Assembly (NCBI GenBank): GCA_026989395.1
Contig: JALSJK010000141.1
Coordinates: 1 to 48,431 of the forward strand
Origin: Methylomonas sp.
Lineage (GTDB): Bacteria; Pseudomonadota; Gammaproteobacteria; Methylococcales; Methylomonadaceae
Length of the DNA: 48,431 bases
Reading direction: 5' to 3'
Shown: in pieces, positions 1 to 48,431 of the stretch
Layout of the letters: the number at the start of each line of letters is the position of its first letter
Position numbering within the stretch: the first letter of the stretch is position 1
The notes under the pieces: generated by a model
Told to the model about the DNA's origin: nothing
Database searches by the model: none
Seen by the model: only the letters and a program-made list of their open reading frames with translations
Program-made: the position numbers and the translations under genes

Positions 1-279
1 GGTTGAATCTTTTCAAATTGTTCTCGACTTATATCACTCGGGTATCTTTTATCTTCCATCGTTCATCTTTCATCTTTCAAATTGTTAAATGATACTATTA
101 ATGTCAGATCTTGAACAGGTTCTTAAATCTTGCTCCGTATCTCCCCAAATTTTATTTGCTGTGTAGGGTGTGGAAAAGCGATAATGCATACCACCATTTA
201 GTGGTTATGTTGCGCACAATGTTGGTAAATGGTTGCTTATTCCAACTTACGCCTCCGTCTTACAAATTTACGAGTTAAG
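1..279. other. No gene seen at left edge
   Basis: No convincing coding frame is seen. The stretch is T-rich and carries the 12-base direct repeat TTTCAAATTGTT at 11-22 and 75-86, and a short inverted repeat around ACCAC/GTGGT near 191-206. It lies downstream of the minus-strand lipoprotein gene, so it may hold that gene's 3' end signals, but no clear stem plus T-run was found. Confidence 0.4.
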
Positions 280-885
280 TTAAATAAACGGGGCACACAT
301 AGGCAAGTAAATTGGAGTGTTTTCATGAGTTAACTCAGGATATTGCTGGAAATAGTAATTACAAAGATCCTGTAAACTATAACAACTATCACGTTGAGTA
401 CCTGCAGCAAATGTGGTATTGCAATAGCTTCCTTCATAATTCATAATTACAATCACATGGCCAGTAAATTTAGTCAGTTTTCCATTTTTCATCAATGTTC
501 CTTTAAAACTTTGTTTAGTGCTATTTATAGCATTACGCAAGGCTGCGCTAGGGTTAACAAGTTTTGCATCGCAACTACTAGCGGTATTGTATTCTTGGTG
601 GAGTAAGTTTTTAGAAGTATCTTGAATTACATTGTTCTCAACTTGCTTATTTTCGAATTTTCCACACGGTGTAACCTCTCTTCCTGTGGCAACGTTTATT
701 ACTTTTGGAGTGTTTTTATCAAAATCTATTGCTACTGCATGGACAGCCTTAATTTTGGCTAACTCAGGTATCAACTGTGGTACTAGAGCAGGTTTATCGA
801 GAGGGTGATGTTTATCATGATGATAAAAACCACAAGAAACAAGGATTGTGCTTGATACAATGATAACTATGATTTTAGTAAGCAT
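280..885 (-). CDS. Hypothetical lipoprotein
   Basis: The product has 201 residues and a lipoprotein signal peptide: a hydrophobic stretch followed by the lipobox LVSC with the lipid-attachment Cys at about residue 18, so it should be membrane-anchored on the periplasmic face. The rest is unfamiliar. It has several cysteines in the second half (YCN, SCYS, DLCN, MCAP) that could form disulfides. The ATG at 885 is preceded by AGGAGA at good spacing, which supports the start. The gene sits downstream of and in line with the FecR-TPR-barrel genes, but no functional link can be shown. Family not recognised. Confidence 0.75.
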   Translation of the reverse strand: MLTKIIVIIVSSTILVSCGFYHHDKHHPLDKPALVPQLIPELAKIKAVHAVAIDFDKNTPKVINVATGREVTPCGKFENKQVENNVIQDTSKNLLHQEYNTASSCDAKLVNPSAALRNAINSTKQSFKGTLMKNGKLTKFTGHVIVIMNYEGSYCNTTFAAGTQRDSCYSLQDLCNYYFQQYPELTHENTPIYLPMCAPFI

Positions 886-930
886 AATTTGTTCTCCTTT
901 TTGTTATAAATTTTTTTAAATTTGAAATAT

Positions 931-3900
931 TCAATAAGATAAGTTCATTTTAAAGAATATTTCACGTTCAGGGACAAAACGAGTCAGTTGAGGACCGCTC
1001 GCATCAAAAACACTGTTATATTTAAAGCCTTTATTGTCGAACAAGTTTCTAATTTCGAGACTGAAAAAGCCTAATTTTTTTGGCAGTCGGTATCCTAAAA
1101 TTGCATCAAATGTCCAAAAATCTTCATTTTCAATTTTTAAAAAATCTAACCCGCTTCCATTTAATTCTTCTTCGGGACGTACAAATTCAGTTTTTTGATT
1201 TATATAATTTGCAGTAATTCTTACAAAAATCCCATTAGGATGGAAAAAATTAAAGGTAGTTGGGACAAAGTGAGTTAGAGTTTTTCTTGGTAGTGATTTA
1301 TTACCTTCACCAACAACAAAATCACTTACAAAATCATCAAATTGATATTTAGTACTGATTGTTAACCAATTGGTTGGCGCCCAATTTATATATGCAAGAT
1401 GTGAGGTTTCATCTCGATCTCGAGGTTTTATGATCGTCTTATAGGGTTCAAGAAATGTCGTGTTGGTAATTTGTTCTGTTGTATGGCGCCAGAACAATTC
1501 GCCACCGACATATAGATTGTTGGTAGGCATAATATCAATGCCTATTCCATACTGCCAAGCTCGGGTTCCATTGTTATCATCAAAAAATTGATTGAATCCA
1601 GCTATTTGTGTCGGTTCAATAGTTTGATTGACAGTTAAAGGTCTTTTTAAAGTTCGAAAAGCAGCAGCGCGGAAAGTTAGTTTATTAAAAGGATTCCAGA
1701 TTAAACCAAATTTTGGATTGATTTGCTTTCTATCAAATATCTCTGTTTCGTAGTTTTCGAAACTTAGACCTAGAATGGTGGTTAAATTGGGGGTTATGTG
1801 ATATTGCGAATAGATATAACTGGTAAAAAAACTTTGTTTCTCAAAATTTTTACGTATTGGTAATTTTTTTCTTGTAGTTTTTTTGGGGGGGCCAAATGGT
1901 AATGGATTGGTTGTGGTTATTTCTTCAATTCTTTTTTGAATTGATTCAGATTTTAGGTTGTTGTATCCGATACCCAAGATGAAATTAAATCTTTCTAAAT
2001 TAAATAAATATTGGGCTTCCAATTGATAAGCTGTTTGTTCAATGCCTTCTGAATCATTTTTTTTTATTATTGTAGGCAAGGGAATTTCTTTTTTTACCAC
2101 TGTAGGATTAAGTTCTTGTTCTTTAAACTTTGTGTAGATAGCAGAAAAAATAAAATCCTGTTCTGGAGAAATTTTATACCGCAACCCAAACCTAGCTGAA
2201 TCCTGATCAATACTTTCCCTGAAATTTTCCTGATGAAACCCATTAAACCGCAACGGAACATCACCTGCAGTAACATCTTCTCTTTTAAACTCAACCTGAA
2301 TATTCAAATCAGGGGTAATAGCAACTTGAGCAAAAGCATTGTAAATATTTCGCTTATAATCATCATTTTTACGAAAACCGTCAGTCCGATATTGAAATTG
2401 GCCTAAACTGATCGAAAATTGGTCATAAACTCCTGTAATAATGGCGCTATCAGTACGAGTATCATTGCTGCCAATGGCACCATTTAATAAAATATGAGCG
2501 CCATTTGATGTAAATAATGGATCATATTCATTGGATGAGAGACTGCCAGGGCCGGTGGAATTGAGAATACCAATATTTTCACCGGTTAATTGCGGCTGTA
2601 CCGGCACGGTATTAATCGGTTGGAATAATTGCGCTTGCAGTAATTCACTGGCTCTAGCAATACGTTGCCTGGGCCTGCCTTGCAAAGTGTCAGATAAAAA
2701 CCGATGTGCTGATGGATTAGTATAGTCTTGGCCGAGCGAAGTCCAGGCTTGTTTAAGTGCTACGCGATCGAAACCCAAGTCTTGGTAAATACGGGCCATA
2801 TTGGCGGATCTTGCTGCGGTATCCTCATCCAACAACAACCTGGACCGATAAACCCCGCGATTATCATTCAATTCAATCGCTTTCTGCATATCATGCAACG
2901 CTTCAATTGGCCGGTTGGTTGTTTGTTTCAGTATCGCATCGTAAAACCACGGGGTTGGGTCGTTGGGGTCCATTTTCTTGGCGATGGCCAATTCCGTTGC
3001 CGCAAAGCCCTCATTTCTAAGTTCATAATAGGCTTTTCCCAAATAACTCCGCATGATGGCGTTGTCGGGGTCAAGGGTAACGGCGGCTTCTAGATCACGA
3101 GTGCCTTGTTTTATGTCGCCTTTTCTGATTTTTGCCAACCCGGTTCCCAGCCATGCCAATGGGTCGGCTGAATTCAGGCCGATGGCTTTGTTAAAAGCCG
3201 TTTTCGCTTCATCTATATCAATTTGTGCCAGATAGGCAAAACCTAATACGGTTTGAGTGCGTTCCAGTTGAGGATTGAGTTGTTGGGCCTTTTTTGCCGA
3301 TTCTAGGGCATCGCTGCGTTTGCCGGTTGACAGTTGTAATTCTGCCAGTCGCGCCCAAGCCAGAGCATTGCCGGGGTCTAGTTTTACGGCTTGTTGAGTG
3401 ACTTCCAGTGCTTCAGGAATTTTGAAAGCGGCTTGCAGGGCATAGGAAAGTGCAATTTGAGTTACCGCAGAGCCTGGGCTTAGCTGAGTGGATTTTCGTG
3501 CCAGTGTTAATGCTTGTTCTGTCCGGTTTTGGGTAACGGCGATAATGGTTTTAATGGCCAGTGCCGTGCTGCTGGTTGCTTTTATTTGTTGTGCATGTTC
3601 AGCTTCCTGCAATGCTTCGGTGACGCTGCCAACGGTTAATAATAAGGAAGCTTTCAGGGCAAAAAAATGATCATCTTGTTGGCGTGCTGGAACTTTTTCT
3701 AAAAGCTGCAAGGCTTGGTAGACATTGCCTTGTTGATAAGCATTTAGGGCTGTTTGTAAAGTTGGTATGGTTTCAAGGTTTTGGAAATCTACAATGGGTG
3801 GATAATATAACGCCCATTGCACCGCGTCTTTAGGATGAATGGTCAGTGCTTTCACCCTTGTGATCTGGTCTTTGCCGGTTATGCCAACTTGTTGTTTATT

Positions 3901-4404
3901 AATTAGTACCCGGCCAGTTTGGTTTTCGGCGGCAACCCGTCCGTCAAAAACGGTAATTTCTGTTTGTTGCTTAGATACCCGAACTAGAAACTCAGTACCT
4001 TCATGGACGGCATTAACAAACGGGGTATCAATTTCAAGTTGGTGTGGGTGACGGCTTCTAAAAAATGCGCCGCCTTCAAATAATTCCAGTAACCAGGAGA
4101 ATTTACTCTTGTTCAGGATTGGAAAACTCAGGGTACTGCTTTGTTCTAATGTCACCAGAGATTCATTGCCAAGTTCGATCGTTACTCGGCTATGCCGGTT
4201 GGTGCGAAGTCTGTCGCCCTGGCAAAAATATTCATCTTTTTTGACAGCAATCCATTGTGAGTGACGATACCCTAGTTTTTCAACCTGGCCTTTGGCTGAG
4301 ACTAATTTGGCAATCCACTGCTGCTCACACTCCGGCGCTGCTTTCACAACGTATGGAAAGCTGAGAATGATGACAGTAAAATAAAGTCGGGTATTTATTA
4401 GCAC
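931..4404 (-). CDS. FecR-TPR-outer membrane beta-barrel fusion, copy 1
   Basis: The protein has 1157 residues in three parts. A signal peptide (about 1-23) leads into a FecR domain (about 30-180; GDRLRTNRHSRVTIELG, TPFVNAVHEGTEFLV and VFDGRVA are typical). A TPR array follows (about 210-590; repeated A-W/L-G-x-A-x6-A and N-P elements). The rest, to 1157, resembles the C-terminal barrel of TonB-dependent receptors: many aromatic-ended strands, an IRNLFDN motif and a final aromatic Tyr. No plug domain or TonB box is visible. Cys26 and Cys61 are conserved in the two FecR relatives nearby. The start is GTG at 4404 with a weak ribosome site. TPR plus barrel recalls PgaA- or BcsC-type exporters, while FecR recalls surface signalling; the role is unknown. 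Confidence 0.85.
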   Translation of the reverse strand: MLINTRLYFTVIILSFPYVVKAAPECEQQWIAKLVSAKGQVEKLGYRHSQWIAVKKDEYFCQGDRLRTNRHSRVTIELGNESLVTLEQSSTLSFPILNKSKFSWLLELFEGGAFFRSRHPHQLEIDTPFVNAVHEGTEFLVRVSKQQTEITVFDGRVAAENQTGRVLINKQQVGITGKDQITRVKALTIHPKDAVQWALYYPPIVDFQNLETIPTLQTALNAYQQGNVYQALQLLEKVPARQQDDHFFALKASLLLTVGSVTEALQEAEHAQQIKATSSTALAIKTIIAVTQNRTEQALTLARKSTQLSPGSAVTQIALSYALQAAFKIPEALEVTQQAVKLDPGNALAWARLAELQLSTGKRSDALESAKKAQQLNPQLERTQTVLGFAYLAQIDIDEAKTAFNKAIGLNSADPLAWLGTGLAKIRKGDIKQGTRDLEAAVTLDPDNAIMRSYLGKAYYELRNEGFAATELAIAKKMDPNDPTPWFYDAILKQTTNRPIEALHDMQKAIELNDNRGVYRSRLLLDEDTAARSANMARIYQDLGFDRVALKQAWTSLGQDYTNPSAHRFLSDTLQGRPRQRIARASELLQAQLFQPINTVPVQPQLTGENIGILNSTGPGSLSSNEYDPLFTSNGAHILLNGAIGSNDTRTDSAIITGVYDQFSISLGQFQYRTDGFRKNDDYKRNIYNAFAQVAITPDLNIQVEFKREDVTAGDVPLRFNGFHQENFRESIDQDSARFGLRYKISPEQDFIFSAIYTKFKEQELNPTVVKKEIPLPTIIKKNDSEGIEQTAYQLEAQYLFNLERFNFILGIGYNNLKSESIQKRIEEITTTNPLPFGPPKKTTRKKLPIRKNFEKQSFFTSYIYSQYHITPNLTTILGLSFENYETEIFDRKQINPKFGLIWNPFNKLTFRAAAFRTLKRPLTVNQTIEPTQIAGFNQFFDDNNGTRAWQYGIGIDIMPTNNLYVGGELFWRHTTEQITNTTFLEPYKTIIKPRDRDETSHLAYINWAPTNWLTISTKYQFDDFVSDFVVGEGNKSLPRKTLTHFVPTTFNFFHPNGIFVRITANYINQKTEFVRPEEELNGSGLDFLKIENEDFWTFDAILGYRLPKKLGFFSLEIRNLFDNKGFKYNSVFDASGPQLTRFVPEREIFFKMNLSY

Positions 4405-4531
4405 AATGTTTCTTTAATGGTTTTTATTTTTCAATCTTTATAGAGGAAGATTTTTCATTTCCACGCATTCTCGGCTATGCCTTATTTTTATTTGCTTTTG
4501 TCGGCATTGTATGCTCAATGTCTTTGAAAAT

Positions 4532-4553
4532 GCAATTTAATGGTAAAATTACC
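4532..4553. repeat. Palindrome-bearing repeat, copy A
   Basis: GCAATTTAATGGTAAAATTACC matches positions 5083-5104 with two mismatches. The core GGTAAAATTACC is a near-perfect palindrome. It lies just past the stop of the truncated FecR gene. Confidence 0.5.
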
Positions 4554-4558
4554 ATGTT

Positions 4559-4945
4559 TTAACTAGTTGCCGGATGACCAACAACTTTCGCCAACCAGAA
4601 CAGATACTGTTGAATCAGATTAAGGCGTAAATCGTGTTGTTTAACTGTATCGGGAAAGGTCAGGGTGCTGTTCGGCTCTAGTTCCACGGTTGTGGCCGGT
4701 TCGATAATGAGCTTAAGTTTTGCCCGGCTATTTCGTGCGGTACGGATTTTGTCACCATAACAAAAACTATCGTAGGAGCTGACGGGCCGCCATCTTGTTT
4801 GATTTTTTGTTAATTTTTCTACTTTTCCTTTTGCCGATATCAATCTGGCGACCCATTGCTCACACTCGGGTGAGGCTTCAAGTGAAAGCGAAGTAATGAG
4901 AAAAAGAAAAAAAAGGTAAACTTTGCTGTGTATCATAGCCGCCAT
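4559..4945 (-). pseudogene. Truncated FecR-domain copy
   Basis: This 128-residue product aligns with the N-terminus of the two large neighbours: a signal peptide, then PECEQW, SAKGKVEKL, a Cys before GDKIRTARNSRAKL, and NSTLTFP. After that it diverges and stops, missing the second half of the FecR domain (the NAVHEGTEF part), the TPRs and the barrel. It sits exactly between the two full-length copies. The simplest reading is a leftover of tandem duplication. It keeps an intact signal peptide and the Cys pair, so it could still be a small secreted protein. ATG at 4945 or 4936 could serve as start; neither has a strong ribosome site. Confidence 0.6.
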
Positions 4946-5082
4946 CCATAAGAGTGATCTTCTTATTAATATGAACTTGTTTTTTCTTCATCCCTGGATC
5001 CGTTTTTTTTATTAGATATTACATAAAGAAAAATGAGTTCTTTTTGTTTTGATGGAATAGTAAGCGTTATGAAAGGAGGAAA

Positions 5083-5104
5083 GCAATGTAATGGTAATAT
5101 TACC
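5083..5104. repeat. Palindrome-bearing repeat, copy B
   Basis: This is the second copy of the 22-base motif at 4532-4553; its core GGTAATATTACC is a perfect 12-base palindrome. The two copies bracket the truncated FecR gene. Confidence 0.5.
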
Positions 5105-5230
5105 GGGGATGCGGACGGCGGTTATTTCTACTTCATAACCCCCCTTCGTTCGAAGAGGGTCTTTGTTAAATGTTTTAGGAATGAGCACGGAATAAGTTTG
5201 GCATGGCAATTGGCGCCGTATTTTTATTCG

Positions 5231-5371
5231 TATTCAAGGCGTAGAAATAGGCGCATAGCCAGCTATGTATACTGTTTACGCTGAAAAATACACTTTTTAC
5301 ATTCTGTAACATACTGAATATAAAGCAATTGTTGTGATTGTATTGAGGTATTTTTGGCCGTAAACAGTATA
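5231..5371. repeat. Hairpin-forming intergenic repeat
   Basis: Two structures are visible. Positions 5239-5282 fold around CATAGC-CA-GCTATG with outer arms GCGTAGAAATA and TACTGTTTACGC. In addition, 5268-5290 and 5349-5371 are 23-base inverted copies of each other (TATTTTT, then GTAAACAGTATA). The inner AGGCGCATAGC-AGCTAYG core also occurs, in reverse, in the palindromic element at 18862-19027, so this is probably one member of an interspersed repeat family. Two further small hairpins, at GGTTAT/ATAACC and CCCTTCG/CGAAGAGGG, lie just to the left between 5118 and 5160. Confidence 0.6.
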
Positions 5372-5440
5372 ACTATTTTTACTACGCAGAAGACGGATAA
5401 AAAGACAAGCCAGTTATTAAAGTTATTTCATATTCGTTCC

Positions 5441-5758
5441 TTACTGCTTTTGAGTGCCGGATGGACATTGGCTGCCAGGAAATTGTCTGCAAACTTTGAT
5501 AATAGTCGTTCCACCAGGTGTGCGAATGGGAACATCAGCACAGCATTTTACGGATGTGCTGCGCAGTTTTAAAACGGGTGCAGCGGGCTGCTCCAGTTCT
5601 GCAGTTGATTTTTTTGTAAATACAACTGATCCATCGTCCGCTAATTCAGGCACGTAGACTTCTGAATAGGATTGGTTTTCTTCTGCTTGAGTGGTTGAAA
5701 TCAGCAATAGTGAGATGAAAACAGAAATAATGAGATGTTTGAGTTTACGATTATTCAT
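5441..5758 (-). CDS. Small secreted Cys-containing protein
   Basis: The product has 105 residues with a clear signal peptide ending at about TTQA. The mature part begins acidic (EENQSYSEVYVPELADDG) and ends in a Cys-rich tail (VKCCADVP, VCRQFPGSQCPSG). GAGG precedes the ATG at 5758 with good spacing. It lies between the truncated FecR copy and the second large FecR-TPR-barrel gene on the same strand, so it may belong to that locus. Family not recognised. Confidence 0.7.
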   Translation of the reverse strand: MNNRKLKHLIISVFISLLLISTTQAEENQSYSEVYVPELADDGSVVFTKKSTAELEQPAAPVLKLRSTSVKCCADVPIRTPGGTTIIKVCRQFPGSQCPSGTQKQ

Positions 5759-5891
5759 GATATGCCTCGCTTGTTTTTGTTATATAAATGCGTAGTCTGG
5801 AACAGTTTTCTTGGGCTAATTGCCAAGTTTTAGATTAACACTTTTATTTACTGCGGTCAGTAAATTCTGATGAAGTGACACGCAATGGAAA

Positions 5892-8800
5892 TCAAAAAAC
5901 ATCAAAATCAAAAATCACTTGACCAAAAAGTGTACGTTCAGGTAAGTATCGCGCTCTGCTTGGTAAGCCAGTAATCAGGTTTCTATCCGCATACTGGTAA
6001 TTTTCATTCAACAAATTTCTGATGCCGAATTCAGCACGACCATATCTTTTAGGGAATTTGTAGCCAATAAGAGCATCAATTGACCAGAAATGTTCGTGTC
6101 CAGAGTTTTCAGCAGCATCACTGCGAACCCGCTGTTTAACAAAGGTGGCACGAAATTTAGAATATAAGCCATTGGCGGCGAAGAAATTTAATGATATGGG
6201 TACTTGATGAGTAATAATATCGCTAAGGAAAGGGTTGCTGTTCGATATTTCTTTGCTAATTTGCCGGTCAAGTATGACTAACTGGTACTCTATACTGGTT
6301 GAAATTTGTTTGGTTGGGGTCCAGTTAAAATAGCTTCGGGCAGTAAATTCATGTTGGCGTTCGTATTGTATAAAGGCTGAATCAGCTGTTACCTGGATAA
6401 AATCAGGACTGCTGTCATCAATTAGCGGGATATCTGGTTCTGAAACAACAACCGGAACTTTCAGCTTTCGATAAGTGCCTTCAAGCCCAAAATAAGTGGA
6501 TTGATTAAATTTGTGATCGATACCTAAACCAAAGTGCTCATATTTTGTGCCGGCATCATCGTCAAAAAATTGTACAAAACCGGCGATTTGTGCGGGTTCA
6601 ATAGTTTGATTGGCGCTAAATGTTTTTTTCACCCCTTGAAAATAGGCGGCTCGTAGAGTGGTGCTGTCAAACAAGTTCCAGAGTAGGCCAAGTTTGGGGT
6701 TAAAGCGCTGAATGTCGGGTAAGGTATGATTATCGATGGAGTCAAAACTGACGCCTAAAATAGCAGTGAGATTTTTATAAGTCAGAAAAGAATAAAGATA
6801 GGCGTTAATGTGGTCTGAATCTCGATCGGTACGGGTATTGATTTTGAGAGCAACATCTTTGGCAGGAATGTTAAAAAAGCCAGGAATGAAAAAGCCCGGG
6901 ATATGAATATTTTGGGTTAGCAACACATTTTGCGGTTGGTTATTGTTGATATAGCCAGCACCAGCAATCAATTTAGCCCATTTGAAATCTTTGATCATTT
7001 GCAGTTCAATGCTGAAGGTATCTGCATTGTCCTTTATACTGACCGGGAGAGAGTCGCTAGCAAATTCGGTGGTAAAACCTGAAGAAAAGTCATCTTTGGT
7101 ATAAATACCTGAAAACAGAATATTCGTTGCAGGATCGGGTTGAAAATGTCCGCCAACCCGGTAAAGTTGCCGTTTGAATTTTTCCTGCAAGGTATTTGAG
7201 AACAAACGGTTGTTAAAATATTGGCTCAAATCGCCATTTTTCAGGAAATTGTAGCGATATTCAAATTGCAGGTTCAGTTTGTCTGTCAATTGGTATTGGA
7301 CAAAGGCATTGTAGATGTCTTGTTTGATAGCGTTATTCTCGCGGACTCCATCACTTTGGAAATGGTATTGTCCAATGCTATATGATAATTTGTTCCAAAT
7401 GCCGGCATGAACCAATTCTTCTCCATAACTCCCTTTATTGCCAATTATGCCAGACCCTTGCAGGGTAAATTGGTTACGTTCGAATAGCGAATTGTATTCG
7501 TTAAAAGAGGTGCTTCCTAAAGTATTGGAAGCTAAACGATCACTTTCTGCCAGACGTGGTTGAATTGGCGTGATATTAATCGGCTGTAATAATTGTGATT
7601 GCAAAAGAGCGCTGACACGGGCAATTTCATGACGTGGCAAAGCGGCATAATTGTCGGCCAGTAAGCGATGGGCAGAATAATTTGCCGGATCAATAGTCAC
7701 CGATTTCCAGCCTTCAACCAGGCCGAGTTGTTGAAAACCCAAATCATTGTAAATTCTTCCGAGACTGGCGCTACGGGCTGCTAAATCTTCGTCAAGCAGC
7801 AATTTTGAGCGATAAATACCTCTGTTATCATTTAATTCGATGGCTTTTTGCATGTCATGGAAGGCTTCGATAGGTCGATTTTGCGTTTGTTTAAGAATGG
7901 CATCGTAAAACCACGGAGTCGGGTCATTTGGATCCATTTCTTTACCAAGAGTAAATTCAGTTGCCGCAAAGTTTTCATTTTTGAGTTCGTAATAGGCTTT
8001 CCCCAAGTAGCTACGAATAAGGGCATTGTTAGGATCTAAATTGACGGCAGTTTCCAATTCCCGGGTTCCTTCTGCAAGTAAACCGGATCTGATTTTTGCC
8101 AGACCTAAACCTAAATGGGCGAGGGGATCGGAAGAATCTGATTTAATAGCTTGGTTGAAAGCCAGCTGTGCTCGTTCGATCTCAATTTGGGCTAGATAGA
8201 CAAAACCAAGGATGGTTAGGGTTCTGGGCTGTTCTGGGTTGAGGATTTGGGCTTTTGCAGCCGCATCAAGTGCGCCACTTCGATTTCCTGAAGCCAGGCG
8301 TAATTCAGCCAATCTGGCCCAGGCCAAAGCATTTTCGGGCGACAAATGTGTGGCTTGCTGGGTGGCAAGCAATGCTTTGTCGATATCAAACCTGGCCTGA
8401 TACACATAGGACAAGGCGATTTTTGCGATAGCCGATTCAGGATTACGTTTAGTGGCCTGCAATGCCAGATTTTCAGCTTTGGAGAGTTGGTTCTTGCTTA
8501 AAGCAATGACTGATTTAAGAGCTATTGCGGTGCCGAATGTCGTTTCCAGTCTCTCTGCTTGTTGCAAGTCATCAAGAGCTTCTTCAACACTTCCCACTGT
8601 TAAAAGTAAAGATGCCTTCAAAGCGAAAAAATATTCATTCTGCAGGGTTTTTGGCGTATGTTCCAGAATGGTAAGCGCTTGATAAATATTGCCATGATGA
8701 TAAGCGGATAAGGCTTTTTGAATGTCCGGGGTATGGATGACTGATGCCAGTTTTTGGTAATCAACAATGGGTGGATAATATAAAGCCCACTGCACAGCAT

Positions 8801-9401
8801 CTTCCTGATTTATGGTTATGGGGCGTTTCTGAGGGGCTTGATTCTGAGTAGAAATTGCCATGAAGCCTTTTTCAATTTTGATTTGGCCAGCCTGATTTTT
8901 TGCGGCAACACGGCCATCAAATACTGTAATTTCAGTGCGGTTGTTTTTGACGGTAACCAAGAATTCCGTACCTTCATGGACTGCATTAACGAAAGGAGTA
9001 TGAATTTCCAGTTGATGGAATTTTCGGCTTCTAAAAAATGCCGAACCTTTGAAAAAGTTGATAAACCAGGAAAGTGATTGATTTTGAGTAGGGGCGGGGA
9101 AGATCAGGGTACTGTTTTGTTCCAGTGTCACCAAAGATTGATTACTGAATTCCAGTGTTACCCTGCTATGGCGTAATGTTCGAATTTTATCACCCGGGCA
9201 AAAAATTTCGTTGCTGGCAGTTTGTTGCCATGAGGATTGATTAGCATGCTGAATTTCAATGCGACCATTTCCAGAGGCAATCCTGGCAAGCCATTGTTCA
9301 CATTCTGATGCTATTGTAATACCGGAAAGGAATGATAAAAAAAAGAAAAAAAGACAGTTTGAGAAGAAGAGCCATTTTGTTGTTCTTGTAAATGATGCCA
9401 T
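5892..9401 (-). CDS. FecR-TPR-outer membrane beta-barrel fusion, copy 2
   Basis: This 1169-residue paralogue of the 931-4404 gene has the same order: signal peptide (about 1-31), FecR domain with the ECEQW and FCPGDKIRT cysteines and VNAVHEGTEFLV, a TPR array, then a plug-less beta-barrel with IRNLLNEN near the end and a terminal Phe. The FecR and TPR parts are very close to copy 1 (for instance YPPIVD, then ELNDNRG-YRS-LLLDED), while the barrel loops diverge strongly. That is what is expected if the surface-exposed loops face different ligands or phage. The ATG at 9401 has only a weak ribosome site. The cyclase gene upstream is 160 bases away on the same strand, so co-transcription is plausible. 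Confidence 0.85.
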   Translation of the reverse strand: MASFTRTTKWLFFSNCLFFFFLSFLSGITIASECEQWLARIASGNGRIEIQHANQSSWQQTASNEIFCPGDKIRTLRHSRVTLEFSNQSLVTLEQNSTLIFPAPTQNQSLSWFINFFKGSAFFRSRKFHQLEIHTPFVNAVHEGTEFLVTVKNNRTEITVFDGRVAAKNQAGQIKIEKGFMAISTQNQAPQKRPITINQEDAVQWALYYPPIVDYQKLASVIHTPDIQKALSAYHHGNIYQALTILEHTPKTLQNEYFFALKASLLLTVGSVEEALDDLQQAERLETTFGTAIALKSVIALSKNQLSKAENLALQATKRNPESAIAKIALSYVYQARFDIDKALLATQQATHLSPENALAWARLAELRLASGNRSGALDAAAKAQILNPEQPRTLTILGFVYLAQIEIERAQLAFNQAIKSDSSDPLAHLGLGLAKIRSGLLAEGTRELETAVNLDPNNALIRSYLGKAYYELKNENFAATEFTLGKEMDPNDPTPWFYDAILKQTQNRPIEAFHDMQKAIELNDNRGIYRSKLLLDEDLAARSASLGRIYNDLGFQQLGLVEGWKSVTIDPANYSAHRLLADNYAALPRHEIARVSALLQSQLLQPINITPIQPRLAESDRLASNTLGSTSFNEYNSLFERNQFTLQGSGIIGNKGSYGEELVHAGIWNKLSYSIGQYHFQSDGVRENNAIKQDIYNAFVQYQLTDKLNLQFEYRYNFLKNGDLSQYFNNRLFSNTLQEKFKRQLYRVGGHFQPDPATNILFSGIYTKDDFSSGFTTEFASDSLPVSIKDNADTFSIELQMIKDFKWAKLIAGAGYINNNQPQNVLLTQNIHIPGFFIPGFFNIPAKDVALKINTRTDRDSDHINAYLYSFLTYKNLTAILGVSFDSIDNHTLPDIQRFNPKLGLLWNLFDSTTLRAAYFQGVKKTFSANQTIEPAQIAGFVQFFDDDAGTKYEHFGLGIDHKFNQSTYFGLEGTYRKLKVPVVVSEPDIPLIDDSSPDFIQVTADSAFIQYERQHEFTARSYFNWTPTKQISTSIEYQLVILDRQISKEISNSNPFLSDIITHQVPISLNFFAANGLYSKFRATFVKQRVRSDAAENSGHEHFWSIDALIGYKFPKRYGRAEFGIRNLLNENYQYADRNLITGLPSRARYLPERTLFGQVIFDFDVF

Positions 9402-9561
9402 TATTTATCTTTAGTGCATCTATTTCTTACGTGTTATAAGGAATGGTGATACACGAATACTGTATATTATGTGGGTTGAAGGAAAGTAGAGATTAACATA
9501 AAAACTAAGTAGATCCCATTTTCGATTTGTTTTCGAAAGTTTTAGTAGCTCGTTTGTGCCA

Positions 9562-11832
9562 TTAAAATGCAATCCGACCATTTAGTTTTTCGGTTTCAAT
9601 TACCGCTGGTAATTGAGGAAGTTCTGTTTTTTCCATATAGAAAGGTTGATGTATTTCCAGAAAGTGTATGTAAAACAGGGTTGGACCGTCATTGGGAAAA
9701 TTGTTTTTGATGTTGCTGAAAGCTTGGAGTGCTTCTAACCACTGACTGTTTTTGAAGAAGTTCAGGGCTTTAGAAAATTCTGATTTTAAAGTAAACCACG
9801 ACTCAGGAATGTCTTGCTCCAGACCAATTATTTCATGGATGATGATGGGTTTGGTTTTACCTTTAAGAATAAATTGACCAACTTCCCGGGTAAAAAAACC
9901 GGATAAACCCCGTGTGATTTGTTCCGAAGCCAGAATTCGCGTTCCTAATAACTTATTCAAGCCTTCGATGCGGGTGGCAGTATTGATAATGTCTCCCACT
10001 GCCCGATATTCATAATGCTCTTTGGCCCCAACATTGCCCAGTCGCATACTGCCATAATGCAAACCAATACGGGTCGGAAGCTGGTCCGGTTGGCGTTGAT
10101 TAAATTCATCAATCGCGTTGATAATTTCCATTGCAGCTTGAGAAGCTTCTTGTTGGGGATTGTCAGTTTCTTTGGAAACGGCCCACAATGCCATCATGGC
10201 ATCACCAATAACATCAGAAATGATGCCGCCATGCTTTTGTACCAGTGGGAACATAACCGAATAATACTGGTTCATTAAGTCTGCCAGCTGCATGGGGTCT
10301 TTGGATTCGGACAGGGTTGTGTATTGGCCTGCATCGGTGGCCAAACAAACACCTTGCTTCAATTCCCCGTAACTATTCATGGACTCACTGGCAGGCTGGC
10401 TGGAGATTTTATCGACTACGTCTTTGGGTAAATAAAAACTAAAAGCTTTTTGCAGGTTTTGATGGGAAAGGTTGTTGGAGATATAGTGGAAAATGGATGC
10501 AGTCAATATAACTAGCGGCGCTTGAATGAAAATTGGCGTAATGATGGGTAGCCAAAGATTAAAATATTTGAATAAATAATAGCAAAGCAAAACATTGACC
10601 AAACAGGCAAGAATGATAGTCAAGACTACTTTTTTGTATGAAAAAAACCGGCAGAAACCCGCCAGCATCATGCCCCAAAGTAGGACCAGGAGAAATTGCT
10701 GGGATAAAGGTAGTGGCTTTATCCAGGAATTGTCAAGCAGGTTGGCAACAGCGGTGGCAGCAATTTCAATCGGGCTAATGGTATCCGCAGCAGATTCGGA
10801 ATAAACATTATAAAAGCCAGGGTTTTTTTCCGGGTGGATATTTTCAGAATAGCCGACTAGAACAATTTTGTTATGGAACGTTTCCGGGCGCAATATATCG
10901 CTGACCAGGGCTTGATAGAAAGGAATCGTGGTAATGGTGCCGGCTCTTCCGTAGTGATTGAAGTACAAGCTGTCGCCGCTATCATGAAAATTCAGCCAGG
11001 ATTGCAGTAATTGTTTTTTTTTTGATGGAAAGCTGGATTGTTCCAGTATGTTTTGAAAACGAGCTAAAAGAGATGGGTCAATTTTAAATTGATTATAAAT
11101 TTTTTGAACGAAATTAGTGGTTGTAAATGGCTCTGAAAGTAGTAAAGCTAAATTTTGATCTGTTTTTACCAGTAACTCTGATAATTCCGGAAAAACCTTT
11201 TTTAAAATGGAGCTGTGGAAAATACAGCTGGGGAAGGTAGGGGTTCCACCTGCACTGGCTTTATATATCCAGAATTGTTTTACTGATGAAGAAGTTTTTG
11301 GCAGGGGGAATGGACAGACATCCAATGCCGCATTTTCCAGTAGTGGAAGAGGGTATACAACTCTTTCACTAACCATGTTGGGAATATTAGAACGAGATTT
11401 TCTGTTAACGAAAATTGAGCGCCTTTCAAGGTAGTTACTGAGGATGACATTTTTTTCCGAAGCCATTGCTTCAGCCAGGATTTGGTCATTTCTTGCGTCG
11501 CGCGGTTCAGCAAAGTTAATATTGAAGGCAATGATAGCCGGCGCTTGTTGATTAAGTTTGTTGATCAGTTCAGCATAATAAGATCGGGGCCATTTTTCAG
11601 GATCGGCAGGTAACCTCAGTACCTCAGCAGATAACTTGTCGATGCTGATGATTGCGACATCTTTGGGCGGCTGTAGTGGGCCTCTGATTGTATAAAACCA
11701 GTCGAGTCCTGCTTCTTCAAGGTTCTCTCCCCAAGGGGTTAAACTAAAAAGTGAACCTAATAGACCAATAAAAACTGCAAGAATGCAGGCCTTTCCTGTC
11801 TTGATGCAAAACATAATTGGGTTTGCTGCCAT
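9562..11832 (-). CDS. CHASE2-domain class III nucleotide cyclase
   Basis: This 756-residue inner-membrane protein has a first membrane helix (about 7-30), a periplasmic CHASE2 sensor (about 35-345; DVAIISIDKLSAEVL and a later NKIVLVGYS are typical), three close membrane helices (about 365-445), then a cytoplasmic class III cyclase domain (about 480-640). Both metal-binding Asp are present (ATDAGQYTTLSE and VIGDAMMALW), as are the catalytic Asn and Arg in NTATR. The usual adenine-selecting Lys position appears to be Asp, so cAMP versus cGMP is uncertain. FecR-domain genes are common neighbours of CHASE2 cyclases, and two full copies plus a fragment lie downstream here. Confidence 0.9.
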   Translation of the reverse strand: MAANPIMFCIKTGKACILAVFIGLLGSLFSLTPWGENLEEAGLDWFYTIRGPLQPPKDVAIISIDKLSAEVLRLPADPEKWPRSYYAELINKLNQQAPAIIAFNINFAEPRDARNDQILAEAMASEKNVILSNYLERRSIFVNRKSRSNIPNMVSERVVYPLPLLENAALDVCPFPLPKTSSSVKQFWIYKASAGGTPTFPSCIFHSSILKKVFPELSELLVKTDQNLALLLSEPFTTTNFVQKIYNQFKIDPSLLARFQNILEQSSFPSKKKQLLQSWLNFHDSGDSLYFNHYGRAGTITTIPFYQALVSDILRPETFHNKIVLVGYSENIHPEKNPGFYNVYSESAADTISPIEIAATAVANLLDNSWIKPLPLSQQFLLVLLWGMMLAGFCRFFSYKKVVLTIILACLVNVLLCYYLFKYFNLWLPIITPIFIQAPLVILTASIFHYISNNLSHQNLQKAFSFYLPKDVVDKISSQPASESMNSYGELKQGVCLATDAGQYTTLSESKDPMQLADLMNQYYSVMFPLVQKHGGIISDVIGDAMMALWAVSKETDNPQQEASQAAMEIINAIDEFNQRQPDQLPTRIGLHYGSMRLGNVGAKEHYEYRAVGDIINTATRIEGLNKLLGTRILASEQITRGLSGFFTREVGQFILKGKTKPIIIHEIIGLEQDIPESWFTLKSEFSKALNFFKNSQWLEALQAFSNIKNNFPNDGPTLFYIHFLEIHQPFYMEKTELPQLPAVIETEKLNGRIAF

Positions 11833-12202
11833 CCCTAATGAATGGCAATAGCAAATCTTTGATGATTACGCATCAGATAGAAAAGTAAAGATTAATGAAT
11901 ACATTATTGTTTGATTTTTTATTCATTTATTCGATGATATGGCGGGAAGCTACAAAAAGGCGATTAAACTGTTAGTGATTTGGCCATTATATTTATCAAC
12001 CGTCGGCCTGTCTATTGGTGAATTTGTTTGAAGAACACAGTAAATTTCACAATCGTTGATGTATAGCTTATGCGATTGTTTATAAAGAGTTTTCTGTCGA
12101 ATGTAGGCCGAGCTTAGAAGCAGGGAATTTATATGAAATAAAAAATAATTGTCAGCACGATCTGACGGTCAACGGCAAAATAGGATAGAACTTAGGCTGT
12201 TT
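11833..12202. other. Intergenic region without a visible gene
   Basis: A 370-base AT-rich gap between the small membrane protein gene and the cyclase gene. It should contain the cyclase promoter. I see no reading frame with a ribosome site, no RNA gene and no strong terminator. Confidence 0.4.
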
Positions 12203-12715
12203 CTAAAAGCAATTGCCATAATCCAGCATTAATTCCTGGCAGTCAAAGAAAATCCTGGGGTACTGAATTCTAATGTATAGTTTTAGCGCGTATTCCAGCG
12301 CTATAGCCAATGTTACTAATCGGGCAGAAGCTGCCCAGAATTTAGAATGGGTGTTAAATGATGCTCGCCAAATGGAAACACACCACCAGATAATGGGATT
12401 GATAAGTACAAAATGGGCAACGTCCCAACTTGAAACAGTCAAGGTGCCGGTTTTTGCCAGATAATCAATGTAAATCAGAGCGCCATTTAGCAGAATAAAA
12501 AAAGACCAGAATATTTTCCATAATGGTAAATATCCGCACCAGGCAGCAAACAAATAGTCACGGAAGGTTTTAATTTTGGGGATGTCTGGGAAAGGTTCCG
12601 GTTCCGGAGCGCTGATATAAAGAATCAACAACAGTGCTGTGCTAATGGCAAGAAGATCGACATAGGATAACAAGGAGCTTTGGGAGGTGATAATTGGCAG
12701 GGAGAAATAAAACAT
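12203..12715 (-). CDS. Small integral membrane protein, unknown
   Basis: The product has 170 residues and four or five hydrophobic segments (near residues 15-35, 60-80, 100-115 and 130-145), with an acidic proline-rich loop APEPEPFPDIP after the first. It is rich in Trp, Tyr and Phe and ends with ELMLDYGNCF. It lies 13 bases downstream of the aspartic protease gene on the same strand and is probably co-transcribed with it. No ribosome site is evident before the ATG. Family not recognised. Confidence 0.65.
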   Translation of the reverse strand: MFYFSLPIITSQSSLLSYVDLLAISTALLLILYISAPEPEPFPDIPKIKTFRDYLFAAWCGYLPLWKIFWSFFILLNGALIYIDYLAKTGTLTVSSWDVAHFVLINPIIWWCVSIWRASFNTHSKFWAASARLVTLAIALEYALKLYIRIQYPRIFFDCQELMLDYGNCF

Positions 12716-12728
12716 AATTATTTTTATT

Positions 12729-13250
12729 TTAAGGCGGAAATTTTAATATCAGTTGGCCGTTGCGTTGAATTAATTCCAGATGCTTCATAAAACTCATACC
12801 CAGCAATATTTCGTTACTTTTCATGTAAGGGTTTATGTTGGCTCGAATATCATGTAGCGTTATAGCGCCAATACCGACTGAATCAAGACGTGTGTCATAA
12901 ACGGTAATCATGCCATTTGCAGTACTGACTTTCATTGGGAATCCCTTTGTCAGTTTCAAACGTTTGGCGATTTTTTCCGGTATGCTGATATGGGTGGCGC
13001 CGGTATCGAGTAAAAAAGTAACGGCTTGACCATTGATGTTGCCATTTGCAAGATAATGCCCCTGACGGTTTGCTTGCAATATGACTTCAGCAATTTTATC
13101 TACATCATACTGGATGGCAATTTCCTGGTTAGGATTATTTTGTCGGTCCAGGTATTTTGTAAAAGCCATAGTCAGGATTCCAAGAAACAGAATCCAGGCC
13201 AGATAAACCATCCATTGGCCGATACGGTGATTATTGGCTTTGTGGTTCAT
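12729..13250 (-). CDS. Retropepsin-like aspartic protease, membrane-anchored
   Basis: The product has 173 residues with an N-terminal membrane anchor (about 14-30). The single aspartic protease domain of clan AA carries the catalytic motif FLLDTGATHISIP near residue 80 and a downstream ILLGMSFMKHLEL, matching the TIGR02281 type of bacterial retropepsin-like proteins. One Asp per chain implies an active homodimer in the periplasm. The gene overlaps the 3' end of glnD by 20 bases, so translation is probably coupled; GGGAAGA lies directly before the ATG. The substrate is unknown. Confidence 0.85.
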   Translation of the reverse strand: MNHKANNHRIGQWMVYLAWILFLGILTMAFTKYLDRQNNPNQEIAIQYDVDKIAEVILQANRQGHYLANGNINGQAVTFLLDTGATHISIPEKIAKRLKLTKGFPMKVSTANGMITVYDTRLDSVGIGAITLHDIRANINPYMKSNEILLGMSFMKHLELIQRNGQLILKFPP

Positions 13251-15897
13251 TCTTCCCAGATTCTTCAGTCTTAAGATAGCCGAGAATTGAGGTTTTGATA
13301 TTATTTAATTGATCTTGATTGGTGATTGGTTGTAACTTCTCATCGGTGATATAAAACATATCTTCTACCCGACTGCCAATCGTGGTAATTCTTGCGCTGT
13401 TCAGATGGACATCGTGCTCCAGCAATACTTTACTGACTCGTGACAACAGTCCCGGCCGGTCTGTGGTAACAAGTTCCAGAATTGTGCAATGGTGCTGGCT
13501 ATCCTGGTGAAAATTGATTTGGGTCTTGATAGGGAAATTTTTCGCCTGGCGGGATAATTTGAAAAAATTTGTAGAAAAGCTGGTTTTGCCTTCGAGTAAA
13601 TTTTTTCTTATCGCAGAAATAATGTTTAGTTCTCTATACAAATCTTTGATTGGTTTGCCGGACTGTTCTAATACCTGAAAGCTGTTTAGCGTATAAAAAT
13701 CTTTTGTTGAGACAATTCGGGCGTCCAGAATAGTCAAGCCCAATTGATCAAGAATATTGGTGCAATCGGCAAAAATTCCAGGCTGGTCTTTTGCGTAAAT
13801 AAATATTTCAGCACTGCCTCGTTGTGTTTGCGGACGTAATAAAACCAAAGGTAAATCCTGTTCACTGCTGGATGCAATGGCGGTGGTATGGCAGACAATT
13901 TCGTCAGGGTAGTATCTGAGGAAATAGTCATCTTTGAAATGTTCCCATACCCGGTCAATTGTTTGATCTGAAATGCCTTGTTTTTGCAATATCATGCGTG
14001 TTTCCAGTTGGGTTTCTTTGATGCGTTCCTGCAAGTCAGATGGAGCTTGAAGCCCTAATCGTAAGGTCTTGTGGGTGGAGATATACAGCTCCCTTAACAA
14101 TGAATCTTTCCAGGAGTTCCACAGTTTCGGACTGGTTGCGCGGATATCCGCAACAGTTAATAAATAAAGATGATTCAGATATTCAGTATTTCCGACCAGT
14201 TTGGCAAATTCAAAAACTTCATCCGGGTCGCTGATATCCTTACGTTGAGCCGTCATGGACATTAATAGATGGTTTTTTACCAGCCAGGCAATCAATTCAG
14301 TATCATGCTTGGACATTAGATGTTGAGTGCAAAAATCTCTGGCAATATCCTCACCCAGTGTAGAGTGGTCGCCGCCTTTGCCTTTGGCAATGTCATGGAA
14401 TAATGCTGCCAAAAACAGAATTTCCGGTTTGTTGATGCGGAAAAAAACCATATTACAAAAAGGCAATTCTTCATTATGCTCATCTAGTGCAAAACGGCGT
14501 AAATTTCTGATGACAAACAAAGTGTGCTCATCGACAGTATAGATATGAAATAAATCATATTGCATTCTGGCAACGATATTGGCAAAGCACGGCAAATATT
14601 CGGCCAGTACCCCAAACCGGTTCATCCATCTTAATGCATGCGTGATGCCATGCGGCTGTCTGAAAATTTCGATGAACAATTGTCGTGCGTCAGGATTATT
14701 TCTGAAATCATCATCAATTAAATCCAGGTTTTTTCGAATTTCCCTGATCGTAGTCGCGCGTATGCCTTTTAATTCAGGATGTTTTTGTTGCACCAAAAAA
14801 ACCTTAAGCAGCGCCAGTGGGTCATTGACAAATACCTTGTCATGTTTTGTTTCAATGAAACCAGCGACAGCATTAAAATTCTCATCAATTTCCTGAATGG
14901 CTTTGGCGCTATTGGGGTCAATCAGTTGTTCTTTAAATACCTGCAGCAAGATTTCGTTTAAACGCTCCAGACCTTGAACGGTTTTGAAATAATGCTGCAT
15001 GAACTGTTCGATACATTCATTATTTCCGGTATCGGGGAAGCCAAACCATACCGCTAGTTCCCGTTGATAATCAAACAGCAGACGATCTTCCCTTCTGTCA
15101 GTCAGGACGTGTAACGCATATCGGATTTGCCAGAGTTTTTCCTGCGCCTCAAGCAATTCGTCATATTCCTGGTCAGTAATAAAACCATATTTTATTAATT
15201 CTTTTAAGGTGTCAGATTGATAATGACGTTTGAAAACCCAGGCAATAACGTGCCGGTCTCTCAAGCCTCCGGGGCTTTCCTTGACGTTAGGTTCAAGATT
15301 GTATGCGGTGTCGTGAAATTTTTTATAGCGTTGTCGCTGTTCTTCTAATTTAGCACTAAAGTATTTTTCTGATGGCCAAAGGCCATTTGATCTTATTTTG
15401 CGTTTTAGAGCCTCAAAAACTGTAGTATTACCATCAATCAAGCGCATTTCTAAAAGCGTGGTGAAAACTGTCTGATCTTCAGTCGCTGCTTCAATACATT
15501 CGTCAAGAGAGCGTGTGCTTAGCCCCGGTTTTAGACCAATATCCCAGAGAAAGGTATTAAAATCTGATAATGCAGAATGAAAATCGTGCTCATGGTTATT
15601 TTCCATAAGCACCAGGATGTCAACATCAGAGTGGGGGAAAAGTTCGCCTCGGCCATAACCACCGACAGCAATCAGGCTGAGGTCATCTTCCATCCCTGCC
15701 ATAAAGTGTTGCCAGCAGGCAGACAGAATCGCATCAATAAATTTTGCTTTGTTAGCCAGTAACGTGGCAACCGATTTGTTCGGTTGAAATTGTTGGTTGA
15801 GTTCTTCGTTGTTAGCTTTCAGCAGGTTTTTGAATAACTCTCTGGAATTTTTTTCATTCAACCAGGCAGGAACGATTTGTTGATCAAATTTATTCAC
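13231..15897 (-). CDS. glnD: PII uridylyltransferase/uridylyl-removing enzyme
   Basis: This is the 888-residue bifunctional nitrogen sensor that adds UMP to PII proteins when nitrogen is short and removes it when glutamine is plentiful. The nucleotidyltransferase motif GGYGRGELFPHSDVDIL is near residue 80, an HD hydrolase domain follows (FHDIAKGKGGDHS, near 490), and two ACT domains occupy about 695-770 and 805-880. Length is normal for the family. The start is GTG at 15897, overlapping the map stop in GTGA, with AGAGGA just before it. The map-glnD order is conserved in Gammaproteobacteria. Confidence 0.97.
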   Translation of the reverse strand: MNKFDQQIVPAWLNEKNSRELFKNLLKANNEELNQQFQPNKSVATLLANKAKFIDAILSACWQHFMAGMEDDLSLIAVGGYGRGELFPHSDVDILVLMENNHEHDFHSALSDFNTFLWDIGLKPGLSTRSLDECIEAATEDQTVFTTLLEMRLIDGNTTVFEALKRKIRSNGLWPSEKYFSAKLEEQRQRYKKFHDTAYNLEPNVKESPGGLRDRHVIAWVFKRHYQSDTLKELIKYGFITDQEYDELLEAQEKLWQIRYALHVLTDRREDRLLFDYQRELAVWFGFPDTGNNECIEQFMQHYFKTVQGLERLNEILLQVFKEQLIDPNSAKAIQEIDENFNAVAGFIETKHDKVFVNDPLALLKVFLVQQKHPELKGIRATTIREIRKNLDLIDDDFRNNPDARQLFIEIFRQPHGITHALRWMNRFGVLAEYLPCFANIVARMQYDLFHIYTVDEHTLFVIRNLRRFALDEHNEELPFCNMVFFRINKPEILFLAALFHDIAKGKGGDHSTLGEDIARDFCTQHLMSKHDTELIAWLVKNHLLMSMTAQRKDISDPDEVFEFAKLVGNTEYLNHLYLLTVADIRATSPKLWNSWKDSLLRELYISTHKTLRLGLQAPSDLQERIKETQLETRMILQKQGISDQTIDRVWEHFKDDYFLRYYPDEIVCHTTAIASSSEQDLPLVLLRPQTQRGSAEIFIYAKDQPGIFADCTNILDQLGLTILDARIVSTKDFYTLNSFQVLEQSGKPIKDLYRELNIISAIRKNLLEGKTSFSTNFFKLSRQAKNFPIKTQINFHQDSQHHCTILELVTTDRPGLLSRVSKVLLEHDVHLNSARITTIGSRVEDMFYITDEKLQPITNQDQLNNIKTSILGYLKTEESGKNEPQSQ

Positions 15898-16658
15898 ATT
15901 TCCTCTTGACGTAAGGTGAGAATTTCATAGCCAGTGTCAGTCACCAGAATAGTATGTTCCCACTGAGCTGATAGGCTTCTGTCTTTGGTGACAGCAGTCC
16001 AGCCATCTTTTAGCACTTTAATATGTCTTTTCCCCAGGTTCAGCATTGGTTCAATAGTAAAAATCATACCTGCATCAATGATTTCACCTTGGCCGGGTTT
16101 ACCATAATGTAAAATTTGCGGCTCTTCATGAAATTTTTTGCCAATGCCGTGTCCACAAAATTCCTTAACTACCGACAGACGATTGGATTCGGCGTGTTTT
16201 TGGATAGCGTAGCCGATATCGCCGAGTGTAGCTCCTGGTTTGACTTGTTCTATGCCTAAGAATAGTGACTCTCTGGTGATTTTGCATAATCTTTTAGCAA
16301 ATGGGGAAACATCACCAACATAAAACATTTTACTGGTATCGCCGTGGTATTGATCCTTGATGACAGTGATGTCAATATTGATAATATCACCATTTTTTAG
16401 TTTTTTAACATTAGGGATGCCGTGACAGACCTGATTATTGACCGAGGTACAGATTGATTTGGGAAACCCCCGGTAATTCAGTGGCGCCGGGATGGCCTTC
16501 TGTTCATTGACGATGTAGTCATGACAAATTTGATCCAGTTCTTCAGTACTGATGCCAGGAACGACATGAGGCTCAATCATTTCCAGAACGTCAGCAGCCA
16601 GTTTTCCGGCAACCCTCATTTTTTCAATTTCGTCAGGTTTTTTTATGGATATGCTCAT
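15894..16658 (-). CDS. map: Methionine aminopeptidase type I
   Basis: This 254-residue cytosolic enzyme removes the initiator Met from nascent proteins. All five metal ligands are visible in order: the two Asp in NIDITVIKDQYHGDTSKMF, His in FCGHGIGKKFHEEP, Glu in FTIEPML, and Glu in QWEHTILVT near the end. Length fits the short type I form without an N-terminal extension. The stop overlaps the glnD start by four bases, so the two genes form one transcript. The ribosome site before the ATG at 16658 is poor. Confidence 0.97.
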   Translation of the reverse strand: MSISIKKPDEIEKMRVAGKLAADVLEMIEPHVVPGISTEELDQICHDYIVNEQKAIPAPLNYRGFPKSICTSVNNQVCHGIPNVKKLKNGDIINIDITVIKDQYHGDTSKMFYVGDVSPFAKRLCKITRESLFLGIEQVKPGATLGDIGYAIQKHAESNRLSVVKEFCGHGIGKKFHEEPQILHYGKPGQGEIIDAGMIFTIEPMLNLGKRHIKVLKDGWTAVTKDRSLSAQWEHTILVTDTGYEILTLRQEEM

Positions 16659-16787
16659 TGGGGTTTTGTGTTAGTGTAAGGACTCAGATTTGTTCATTAT
16701 AATCCTTCCCAGTAGCCAAGGGGGATTAGCGGGGAAATAATTTATCTGATATCAATGATATGTGGTGACTGATTCATTTTAATACAT

Positions 16788-17882
16788 TCAGGAATCGTCA
16801 AATGTTTCTGCCAAAGCTGATAATTTTTCCAACGAACGAGAATAGAGTTTTTCATCATCAGTCCTGATAGTAGCATGCGCCACTTTTCGTCCCTTTCTCG
16901 GTGATTTTTCGTAAAGATGCAAATGACAGTTCGGGATGGATAAAATTTGATCGGCTGGAGCAACGTTGCCGATAAAATTCACCATGCCAGTATGTCCGCG
17001 CGCTTTAGTGGAGCCCAGGGGCAAGTCCAGAATCGCACGTAAATGATTTTCAAACTGGCTGGTTTCAGCGCCTTCAATTGTCCAGTGACCAGAATTGTGT
17101 ACCCTGGGCGCAAATTCATTTGCCAGTAATTTGCCTTCGATATCAAACAGTTCCAGAGCAATGATGCCGATATAATCAAGTGACTCAAGTAATGAGGTAA
17201 CATATTGCTCTGCAGTTTTTTGTAAAACATCGTTAACGCAACACTGAGCTACGCGTAAAATTCCACCACTATGATAATTTTCTGATAATGGATAAAACGC
17301 AATATCACCATTAACTCTTCGTACTGCGATAATTGAAACCTCGCGCTTGAAAGCGACGAAACTTTCGACGATTGCCGGAGTGTTTTGCATGGATACCCAG
17401 GCTCTGGATAAATCTTCAGGTGATTTTATGCGGAACTGGCCTTTTCCGTCATAACCCATCCGACGACTTTTCAAAATAGCCGGGTAGCCGATCTCAGGCA
17501 TGGCTTTTTTCAAGTCTTCCAGGCTGTCAATACGGGCGAAATGAGCCGTAGGAATATTTTGCTGATGAAAAAAGTTTTTTTCTGTCAATCGATCCTGCGC
17601 AATAGCCAAAGCATTGGCAGCAGGATAAATAGTGGTATGACTGGATAAAAAATCCGCCGCGCTGGCTGGGACATTTTCAAATTCGTAGGTAACAATATCT
17701 GCTTTTTCAGCCAGTTCAGCTAAAAGCTCAGGGTCATCATACTGGCCTCGTAGATGTTCGCCAAGACAGGTTGCCCCAGCCGATTCGCTGGGATCAAGGA
17801 TAATAAATTTCAAGCCAAGTGGGTATCCTGCCAAAGCAATCATACGGGCCAGTTGGCCGCCCCCTAAAATACCGATCTTCAT
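16788..17882 (-). CDS. purK: 5-(carboxyamino)imidazole ribonucleotide synthase
   Basis: The product has 364 residues and catalyses ATP-dependent N-carboxylation of AIR in purine synthesis, supplying PurE. The N-terminus [16 protein letters not shown], the YEFENVP segment and the ATP-grasp region with [13 protein letters not shown] and later [15 protein letters not shown] are characteristic. Its ATG overlaps the purE stop in ATGA, so purE and purK are translationally coupled. It lies about 130 bases upstream of map, with no strong terminator seen between them. Confidence 0.97.
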
Positions 17883-18382
17883 ACTGTTACCTTTTGATTG
17901 CGTGGGTCAGGATCAGCCAAAACTTTATCAGTCTGGTTTTTTCTGAACTCATTTAAGGTATCACGAAATCGGGGATGTTTATTCCCTACTATCGCTGCTG
18001 CCAGCAAAGCGGCATTAATTGCCCCTGCCTTGCCGATTGAAAGTGTTCCAACAGGAATACCTGCCGGCATTTGCGCAATTGAAAGCAAGGAATCCATGCC
18101 GTTCAGAGCTTTTGACTGGACTGGTACGCCAAGTACCGGAACTGGCGTTTTGGCAGCAGTCATTCCAGGCAAGTGCGCAGCACCTCCCGCACCAGCAATA
18201 ATGACTTCCAAACCCTTTTTCTCAGCGTTTTCAGCATATTCAAATAGTTTATCGGGTGTTCGGTGAGCCGAAACAACCTCTACTTCATGAGGGATTTTAA
18301 GCTGTTCTAAAATTTCTGCAGCATGTTGCATGGTTTCCCAGTCTGAAGTTGAACCCATGATAATGCCGATTAATGCGGTCAT
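17879..18382 (-). CDS. purE: N5-CAIR mutase
   Basis: The product has 167 residues from the chosen start and converts N5-CAIR to CAIR, the step after PurK. Typical motifs are [25 protein letters not shown] and [14 protein letters not shown] longer frame opens at 18433, but the ATG at 18382 is preceded by AGGAGA at eight bases and gives the family's normal N-terminus, so the upstream 17 residues are rejected. First gene of a purE-purK pair. Confidence 0.97.
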
Positions 18383-19160
18383 GGAAATGATCTCCTGAAA
18401 AAAATAATTCGAAAACCGGCCATTATACTTCAATATTAGCTATAAGAAGTCCAGATAAACTAAGCATATTCAGACTGAAATGCCGAAAGCAAAATTAAAT
18501 ACCATGTATGTAACAAGAGATGGTCTTTCATGTCTTTAGAAGCCTTTTAAGAAATTGAACGGATTCAAGGAGGCTGTCGGAGTATAGATAATTTTCCAGC
18601 GGCAATGGAAAATTGGCTGCTTTTCCTGATTATTATCGTGTAGACCACTCAAACCTCTATAGATAAAAGATACTCTGAATTACCCACTTGTCTCGCTACG
18701 AGCCCCTAAATATCACAGATATAAGGATTCAATGGTAATTTTTAACAGACTTGGGTTGTAAATAAGTGTACTGTTACAAATAGTTGACATTAACTGTTAA
18801 GAATTATTTTTGATAACTCTAAGGTATCCCTAAATTTGGGTGATTACTTCAGTTTTGAGGATTATACTTCGCGCGGCCACGTCTACGGATTTCTAACGAC
18901 TGAGTTTTTGCCGATAGCTGCGTCACTAAAACAGTTGCGTAGCTTGCTATGCGCCTGTTTTAGTGCCTTGCTCTCGACAAAAGTCAGTGCACTATAAATT
19001 CCGCATCCGTGCCCCCACGAAGTATATACAAAGTAATTTAATGGATTTATCGAAACGATGCTATAAGCATATTTTTGTCATATTAATTCACAAGACATTA
19101 ATTCAGGAGCAAATAAAAGTTAAAGAGGTAAACAATTAAAAATTCATTGAGGGGGCAAAG
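18383..19160. other. Long intergenic region with palindromic element
   Basis: About 780 bases between the divergent purE and di-haem oxidoreductase genes. It holds a perfect 9-base inverted repeat (AATTTTCCA/TGGAAAATT, 18590-18614) and the large hairpin repeat at 18862-19027. I see no coding frame with a ribosome site and no tRNA. Promoters for both flanking genes must lie here, but none is strong enough to place. Confidence 0.5.
18862..19027. repeat. 166-bp imperfect palindrome, MITE- or REP-like
   Basis: The ends are inverted: TTATACTTCGCGCGGCCACG on the left and, read in reverse from the right, TATACTTCGTGGGGGCACG followed by GATGCGGAATTT. Nested inside are GACTGAGTTTTTGCCGA against its reverse near 18980, a perfect CACTAAAACAG/CTGTTTTAGTG pair, and a central GCGTAGC-TT-GCTATGCGC. 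The whole unit could fold into one long hairpin. Its end sequence recurs as a half copy at 37782-37817, and its core resembles 5239-5282. No transposase is nearby, so if mobile it would depend on an enzyme supplied elsewhere. Confidence 0.75.
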
Positions 19161-20933
19161 ATGAGAAAAGTACTAAGGAACCCAATTTTGTTAATATTTT
19201 TGACTATTTTTAATTATGGGTGTGATTCTGGCTCAAAACCCGCGTCAAAAGTTCCCATTGCTAAAAAGCCAATAACAACCCAGCCTGTTGCTAAAGCAAC
19301 TTCCATTTCCAAATTGAGATTTCCCGCGGGAGAATCACCAAATCGAATCACTAAAGATTTTAGAAATACAACCATAACAATGGAGACTGATCTGAACCAA
19401 ATTAGGCTTCAAGGTGAGTGGGTATTTGCAACACCTTTTAATAAACATGATGGTTTGGGGGATGGTCCAATTAATCTTAAAAATAAAATTCAGCCTGGCG
19501 GAAGACTTACCCTGCCTGCTTTTCCTGCCATTGATGATAAACCTGCGGAAGGAAACCAATATTTTCTTCGTGTAAATGGATTGGATTCGCAAACCTGTGT
19601 GGAATGCCATTTTATTGTTAGTAATAGCTCTATTCCTGCGAAATTTGGTGTTGGCGGTGTCGGTGGTATGGCAGCCGCTGCATTTCCAGCGACAACTCGT
19701 TTTTTACCAGCATCGCAAGGACCAAAAAGTACAACTGCAGCCAATTTTAATGGACGTATCATAAACCCTCCTTTCATTTTTGGTTCTGGAGGTGTTGAAT
19801 TATTGGCGAAAGAAATGACGGAAAGCTTACATCAGCTGCTTCATGACGCTTCGAATCCTCCCGAAATAGGAAAACCAATTTATTTAAAAACCCACGGGGT
19901 TAATTTTGGCTATGTGGTTTGGGAACAAACTGGGGAAAATAATTCTCAGGAAGAAATACCTGATACCCAAACAAATTGTGATGCGATGGACAAAAAAACT
20001 AAAAAAATGGTTGAACTTGAACATTTTATCGCAATTTCACCCGCACCAAAACTATATGCATGGAAGGGTAGTAGTGATTATGGAACAAAGGCTATGGTTA
20101 AAAGCAAAGAAATGGTATCTAAACATAAAGGAGAAGCGCCTGGTTTAGTATTAGATACTTCTAATTTAAAAGGAGTTGATGGCGACTTGGTCATCAAGCC
20201 TTTTGGACGCAAAGGTAATAATGTGACAACGAGAGATTTTGATTGTGGTGCGATAAGGTTCCATATGGGAATGGAGCCGGTAGAAATTGTTGGTAAGGAT
20301 GTTGACAATGATGGCGATGGTATAGTCAATGAAATCACGATCGCTGAATTATCGGCATTATCCATTTTCAATACAACGACACCGAAACCTCGCCAGGAGC
20401 CATATCAGGGTATCGGGAAAAAGGTTTTTGAGGATATTGGATGCAGTGAATGCCATGTGCCGGTTATGAAAACAAAAGGTCATATTCTGCCTTATCAACA
20501 GCCAGAACAGCCGCAACAACCTTTTAGTGACAAAAACAAATACTATGAGGTTGATTTGGTAAATTCACCGGCAAATTTTGAAGTTGATCCTGAAAACAGT
20601 GAAGGCATGTTGGTGAAATTGTTTTCTGATCTAAAGCGTCATGATATGGGGCCGCGATTGCAAGAGTCTTTAACATCAGCCAGTGCTGAAGAAAATAGAA
20701 GTTTTATTACTGCTAGGCTCTGGGGAGTCGCGGATACAGCTCCATATTTACATGACGGTCGGGCAACAACCCTGACTGAGGCGATAGAATGGCATGATGG
20801 AGAAGGAAAATCAGCGAGAAATAATTTTATCGCTTTAAATAAAAACAAAAAAGAAGCTTTAATAGCTTATTTGCGTAGTTTACGAACACCTCTTCCAGAA
20901 GAGTTGCAGGTGAATTTAGTTGAAAAAAAATAA
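19161..20933 (+). CDS. Di-haem oxidoreductase lipoprotein (DHOR-like)
   Basis: This 590-residue exported lipoprotein has its lipobox Cys at about residue 21 (FNYGC), so it should be anchored in the envelope. Two c-type haem sites are visible: CVECH at about 146 and CSECH at about 428. The C-terminal APYLHDGRATTLTEAIEWH is typical of the di-haem oxidoreductase family related to cytochrome c peroxidase and MauG. GAGGGGG precedes the ATG. No partner cytochrome is adjacent, and a strong terminator follows, so it is probably transcribed alone. Redox function is likely; the substrate is unknown. Confidence 0.88.
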   Translation: MRKVLRNPILLIFLTIFNYGCDSGSKPASKVPIAKKPITTQPVAKATSISKLRFPAGESPNRITKDFRNTTITMETDLNQIRLQGEWVFATPFNKHDGLGDGPINLKNKIQPGGRLTLPAFPAIDDKPAEGNQYFLRVNGLDSQTCVECHFIVSNSSIPAKFGVGGVGGMAAAAFPATTRFLPASQGPKSTTAANFNGRIINPPFIFGSGGVELLAKEMTESLHQLLHDASNPPEIGKPIYLKTHGVNFGYVVWEQTGENNSQEEIPDTQTNCDAMDKKTKKMVELEHFIAISPAPKLYAWKGSSDYGTKAMVKSKEMVSKHKGEAPGLVLDTSNLKGVDGDLVIKPFGRKGNNVTTRDFDCGAIRFHMGMEPVEIVGKDVDNDGDGIVNEITIAELSALSIFNTTTPKPRQEPYQGIGKKVFEDIGCSECHVPVMKTKGHILPYQQPEQPQQPFSDKNKYYEVDLVNSPANFEVDPENSEGMLVKLFSDLKRHDMGPRLQESLTSASAEENRSFITARLWGVADTAPYLHDGRATTLTEAIEWHDGEGKSARNNFIALNKNKKEALIAYLRSLRTPLPEELQVNLVEKK

Positions 20934-21020
20934 TATTTGATGAGGTCTTTCTTAGGAAGGCGTTGGAAAGTGTAATCGTTTTCAATAACGCAACAGGTTG
21001 TTGAGTTGATCTACCATATA

Positions 21021-21058
21021 AATGGCTCCGGTTATCTATTTATCCGGAGCCATTTTTT
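21021..21058 (+). terminator. Strong intrinsic terminator
   Basis: A perfect 11-bp stem (AATGGCTCCGG and CCGGAGCCATT) with a 12-base loop is followed directly by six Ts on the plus strand. It ends the di-haem oxidoreductase transcript. The opposite strand has only a broken T-run, so it may act weakly on the convergent gene. Confidence 0.88.
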
Positions 21059-21076
21059 CTGGCTGAAGGAAATAGT

Positions 21077-21646
21077 TTATTTTTTATCGATAACGAAAAT
21101 ACATAAATTGGTTGGTTTTTGGCTGTTGTCTAAAACTGGTTTTAATTTGAACGACACGACTTCTTCAACTCCTGCATCGCCCAAATCTGAAACAGGGACA
21201 TTTTTGATTTTGAGTTTGTTATTTTTTACGGACCAGTCATAATTCACATCAAATGCCTTGTTGTTTTTTGAATTCACTAAATCGACTTCAAAATTTGCAC
21301 CTTTGCAGGCGTCAGTCGGTGCCATTAAATCCAGGACATGGGTATGAAAACCACTAGGTATTTCCTCGTAAGAGCTGTCATCAATGGGTAAATGTGTGAC
21401 GGCAACCAGAAGATTATTGCCGCCATCAGTCAAGGCGGCATAACCGAAAGCGCCAGATTTGCCGTCCATTGGTATTTTTCCTTGGGTTTTGATTTCCAGT
21501 TCCAAAAGTTTTTTACTGCCATTCATTTCGACTTCTGTTTCAACGCTTTTTAAATGCAGGTAATTTTTCTTGTTTGCGGAAAAAGTTAGGCTGCTATAGG
21601 AAGCGATCATAATAAACATAATTTGTATCAATAGCTTTTTCATCAT
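21077..21646 (-). CDS. Secreted protein of unknown function
   Basis: The product has 189 residues with a signal peptide ending at about TFSA. The rest is predicted beta-rich with two Cys (DACKG and TNLCIF). A longer frame opens at 21724, but GGAGG at 21651-21655 places the start at ATG 21646 (a second ATG follows at once). It is convergent with the di-haem oxidoreductase gene and divergent from the small envelope genes, sharing with them the region that holds three TATCGANTCGATA palindromes. Family not recognised. Confidence 0.75.
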   Translation of the reverse strand: MMKKLLIQIMFIMIASYSSLTFSANKKNYLHLKSVETEVEMNGSKKLLELEIKTQGKIPMDGKSGAFGYAALTDGGNNLLVAVTHLPIDDSSYEEIPSGFHTHVLDLMAPTDACKGANFEVDLVNSKNNKAFDVNYDWSVKNNKLKIKNVPVSDLGDAGVEEVVSFKLKPVLDNSQKPTNLCIFVIDKK

Positions 21647-21767
21647 TATTTCCTCCGATTTATCACTGTTCGTCAGATTTAGAAAATAATCTATCAGTGG
21701 GAATAGCCGGGTTAAAAAAACCATTTCCGTCCTGAGTTGGCTAGGCTATTACCCTACTGGCATAATA

Positions 21768-21780
21768 TATCGAATCGATA
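21768..21780. promoter_or_regulatory. Palindromic operator candidate 1
   Basis: TATCGAATCGATA: perfect six-base arms around a single central base. It is the first of three copies between the divergent genes at 21646 and 21984. Confidence 0.6.
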
Positions 21781-21825
21781 CTAATTAAGCAAATTGTTTC
21801 GCTGGTCTTCATGCTTCCTTGGTGG

Positions 21826-21838
21826 TATCGATTCGATA
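21826..21838. promoter_or_regulatory. Palindromic operator candidate 2
   Basis: TATCGATTCGATA: identical arms to the copies at 21768 and 21871, differing only at the central base, as expected for a site read by a protein dimer. Confidence 0.6.
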
Positions 21839-21870
21839 AAAGTTGACGGTGAGAGCAGCTTGCTATATAG

Positions 21871-21883
21871 TATCGACTCGATA
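21871..21883. promoter_or_regulatory. Palindromic operator candidate 3
   Basis: TATCGACTCGATA: third copy with the same arms and a different central base, about 100 bases before the start of the small membrane protein gene. Confidence 0.6.
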
Positions 21884-21983
21884 TTAAAATGCCGTTTATG
21901 TTTATGCGATTCGGTATTTTTGAATGCCCAGTGTATTTTCCACTGAACCTTTATAAAAATTGTTTTGGTATTTTGGAGGCTGT

Positions 21984-22163
21984 ATGAGAACTACTGAAGA
22001 TAATCAACAAAAAGATCATTTCTGGCTATATGTCGCCACCGTGGCTGCGTTGGCTATTAGCACCATATTAATGGTTAAACAAAGTGAAAATGAAAAGTTT
22101 GATCCTATTCGGCAGCAAGTCGAGGAAGAGCTTAAGTTAATGAACATCCGGGTTTTAAAATAA
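21984..22163 (+). CDS. Small single-pass membrane protein
   Basis: The product has 59 residues. A charged N-terminus (MRTTEDNQQKDH) is followed by one membrane helix (about 14-32, FWLYVATVAALAISTILMV) and a charged C-terminal helix of about 25 residues. GGAGG at 21975-21979 fixes the ATG at 21984 rather than the upstream in-frame start. It sits directly before a small secreted Cys-rich protein gene (25-base gap) and behind three palindromic operator candidates, so the pair is probably a regulated operon. Family not recognised. Confidence 0.65.
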   Translation: MRTTEDNQQKDHFWLYVATVAALAISTILMVKQSENEKFDPIRQQVEEELKLMNIRVLK

Positions 22164-22187
22164 TTACAAGATATTTTGGAGAATAAT

Positions 22188-22541
22188 ATGAGATTTTATT
22201 TTTTTGTTTTGATCATGTGTTTTTGGGGTAATGCTGTCGCAACAGAATATATTTATCGGGAACTGATGGCGAATACACTTATTAGCCCTAAATGTAAATC
22301 TAAAGAAGATGCTCAAGTTAGAGCTGATAAACCATACAATCTAAAAAGACATGCTAAAAAGTTCTGTCAGTCGCAAGGTTATGGTTGGCATGTAGAAGAA
22401 ATAAAAAATAATGGCAAGATGGTGTGTAACCAATGTGAAAGTGGTGACCAAGATCTTTATACGTGTTTTAAGGAAGACGTAGTTGTCAAATGTAAGCGTA
22501 TCAAACCAGGGTCAGTGGGCCTATTTCCCGGACAAAAGTAA
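22188..22541 (+). CDS. Secreted disulfide-rich small protein
   Basis: The product has 117 residues with a signal peptide ending at about NAVA. The mature part carries six Cys (PKCKS, KFCQS, VCNQC, YTCF, VKCKR), an even number that suggests disulfides or metal binding. TTGGAGA precedes the ATG at 22188; an upstream in-frame TTG lies before this site and is rejected. It is co-transcribed with the small membrane protein upstream by position. Family not recognised. Confidence 0.68.
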   Translation: MRFYFFVLIMCFWGNAVATEYIYRELMANTLISPKCKSKEDAQVRADKPYNLKRHAKKFCQSQGYGWHVEEIKNNGKMVCNQCESGDQDLYTCFKEDVVVKCKRIKPGSVGLFPGQK

Positions 22542-22778
22542 ATATGCTCAGGCAATACATTAAATTTGGTTTTTTATCTGAGTCGGTAATTATTGTCGGC
22601 TCAGTTATTTTTGGGATTGTTTAGTCTGAACCAAGATGGTTTTTTATTGGCTGTTTATTTTGACTATTTTTCTCTTTAATAAATATCCTGATTATTGAAT
22701 CCGAACTATAATCGACAAATTTGTTAATTAACACTATCATTCAAGCTTTATCCCGATCAATTTTCAGTGTCAAGGCTT

Positions 22779-23339
22779 ATGCAAGGAATTGATATTTATG
22801 GTTTGATTGAACGCATGGCAGCACTCATTCGTTCAGAGGAAAGAAAAAAATGCGCGGAACTCGGGCTTCAACCCGTTCATGTTCAAGTCCTGGATTATTT
22901 GTCGCGCTGCAATAAATATAGTGACACGCCAGCAGCTACTTCGAAATATTTAGGGATGACAAGAGGAACCGTTTCGCAGTCATTGATTCTTCTGGAAAAA
23001 AGAGGGTTTATTGAGAAAACCTCCGATTCTGCTGATAAGCGGGTTATCCATTTACATTTGTTGCCTGAAGGTCTAAACACCTTAAAACAGGCACAACTCT
23101 CTGAATTATTCAACAAGGCCAGTGATTTACTAAATCAACATCATGCCTCCGCCAGTAAGGAAATTATTGCCCATGCACTGGCTGCTTTACAAAAGGCTAA
23201 TAGTTCTCAATCGTTTGGTCTTTGTAAAACCTGTCAACATTTCACCAAAACTCCCACTGGTTTTGTGTGTGGTTTAACAAAAGAAAAACTGAGCAAAAGT
23301 GATAGCGAAAAGATTTGTCAGGAGCATACTTTGGTTTAG
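22779..23339 (+). CDS. MarR-family regulator with cysteine tail
   Basis: The product has 186 residues. The winged-helix part covers about 1-125: ATSKYLGMTRGTVSQSLILL is the recognition region and KTSDSADKRVIHLHL the wing. The C-terminus adds CKTCQHF, VCGLTK and ICQEH (Cys at about 149, 152, 164 and 180), a possible zinc or iron-sulfur site absent from ordinary MarR proteins. ATG at 22779 has a weak AAGG before it; GTG at 22767 is the alternative. It may sense redox or metal state, and the palindromes 0.9 kb upstream are candidate targets, though that link is inference. Confidence 0.85.
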   Translation: MQGIDIYGLIERMAALIRSEERKKCAELGLQPVHVQVLDYLSRCNKYSDTPAATSKYLGMTRGTVSQSLILLEKRGFIEKTSDSADKRVIHLHLLPEGLNTLKQAQLSELFNKASDLLNQHHASASKEIIAHALAALQKANSSQSFGLCKTCQHFTKTPTGFVCGLTKEKLSKSDSEKICQEHTLV

Positions 23340-23365
23340 ATGCCCAGCTTATTCCATGCTTGTTT

Positions 23366-24160
23366 CTAATCAAGAAAAGTCATGACTTCGCGCCACCAGG
23401 AATTTTCTGGGGCAAATGGCAGGGTATTATGTTCGGCATCAGAGAATGTCCATATTTTTTTTGGAGCTTGAAGAGAGTTGAAGAGTTTTAAAGTGCTGGA
23501 GTTTGGAACGACCTCGTCATTTCCAGCCATAATGACAGCAACTTTGCCAGTAAAATGCTGAAGGTTTTTAGTGCTGTTGAAACGATCCAGAAGTAACAAT
23601 TTTGGTAGAAGAAACCAGTAATGATACTGGGCAACATTTACCAGGCTGTCGTAAGGGGAAATCAGTGCAATTCCTTTTACTGAAAACTGTTGGCGACTGG
23701 CAAGGCTGGCGACTACCCCAGTACCCAATGATTCACCCCACAGAAATACCGGGCCACCGAAATCATCAATAGCTTGTTGGACTGTCCGTGTGGCTTCCTC
23801 AAGTATAGTTTTTTCTGATGGTGTTCCGGTTTTGGCGCCGTAGCCTGGATATTCAGCCAGGATAACTCGATAGCCTAATTTTTCCAATGCATCTCTAAAG
23901 TAAACTCTGCCATTGGTTGAGCCAGCATTGCCATGAAAAACAATTGCTGTACCTTTGCTTTGACCGAGATTTTTATTGGAAATCAGGGCTAAATAATTGT
24001 CATCCTCAGTCGGCCATAATTTTAGCTGTAACTCTTGGGCAAGCTGTTTTTGTTCCTCGATTGACAGGGTTTGCGGGAAATAAAGAATTTTTCGTTGAAA
24101 GATAAAGACAAGCAATAAGCAAAGCAAATAGGGAATAAGTAATGACAATGTAACTTTCAC
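23366..24160 (-). CDS. Alpha/beta hydrolase, membrane-anchored
   Basis: The product has 264 residues from the chosen start: one N-terminal membrane helix, then an alpha/beta hydrolase fold. The oxyanion segment is FHGNAGSTNGR, the nucleophile elbow GESLG, the acid loop GNDEVVP and the catalytic His in DAEHN near the end. It belongs with the S33-like/BEM46 hydrolases. The open frame reaches back to a TTG at 24199, but GTG at 24160 overlaps the stop of the upstream TrpD2-like gene as GTGA, a coupling arrangement seen elsewhere in this window. Substrate unknown. Confidence 0.88.
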   Translation of the reverse strand: MKVTLSLLIPYLLCLLLVFIFQRKILYFPQTLSIEEQKQLAQELQLKLWPTEDDNYLALISNKNLGQSKGTAIVFHGNAGSTNGRVYFRDALEKLGYRVILAEYPGYGAKTGTPSEKTILEEATRTVQQAIDDFGGPVFLWGESLGTGVVASLASRQQFSVKGIALISPYDSLVNVAQYHYWFLLPKLLLLDRFNSTKNLQHFTGKVAVIMAGNDEVVPNSSTLKLFNSLQAPKKIWTFSDAEHNTLPFAPENSWWREVMTFLD

Positions 24161-25164
24161 GATACTTTGCTGTATTTTTGTTTGGGACGAGCCTGCCAAA
24201 ATTGACTGGCTAAATCTAAAGCATGCTCCTGATTGTCAGCTTTACCCAAAGCTTTCAAGGCAATGGCGGTGGTAGAAATAATAGTGGACTCTCCGTATTC
24301 ATCTTCTTTTGTGCCCTGCCAGAGAGACAGAAGGTCAGATGGTTCTAAATGGTCTGGCTTGATATGTCGACGTTTGAAAAGTGCTGGCCACTGCTCATCA
24401 ATGATGATTCCACTTTCAACGCTTTGGACCAGACAATCCACATCAGGATTGCGTTCCGCTTCACCGCCTTCACCTCTAAAAACAGTGATATTATCACCTA
24501 ACAATAATGCAGCTTGTTGATGAACAGGGCGATAGCCTGGATGAAAAATGCCTTGGATGCTGGTGCGGGCATGAAATGGATTTAGCATCCGTGCCAGGGT
24601 ATGAACTGGCGAGCGAAGCCCCATTAATTGCCGCAGCTCAATCATTTCAAAGAGTTTGGGGCAAAAATATTTTAGACTTAAATAGCTGAAACAGCTTTGT
24701 TTCATTTGCCTGGCTGATTCCTCATAAGAAGTAGCTGGTTTGATATCGAAAAGCGGTAATATATCTTCAGTGTAGATTCTATTCGCACTGTGGCCGGATG
24801 TCCCATGCATGAAGACTAAAAAGTTATTGTTTGCTAATAATAAAGCAGAGAGTAAGAACCAGGGTAAATGGCGTCTTTTTCCGGCATAGGAAGACCAGTC
24901 CAGATCAACAGTTATAGATTGCTCGGGTTGCTCAAAAGAGTCTCGTGATGCTTTGACGAATCCTGCCAATTCTTCTGCAGATTCTTCTTTTACCCTCATC
25001 AGCATCAAGAAAGCACCTAATTGCACGGGTTCAACCTTGCCTTCCATAATCATGGTCATTGCTGAGTAGGCTTCCTCTTGCGTTAAAGAACGCGAGCCTT
25101 TTTTCCCTTTACCGAGAATTCGAATGTATTTTGCAAATGGATGTTCTTGATCGTTTTTAGTCAT
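24157..25164 (-). CDS. ybiB: TrpD2/YbiB-like protein
   Basis: This 335-residue protein has the fold of anthranilate phosphoribosyltransferase. The N-terminus FAKYIRILGKGKKGSRSLTQ and VEPVQLGAFLMLMRVKEES are typical of the YbiB (TrpD2) group, which is known to bind nucleic acid in E. coli rather than make tryptophan. The family's GTSGHSANRIYTEDIL and FRGEGGEAERNPD segments are present. It is not in a trp operon; it forms a two-gene unit with the downstream hydrolase. Confidence 0.85.
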   Translation of the reverse strand: MTKNDQEHPFAKYIRILGKGKKGSRSLTQEEAYSAMTMIMEGKVEPVQLGAFLMLMRVKEESAEELAGFVKASRDSFEQPEQSITVDLDWSSYAGKRRHLPWFLLSALLLANNNFLVFMHGTSGHSANRIYTEDILPLFDIKPATSYEESARQMKQSCFSYLSLKYFCPKLFEMIELRQLMGLRSPVHTLARMLNPFHARTSIQGIFHPGYRPVHQQAALLLGDNITVFRGEGGEAERNPDVDCLVQSVESGIIIDEQWPALFKRRHIKPDHLEPSDLLSLWQGTKEDEYGESTIISTTAIALKALGKADNQEHALDLASQFWQARPKQKYSKVS

Positions 25165-25337
25165 CAGGTGAATATATCAAAATGTACTGAAATGGACATT
25201 CTTTTATTGGCTCTGGCATTGGTTGGCTAAATTTTATACACTGACCTTTCAAGGTTGTTAGAAATTCCTGTGCCGCATTGAAATTACGGATTCAGGAAAT
25301 AGTAACGATGTAATAATAATTTTAAGAGGGTAATAAT

Positions 25338-25751
25338 ATGAGAGCAATTATTTTAACAAGTTTAATAACAGTATCTTTGGGAACTGTAAATGCCGCAGTT
25401 TATAAATGTGAATCGGATTTCGGCGTAAATTATCAGGATTCGCCCTGTATTGGATATAAAAATTCAAAAAAAATGACCATGACTCCGATTGATCCAAAAA
25501 TTGTAAAACAAGCCCAGGCAAAGCTTGAAAAGGAATTGAAGCAGCGGCAGGTTTTAGAGCAGCAAAGAGCGGAAGCAGAAAGAAAAGAACGAATTTTAAG
25601 AGCTCTGGAACTAAAAGCCAGCGCAGCGCAAAATCTGGCCTATGAAACACGCATGCAAACTTACGCAATTGATGATAATACCCGTGCCCTTGACCGGCTT
25701 ACGCTGTATCGGAACCAGGACCGGGGTGGCGTAGTTTTTAAAAGTTACTGA
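25338..25751 (+). CDS. DUF4124-type secreted protein
   Basis: The product has 137 residues with a signal peptide ending at about VNA. A DUF4124-like motif follows (VYKCESDFGVNYQDSPC, with two Cys), then a long charged helix rich in Glu, Lys, Arg and Gln (about 60-105), likely coiled coil. GAGGG precedes the ATG. The 3' end overlaps that of the convergent cyoE by seven bases. Periplasmic; function unknown for the family. Confidence 0.82.
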   Translation: MRAIILTSLITVSLGTVNAAVYKCESDFGVNYQDSPCIGYKNSKKMTMTPIDPKIVKQAQAKLEKELKQRQVLEQQRAEAERKERILRALELKASAAQNLAYETRMQTYAIDDNTRALDRLTLYRNQDRGGVVFKSY

Positions 25752-26656
25752 CTTAGTTGCGGCGTGGAAGAGAAATACACGTAAGCGTAATGGTCAATCA
25801 GCAAGGCTGCAAATAGAATCATTAAATAGATAATGGAGAAACCGAAGGTTTTCATGGCAGTTTTGTTATCCTTCTGACGCATCATTTTTATCGCATAGTA
25901 GATAAAAATGATGCCGAGGGGCACAGCAGCCGCCAGATAAATCAAACCGCTCATACCTGTCAAATAGGGCAGCAGCGTAACAATGAATAGCAAAATTGTA
26001 TAGAGTAAAATCTGCAATCGAGTAAATTCAACGCCGTGCGTAACAGGCAGCATAGGAATATCCGCCTTCGCATATTCTTCTTTTTTGGCAATTGCCAAGG
26101 CCCAAAAATGAGGTGGAGTCCAGACAAAAATAATTAGAAACAACAGCAGGGCATGGGGGTGGACCTCTCCTGTTATTGCGCACCAGCCTAAAACCGGGGG
26201 CGCAGCTCCTGCGGCGCCACCAATAACAATATTCTGCGGGGTAGCATGTTTAAGGTAAACGGTATATAAAATCGCATAACCAACCAGAGATAATAACGTC
26301 AGGATAGCTGTTAACATATTAACTTTGGTGACCAGAATGATCATGGAGACTGCGCCTAGAAACAAGGCAAAACCAATAACTTTTCCAGAACTGAGGCTGC
26401 CTTGGGGTAAAGGCCGGTTTTCGGTTCTTGCCATTTCGGCATCGGCTTTTTGATCGAGATAATGATTTATCGCAGCTGCAGATGAAGAAGCCAGGGCAAT
26501 TCCCAAAGTACTCCAGATGAACAGGTCAAGAGGTGGCTGTTCCGGAGTGGCTAATAACATACCAACGATGGCAGTAAATACAATTAATAACACAACTTTG
26601 GGTTTACATAGTTCCAGATAATTTTTCCAGGAAAGCGCCGCAGTTTTATTTACCAT
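25745..26656 (-). CDS. cyoE: Protohaem IX farnesyltransferase
   Basis: This 303-residue inner-membrane prenyltransferase converts haem B to haem O for terminal oxidases (also named ctaB). Two Asp-rich prenyl-diphosphate sites are visible: NHYLDQKADAEM with TENRPLP, and the later KKEEYAKADIPMLPVTHG. About nine hydrophobic segments are evident. No cytochrome oxidase genes are adjacent, although cyoE often lies beside cox genes. Confidence 0.96.
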   Translation of the reverse strand: MVNKTAALSWKNYLELCKPKVVLLIVFTAIVGMLLATPEQPPLDLFIWSTLGIALASSSAAAINHYLDQKADAEMARTENRPLPQGSLSSGKVIGFALFLGAVSMIILVTKVNMLTAILTLLSLVGYAILYTVYLKHATPQNIVIGGAAGAAPPVLGWCAITGEVHPHALLLFLIIFVWTPPHFWALAIAKKEEYAKADIPMLPVTHGVEFTRLQILLYTILLFIVTLLPYLTGMSGLIYLAAAVPLGIIFIYYAIKMMRQKDNKTAMKTFGFSIIYLMILFAALLIDHYAYVYFSSTPQLSQ

Positions 26657-26810
26657 CGTTTAAACAGATTCCAATTTTTATTGTATAGAATAGACAGGGA
26701 TATGCATTTTACTTCAGTTTGTTATATTGTTGACTGTTTTTCACAGGAATTATTTGAGATTACCACAGTCTCATCGCACAATGCTATTAATCAAGGTAAA
26801 AGGAGAACAT

Positions 26811-28181
26811 ATGAAGTTACAACGATTCATCATCTTATTGCTGATGTTTCCTGTTTTCAGCCAGGCGGCTGATGTTAAAGTACAGGAACGCATCCTCAAT
26901 AACGGTTTAAAAGTGTTGGTAAAAGAGGATCATCGTTCACCAGTTGTGGTGACACAGGTCTGGTACAAAGTTGGTTCAAGTTATGAGCCAGGCGGCATTA
27001 CTGGTATTTCACATATGCTGGAACATATGATGTTTAAGGGCACCGACAAGCACCCAGTTGGAGAATTTTCCAGAATTATTGCCGAAAATGGCGGTAATGA
27101 AAATGCTTTTACCGGTCGTGATTATACGGCTTATTTTCAGACTCTGGAAAAATCCCGTTTGCCAATCAGTTTTGAACTTGAAGCGGATCGAATGCGTAAC
27201 TTGCACTTGCTGGAAAGTGAATTAGTCAAGGAGTTGCAGGTTGTGACTGAAGAACGCAGGATGCGGACTGATGATAAGCCCAGAGCAAAATTACAGGAAC
27301 ATTTCAGTGCAATGGCATATTTGAACAGTCCTTATAAAAATCCGGTGATTGGTTGGCCTGCTGATATTGCAGCTTACACCATAAAGGATCTTCAGCAATG
27401 GTATGAACGTTGGTATGCACCGAATAATGCGACTGTTGTGGTTGTAGGTGATGTGGTTCCTAAGGAAGTTTTCAAATTAGCGGAAAAATATTTTGGACCA
27501 TTGAAACCCAGCGAGCTTGATCCTGTAAAACCGCAAACAGAAGTCAAGCAACTTGGCGTGAAGAAAATGACGATAAAGTTGCCAGCAAAGCTGCCGTATA
27601 TTCTGATGGGCTATAAAGTGCCGGTTTTGACAACAGCAGAAAATGAATGGGAAGCTTATGCTCTGGAAGTTTTAGCAGGAATTCTGGATGGAGGAAATAG
27701 CGCACGACTTCAATCCCAATTGGTGCGGGGGCAACAAATCGCTGTGGCGGCAGGAGCAGGTTATAATCTAACAACGAGGTTGTCAAATTTGTTTATGTTG
27801 GATGCTACACCTGCAAAAGGAAAAACAGTTCAAGATATGGAAGTGGCTTTAAAACAACAGATTGATAAGTTGAAAACTGAAAAAGTAACTTCGGAAGAAT
27901 TGGCCAGAATCAAAGCCCAGGTATTATCGGGAGCCATTTACGAACGTGATTCTAATTTTTATCAGGCCATGCAATTAGGGATGTATGAAACAGTTGGTCT
28001 TGGTTGGCAAAAAGTGGATGAATATGTCAACAAGGTGAATCAAATTACTGCAGAGCAGGTTCAACAGGTGGCTAGTAAATATTTAATTGATGACCGGTTG
28101 AGTATTGCTTATTTAGACCCTCAACCCATGAAAAAAAATCAAATTAATAAAACTATGACAGGAGGTCGTCATGCGCAGTAA
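26811..28181 (+). CDS. M16 zinc peptidase, catalytic subunit
   Basis: The product has 456 residues from ATG 26811, which is preceded by AGGAGA; an earlier in-frame start at 26727 is rejected because the later one begins a clean signal peptide (to about SQA). The zinc motif HMLEH lies at 68-72, with the third ligand Glu in VVTEERRM. Length and two-domain form match bacterial M16B peptidases of the periplasm. The next gene overlaps by 11 bases and encodes the partner lacking the zinc motif, so a heterodimer is expected. Confidence 0.93.
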   Translation: MKLQRFIILLLMFPVFSQAADVKVQERILNNGLKVLVKEDHRSPVVVTQVWYKVGSSYEPGGITGISHMLEHMMFKGTDKHPVGEFSRIIAENGGNENAFTGRDYTAYFQTLEKSRLPISFELEADRMRNLHLLESELVKELQVVTEERRMRTDDKPRAKLQEHFSAMAYLNSPYKNPVIGWPADIAAYTIKDLQQWYERWYAPNNATVVVVGDVVPKEVFKLAEKYFGPLKPSELDPVKPQTEVKQLGVKKMTIKLPAKLPYILMGYKVPVLTTAENEWEAYALEVLAGILDGGNSARLQSQLVRGQQIAVAAGAGYNLTTRLSNLFMLDATPAKGKTVQDMEVALKQQIDKLKTEKVTSEELARIKAQVLSGAIYERDSNFYQAMQLGMYETVGLGWQKVDEYVNKVNQITAEQVQQVASKYLIDDRLSIAYLDPQPMKKNQINKTMTGGRHAQ

Positions 28182-29472
28182 GTTATTACTAATATGTCTT
28201 TTTATTTTTGCTCAAAACAGCTTTTCTGCCGCGAAGATTGAAACCTGGAATACTGATAAAGGCAGTCGGGTTTATTATGTTCATACCCGAGGGCTGCCAA
28301 TGGTTGATATCCAGGTGGTTTTTGCAGCGGGTAGTGCTTATGATGGTAAACAGTTCGGTGTGTCCGAATTAACTTCAAGTATGCTTGAAACGGGCGCCGG
28401 GAACTGGAATGCCGATGAAATAGCCCAGCGTTTTGAAAATGTGGGTGCTCAATTTGCTGTCGGAAGTTCTGTTGACCGGGCCTGGTTATCTCTGCGTACA
28501 CTGACCAAGCCTGAATTGTTCAATGAGGCATTAATTACCATGCAGACGATTTTGACTAGTCCCACGTTTAACCAGCATGATTTTGACCGGGAAAAGAATC
28601 GCACCCTGGCTGGGTTAAAGCATCGGGAAGAATCGCCAGGTGCACAGGCGTCCATTGCCTTTAACAAGGCTTTGTATGGTGATCATCCGTATGCGCATCC
28701 GGGTACTGGTTTTATTGAGACTGTGCAAAAATTTGGGGTGGAAGATTTACGAAATTTCTATCAGCAATATTATGTGGCCGCTAATGCTATGGTTGTGATT
28801 GTTGGGGATTTGACTCAACAACAAGCCAAAGAAACAGCCAAAACTCTGCTAAAAGATTTGCCAGTCGGGACAACGCCCGAGCCGCCTCCACCCGTTTTGA
28901 TGCCGGCCAAAGGCAAATATCAACATATCGAATTTGAATCCACTCAAACCCATGTGCTTTCTGGCTTACCTGGAATGCATCGAAAAGATCAGGATTATTT
29001 TCCTTTATATGTCGGAAATCATATCTTGGGTGGCAGTGGTCTGGTTTCCAAGCTTTTTAAGGAGATCAGGGAAAAAAGAGGTTTGGCGTATAGTGCGAAT
29101 AGCTATTTCTTGCCCTATTATAGGAAAGGGCCATTTAGAATGAGTTTGCAAACTCGTAATGATCAGGCTCCAAAGGCTCTTGAAGTGTTGAATCAAACGA
29201 TACGTGATTATGTTAAGCAAGGTCCAACTGAACAGGAACTGATCGCCGCCAAGAAAAATATCAAAGGTGGTTTTGTAATGCGTTTTGATACTAACAGCAA
29301 GCTGACCAGTTATGTGTCCATGATTGGGTTTTATCAGTTACCTTTGGATTACCTCGAAACATTCCCGGAAAAGGTTGATGCCGTCACAGTGGAATCAATT
29401 AGAGATGCCTTTCAGCGCAGGATTAAACCGGAATTACTTCAGACGATCGCTGTCGGGAAAAGTGAAAAATAA
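28171..29472 (+). CDS. M16 peptidase partner, non-catalytic subunit
   Basis: The product has 433 residues with a signal peptide ending near FSA. The place of HxxEH is taken by SSMLETG, so it cannot bind zinc. The substrate-holding Arg/Tyr region (EIREKRGLAYSA, near 300) is intact, as in known non-catalytic M16B subunits. AGGAGG lies just before the ATG, which overlaps the end of the catalytic gene. Together they form a periplasmic peptidase of unknown substrate. Confidence 0.92.
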   Translation: MRSKLLLICLFIFAQNSFSAAKIETWNTDKGSRVYYVHTRGLPMVDIQVVFAAGSAYDGKQFGVSELTSSMLETGAGNWNADEIAQRFENVGAQFAVGSSVDRAWLSLRTLTKPELFNEALITMQTILTSPTFNQHDFDREKNRTLAGLKHREESPGAQASIAFNKALYGDHPYAHPGTGFIETVQKFGVEDLRNFYQQYYVAANAMVVIVGDLTQQQAKETAKTLLKDLPVGTTPEPPPPVLMPAKGKYQHIEFESTQTHVLSGLPGMHRKDQDYFPLYVGNHILGGSGLVSKLFKEIREKRGLAYSANSYFLPYYRKGPFRMSLQTRNDQAPKALEVLNQTIRDYVKQGPTEQELIAAKKNIKGGFVMRFDTNSKLTSYVSMIGFYQLPLDYLETFPEKVDAVTVESIRDAFQRRIKPELLQTIAVGKSEK

Positions 29473-30013
29473 ACTGCGAATTATCGGCGGACAGTGGCGT
29501 AGCAGACAGTTAAAGTTCACCGAAACACCGGGGTTAAGGCCGACCCCGGCAAGGGTTCGGGAAACCTTATTTAACTGGCTGCAATATGATGTCGCTGGAA
29601 GCCGCTGTCTGGATTTGTATGCTGGAAGTGGCGCTCTAGGATTTGAAGCCGCCTCCCGAGGAGCAGTTAAAGTTGTACAGGTGGAACAGGATAGGGATGC
29701 CTGTCGTCAATTACACACTAATGCAGAAGCATTGGCTGCGCAGCAGGTGAAAATTGTTAATTCTGAAGTTTTCAGATTTTTGGCCGGGAATGCGGAGATT
29801 TTTGATTTGGCATTTCTCGACCCACCTTTTGCCAAGGGTTTAGCAGTTCAGACTTGTCAGTGGTTGGAAGATAAGGAGTGGTTAGCGGAAAACGCTAAAA
29901 TATACCTGGAGACCGAGCAAAATTTGTCTTTACAGGATATTCCAGAAAACTGGAGTCTTTTGAAGGAAAAGCAAGCCGGAGAAGTTAATTATCGGCTTTT
30001 TGAGCGTTGTTAG
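29462..30013 (+). CDS. rsmD: 16S rRNA guanine-966 N2-methyltransferase
   Basis: The product has 183 residues from GTG 29462 and methylates G966 of 16S rRNA in the 30S subunit. It starts with KLRIIGGQWRSRQL, then RPTPARVRETLFNWL, the SAM-binding LDLYAGSGALGFEAASRGA and the catalytic DPPF. The open frame extends back to 29324 inside the M16 gene, but homologues begin at the IIGG segment. The start overlaps the M16 stop by 11 bases. The rsmD-coaD order is conserved. Confidence 0.95.
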   Translation: MKNKLRIIGGQWRSRQLKFTETPGLRPTPARVRETLFNWLQYDVAGSRCLDLYAGSGALGFEAASRGAVKVVQVEQDRDACRQLHTNAEALAAQQVKIVNSEVFRFLAGNAEIFDLAFLDPPFAKGLAVQTCQWLEDKEWLAENAKIYLETEQNLSLQDIPENWSLLKEKQAGEVNYRLFERC

Positions 30014-30077
30014 CTGCATTTTGTTTTATTTTTAGTATAGAATTGGCCCTTTTTTTCTATCTTCGACTAAAGTTATC

Positions 30078-30811
<734 letters not shown>

Positions 30812-30859
30812 CCACGTTATCACAAAGTTCCTCTTCTGAAGCAGGTTTTCTGATTGGAG

Positions 30860-31417
30860 TTATTCTTTCTTGGGTAACTCTAATCCCAGCATAACTGCAT
30901 CTTCCCTGCCATTTTCGCTGGGATAGTAGTCCTTTCTAATACCGATTTCATTGAAACCTAAACTTTGATACAAAGCAATGGCCGCTTCATTGGTGGGCCT
31001 GACCTCCAGGAAAATACTTTCCGCCCACCGTGATTTTGCTTGATCGATAATATGTTCCAGCATGAACTTGCCGATCCCCTGTTTTTGTTCTGCGGGGTCA
31101 ACACAAATATTCATGATGTGGAATTCTCCAGCTGCTGTAGAAACAATGCAGTATCCTAATACCTTGTCCAGTTCATCGCATACCCAACAGCTATACCTAG
31201 CCTTGAAGCAATCATTGAAGATTCCTTCGCTCCAGGGGTAGTTGTAAACTTGTTTCTCTATGGCCAATACTGCGGGGAGGTCTGATTCGCGCATTTTGCG
31301 CATACGGAGCAGATCTTTGCGGTCTACCGTGCCGGGGAAAACTCGGGCATAAAAGTCTCTGTCGGCATCGTAACTAACTTTATCTTTAATTATTTCGTAT
31401 AAATCTGAAAATTTCAT
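30860..31417 (-). CDS. rimI: RimI-like ribosomal protein N-acetyltransferase
   Basis: The product has 185 residues. The GNAT domain starts near residue 39 (MRKMRESDLPAVLAIEKQ) and has the acetyl-CoA loop EQKQGIGKFMLEH and the RPTNEAAIALYQSLGFNEIG signature of RimI, which acetylates the N-terminus of S18. The first 38 residues are an extra charged segment not usual for RimI. ATG at 31303 would remove it but has no ribosome site, while 31417 sits seven bases after the upstream gene, so the longer form is kept. Confidence 0.85.
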   Translation of the reverse strand: MKFSDLYEIIKDKVSYDADRDFYARVFPGTVDRKDLLRMRKMRESDLPAVLAIEKQVYNYPWSEGIFNDCFKARYSCWVCDELDKVLGYCIVSTAAGEFHIMNICVDPAEQKQGIGKFMLEHIIDQAKSRWAESIFLEVRPTNEAAIALYQSLGFNEIGIRKDYYPSENGREDAVMLGLELPKKE

Positions 31418-31423
31418 AAGGCT

Positions 31424-32116
31424 TTATATTTCACGGTATGTTTTTAGTGCCAATTGCAAATCTTGCCAGGCTTTACGTTTTTCTAATAATGAGCGCAATA
31501 AATACGCAGGATGATAAATGACTATCACTGGAATTGCATCTAAAAAATAAACTTTCCCTCGTAATTTTCCGATAGGTTCTGTGGTTTTTAATAGCTGCTG
31601 CGCTGCGATTCTGCCGACTGCAAGAATTATTTTTGGTTTTAATAAGTCGATTTGACGTTGCAAAAAATCAGAGCAAGCCGATACTTCTTCCGGTTTTGGA
31701 TCGCGGTTGTTGGGCGGTCTGCATTTAAGAATATTGGCAATGAAAACCTGTTCCCGGCTCAGGTTGATTGCCCGCAGCATTTCATTTAACAATTGCCCGG
31801 CTTTGCCGACAAAAGGTTCTCCTTGCAAATCTTCATTTTGTCCAGGCGCTTCGCCTATTAATAACCAGTCAGCATGAGTGTTGCCAGTGCCAAAAACTGT
31901 TTGAGTCCGGGTTTTATATAAATCACAAGCCTGACAGTTCGCAACTTCTTCACGTAACTCCTGCCATATTTCAGCTTCTGATGAGGGGGAAGAAAGTAAC
32001 GGCTTGTCTTTTTCCAGGGCATGTTCCGTAATGGGCGCCCCATGATTTGTTTTTGGCAGCCAAACATCAATTTCCATTGCCTCAAGATACAAAAGCCGTT
32101 TGCTTTCATCCGTCAT
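31424..32116 (-). CDS. Uracil-DNA glycosylase, family 4
   Basis: The product has 230 residues. The catalytic and uracil-binding block GEAPGQNEDLQGEPFVGKAG, the four Cys of an iron-sulfur site (CQACDLY, then LKCRPP and SACSDFL) and the later YHPAYLLRS loop define the family 4 enzymes, which remove uracil from DNA. The first 45 residues are variable. GGGAG precedes the ATG. It lies between leuA and rimI with gaps of nine and six bases, so all three are probably on one transcript. Confidence 0.93.
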   Translation of the reverse strand: MTDESKRLLYLEAMEIDVWLPKTNHGAPITEHALEKDKPLLSSPSSEAEIWQELREEVANCQACDLYKTRTQTVFGTGNTHADWLLIGEAPGQNEDLQGEPFVGKAGQLLNEMLRAINLSREQVFIANILKCRPPNNRDPKPEEVSACSDFLQRQIDLLKPKIILAVGRIAAQQLLKTTEPIGKLRGKVYFLDAIPVIVIYHPAYLLRSLLEKRKAWQDLQLALKTYREI

Positions 32117-32125
32117 GCTGACTCC

Positions 32126-33670
32126 CTAAACATCCCCAGTTGCTTGAGGGTGTTGTTTGGCATTGGGCATCAGTAACTTGTTTGCCGCATTGATATACGC
32201 TTTTGCCGAGGCAATGACGATATCAGTATCAGAACCCATGCCATTTACGATACGGCCCGCTTTTTCCAGACGTACCGTTACCTCGCCTTGAGAATCAGTG
32301 CCGCTGGTAATATTGTTGACTGAATATAGCTGCAAATCAGCGCCAGTTTTAACCAGTGATTCAATGGCTCTTAAACTGGCATCAACAGCGCCGCCACCCG
32401 TAGCAGAACCGGTTAACTCCTGGTCATTTATTCGGATGGTAACTGAAGCCATGGGCGTTTCGCCAGTTTCTGAACACACTTTCAGGGCGACCAGTTTAAT
32501 ATGCTCTTCGTTTTCTATGCTGGCATCCGAAACCAGGGCTTGTAAATCTTCATCAAAGATTTCGTGTTTTTTATCGGCCAGTTGTTTAAAACGAAAAAAA
32601 ATGTCATTGAGTTCTTCTTCAGTTTTAAATTCAATTCCCAACTCTGCCATGTGAGTTTTGAAAGCATTGCGGCCTGAATGTTTGCCAAGCACCATTCGAT
32701 TGGCAGACCAGCCAACATCTTCAGCACGCATGATTTCATAGGTTTCACGGTTTTTCAGTACGCCATCCTGATGAATACCTGATTCATGAGCAAAAGCATT
32801 TGCGCCAACAATGGCTTTATTAGGCTGCACTGGAAATCCCGTGATGGTTGATATTAATTTGGAACAACTAACTATTTCTTGAGTGTTGACCCCAGTTTGG
32901 CAAGGAAAATAATCCTTTCTGGTCTTAACCGCCATAACAACCTCTTCCAATGCCGCATTACCTGCACGTTCTCCAAGACCATTAATAGTACATTCGACTT
33001 GGCGCGCACCGTTCATGACTGCAGAAAGTGAATTTGCCACTGCCAGCCCCAAATCATTATGGCAGTGAACAGAAAAAATGGCCTTATCAGAATTTGGAAT
33101 GCGTTGCATCAGACTTTTTATGGTTGCTCCAAACTGTTCCGGGACACTATAGCCAACCGTATCGGGGATATTTAATGTAGTCGCCCCGGCATCAATGACT
33201 GCTTCCAGGATTCGGCACAAGAAATCCTCATCTGATCGTCCGGCATCTTCAGGTGAAAATTCGACATTATCAGTATATTTTAGTGCTCGTTTTACCGCTT
33301 TTACTGCATGATCGATAACTTCATCAGGAGTCATCTGCAGCTTCATTTTCATGTGAATAGGTGAAGTTGCGATAAAGGTATGAATCCGGGATTGATTGGC
33401 ATTGGCTAAAGCTTCGCCAGCCCTGTCAATATCTCTGTCCAGGGCTCTGGCAAGGCCGCAGACGATGCTATCAGAGACAGCATTAGCAACGGATTGTACC
33501 GCTTCAAAGTCGCCAGGACTTGCGGCAGGAAAACCGGCTTCGATTACATCTACTTGCAAGCGTTCTAAAGCTTTGGCAATTCTGACTTTTTCATCACGGG
33601 TCATAGATGCGCCAGGGCTTTGTTCGCCATCTCGCAAGGTGGTATCAAAAATAATTAATTTATCTTTCAT
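32126..33670 (-). CDS. leuA: 2-isopropylmalate synthase
   Basis: This 514-residue enzyme condenses acetyl-CoA with 2-oxoisovalerate, the committed step of leucine synthesis. The catalytic TIM barrel has [16 protein letters not shown] and the metal-binding [13 protein letters not shown]; the C-terminal leucine-sensing regulatory domain (about 390-505) is present, so feedback inhibition is expected. GGAG precedes the ATG. Upstream lies a promoter and a candidate Leu-rich leader peptide. Other leu genes are not in the window. Confidence 0.97.
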
Positions 33671-33759
33671 AGAAACTCCATGTAGGGAGAGTTATCAGCA
33701 TTAAAAAAACTGACAAAAAAGGTGATTTAGTAGAAGAATATAGAGTAAATTGATGCCCG

Positions 33760-33861
33760 CTAGGGCAGCAATTTTAAAGAAAGGCTGAGTAAAACGCACA
33801 ACCAAGCAACAACACATTGAGGTGTGTTTGAAAATTGCCGAGTTGAAATTTGCGTATTCAT
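33760..33861 (-). CDS. Candidate Leu-rich leader peptide for leuA
   Basis: A 33-codon frame between the leuA promoter and leuA. Its second half is leucine-dense (WLCVLLSLSLKLLP; seven Leu in 13 codons), as expected of an attenuation leader. The stop lies in a hairpin (TTGCTGCCC/GGGCATCAA, one mismatch), but no clear T-run follows. There is no ribosome site, and the predicted transcript start is only one or two bases before the ATG, so translation would be nearly leaderless. Plausible, not proven. Confidence 0.4.
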   Translation of the reverse strand: MNTQISTRQFSNTPQCVVAWLCVLLSLSLKLLP

Positions 33862-33869
33862 ACTAAATA

Positions 33870-33898
33870 ACTATACGCTATGAAAACTTAAGCGACAA
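33870..33898 (-). promoter_or_regulatory. Sigma70-type promoter for leuA
   Basis: On the minus strand TTGTCG (33893-33898) and TATAGT (33870-33875) are separated by exactly 17 bases. It begins just after the pssA stop and points into the leuA leader. Confidence 0.6.
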
Positions 33899-33905
33899 GT
33901 AGATT

Positions 33906-34646
33906 TTAAGTTTTCCTGTTGCGGCGTTTACGCTTAAGCATAATCAAAGTGACTGCCGGGCCTGAAATAGCATATCCTAAAAACAACACAAACAAGATGG
34001 TTTGCGGGTGAATCATAATCAGGGAAATGCCCAGCATAATCATGATCGTGGCAACGAACGGAACGCGGCCTTTAAAGTCAATTTCTTTGAAGCTGTAATA
34101 TCGAAAATTACTCACCATTAATAAGCCGGTGCTGATAGTTAATATCAAAGCCAGATATTTTAAATCCTCGCCGACATAGCCATATTCAGTACTTACCCAA
34201 ATAAAACCGGCCAGAATTGCAGCAGCAGAAGGACTCGGAAATCCCTGAAAAAAACGCTTGTCTTCAGTGCCAACCTGGGTATTGAATCTCGCCAGACGCA
34301 AAGCGCCGCCAGCGGTATGAACAAATGCAGCGAACAGACCAAATTTTCCAAGATTGGTGAAGGCCCATAAATACATAACCAAACCAGGGGCAACACCAAA
34401 GGAGACCATGTCGGAAAGGCTGTCATATTCAACACCAAAAGCACTTTGGGTATTGGTTAAACGGGCGACACGGCCATCAAGACCATCCAGAATCATGGCT
34501 ACAAAGATGGCAATGGCCGCTGTTGCGAAACGGCCATTGATCGCTGAGATGATGGCAAAAAAACCGGCAAACATTGCGGCAGTGGTAAAAAGATTGGGTA
34601 ATAGATAAATACCACGCCGCCGTTTGGTCATATCGGTTTTATTCAT
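33906..34646 (-). CDS. pssA: CDP-diacylglycerol-serine phosphatidyltransferase
   Basis: This 246-residue inner-membrane enzyme makes phosphatidylserine, precursor of phosphatidylethanolamine. The CDP-alcohol transferase signature spans LDGLDGRVARL to YDSLSDMVSFG, with the conserved Asp set and Gly in place, followed by several membrane helices and a basic C-terminal tail. The pfp stop lies 21 bases upstream, so the genes are probably co-transcribed. Confidence 0.95.
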   Translation of the reverse strand: MNKTDMTKRRRGIYLLPNLFTTAAMFAGFFAIISAINGRFATAAIAIFVAMILDGLDGRVARLTNTQSAFGVEYDSLSDMVSFGVAPGLVMYLWAFTNLGKFGLFAAFVHTAGGALRLARFNTQVGTEDKRFFQGFPSPSAAAILAGFIWVSTEYGYVGEDLKYLALILTISTGLLMVSNFRYYSFKEIDFKGRVPFVATIMIMLGISLIMIHPQTILFVLFLGYAISGPAVTLIMLKRKRRNRKT

Positions 34647-34667
34647 TAAAATTAAAATAAATTTGAG

Positions 34668-35897
34668 TTAATGGCTAACCTCAACTTTTGCACCCTTATT
34701 CTGGTCAATTTCTGATAGGGTTTGGGTGAACCAGTCAGTATCAATATCGAAAGGTTTGCCGCCTTTGATACGAGGAAATTCAATGGCTCTTAAAATATTG
34801 TTGTTATCCTCGTCATGGCCAATAACGCCAGGTTCGCGTTTCAGTGCGCATTCAACCGCTAAGTCGGCACAAGATTTGATCAGGCGGATATCATCAGCAT
34901 TGGCAACCGAGGCGCGGGCAAAATATCCTGATTTTTGGACCAGGGTTTTTTCTGCTCCAATCATTTCAGCAAATTGTTCACCGAACCATTTTCCAGGGTT
35001 AACTGCATCCAGTTTAATATGACCAAAAGCATCGCGTGGTACTTCCTCACCTTTGGCTTGCATTTCAGCAACAATAGCATCAACGCCAGCGCCTTCTGAA
35101 ACGAAAATGTTGACACAATCAACTTTATCCATAACGGCTGTTAGCCTTTCAGCTTCAGCTTTCAGATCGATTTCCATTTCTGGAACAAAAACTGCGTGAA
35201 CCTCGAAAGCATTTCGATCCAGACCAATTTCAGGAAGCCATTCCTGTCGATCCAGAAGTTTACGATATTCAACGGCAGTAGCAGCAGTCAACCAGCCGCA
35301 GTTACGGCCCATGACTTCATGGATAATCAGCATGCGTGGGTTGGAGTTATTTTCCGCAACAACATTTTTAAAGTATAAAGCGCCTTGCTCGGCTGCCGTC
35401 CAGGCGCCCAAAGACTGTTTGATGGGGAAAACATCATTATCAACGGTTTTTGGCAGGCCGATAACAGTTAAGCCATAATCATTTTCGGCCAAAAATGCCG
35501 CCAGATCGGCTGCCGCAGTGTTAGTGTCATCACCACCAATAGTATGCAGGACATCAACTCCATCTTTAATGAGTTGATCAGCGGCAACTTTTTGTGGATC
35601 CTGTCCTTCTTTAACCAGGCCGCGTTTAATACAATCTTTAACATTGGTTAATTTGACCCGGCTGTTACCGATTGGCGAGCCGCCAAATTTTTGCAGAAGT
35701 CCTGCTTTTTCACGAATTTCTGGTGTAACCTGGAATGAATCGCCTAACAGCAAGCCTTTGTAACCACTGCGATAGCAGATGATTTCAATGCTGGGGTCAA
35801 TTTCAGTATAACGTTCGATCAGGCTGCCGGTTGCAGAACTCAGGCATGGCGCCAAGCCACCTGCGGTAAGAATTGCGACTTTTTTGGGTTTGCTCAT
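34668..35897 (-). CDS. pfp: PPi-dependent 6-phosphofructokinase
   Basis: The product has 409 residues and phosphorylates fructose 6-phosphate reversibly with pyrophosphate. The GGDDTN motif, with Asp where ATP-dependent enzymes have Gly, marks PPi use; PKTVDND and MGRNCGWLTA complete the active site. PPi-dependent enzymes of this kind are characteristic of several methanotrophs, where they serve the ribulose monophosphate cycle. First gene of a likely pfp-pssA unit. Confidence 0.93.
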   Translation of the reverse strand: MSKPKKVAILTAGGLAPCLSSATGSLIERYTEIDPSIEIICYRSGYKGLLLGDSFQVTPEIREKAGLLQKFGGSPIGNSRVKLTNVKDCIKRGLVKEGQDPQKVAADQLIKDGVDVLHTIGGDDTNTAAADLAAFLAENDYGLTVIGLPKTVDNDVFPIKQSLGAWTAAEQGALYFKNVVAENNSNPRMLIIHEVMGRNCGWLTAATAVEYRKLLDRQEWLPEIGLDRNAFEVHAVFVPEMEIDLKAEAERLTAVMDKVDCVNIFVSEGAGVDAIVAEMQAKGEEVPRDAFGHIKLDAVNPGKWFGEQFAEMIGAEKTLVQKSGYFARASVANADDIRLIKSCADLAVECALKREPGVIGHDEDNNNILRAIEFPRIKGGKPFDIDTDWFTQTLSEIDQNKGAKVEVSH

Positions 35898-36084
35898 GAG
35901 ATTTACTTAATGAATGTAGTTAAAAAAATGAATTAACAAACGCTGTTGTATTGGCTCAAAATTTTAACATATCAAAAATGATTATCTGCTTTTTTATGGT
36001 TTTCACGCTCAAGAACCTGTTTACTATGTTCTTGAGCATGAGCCATGAGGCAGTTGGATTGCTTGAAAAATCCGATGTAAATAG

Positions 36085-37698
36085 TTATTGAATAAGTAGA
36101 TCCCGCATCATACCCATATCTTCATGTTCCAGGTTATGGCAATGGTACATGAATAAGCCTTTGAAATCATTGAATGGTTTTAAAATGGTTACTTTTTCAC
36201 CCGGCATGACTAGCACAGTATCTTTCCAGCCGCTTGAGATAATTCCCTTTGAGACTGTTGCATAAGTCGCTTGATGTCGGGAATTTACTTGTCTGTTAAT
36301 GATCTGGAATTGTTCTCCATGTAAATGCATGGGGTGGGGCATCGCCATGCCGTTCATACCTTGAAAACCATTATCAAATTCCATAAGCTGAAGACTGTTA
36401 ACAGGAATGATTTCATCGGGTCGAATATCATTCATTTTATATGACCGACCATTCAATAAAGCGGACATATGACGCATCGATAGTCGAATTGTCCTTGGAT
36501 GACCAGGATTTGCCGCATTTGAAACTTGAAGGGATGTTATTTTAGTTAATTGCTTCGGTAATATTTCTTTGCCTTGTTCTTTTCGGTCAATACGAACTTT
36601 TAATACTGAAAAATCACTTCCATTAGGTATTGTGCTATTGGACATCATGCCGCCGCCCATCATGCCCATACCCATTCTTCGTCTGCCTCCCATGCCGCCC
36701 ATCATACCCATTCCACCCATCATTCCCATGCCGCCAGCAGAAAACTCAAGGCTTTTTAAAGATAATTCTGTACCTACAGGTTTGTTGCTGAAATCAACCC
36801 AAAGTTCAATTCGTTCAGCTGGAGCAAGCATGACATAAGGATATGTTTCCGGTTTTTCCAATAAACCACCATCGACCCCAATCACAGTCAGTGGCGTACC
36901 ATCATCCCAGGCCAGCTTGTAGATTCTGGAATTTGAACCATTTAGAAATCTGAGGCGATAGGGCCGAGTTGCCACTTTGAGAGCAAAATCTGGCTGGCCA
37001 TTAATCATAATCTGATCTCCAAGAAATCCTTGCATGCGCTGCATCATATTGTTGGCATAGACAAGTTGATTCTGGCGATTAAATGTTCGATCCTGAATAA
37101 CGATGGGGAGGTCATATTGACCGCTGGGTAATCCGAGCGATTGTTCTTCTTGGTCATGCACAATCAATAAGCCAGCGAGTCCCGAATAAACCTGTTTGGC
37201 GGTTACGCTATGGGTATGGGCATGATACCAATAGGTTCCGGCGCGGTTTAAAATTTCAAACTCATAAACATAGGTTTCTCCATGATTAATGGCATACATA
37301 GGGTTGCCATCCATTTTCGAAGGCACATGTAGGCCATGCCAATGTAAAATACTTTCGGCATGCAGGTCATTTTTTAGAAAGATTCTGATTTTTTGACCTT
37401 TTTGAAAACGTAAAATTGGACCAAGATGAGTATCATTCAAGTTGACAACGGACTGTTTAGGGCCTTTCAGAACTTCGCCATAAACCTTCCAAATTCGAGT
37501 TCTGGGACCATCAAAAATTGGCATCATGATTGATTCCATTTTTAACTCAATTTCAACATCAGGATGAAAATTTGCAGAAGCGGTACTTTTTATCCTGGAA
37601 TCCATAGCCTGCAAAATGCCAGGGAATGCTGTTGCTGTTAGCGTAAAACCAGCAAATTTGAGTAAATTGCGGCGTTGAGCGTTGGTTTTATATTTCAT
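36085..37698 (-). CDS. Multicopper oxidase with Met-rich loop
   Basis: The product has 537 residues. A Tat-type leader (RRNLLKF then hydrophobic) implies export folded. Copper ligands lie in four motifs: HWHGLHVP, WYHAHTHS, HPMHLHGEQF and the C-terminal HCHNLEHEDMGMM, covering type 1, 2 and 3 sites. Residues about 320-352 form a Gly/Met-rich loop with 13 Met, like those of CueO/CopA-type enzymes that bind Cu(I). GGAGG precedes the ATG, and an interrupted ATATTA/TAATAT palindrome lies at 37726-37745. It is probably a periplasmic cuprous or metal oxidase for copper tolerance. No other copper gene is adjacent. Confidence 0.92.
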   Translation of the reverse strand: MKYKTNAQRRNLLKFAGFTLTATAFPGILQAMDSRIKSTASANFHPDVEIELKMESIMMPIFDGPRTRIWKVYGEVLKGPKQSVVNLNDTHLGPILRFQKGQKIRIFLKNDLHAESILHWHGLHVPSKMDGNPMYAINHGETYVYEFEILNRAGTYWYHAHTHSVTAKQVYSGLAGLLIVHDQEEQSLGLPSGQYDLPIVIQDRTFNRQNQLVYANNMMQRMQGFLGDQIMINGQPDFALKVATRPYRLRFLNGSNSRIYKLAWDDGTPLTVIGVDGGLLEKPETYPYVMLAPAERIELWVDFSNKPVGTELSLKSLEFSAGGMGMMGGMGMMGGMGGRRRMGMGMMGGGMMSNSTIPNGSDFSVLKVRIDRKEQGKEILPKQLTKITSLQVSNAANPGHPRTIRLSMRHMSALLNGRSYKMNDIRPDEIIPVNSLQLMEFDNGFQGMNGMAMPHPMHLHGEQFQIINRQVNSRHQATYATVSKGIISSGWKDTVLVMPGEKVTILKPFNDFKGLFMYHCHNLEHEDMGMMRDLLIQ

Positions 37699-37781
37699 TT
37701 CTAACCTCCAAGGATATATGTTTTTATATTAACATGTACTAATATTAATTTTCACTAAATTTATATTGCTTTACCTTTTGG

Positions 37782-37817
37782 TTATACTTCGCGCGGTCAC
37801 GGATGCGGAATTTACTG
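37782..37817. repeat. Half copy of the palindromic repeat
   Basis: TTATACTTCGCGCGGTCACG followed by GATGCGGAATTTA matches the ends of the 18862-19027 element closely. No opposing arm is found, so this is a solo or decayed end. It lies between the divergent oxidase and dnaQ genes. Confidence 0.65.
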
Positions 37818-37977
37818 CCTCTTGCTTAATCCTTAGTTTATTCCCGATTCAAAAGTTTTCTCAGGAATAACCAAACCTATTAGAATGTAAATTTTTTGAT
37901 TGTATTTGTTTGGCATACATGGTTCCATTGTGGATAAATTGTGTTGAGCAGATGAGTTATCAATTTGGAGTATTAAA

Positions 37978-38703
37978 ATGAAAAAGCCGCTTGTAAGGCA
38001 AATTGTTCTTGATACGGAGACAACTGGATTAAATCCGGAAGAAGGTCATCGTATTATTGAAATCGGTTGTGTTGAGTTAATCAATCGCCGATTAACTGGC
38101 CAGCATTTTCATGTCTACTTGAATCCTGATCGGGTGATAGATGAAGGAGCCATTGAAGTTCATGGTATCAGTAACGAGTTTCTTGCTGATAAACCACACT
38201 TCAAGGATATTGTGGATGACTTTGTCAATTATATTCGTGATTCTGAGTTAATCATCCACAATGCCCCATTTGATGTTGGTTTTATTAATCATGAATTTGC
38301 ATTGTTGAATAATGGCCTGGGAACAGTAGAAAAATACAGTACTGTGCTGGATACTCTTGAATATGCCAGAAAAAAACATCCTGGTCAGCGAAATAGTCTG
38401 GATGCGCTTTGCAAGCGCTATGGTATAGATAATAGTCATCGTGATTTACACGGCGCATTATTGGATGCTGAAATTCTGGCTGATGTGTTTTTACTGATGA
38501 CAGGTGGGCAGACTTCCTTATTTGCCGATAACGAACAGAGCCAGAATAACTTGAACCAGCAGCAGAACAGAAAATTAGCAACTGATCGCCCAAAATTAAA
38601 AGTAGTGACTTGTTCCGAAGAGGAGCTGCGCTTGCATCAACAGCGGATGGAGGCTATTGATAAGGCAAGTGGGGGTAGTGTGTGGAGCCGGCTTTCTGAA
38701 TAA
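37978..38703 (+). CDS. dnaQ: DNA polymerase III epsilon subunit
   Basis: The product has 241 residues and is the proofreading 3'-5' exonuclease of the replicase. Exo I is LDTETTGLNPEEGHRIIEIG, Exo II NAPFDVGFINHEF and Exo III HGALLDAEILADVFL, with the catalytic His in HRDLHG. The C-terminal polymerase-binding tail follows. TTGGAG precedes the ATG. The rnhA gene that often sits beside dnaQ is absent here. Confidence 0.96.
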   Translation: MKKPLVRQIVLDTETTGLNPEEGHRIIEIGCVELINRRLTGQHFHVYLNPDRVIDEGAIEVHGISNEFLADKPHFKDIVDDFVNYIRDSELIIHNAPFDVGFINHEFALLNNGLGTVEKYSTVLDTLEYARKKHPGQRNSLDALCKRYGIDNSHRDLHGALLDAEILADVFLLMTGGQTSLFADNEQSQNNLNQQQNRKLATDRPKLKVVTCSEEELRLHQQRMEAIDKASGGSVWSRLSE

Positions 38704-38725
38704 TTTACCCGAAACTTGATTTTCT

Positions 38726-39229
38726 ATGACGGATTCTAAACAACAGTCGTCTTCAGAGCTTTGTAAGGCATACCAATCGTTAATTGCTTCACAAAAAACG
38801 CTGTTATTATCAACAGTTACCGAGACCAATCAACCGGAGATAAGTTATGCGCCTTATGTTCGCGATGAGCAAGGCTCTTTCTATATTTTTATCAGTGAAT
38901 TGGCAAGCCATACGCGGAATTTACTGAAAAATAAAAATGCATCAATCATGTTTATCAAGCCAGAATCTGAAGTTCGTGAATTGTTTGCCCGTGAACGAAT
39001 CACTTTTAATTGTGATGCGATTGAAATAGCACCTGAGGACGTGGTTTTTGAACAACAACTATATTCATTTCATAGAAATTTTGGCGAAATTGTCACTCTT
39101 ATAAAGTCACTGACCGACTTTCATTTGTTTGCCTTAAGACCAGTTTCTGGTCAATATGTCGTGGGCTTTGGCAAAGCTTTTAAAATTAATATGACTGATG
39201 GTTCGTTATCAGGGTTAGGTCAAACATAG
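38726..39229 (+). CDS. HugZ-like haem utilisation protein
   Basis: The product has 167 residues with a pyridoxamine 5'-phosphate oxidase-type split barrel ([20 protein letters not shown] to [10 protein letters not shown]). The C-terminal [21 protein letters not shown] is typical of HugZ/HutZ proteins, which bind haem and act in haem breakdown or storage. It starts 22 bases after dnaQ, without a clear ribosome site. No haem receptor is in the window apart from plug-less barrels. Confidence 0.85.
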
Positions 39230-39273
39230 AATGCAATGGCAGGGGATTTCTTTTTTGGATGCTAAGGGAGCCC

Positions 39274-39741
39274 ATGCAGATTAATCTGATTTCAGTTGGC
39301 ACCAAAATGCCGTCTTGGGTGCAGCAAGGTTATAACGAATATGCTAAGCGTATGCCCCGAGAGTGTGAATTGGTTTTACGTGAAATTGCGCCGGGTAAAC
39401 GAGGAAAAAATGCGGATATTGCAAGAATAGTACAAGATGAAGGTCAGCGTATGTTGGCAGCTATTCGGCCTGGAATGCATATTGTAACTTTGGATGTTAA
39501 AGGGAAGGGTTGGTCAACAGCAGATCTGTCCAAAGCGATGAAACGCTGGCTGGAAAGTGGTCAGCATGTTGCATTACTAGTTGGTGGCCCAGAAGGGTTG
39601 GCTGATTCTGTTCGAAAATCATGCCATGAGTCCTGGAGTCTTTCTGCAATGACGTTACCACATCCGTTAGTCAGGATTGTCGTTGCAGAACAAATCTATC
39701 GGGCCTGGAGTATTTTGAAAAACCATCCTTATCATAGATAG
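39274..39741 (+). CDS. rlmH: 23S rRNA pseudouridine-1915 N3-methyltransferase
   Basis: The product has 155 residues from ATG 39274, which gives the family's usual [18 protein letters not shown]-terminus and is preceded by AAGGGAG. The SPOUT fold knot is visible as [10 protein letters not shown] and [19 protein letters not shown], ending in NHPYHR as in E. coli. A small ATTGCCC/GGGCAAT hairpin follows at 39754-39781, without a T-run. Confidence 0.96.
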
Positions 39742-40030
39742 ATATTGCCCCTTGATGTTTTGGAGGGCAATGATCGAACCATTGTTTGAATAATGAATGT
39801 ACAGCCTATAGGAGTCAATCTTAAAGTGCGATTAATCAAGGTATTATAAAAAAATAGAAATAGCCGTTTTTCTTGTTTTCTTATGGGGTTTTTTGGGGAA
39901 TATTACCAAAAAATCCATTTTTATCTTCCTGGAGATTGTCGGACTAAGGATGACTCTATTTCCGCAGGAATGAGAAAGTGGTTCCTTGTTCCGGTTTTTT
40001 GTTTCGAAGCCCGATGCTTAGCTACCAGAG

Positions 40031-40612
40031 CTATTGGTTTTTAACTTCAATGCGATAACTTTTATGGCATCCTTGGCATTTTTTTATCATTTCACTCAAT
40101 TGTCTTAAGGTATGTTTAGAGTCTTTGACTCTGCCAGCGTCATCGGCGATTTTATCAAAGTCCATATGCACCGATTTCCCTAGTTTCATAAATGCTTTAG
40201 GTAAAATGCCATGTAAGGTGTTTTCAGCATTTTGCTTCATTCCCATGCCCAACGGCCTGGAGTTTTTTGCAACTGCTTCCATATCATCACTCACTAAAGC
40301 CGCAATAATTCCCTGGATACCATCTAATAAGCTGCGCATTTCGGCAAGCACATGTGCTTGCTGGGCTTTATTAAGTGGAAGAGCTTGACGTTGATCGTAT
40401 TTGTTAATATAAGTCGTTGCATCAGGGGTGTTTTTTTTCTGGAGTTGTTTTTTTATAGACGCTTCGTCATTAGCCGAGTTGGAATTGTTTACAATTTTTT
40501 GTTTCGTCTCTTTTTGAGGCTGAGGCGTGGAGCCATCAGCAAAAGAATATGTTGTTGAAAGGAGTAAAATAATTGTCAAAAAAGGTAAGATTGTTGCTGT
40601 ACGATTATTCAT
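40031..40612 (-). CDS. Cytochrome c'-like protein (class II)
   Basis: The product has 193 residues with a signal peptide ending at about SFA. After a low-complexity charged linker, a four-helix region ends in the haem motif CQGCH at about 179-183 near the C-terminus, the class II arrangement. MGMKQNAENT contains a possible axial Met. It probably binds haem or gases in the periplasm. It lies six bases downstream of the PepSY-type gene, so they form one operon. Confidence 0.8.
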   Translation of the reverse strand: MNNRTATILPFLTIILLLSTTYSFADGSTPQPQKETKQKIVNNSNSANDEASIKKQLQKKNTPDATTYINKYDQRQALPLNKAQQAHVLAEMRSLLDGIQGIIAALVSDDMEAVAKNSRPLGMGMKQNAENTLHGILPKAFMKLGKSVHMDFDKIADDAGRVKDSKHTLRQLSEMIKKCQGCHKSYRIEVKNQ

Positions 40613-40618
40613 AGTAGC

Positions 40619-41179
40619 TTAACTGGAAATAAACATTGTGAAAAAAAAGAGTAGTCCTGATATTGTTGCAATAGAAGTTATTTTGCGTAATTTTGGAATT
40701 TGCCATGCCATAATAAAACCAGTAATTAGAAGTAGCAGTAGGCTAATGGCTAAAAGAGTGGCATAGATCTTAAATGCAATTCCTCCTTTTGCCTTATGCA
40801 ATTGTACAAATTGTCTATATTGGGTAGTGTTTTTTATTTTTAAGTTGGCAATGAGTGATGAAGATGTGGGTTTTAAAATAATATCCCTGTTGGAGCCAGT
40901 CCATTCAAGTTGAAAAGATTTACCGGTTTTTTTTATTTTTGGAGTACCAGTCGGGAAAGACAGATTCTGCTGTGTTAGCGTTCTTTTCACTATTTCAACA
41001 AGCTGATCGAGATCTTCGTGAAGGGGGGCGCTTAAGTGTAGCTTTTGTGAAGTTGTTTCATATTCCCCTTTTATTCCCCAGGTATAAAGAGCACCCGTTA
41101 CCAAAAACATTAGTGCAGCCGGCAATATAAACGCACCTAAAAGTACATGGGCCTTCATCAGCACAAGTCGGTTAATCAT
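40619..41179 (-). CDS. PepSY-associated membrane protein
   Basis: The product has 186 residues. An N-terminal membrane helix (LLGAFILPAALMFLVTGALYTW) is followed by a periplasmic part and two C-terminal helices (about 130-155 and 165-185), as in PepSY-associated membrane proteins. Ten residues upstream are rejected because AGGAGG places the start at ATG 41179. It may help assemble or reduce the adjacent cytochrome; this is inference. Confidence 0.78.
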   Translation of the reverse strand: MINRLVLMKAHVLLGAFILPAALMFLVTGALYTWGIKGEYETTSQKLHLSAPLHEDLDQLVEIVKRTLTQQNLSFPTGTPKIKKTGKSFQLEWTGSNRDIILKPTSSSLIANLKIKNTTQYRQFVQLHKAKGGIAFKIYATLLAISLLLLLITGFIMAWQIPKLRKITSIATISGLLFFFTMFISS

Positions 41180-41404
41180 TATTCTTCCTCCTGAATACGA
41201 AAATTTCAAACCAAGTAATTATTTTACAGTACCCAATTGTTGTTATTACAAATTTTAATAATTGTTATGCTTCACTAATAAACAATCAGGGCATTGGGCT
41301 ATAAAACAAATTTGTCAGCTAAGTTTGGGTGTTTTTACTCAGGCTCGACTACCCTATGGGTGCGGCGCCTGGGTGAAAAATCATGTTCTAACCGTGTTCT
41401 CAAT

Positions 41405-41788
41405 TCAGCGTCCTCGGCTTCTGGCAGCTCCCATACTACTCCGGTTAGGGTTATGGTTGTTACCAAATCCCATGCGATGTCCTTGACTCGGAAGCTCATT
41501 TGGTAATGTTCCGCCTTGCTTTTTTGCTCTTTTACCCATCCGCTCGTGATTTTCTTTTCGGATTTGCTCCCTTTCTTCAATTGTTTTTGCTGCACGCATC
41601 CTGGAGCGCTGTTCTATTTTTTCTTGTTCAGACATCAATTGACTGCCATACATTTGGGTTTGATTTTTTGCTTGATTTACTTCATGAGTATTTGGCGAAT
41701 CAGCAGCAAATACAAACCTTGATGTAGAAATTAAAAATGAAAATATTGTGGTAGTTGATAATTTTTGAATATTCAGGGTTGCCTCCAT
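41405..41788 (-). CDS. Small secreted basic protein
   Basis: The product has 127 residues with a signal peptide ending at about FAA. The mature part has a charged helical segment (MSEQEKIEQRSRMRAAKTIE, then EREQIRKENHERMGKRAKK) and a Gly/Asn/Arg-rich tail. Similar short proteins are found in several envelope-stress loci, but no function is assigned. GGAGG lies just inside the frame, before an in-frame CTG at codon 5, so the true start is uncertain. Confidence 0.7.
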   Translation of the reverse strand: MEATLNIQKLSTTTIFSFLISTSRFVFAADSPNTHEVNQAKNQTQMYGSQLMSEQEKIEQRSRMRAAKTIEEREQIRKENHERMGKRAKKQGGTLPNELPSQGHRMGFGNNHNPNRSSMGAARSRGR

Positions 41789-41837
41789 GAGTAATAAGGG
41801 TTGCTTTAAGTTTGCAACCCATTAATAAAATCCTTAT

Positions 41838-42515
41838 TTAGTTCCAACGATGTCCTTTCCTCCTTTTTTTGTTTGTAGATCCTCTTTCCATTGGGGAGTT
41901 CACTATGGCATTAGCAGTTGCCTGCTCTAATAATAAAGCCTCATAGACAATTCCCATTGATTCCAGTTTTCTAACAAAAGCTCTCAAATGGTTTCGTGAA
42001 CCTCTTAATAAATTTTCGTACACCAGTTTAATGTCGGAATGATTGATTAGATTGATAGATTTTTGTAAGTCTAAAATATCCATTTCTTCTATTAAAATAC
42101 CAACATAGATAGCTTCACTAATGGTCATTTCGGAAGCAGTGTTTTTTTGATAAAAATCTGAAAAATCAGGGTTTGTGAATAACCCAATACTGTCATCAAC
42201 AACTGGGTCGGTAATTTCATATTTATTAAGTAAGCGCTTGACTGCATTCATGTGTTTTTGTTCGGCTCTAGCAATATTTTCAAAAACCCTGGTATCGAAG
42301 TATTCGTGCAGAGTTAAATATACATCTCGAGCAAGTTTTTCTTCTTCCCGCATGAAAATCAAGCTATCTTGTTCTTCTGTCGTCAGTTTTTGGGATGCGG
42401 CCACTCTTCTGATATTATCCTGATAAAATAGCTCGTTCTTGTTTTTAGAACCAGCATAAGAAAAATTGCTCACTGAAATGACCAGAATAGAAAATAATAT
42501 ATTTAATGGCTTCAT
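41838..42515 (-). CDS. DUF2202 ferritin-like protein
   Basis: The product has 225 residues with a signal peptide ending at about YAG. The DUF2202 domain (about 45-200) has the ferritin-like helix pattern FMREEEKLARDVYLTL, FENIARAEQKHMNAVKRLL, ILIEEMDILDL and SRNHLRAFVRKLE, with Glu and His able to bind two metals. Exported, probably periplasmic. GGAG precedes the ATG. It is divergent from the response regulator, and the shared 113-base region carries TGTAACA repeats. Confidence 0.87.
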   Translation of the reverse strand: MKPLNILFSILVISVSNFSYAGSKNKNELFYQDNIRRVAASQKLTTEEQDSLIFMREEEKLARDVYLTLHEYFDTRVFENIARAEQKHMNAVKRLLNKYEITDPVVDDSIGLFTNPDFSDFYQKNTASEMTISEAIYVGILIEEMDILDLQKSINLINHSDIKLVYENLLRGSRNHLRAFVRKLESMGIVYEALLLEQATANAIVNSPMERGSTNKKRRKGHRWN

Positions 42516-42602
42516 GTGTTTCTCCGTTGTTGTTTAAATTAATTTTCTGCTATCCATTCTAGTAACAAGATATTGCTAAAGTATTTCGATTTCTGGATGA
42601 TT

Positions 42603-42619
42603 TGTAACAAGATGTAACA
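42603..42619. promoter_or_regulatory. Tandem TGTAACA repeats, regulator site candidate
   Basis: TGTAACA occurs at 42603-42609 and 42613-42619, exactly ten bases apart, with a weaker AGTAACA at 42561-42567. Same-orientation half sites at one helical turn are how OmpR-type regulators usually bind. The site lies between DUF2202 and the regulator gene. Confidence 0.55.
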
Positions 42620-42628
42620 GGGACTTAA

Positions 42629-43351
42629 TTGGAAGCTACTGACAAAAATAAAATTCTAGTTGTTGATGATGATGAATCGTTGTGTAACCTGCTAAGTCAA
42701 TATCTGGAAAAACAAGGATTTTCCGTCGATTCTGTCGGAGATGGGATGGCAATGGATCGCTATTTGGAGCAATCTATCCCTTCACTTGTTATTTTAGATA
42801 TTATGCTGCCAGGAGAGGATGGTTTAAGTATTGCCAAGCGGCTTGCCCACAAACACAATTTTCCAGTTATTATGTTATCTGCATGTGGAGAAGATGTTGA
42901 TCGTATTTTAGGGCTTGAAATAGGCGCTGATGACTATTTAGCGAAACCCTTTAATCCTCGCGAATTACTGGCTAGAATTCGATCAGTGCTTCGTCGTTAT
43001 CAGTGCACTGAAAATAACTTTGTAAATAGAAAGACAACAATTTATAAATTTGGAAATAATACCTTTGATGTCGTAAGTGGAATCTTGCAAAAAAATGGAA
43101 CGCAAGTTTCTCTCACGCAAAGTGAATTTTCATTATTACAATTATTTTTAGAAAATCCGAACCGCATCTTATCCCGAGACAATTTATTAGAGAGTCTTAA
43201 AGGTTTCGATTGGTCTCCTTTTGATCGAAGTATCGATGTCCGTATTTCACGTTTACGTCATAAAGTGGAAAATGACCCGGCAAGCCCGGAATTTATTCAG
43301 ACGGTGTGGGGGCAAGGATATAAATTTCTGTTAAAAGATGACGATCTATGA
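42629..43351 (+). CDS. OmpR-family response regulator
   Basis: The product has 240 residues. The receiver domain has acidic residues in VVDDDE, the phospho-acceptor Asp57 in VILDIMLPGEDG and the Lys in LAKPFNPREL. The C-terminal winged helix ends with DVRISRLRHKVE and VWGQGYKFL. The frame has a stop just before TTG 42629 and no ATG near the conserved N-terminus, so a TTG start is required. It overlaps the kinase gene by ATGA. Signal unknown; neighbours suggest redox or metal stress. Confidence 0.95.
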   Translation: MEATDKNKILVVDDDESLCNLLSQYLEKQGFSVDSVGDGMAMDRYLEQSIPSLVILDIMLPGEDGLSIAKRLAHKHNFPVIMLSACGEDVDRILGLEIGADDYLAKPFNPRELLARIRSVLRRYQCTENNFVNRKTTIYKFGNNTFDVVSGILQKNGTQVSLTQSEFSLLQLFLENPNRILSRDNLLESLKGFDWSPFDRSIDVRISRLRHKVENDPASPEFIQTVWGQGYKFLLKDDDL

Positions 43352-44658
43352 AACGTTGGGATTCACTATTTGTTAAAACAAGTTTAACACTGACGTTTGG
43401 TCTGATATTGTTTATATCGTTATCGATATATTTTGCCTTTTTTTTTATTTTAAGTCCGCTCTCAAACAGAGCGGCTGACGACATGGCAGCGATAATTAAA
43501 ATGACAAGTCAAACCTGGTTATCACTTTCTGAGCAGGAAAGAAGTGCGTTCGAAACCAGAGTAGCTAGTCAGCATGATTTGATCATCACTGGCGCGAATG
43601 ATATAGCTATGCAGGAGTTAACAAAAAATTATCCTTTTATTCCTCGTCTGGAAAGAGCATTGAAGCGACACACCGGGCAAAATGTCGTGATCAAGCAAGC
43701 TGCCGGGAATGATTCTTTTCTATGGGCCGAGTTAAACTTTGCGACAGAAAAAATTAAAATTGGTTTTGATCATAATCGGCCTGGCCCACGTCCTCCAGTT
43801 GTATTAACAGCTATATTTTTTACTGCTGCCTTGATCATTATTATTTTAACGAACCTGTTGGTTCGTCGTATTACACTTCCCCTAAAAAAGATGGCCAATG
43901 CAGCTAATCAATTTGGTAAGAAACAGTTTTTTACGCGGATTCCAGAAACTGGCTCAGCTGAATTAGCTTCTTTGGCGAATAGTTTTAACGGGATGATAAA
44001 GGAAATATCACAATTAATGGAAAATAGAGCCATTTTCTTTGCCGGAATTTCTCATGATTTAAGAACTCCCATTACTCGAATGCAAATTGCTTTGGAATTA
44101 CTCGGCCAAGATAAAGCTGAAGATGAGGTATTAATCACAGGGTTAAGAAATGACCTTATAGAGATGGAGTTTTTAATCAAACAATCATTAGAATTTATTA
44201 AGGGGGTGGATAAACAACATGCTGAAAAAATAAATATAGATAAAGCGTTCAGTGAAATTGTTAGGGATTATCATAAGCGAGGGTTTGTTATCCTGCTTGA
44301 ATCTGAACAATGTGGAATATGTGAAATAGAATTAGAAGCCTTGAAGCGTGTTTTATCGAATTTGTTGGATAATGCCTTTCAATATGGAGGTTGTAGTTCC
44401 GTAAAACTTTCATATAAAAAAAATCAGCATCATATCATTATTCGGATTAGCGATGAAGGACCAGGAATTCCAGAAGACAAAACTGAAACTGTTTTTCAGC
44501 CATTTTTTCGACTTGAACACTCACGGAATAAAAAAACCGGCGGGAGTGGTTTGGGGCTTGCAATTGTGCGGCAGTTATGTGATTCACATGGCTGGAAAAT
44601 CAGGCTGATTTCTAGAAAAGGGCGAGGCTTGGAGGCCTGTTTAGAGATACCTATCTGA
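43348..44658 (+). CDS. Sensor histidine kinase
   Basis: This 436-residue inner-membrane kinase is the partner of the preceding regulator. There are two membrane helices (about 12-35 and 150-172) with a periplasmic domain of about 115 residues between, a HAMP linker, the phospho-accepting His236 in GISHDLRTPITRMQ, and an ATP-binding domain with NLLDNAFQYG, DEGPGIP and GGSGLGLAIV. Organisation is EnvZ-like. The periplasmic domain shows no known ligand motif. Confidence 0.95.
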   Translation: MKRWDSLFVKTSLTLTFGLILFISLSIYFAFFFILSPLSNRAADDMAAIIKMTSQTWLSLSEQERSAFETRVASQHDLIITGANDIAMQELTKNYPFIPRLERALKRHTGQNVVIKQAAGNDSFLWAELNFATEKIKIGFDHNRPGPRPPVVLTAIFFTAALIIIILTNLLVRRITLPLKKMANAANQFGKKQFFTRIPETGSAELASLANSFNGMIKEISQLMENRAIFFAGISHDLRTPITRMQIALELLGQDKAEDEVLITGLRNDLIEMEFLIKQSLEFIKGVDKQHAEKINIDKAFSEIVRDYHKRGFVILLESEQCGICEIELEALKRVLSNLLDNAFQYGGCSSVKLSYKKNQHHIIIRISDEGPGIPEDKTETVFQPFFRLEHSRNKKTGGSGLGLAIVRQLCDSHGWKIRLISRKGRGLEACLEIPI

Positions 44659-44760
44659 GTATTCTTGGATCCAGGGGAGGAGTATTGATAGTGTTTTTGG
44701 TAGGTTTATGCTGACGGGGGCAGAAGAAACCAGGGTGTACCGGAGAAATAAAGCATAAAG

Positions 44761-44787
44761 CTGGACACACATAAATTGTGCGTCCAG
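44761..44787. terminator. Convergent hairpin, probable terminator
   Basis: CTGGACACAC and GTGCGTCCAG form a ten-base stem with one mismatch and a seven-base loop, between the kinase gene and the convergent propeller gene. T-runs on both sides are weak, so it may act inefficiently in both directions. Confidence 0.5.
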
Positions 44788-44816
44788 ATAAAATTCGTGG
44801 AAGTCAATACTAAAGA

Positions 44817-46127
44817 TTACATGCCATGAGAGGAGCTGCTAGCACTATAACTGAATTCATCCCAGTTTAAAAAAGAACCTTGGACAGGTATGCCGCCGGT
44901 ATATAAAGTTCTTTTTACTTTTAAATGCTTTAAATTCAATTCATAAAAAATACCATTGTCACTTGCAAAAGCATAATAGAAATTATTGTCAGGACTTACA
45001 TAATTGGTATGTGACTGCAATATTTCTCCATTTATTTTAGGACCACTGACAGTTACATCTTTAATCTTTGCGTGATGTTTAGTGTCGATTATAGTAACAA
45101 AGGTATCGTGATGATTAGTAACTATAGCCAGGTTTCTTGCAGGTACAAAACGAGTATGGCCAGTTCCCAAGCCAGTTTTTATGGTAGAAACAATTTTTTT
45201 ACGCATTCGATCAATAACAAACAAATGACCCTCGCTCGATCCAACGTAGATATTTTGGCCGTTTGGGTGGAAATCAGCATGATGAGAACCCATAGATGAT
45301 GGGTCTCCGGGTAAAGGAATTTGACTGGTTAACAGTAATCTGTCCTTTTTAGTTAAATGTAACTCTAAAATTGCTGGTGGTATAGCTTCCCCGTCTCTAT
45401 TGGAAGATTTACCTTCTGAAAGAGCATAAAAGGTTCGTTTGTCGCGTTTGGAAAGCATCGATGTATCACGTTTAAGAATATGATGTACGGCGGTTGGTGT
45501 ATCAACCTCGTCTAACAGAAAAACGTTCCACTCATAATCCAGACTATTTTCGATCTGGTCTTTTTCTATCCCCCACAATTGAATAAGGCGGCTTTCTCTA
45601 TCAATAACTACAAATCTGTCTTTAGTTAACCACGCAGGGTGTCCAGAAGAAATGCTGCCTCCATTGTCTCTAGTTTGGGTGGTAAATTCATTTCTGCCGG
45701 CTTCAGCAACGACTTTATCGTTAACTACATCAATTACGCTGGTTAATGGTTTGTCAGCCCCTGCAATTAGAGCCAAGCCTAATCTGGAATTATAAGATTC
45801 TCCAGATCTTGGTTTATGGTTGAGGTAAAGTAATCCAAGATTATCCAAAGTGTCGGCATCAATGACATCCATTGACGAGGAACCACGTGTTATTGCATAA
45901 ACCTTATCCAGATAACCGGCTCTATCAACTGGATATGGGGTGAGTCCTTTAGTGGCAACAGAATCTAATAAACGCATTCTCTTGACGTCAATAACGACAA
46001 CTCTGTTTCTTGCTTTGTCTCCATAAAACGCACGCACATGCCTATGTCCTTTTGCTGCGGCTATCGTAGATTGGGAAAACAATATCAATACAGACAAAAA
46101 CAAGGATATATAAAATTTACTTCTCAT
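44817..46127 (-). CDS. Secreted beta-propeller protein (YVTN-like)
   Basis: The product has 436 residues with a signal peptide ending at about AAA. Repeats such as NRVVVIDVKRMRLLDSV, GSSEGHLFVIDRMRKKIVST and TFVTIIDTKHHAKIKDV are the blades of a seven-bladed YVTN-type propeller. Several His-rich turns (SHHADFHPNG, GTGHTRF, TNHHDTF, QSHTNY) could bind a metal such as copper. AGGAGC precedes the ATG. Periplasmic; substrate unknown. Triple TGTAACA repeats lie upstream. Confidence 0.83.
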   Translation of the reverse strand: MRSKFYISLFLSVLILFSQSTIAAAKGHRHVRAFYGDKARNRVVVIDVKRMRLLDSVATKGLTPYPVDRAGYLDKVYAITRGSSSMDVIDADTLDNLGLLYLNHKPRSGESYNSRLGLALIAGADKPLTSVIDVVNDKVVAEAGRNEFTTQTRDNGGSISSGHPAWLTKDRFVVIDRESRLIQLWGIEKDQIENSLDYEWNVFLLDEVDTPTAVHHILKRDTSMLSKRDKRTFYALSEGKSSNRDGEAIPPAILELHLTKKDRLLLTSQIPLPGDPSSMGSHHADFHPNGQNIYVGSSEGHLFVIDRMRKKIVSTIKTGLGTGHTRFVPARNLAIVTNHHDTFVTIIDTKHHAKIKDVTVSGPKINGEILQSHTNYVSPDNNFYYAFASDNGIFYELNLKHLKVKRTLYTGGIPVQGSFLNWDEFSYSASSSSHGM

Positions 46128-46580
46128 TAAATCGCTCCTTAATAATCATTTGAAACTATGGTTGGCATTGTATATTTAATTGACAACGCTCTTGTGTTGT
46201 TAACCAGGAGAAATTCCAAAGAATGAAATTAGCCAAAGATTTCATCAAGTGGACAGCATACTGAGTCAACATAGACTTCAGTTTAATGGAAATCAACTGT
46301 TTAGTTATTTCTAATGTGTAACAGTTTGTAACAGTTTGTAACCAGGCATAATGAGTCCTGTAAATGGTAATCATTTAGAGATTATCTTAACTAAGGGTGT
46401 TATGTGTTTGAACGGCTGATTTTCCATGTAAGGGTATTGAGCAGAGTCATTTGTAGATAAAAAATAAAGTAAAAAAACAAATTTCAAAACAAGTTGTCAT
46501 CAAATTGAAATAGTTTAGAGGTATGTTAAACACCAGCCGCAGAGGTTGATCACATATTGTCCAATTTCCAGGAGAAAACC
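46128..46580. other. Divergent regulatory region
   Basis: About 450 AT-rich bases between the propeller and the phosphodiesterase genes. It contains the triple 10-bp repeats at 46317-46343. I see no gene; a 72-codon frame on the minus strand lacks a ribosome site and overlaps the repeats. Confidence 0.5.
46317..46343. promoter_or_regulatory. Three tandem TGTAAC repeats, 10-bp period
   Basis: TGTAACA at 46317, TGTAACA at 46327 and TGTAACC at 46337, separated by GTT each time. The half site and spacing match the repeats upstream of the response regulator gene at 42603-42619, so this is a candidate target of that regulator. Confidence 0.6.
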
Positions 46581-47921
46581 ATGAGCTATAGAATTTTGCA
46601 AATAGCCTTAATGGCGTTTAGCATTTTGTTTCAAACTCCACAGCTATTTGCTGATAATAAAACACAGGATATTGATTTAAAGAAAGACAATAAACATCCA
46701 CATAAAACTGAAAAGTACTTTTTCCGAAAAGCCTATCGTTCGCTAAAAGGTCATCCAAAGCATAATCAAAAGGTACAGCTAGGGCCAAGACCTTTTTATT
46801 TGGTAAACGACATGGAGGAAAGCCGTTTAAAAAAACAGCTAAAGGAATGTTCTGATGGGCCGTTTTACAGAACTGATTTTTCAATTGGTCATAGAGGGGC
46901 TGCACTGCAATTTCCCGAACATACTAAAGAATCTTATGAGGCTGCTGCTCGTACGGGTGCAGGGATTATTGAGTGCGATGTGACATTTACCAAAGACAGA
47001 GAATTGGTATGCCGACATTCACAATGTGACTTACATACCACAACCAATATTCTTGAAACACCTCTTGCTGAAAAATGTTCCGTACCATTTCAACCGGCTG
47101 ATCCTGCAACGGGAAAAAAAGTATCCGTACAATGTTGCACCACAGATATCACGTTAGAAGAGTTTAAGACTCTTAAAGGTAAAATGGATGCAGGAAACAA
47201 GAATGCAACAACAGTTTCGGAATATATAAACAGCACTCCAAGCTGGCGTACAGATCTGTATTCTGCCCGGGGTACTTTAATGACTCATAAAGAAAGCATA
47301 AAACTATTGAAAAAATTAGGCGTTAAGTTCACACCAGAATTAAAATCTCCTAGTGTTGAGATGCCTTATGAAGGTGATTACACACAGCAGGATTATGCGC
47401 AACAAATGATTGATGAATACAAAGAAATGGGAGTTAACCCTAGAAGAATTTTTCCACAATCGTTTAATTTAGAGGATATACAATATTGGTTGGATACTGA
47501 ACCTCGTTTTGGTAACCAGGCGGTATATTTGGATGGTCGTTATGACGATCCAACATTCGATCATACTGACCCAAGTACATGGAATCCCAGTATGGAAGAA
47601 TTAGTTGCTGATGGTGTAAAAATTATTGCGCCACCAATGTGGATGCTGTTAAAGGTCAATGAAAAAGGGGAAATAGAATCTTCACTTTATGCCAAAAGAG
47701 CAAAGGGTGCAGGGCTGGAAATTATTACCTGGACACTGGAAAGATCAGGGCTTTTAAAAAATAAAGGCGGCTGGTATTACCAGACAACAACTGATGTCAT
47801 CAATAATGATGGTGACATGTTGACAGTACTTGATGTGTTGGCAAAACAAGTTGGAATCAAAGGAATGTTTTCTGATTGGCCTGCGACTGTTACTTACTAT
47901 GCCAACTGCAATAATTTATAA
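46581..47921 (+). CDS. Secreted glycerophosphodiester phosphodiesterase
   Basis: The product has 446 residues from ATG 46581, preceded by AGGAG; an earlier TTG in frame is rejected. A signal peptide (to about LFA) and a basic linker lead into the GDPD domain: [20 protein letters not shown] with the catalytic His, [16 protein letters not shown] with the metal-binding acids, and TPELKSP later. The ending WTLERSG and MFSDWPATV are also typical. Longer than E. coli GlpQ, with inserted Cys pairs (CDLH, KCSV, QCCTT). It should release glycerol 3-phosphate from lipid headgroup diesters in the periplasm. Confidence 0.93.
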
Positions 47922-47946
47922 ATATATTGTTAACATATTTCGGACA

Positions 47947-47993
47947 CTGGATTGAAAGAGTCAATTAACAAAGCAACAACTTTTTCAATCCAG
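47947..47993. terminator. Hairpin between convergent genes
   Basis: CTGGATTGAAAGAGT and ACTTTTTCAATCCAG form a 15-base stem with one non-Watson-Crick position and a 17-base loop, then GTGATTTT on the plus strand. It is probably a terminator for the phosphodiesterase gene and perhaps for the convergent edge gene. Confidence 0.55.
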
Positions 47994-48009
47994 GTGATTT
48001 TGAAAAATA

Positions 48010-48431
48010 TTACTCGCCTGAGTCCAATTTATTTTTTTCAGATTTTATTTTAGAAAGTTGTTTTTTGAATAGTGGCCAAATTTGTGTCATCCAAAATTTC
48101 CAAGCAAGTTCTGATATTGTTGTTATGTGTTTGCCTAGTATTTTTATAATTGAGTTAATATCATCTAGTCCTACAGTTTTTAGCTTGGATGCCGCATAAA
48201 TGCTCCATTGTTGATATCTTTCTCCTTGTTTGTTAAGGAAAACCGTCTTAAAAACCCACATTTCAAATAACGAAATAACCCACATAGAAATAAAAGACAC
48301 GCCCATACCCATTCCGGCAAAGATTACTAGCCATGCAAACATTGGACTTATTTTGGTCAGCCACCAGGAGAGAATATCAATTAATAAAAATAGATATGGC
48401 ATTCCAATGGCAACGCATTTATACAAAGTTG
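48010..48431 (-). CDS. Membrane protein, partial at right edge
   Basis: The reading frame is open to the window edge, so the start may lie outside. About 138 residues are visible: two or three hydrophobic helices (including YLFLLIDILSWWL and FAWLVIFAGMGMGVSFISMW) followed by a charged, Trp-containing C-terminal region (WKFWMTQIWPLF, then KIKSEKNK). Family not recognised. Confidence 0.55.
   Translation of the reverse strand, partial: TLYKCVAIGMPYLFLLIDILSWWLTKISPMFAWLVIFAGMGMGVSFISMWVISLFEMWVFKTVFLNKQGERYQQWSIYAASKLKTVGLDDINSIIKILGKHITTISELAWKFWMTQIWPLFKKQLSKIKSEKNKLDSGE

Follow-up and report, generated by a model that had tools for sequence, protein, structure and literature searches.

In FecA-FecR-FecI iron signaling, a TonB-dependent-receptor barrel and a FecR domain act in one pathway, and in the export porins PgaA and BcsC a TPR array is followed by a barrel. 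The closest described counterpart of the locus analyzed here is the NsrA-CyaK-Clr system of Sinorhizobium meliloti. In the available parts of the reports on this system, NsrA is the receptor of a CHASE2-cyclase/cAMP/Clr pathway for plant-signal perception (PMC7529298, PMC13001267), CHASE2-cyclase signaling requires NsrA, as determined by genetics (PMC7529298, PMC13001267, PMC10463352), and in the order of signaling the genetics places NsrA, the barrel protein, ahead of the cyclase (PMC7529298, PMC13001267). In a Campylobacterota cluster, a CHASE2 adenylate cyclase is likewise encoded beside a FecR-bearing outer-membrane protein, but FecR and TPR are separate proteins and a phosphodiesterase is added, a comparison made by description only and limited to the available part of the source (PMC9239204). 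In the Burkholderia BiofilmReg operon, a LysM-FecR gene adjoins that of a CHASE2 histidine kinase; the available part of that report describes no barrel or TPR, and the output is a kinase, unlike at our locus (PMC5192318).

We analyzed a 48,431-nucleotide stretch of DNA from Methylomonas sp. (the window). The initial annotation, made from the letters alone, had described two fusions, each joining a secreted FecR domain to a TPR array and a barrel that lacks a plug, adjoining a CHASE2 nucleotide cyclase, and ORF calling, Pfam, and a structure model of receptor 1 recovered these genes among the following features.

280..885, minus strand: lipoprotein-like gene (by eye), 201 aa, directly downstream of receptor 1
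931..4404, minus strand: receptor 1 (FTB1), 1157 aa, with signal peptide (by eye), FecR, TPRs, and plug-less barrel
934..2502, minus strand: barrel-coding part of receptor 1, residues 635-1157, 22 strands in the AlphaFold2 model
4559..4945, minus strand: FecR-only secreted protein, 128 aa, homologous to the receptor N-terminus
5441..5758, minus strand: 105-aa small protein, secreted as judged by eye, encoded downstream of receptor 2
5892..9401, minus strand: receptor 2 (FTB2), 1169 aa, with signal peptide (by eye), FecR, TPR array, and barrel
9562..11832, minus strand: CHASE2-class III nucleotide cyclase, 756 aa, identified by ORF, Pfam, and AlphaFold2 model

The cyclase gene lies upstream of receptor 2 on the same strand, with a gap of 161 bp. 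The FecR-only ORF is 43% identical to the start of both large receptors and is kept ahead of receptor 1 in locus L005 (same contig as G006:C281), with dN 0.17 and dS 0.90 between the two copies (127 codons). No Pfam family was assigned to the lipoprotein-like gene, homologues of which follow receptor genes at a distance of no more than about 50 bp in at least 10 of 54 loci (neighbor counts over these 54 loci are lower bounds because some CHASE2 genes escaped the simple ORF caller). Neither of these two genes, nor the NsrA precedent, featured in the initial annotation.

Pfam detected FecR in receptors 1 and 2 above the curated cut-off (E 9.4e-15 and 1.7e-13) and TPR families at up to E 1.4e-18 and 4.2e-13, respectively, and a scan with E up to 0.01 returned no plug family in either receptor. 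In the AlphaFold2 model of receptor 1 (pLDDT 81.2, pTM 0.78), the FecR beta domain (about residues 32-186) is followed by TPR helices (214-594) and barrel strands (635-1156). The barrel, for which the initial annotation had proposed structure prediction as a check, is present and comprises 22 long strands (hand count from the DSSP list, leaving out a short strand at 842-847). Because no plug family was detected and the model spaces the last TPR helix from the first barrel strand by about 40 residues, the plug by which a TonB-dependent receptor is recognized is not in evidence. Receptor 1 alone was modeled, and receptor 2 is placed by its 45% identity to receptor 1 over its length.

Among the matches listed for the receptor 1 barrel, the closest solved structures were the TonB-dependent receptors FpvA, FhuE, and FecA, and the best 35 of the 50 Foldseek matches listed were TonB-dependent transporters; a second fold comparison agreed on the barrel type and hardly covered the FecR residues. 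Two related FecR-TPR proteins, L092 and L094, hit the barrel family of TonB-dependent receptors (E 2.6e-15 and 6.3e-12). Judged from the model, the receptors have a barrel of the TonB-dependent-receptor type and carry TPR and FecR modules instead of the plug; signal peptide and barrel together indicate that the receptors are probably located in the outer membrane. These results bear on the comparison with PgaA and BcsC drawn in the initial annotation and on a rival reading in which the large proteins would be polymer export porins and the cyclase would regulate export. The order of TPR array and C-terminal barrel fits such a role, as do weak matches to the curated models of PgaA (14.5 and 14.7 bits for the two receptors, cut-off 366.65, E 0.007-0.008) and BcsC (21.6 bits for receptor 2, cut-off 858, E 3.9e-5), all far below cut-off and confined to the TPR part. 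However, the window proteins differ from both porins in barrel type, FecR domain, and CHASE2 neighbor; the 22-stranded barrel finds its fold matches among TonB-dependent receptors, whose barrel family L092 and L094 match; and besides receptor, CHASE2, CRP-type, and lipoprotein-like genes no neighbor family occurred in more than 6 of the 54 loci, most neighbors not being annotated individually. We consider export of this kind very improbable and dropped it after the fold matches.

The FecA-like barrel type and the FecR family membership could point to FecR acting as in iron signaling, via an ECF sigma factor encoded elsewhere. Compared with FecA-FecR-FecI, however, barrel and FecR form one polypeptide in the window, no plug was found, and FecR has no membrane anchor. 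Because FecR comes right after the signal peptide in the receptor 1 model and is linked to the TPRs by one 4-residue helix (191-194), it would have no cytoplasmic anti-sigma part. Further, the linkage is to CHASE2, and none of the nine Sigma70_r2 matches in the genome lies on the window's contig, in agreement with the earlier remark that no sigma factor is near. The sigma route was dropped on this count, and we regard it as extremely unlikely.

The cyclase gave Pfam matches to CHASE2 (E 4.5e-30) and Guanylate_cyc (E 1e-17), and its AlphaFold2 model (pLDDT 86.5, pTM 0.63) is laid out as an N-terminal helix, CHASE2 (27-390), helices read as membrane helices, the cyclase domain (499-662), and a C-terminal helical tail. 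The cyclase domain filled all 50 matches listed for the model, and no solved periplasmic CHASE2 structure was among them, an absence from which we conclude nothing. The catalytic residues are complete: D500 and D544, which we take to be the two metal Asp residues, and N617 and R621, presumably the transition-state Asn and Arg; these positions are kept in 36, 36, 35, and 36 of 36 linked cyclases, respectively. The purine-pocket pair is D540/R610. In class III adenylate cyclases the adenine pair is Lys with Thr/Ser or Asp, and this Lys was found in 0 of the 36 linked cyclases, which carry Asp (30), Asn (4), or Glu (2) at the first position and Arg (31), Ser (3), or Gly (2) at the second, the D/R pair occurring in 29. 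Because the window pair is D/R, compared with K/S in CyaK, cAMP is not to be assumed as the product, and given this unusual pocket, which messenger is made becomes a question for direct biochemistry.

Profile comparison showed that the receptors are homologous to NsrA-type proteins in all three segments: FecR (E 1.5e-20, reversed control 0.058), TPR (E 2.8e-17, reversed control 0.45), and barrel (E 4.7e-10, reversed control 0.053). The window cyclase aligned with CyaK over 586 columns (E 9.3e-66), and the Pfam FecR and TPR families are also present in the S. meliloti NsrA-type protein. Direct tblastn with receptor 2 at E 1e-8 matched other rhizobia but not S. meliloti, so that the link to S. 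meliloti NsrA rests on the profiles. Like the window receptors, NsrA (1190 aa) combines FecR, TPR, and a C-terminal barrel (from about residue 600), and it has a directly adjacent CHASE2 class III cyclase and a CRP-type reader. In contrast, the NsrA-type gene and cyaK overlap by one base, whereas the methanotroph CHASE2 gene comes first in 19 of 33 pairs, with gaps of at least 81 bp; and no PycTM neighbor was detected at the window locus. The acidic barrel proposed for the NsrA ligand is absent from receptor 1 (61 acidic, 62 basic residues), for which that ligand idea fails, and hardly present in receptor 2 (56 acidic, 52 basic). As far as sequence comparison goes, the architecture is not new in kind but a variation on the NsrA-CyaK pair, the variations being tandem receptors, the FecR-only gene, the lipoprotein-like gene downstream, and the D540/R610 pair.

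To follow the pair across genera, we surveyed 61 genomes of the host's family. Of the strong receptor places, 30 have a CHASE2 match on the same contig, in every case within 6.3 kb; 11 further places have no CHASE2 on the contig, and 8 of these are at contig ends. Receptor-CHASE2 linkage in the family, which the neighborhood survey suggested in the initial annotation was meant to test, is near constant. In a second collection, which overlaps the first, 20 of 29 receptor loci carry a CHASE2 gene, some of them in records with the titles Nitrospirota, Methylomirabilota, and Deltaproteobacteria. Co-orientation was seen in 31 of 33 pairs, and the gap is 81-260 bp in 18 of the 19 pairs with the CHASE2 gene first. 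The receptor/CHASE2 system is common in methane oxidizers (receptor counts per genome are lower bounds, at most two candidates per genome being scored in the phylum search), and we found no description of it there in the literature searched. The NsrA-type receptor class is, in this methanotroph version, common outside rhizobia.

Some receptors are unlinked to CHASE2, as would be expected if the envelope genes were independent of one another and merely inherited as a cluster, without direct receptor-cyclase signaling: no CHASE2 was found within the 2.5-7.8 kb examined on either side of receptors at G033:C311, G009:C70, and G009:C159, within 20 kb of one of three receptor ORFs of G162 (L089), or within the 5-20 kb examined around four FecR-TPR proteins of another family (L091-L094). 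The correlation of receptor and CHASE2 distances (mirror-tree r 0.79; highest of 2000 shuffles, 0.23) could likewise reflect shared descent, with which it is confounded, and is not used as proof. However, the linkage holds whether CHASE2 precedes or follows the receptor, when the two lie on opposite strands, and when the outer neighbors differ, and alphaproteobacterial relatives retain the same pair. Independent genes are a quite improbable account of the locus.

A CRP-type regulator of one type occurs in at least 18 of the 54 receptor loci; two members scanned carry PF00027 and a Crp HTH, and the window genome's own orthologue sits on another contig. We scanned 350 bp upstream of genes for TGTGA-N6-TCACA, with expectations from mononucleotide shuffles. 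With up to two mismatches, no excess was found ahead of CHASE2 genes (5 of 36, 5.3 expected) or receptor genes (3 of 43, 6.3 expected), and 7 of 19 CRP-type genes had a site (2.6 expected); with up to one mismatch, the counts were 2 (0.2 expected), 1 (0.6 expected), and 3 (0.25 expected), respectively. Related loci supply the best sites ahead of CRP-type genes, and no conclusion is drawn from the scan.

Overall, the best explanation, and one that we hold to be probable, is an NsrA-CyaK-like relay that leads from the cell surface to a cyclic nucleotide. Two plug-less outer-membrane barrels in tandem would detect a cue from outside with their variable surface loops; from the barrel, the signal would pass through the periplasmic TPR array to the N-terminal FecR module, which would engage the periplasmic CHASE2 domain of the neighboring inner-membrane cyclase; cyclase activity would shift, and the CRP-type regulator would read the cyclic nucleotide. 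Of the two roles first proposed, surface sensing or export, sensing gains from the CHASE2 linkage, the CRP-type gene, and NsrA, and export loses ground to the fold matches; the cyclic-nucleotide output then suggested is favored by the same linkage, the recurrent regulator, and the NsrA-CyaK precedent. The barrels might conversely be transporters or pores controlled by cyclase and CRP, targets and not input, with the CHASE2 protein sensing for itself. A CHASE2 domain is a periplasmic sensor in its own right, 19 of 33 pairs begin with the CHASE2 gene, and the CRP-type gene is preceded by more CRP-like sites than expected, some of these loci being close relatives. However, this excess is absent ahead of receptor genes, FecR stands beside CHASE2 even in proteins without a barrel family, which suggests a periplasmic joint, and the NsrA genetics, in the available text, has the barrel protein acting before the cyclase (PMC7529298, PMC13001267). 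We therefore regard the barrels as targets as unlikely.

For the NsrA-CyaK-type relay, the putative FecR-CHASE2 contact is a named, checkable joint between outer-membrane receptor and inner-membrane cyclase, and it would indicate a surface-to-cyclic-nucleotide route alongside the FecA/FecR/FecI route. In the literature searched, NsrA-CyaK included, we found no account of how an outer-membrane receptor switches an inner-membrane cyclase. The only other Pfam FecR protein of the window genome (LysM-FecR) adjoins its only other CHASE2 protein (CHASE2-PAS-GGDEF-EAL), a pair that resembles the Burkholderia BiofilmReg pair, and in locus L070 the receptor's CHASE2 partner carries GGDEF-EAL in place of the cyclase. 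FecR and CHASE2 appear in these sequences to recur with varied partners, as if they were the joint. The pairing is not universal phylum-wide, a FecR match lying within the 5-20 kb examined around CHASE2 in 12 of 34 loci that were hand-picked, for the most part among the highest-scoring entries of a ranked list, and re-scanned in six frames. It is conceivable, though doubtful, that FecR-CHASE2 is a general joint with swappable receptors (plug-less barrels, LysM) and outputs (class III cyclase, GGDEF-EAL, histidine kinase) and that, in addition, the product of the methanotroph D/R cyclase is not cAMP but another cyclic nucleotide, which the dedicated CRP-type regulator reads. The small secreted protein encoded at 5441-5758 occurs elsewhere only in L010 and L011 (and in L069, a duplicate of L010).

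The cluster lies on contig 141 of a 3.27-Mb genome, and its genes are arranged as follows.

Minus strand: glnD-like gene (by eye), upstream of the whole receptor-cyclase cluster
Minus strand: clan AA aspartic protease gene, first after the glnD-like gene
12203-12715: small membrane-protein gene, 170 aa (membrane protein by eye), after the protease gene and ahead of the cyclase gene
9562-11832, minus strand: CHASE2-cyclase gene
5892-9401, minus strand: receptor 2
Minus strand: secreted-protein gene, 105 aa (secretion signal by eye), between receptor 2 and the FecR-only ORF
4559-4945, minus strand: FecR-only ORF, ahead of receptor 1
931-4404, minus strand: receptor 1
280-885, minus strand: lipoprotein-like gene (lipoprotein signal by eye), last of the cluster, after receptor 1

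Receptors 1 and 2 share 45% identity over their full length, and the nearest named relatives of receptor 1 are in records of Methylomonas, Methylobacter, Crenothrix and Methyloglobulus. A Pfam scan matched FecR and many TPR models in the receptors, found no plug domain in them and returned the barrel only below threshold, in receptor 2 (OMP_b-brl, E 0.00085). The same scan found no Pfam family for the 170-aa membrane protein, whose gene is also kept in loci L010 and L011. Comparison of the FecR-only ORF with its counterpart in L005 (dN 0.17, dS 0.90, 127 codons) looks like purifying selection, and this ORF is therefore probably a gene and not debris.

The initial annotation had described the receptors as FecR-TPR-barrel fusions and suggested structure prediction, which bore out the barrel: the AlphaFold2 model of receptor 1 (43 sequences; pLDDT 81.2, pTM 0.78) starts with a FecR domain of beta structure, continues as a TPR superhelix and ends in 22 long strands. 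TonB-dependent transporters fill ranks 1-35 among the best 50 Foldseek matches listed, with FpvA at the top (E 2.9e-16). By VIA-align, the top scores go to TPR proteins (Z up to 25.2); PirA leads the barrels, with Z 19.9 and an rmsd of 3.0 across 403 residues. The TonB-dependent-receptor barrel family was also matched directly in two FecR-TPR proteins of another family (E 2.6e-15 and 6.3e-12). These two are encoded in L092 and L094; the proteins of this other family (L091-L094) have 1099-1351 aa, and no CHASE2 match was found within 5-20 kb of sequence flanking their genes.

With mostly-gap columns scored as 0 and sidedness inferred from strand order, surface loops L4, L5, L6, L8, L9 and L10 are variable (majority-residue share 0.00-0.22); by the same measure, L2 (0.74), L7 (residues 920-947; 0.73) and the last TPRs (0.75) are conserved. 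Cysteines C26 and C61 of the FecR region are kept in at least 90% of the 43 sequences and, by eye, are both found in the FecR-only ORF; they may form a disulfide.

For a family survey, receptor 1 was used as the query against 61 genomes, of which 55 gave some match at E ≤0.001. We counted 41 places with E ≤1e-100, in 29 genomes, leaving out second pieces of the same ORFs, FecR-only ORFs, one contig-edge piece and weaker matches to the TPR part. A CHASE2 hit lay on the same contig at 30 of the 41 places, 29 of them within 2.3 kb, and 8 of the remaining 11 places end less than 1.5 kb from a contig end, with one side unseen. At the other three, on contigs 70 and 159 of genome G009 and 311 of genome G033, no CHASE2 was found in 2.5-7.8 kb on each side of the receptor. 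In a second collection, which shares 11 duplicate loci with the first, 20 of 29 loci carry a CHASE2 gene, some of them in records titled Nitrospirota, Methylomirabilota, Deltaproteobacteria and Desulfocapsaceae. Among 33 receptor-CHASE2 pairs, CHASE2 lies upstream in 19, downstream in 12 and on the opposite strand in 2. Few genomes of the phylum at large carry the receptor: 6 of 299 had a match at E ≤1e-40, and in four of the six, all from one genus, the match was weaker, at 27-34% identity. Three receptor ORFs were found in G162, a complete genome from outside the family; a CHASE2 gene has two of them to one side, the arrangement seen in the window, and no CHASE2 was found in the 20 kb examined around the third (L089). 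The linkage to CHASE2, for which the initial annotation suggested a survey, held within 6.3 kb at all 30 contig-sharing places; L089 and the three contigs of G009 and G033 are exceptions.

The receptor's partner appears to be CHASE2, not the cyclase. At L070 (8735-15114), the gene after a full receptor gene encodes CHASE2-GGDEF-EAL in place of the cyclase, which, judged from predicted domains, is an output swap behind the same receptor. The only other Pfam FecR protein of the window's genome, a LysM-FecR protein of 553 aa (L077:6987-11495, contig 167), is encoded 9 bp from the gene for its only other CHASE2 protein, CHASE2-PAS-GGDEF-EAL; the two are a second FecR-CHASE2 pair, with predicted c-di-GMP output. 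According to passages of PMC5192318, the genes for a LysM-FecR protein and a CHASE2 histidine kinase are adjacent in Burkholderia, and part of PMC9239204 describes CHASE2 cyclases of Campylobacterota that also cluster with a FecR outer-membrane protein. Because a FecR match was present near 12 of 34 CHASE2 loci chosen phylum-wide (in the sequence examined around each), the FecR-CHASE2 pairing is common but not universal. At L095:8557-12909, a FecR protein of 1450 aa, which also has cadherin-like and Ig-like domains and weakly matches RTX, is encoded directly upstream of a CHASE2 gene.

The NsrA barrel spans residues 600-1200, according to a passage of PMC7529298. A search with the cyclase led to cyaK on S. 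meliloti pSymB, which is overlapped by one base by a gene for a 1190-aa 'FecR domain-containing protein' in which Pfam recognises FecR and TPRs and, below threshold, a barrel; CyaK itself has CHASE2 and cyclase domains. Because nsrA reportedly lies directly upstream of cyaK in S. meliloti and the NsrA barrel falls in the range just given, the 1190-aa protein is taken to be NsrA. Profile comparison of the 43 receptors with 7 NsrA-type proteins gave a probability of 99.95 over 1005 columns, and by domain E values of 1.5e-20 (FecR), 2.8e-17 (TPR) and 4.7e-10 (barrel), against 0.058, 0.45 and 0.053 for the reversed controls. Window-type cyclases aligned with CyaK at E 9.3e-66. A tblastn search of plasmid records with receptor 2 matched 10 records at E ≤1e-8, all Rhizobiaceae, with S. 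meliloti not among them. Nearly all of the 36 linked cyclases keep the metal and transition-state residues, but none of the 36 has the lysine that selects adenine in class III adenylate cyclases. The purine pair is mostly D/R in these linked cyclases (29 of 36) and is K/S in CyaK.

After the receptor and CHASE2 genes, the commonest neighbour is a CRP/FNR-type family (25 genes, in 24 of 54 loci). Sorting by shared motifs groups 19 of these genes, spread over 18 loci, into a single type of about 221 aa, which can lie to either side of the receptor and on the same or the opposite strand. It carries the cNMP-binding motif GE...PRSA, and the two members scanned with Pfam both gave PF00027 and a Crp-type HTH. 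The window's genome has a single orthologue of this type (63% identity), on a different contig. A lipoprotein-like family lies 3' of receptors in 10 of the 54 loci, and no further neighbour family was seen in more than six. Directly 3' of, or slightly overlapping, the receptor gene in L012, L013, L014, L021, L022 and L027 is a family of 107-156 aa, four members of which share an ATxEILGxxL-like motif near their N-terminal half; no Pfam family was found for the L013 member.

Parts of three papers (PMC7529298; PMC13001267; PMC10463352) describe NsrA as an outer-membrane receptor required for signal perception, CyaK as its cognate cyclase and Clr as a CRP-type regulator. Our literature search, with partial coverage of subscription journals, found no publication on a methanotroph version of this system. 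Overall, a surface-to-cyclic-nucleotide relay of the NsrA-CyaK kind is the best-supported reading, and we consider it probable; the exception at L089, the CRP-site results at one mismatch and the lack of a direct S. meliloti hit leave the odds of the readings unchanged. The receptor would be placed in the outer membrane, and the ligand, FecR-CHASE2 contact, nucleotide and target genes of the relay are all hypothetical. As modelled, a 22-strand barrel with no plug would form a wide pore that should need some closure; loop L7, which is conserved, the TPR/FecR part and the lipoprotein-like protein are candidates for this. Conceivably, tandem receptors could broaden the range of cues for one cyclase, and the FecR-only protein could serve as a decoy or adaptor.

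Beside the NsrA-type gene, on the opposite strand, seven of nine rhizobial plasmid loci (L128, L129, L131, L132, L134, L135 and L136, the first two being from S. meliloti) have a gene of the PycTM/DUF5706 (Pycsar effector-like) family (in L129, 1138-1683 minus). A profile built from three of the seven had no match among ORFs called in the other loci. This neighbour may bear on the role of the NsrA-CyaK messenger.
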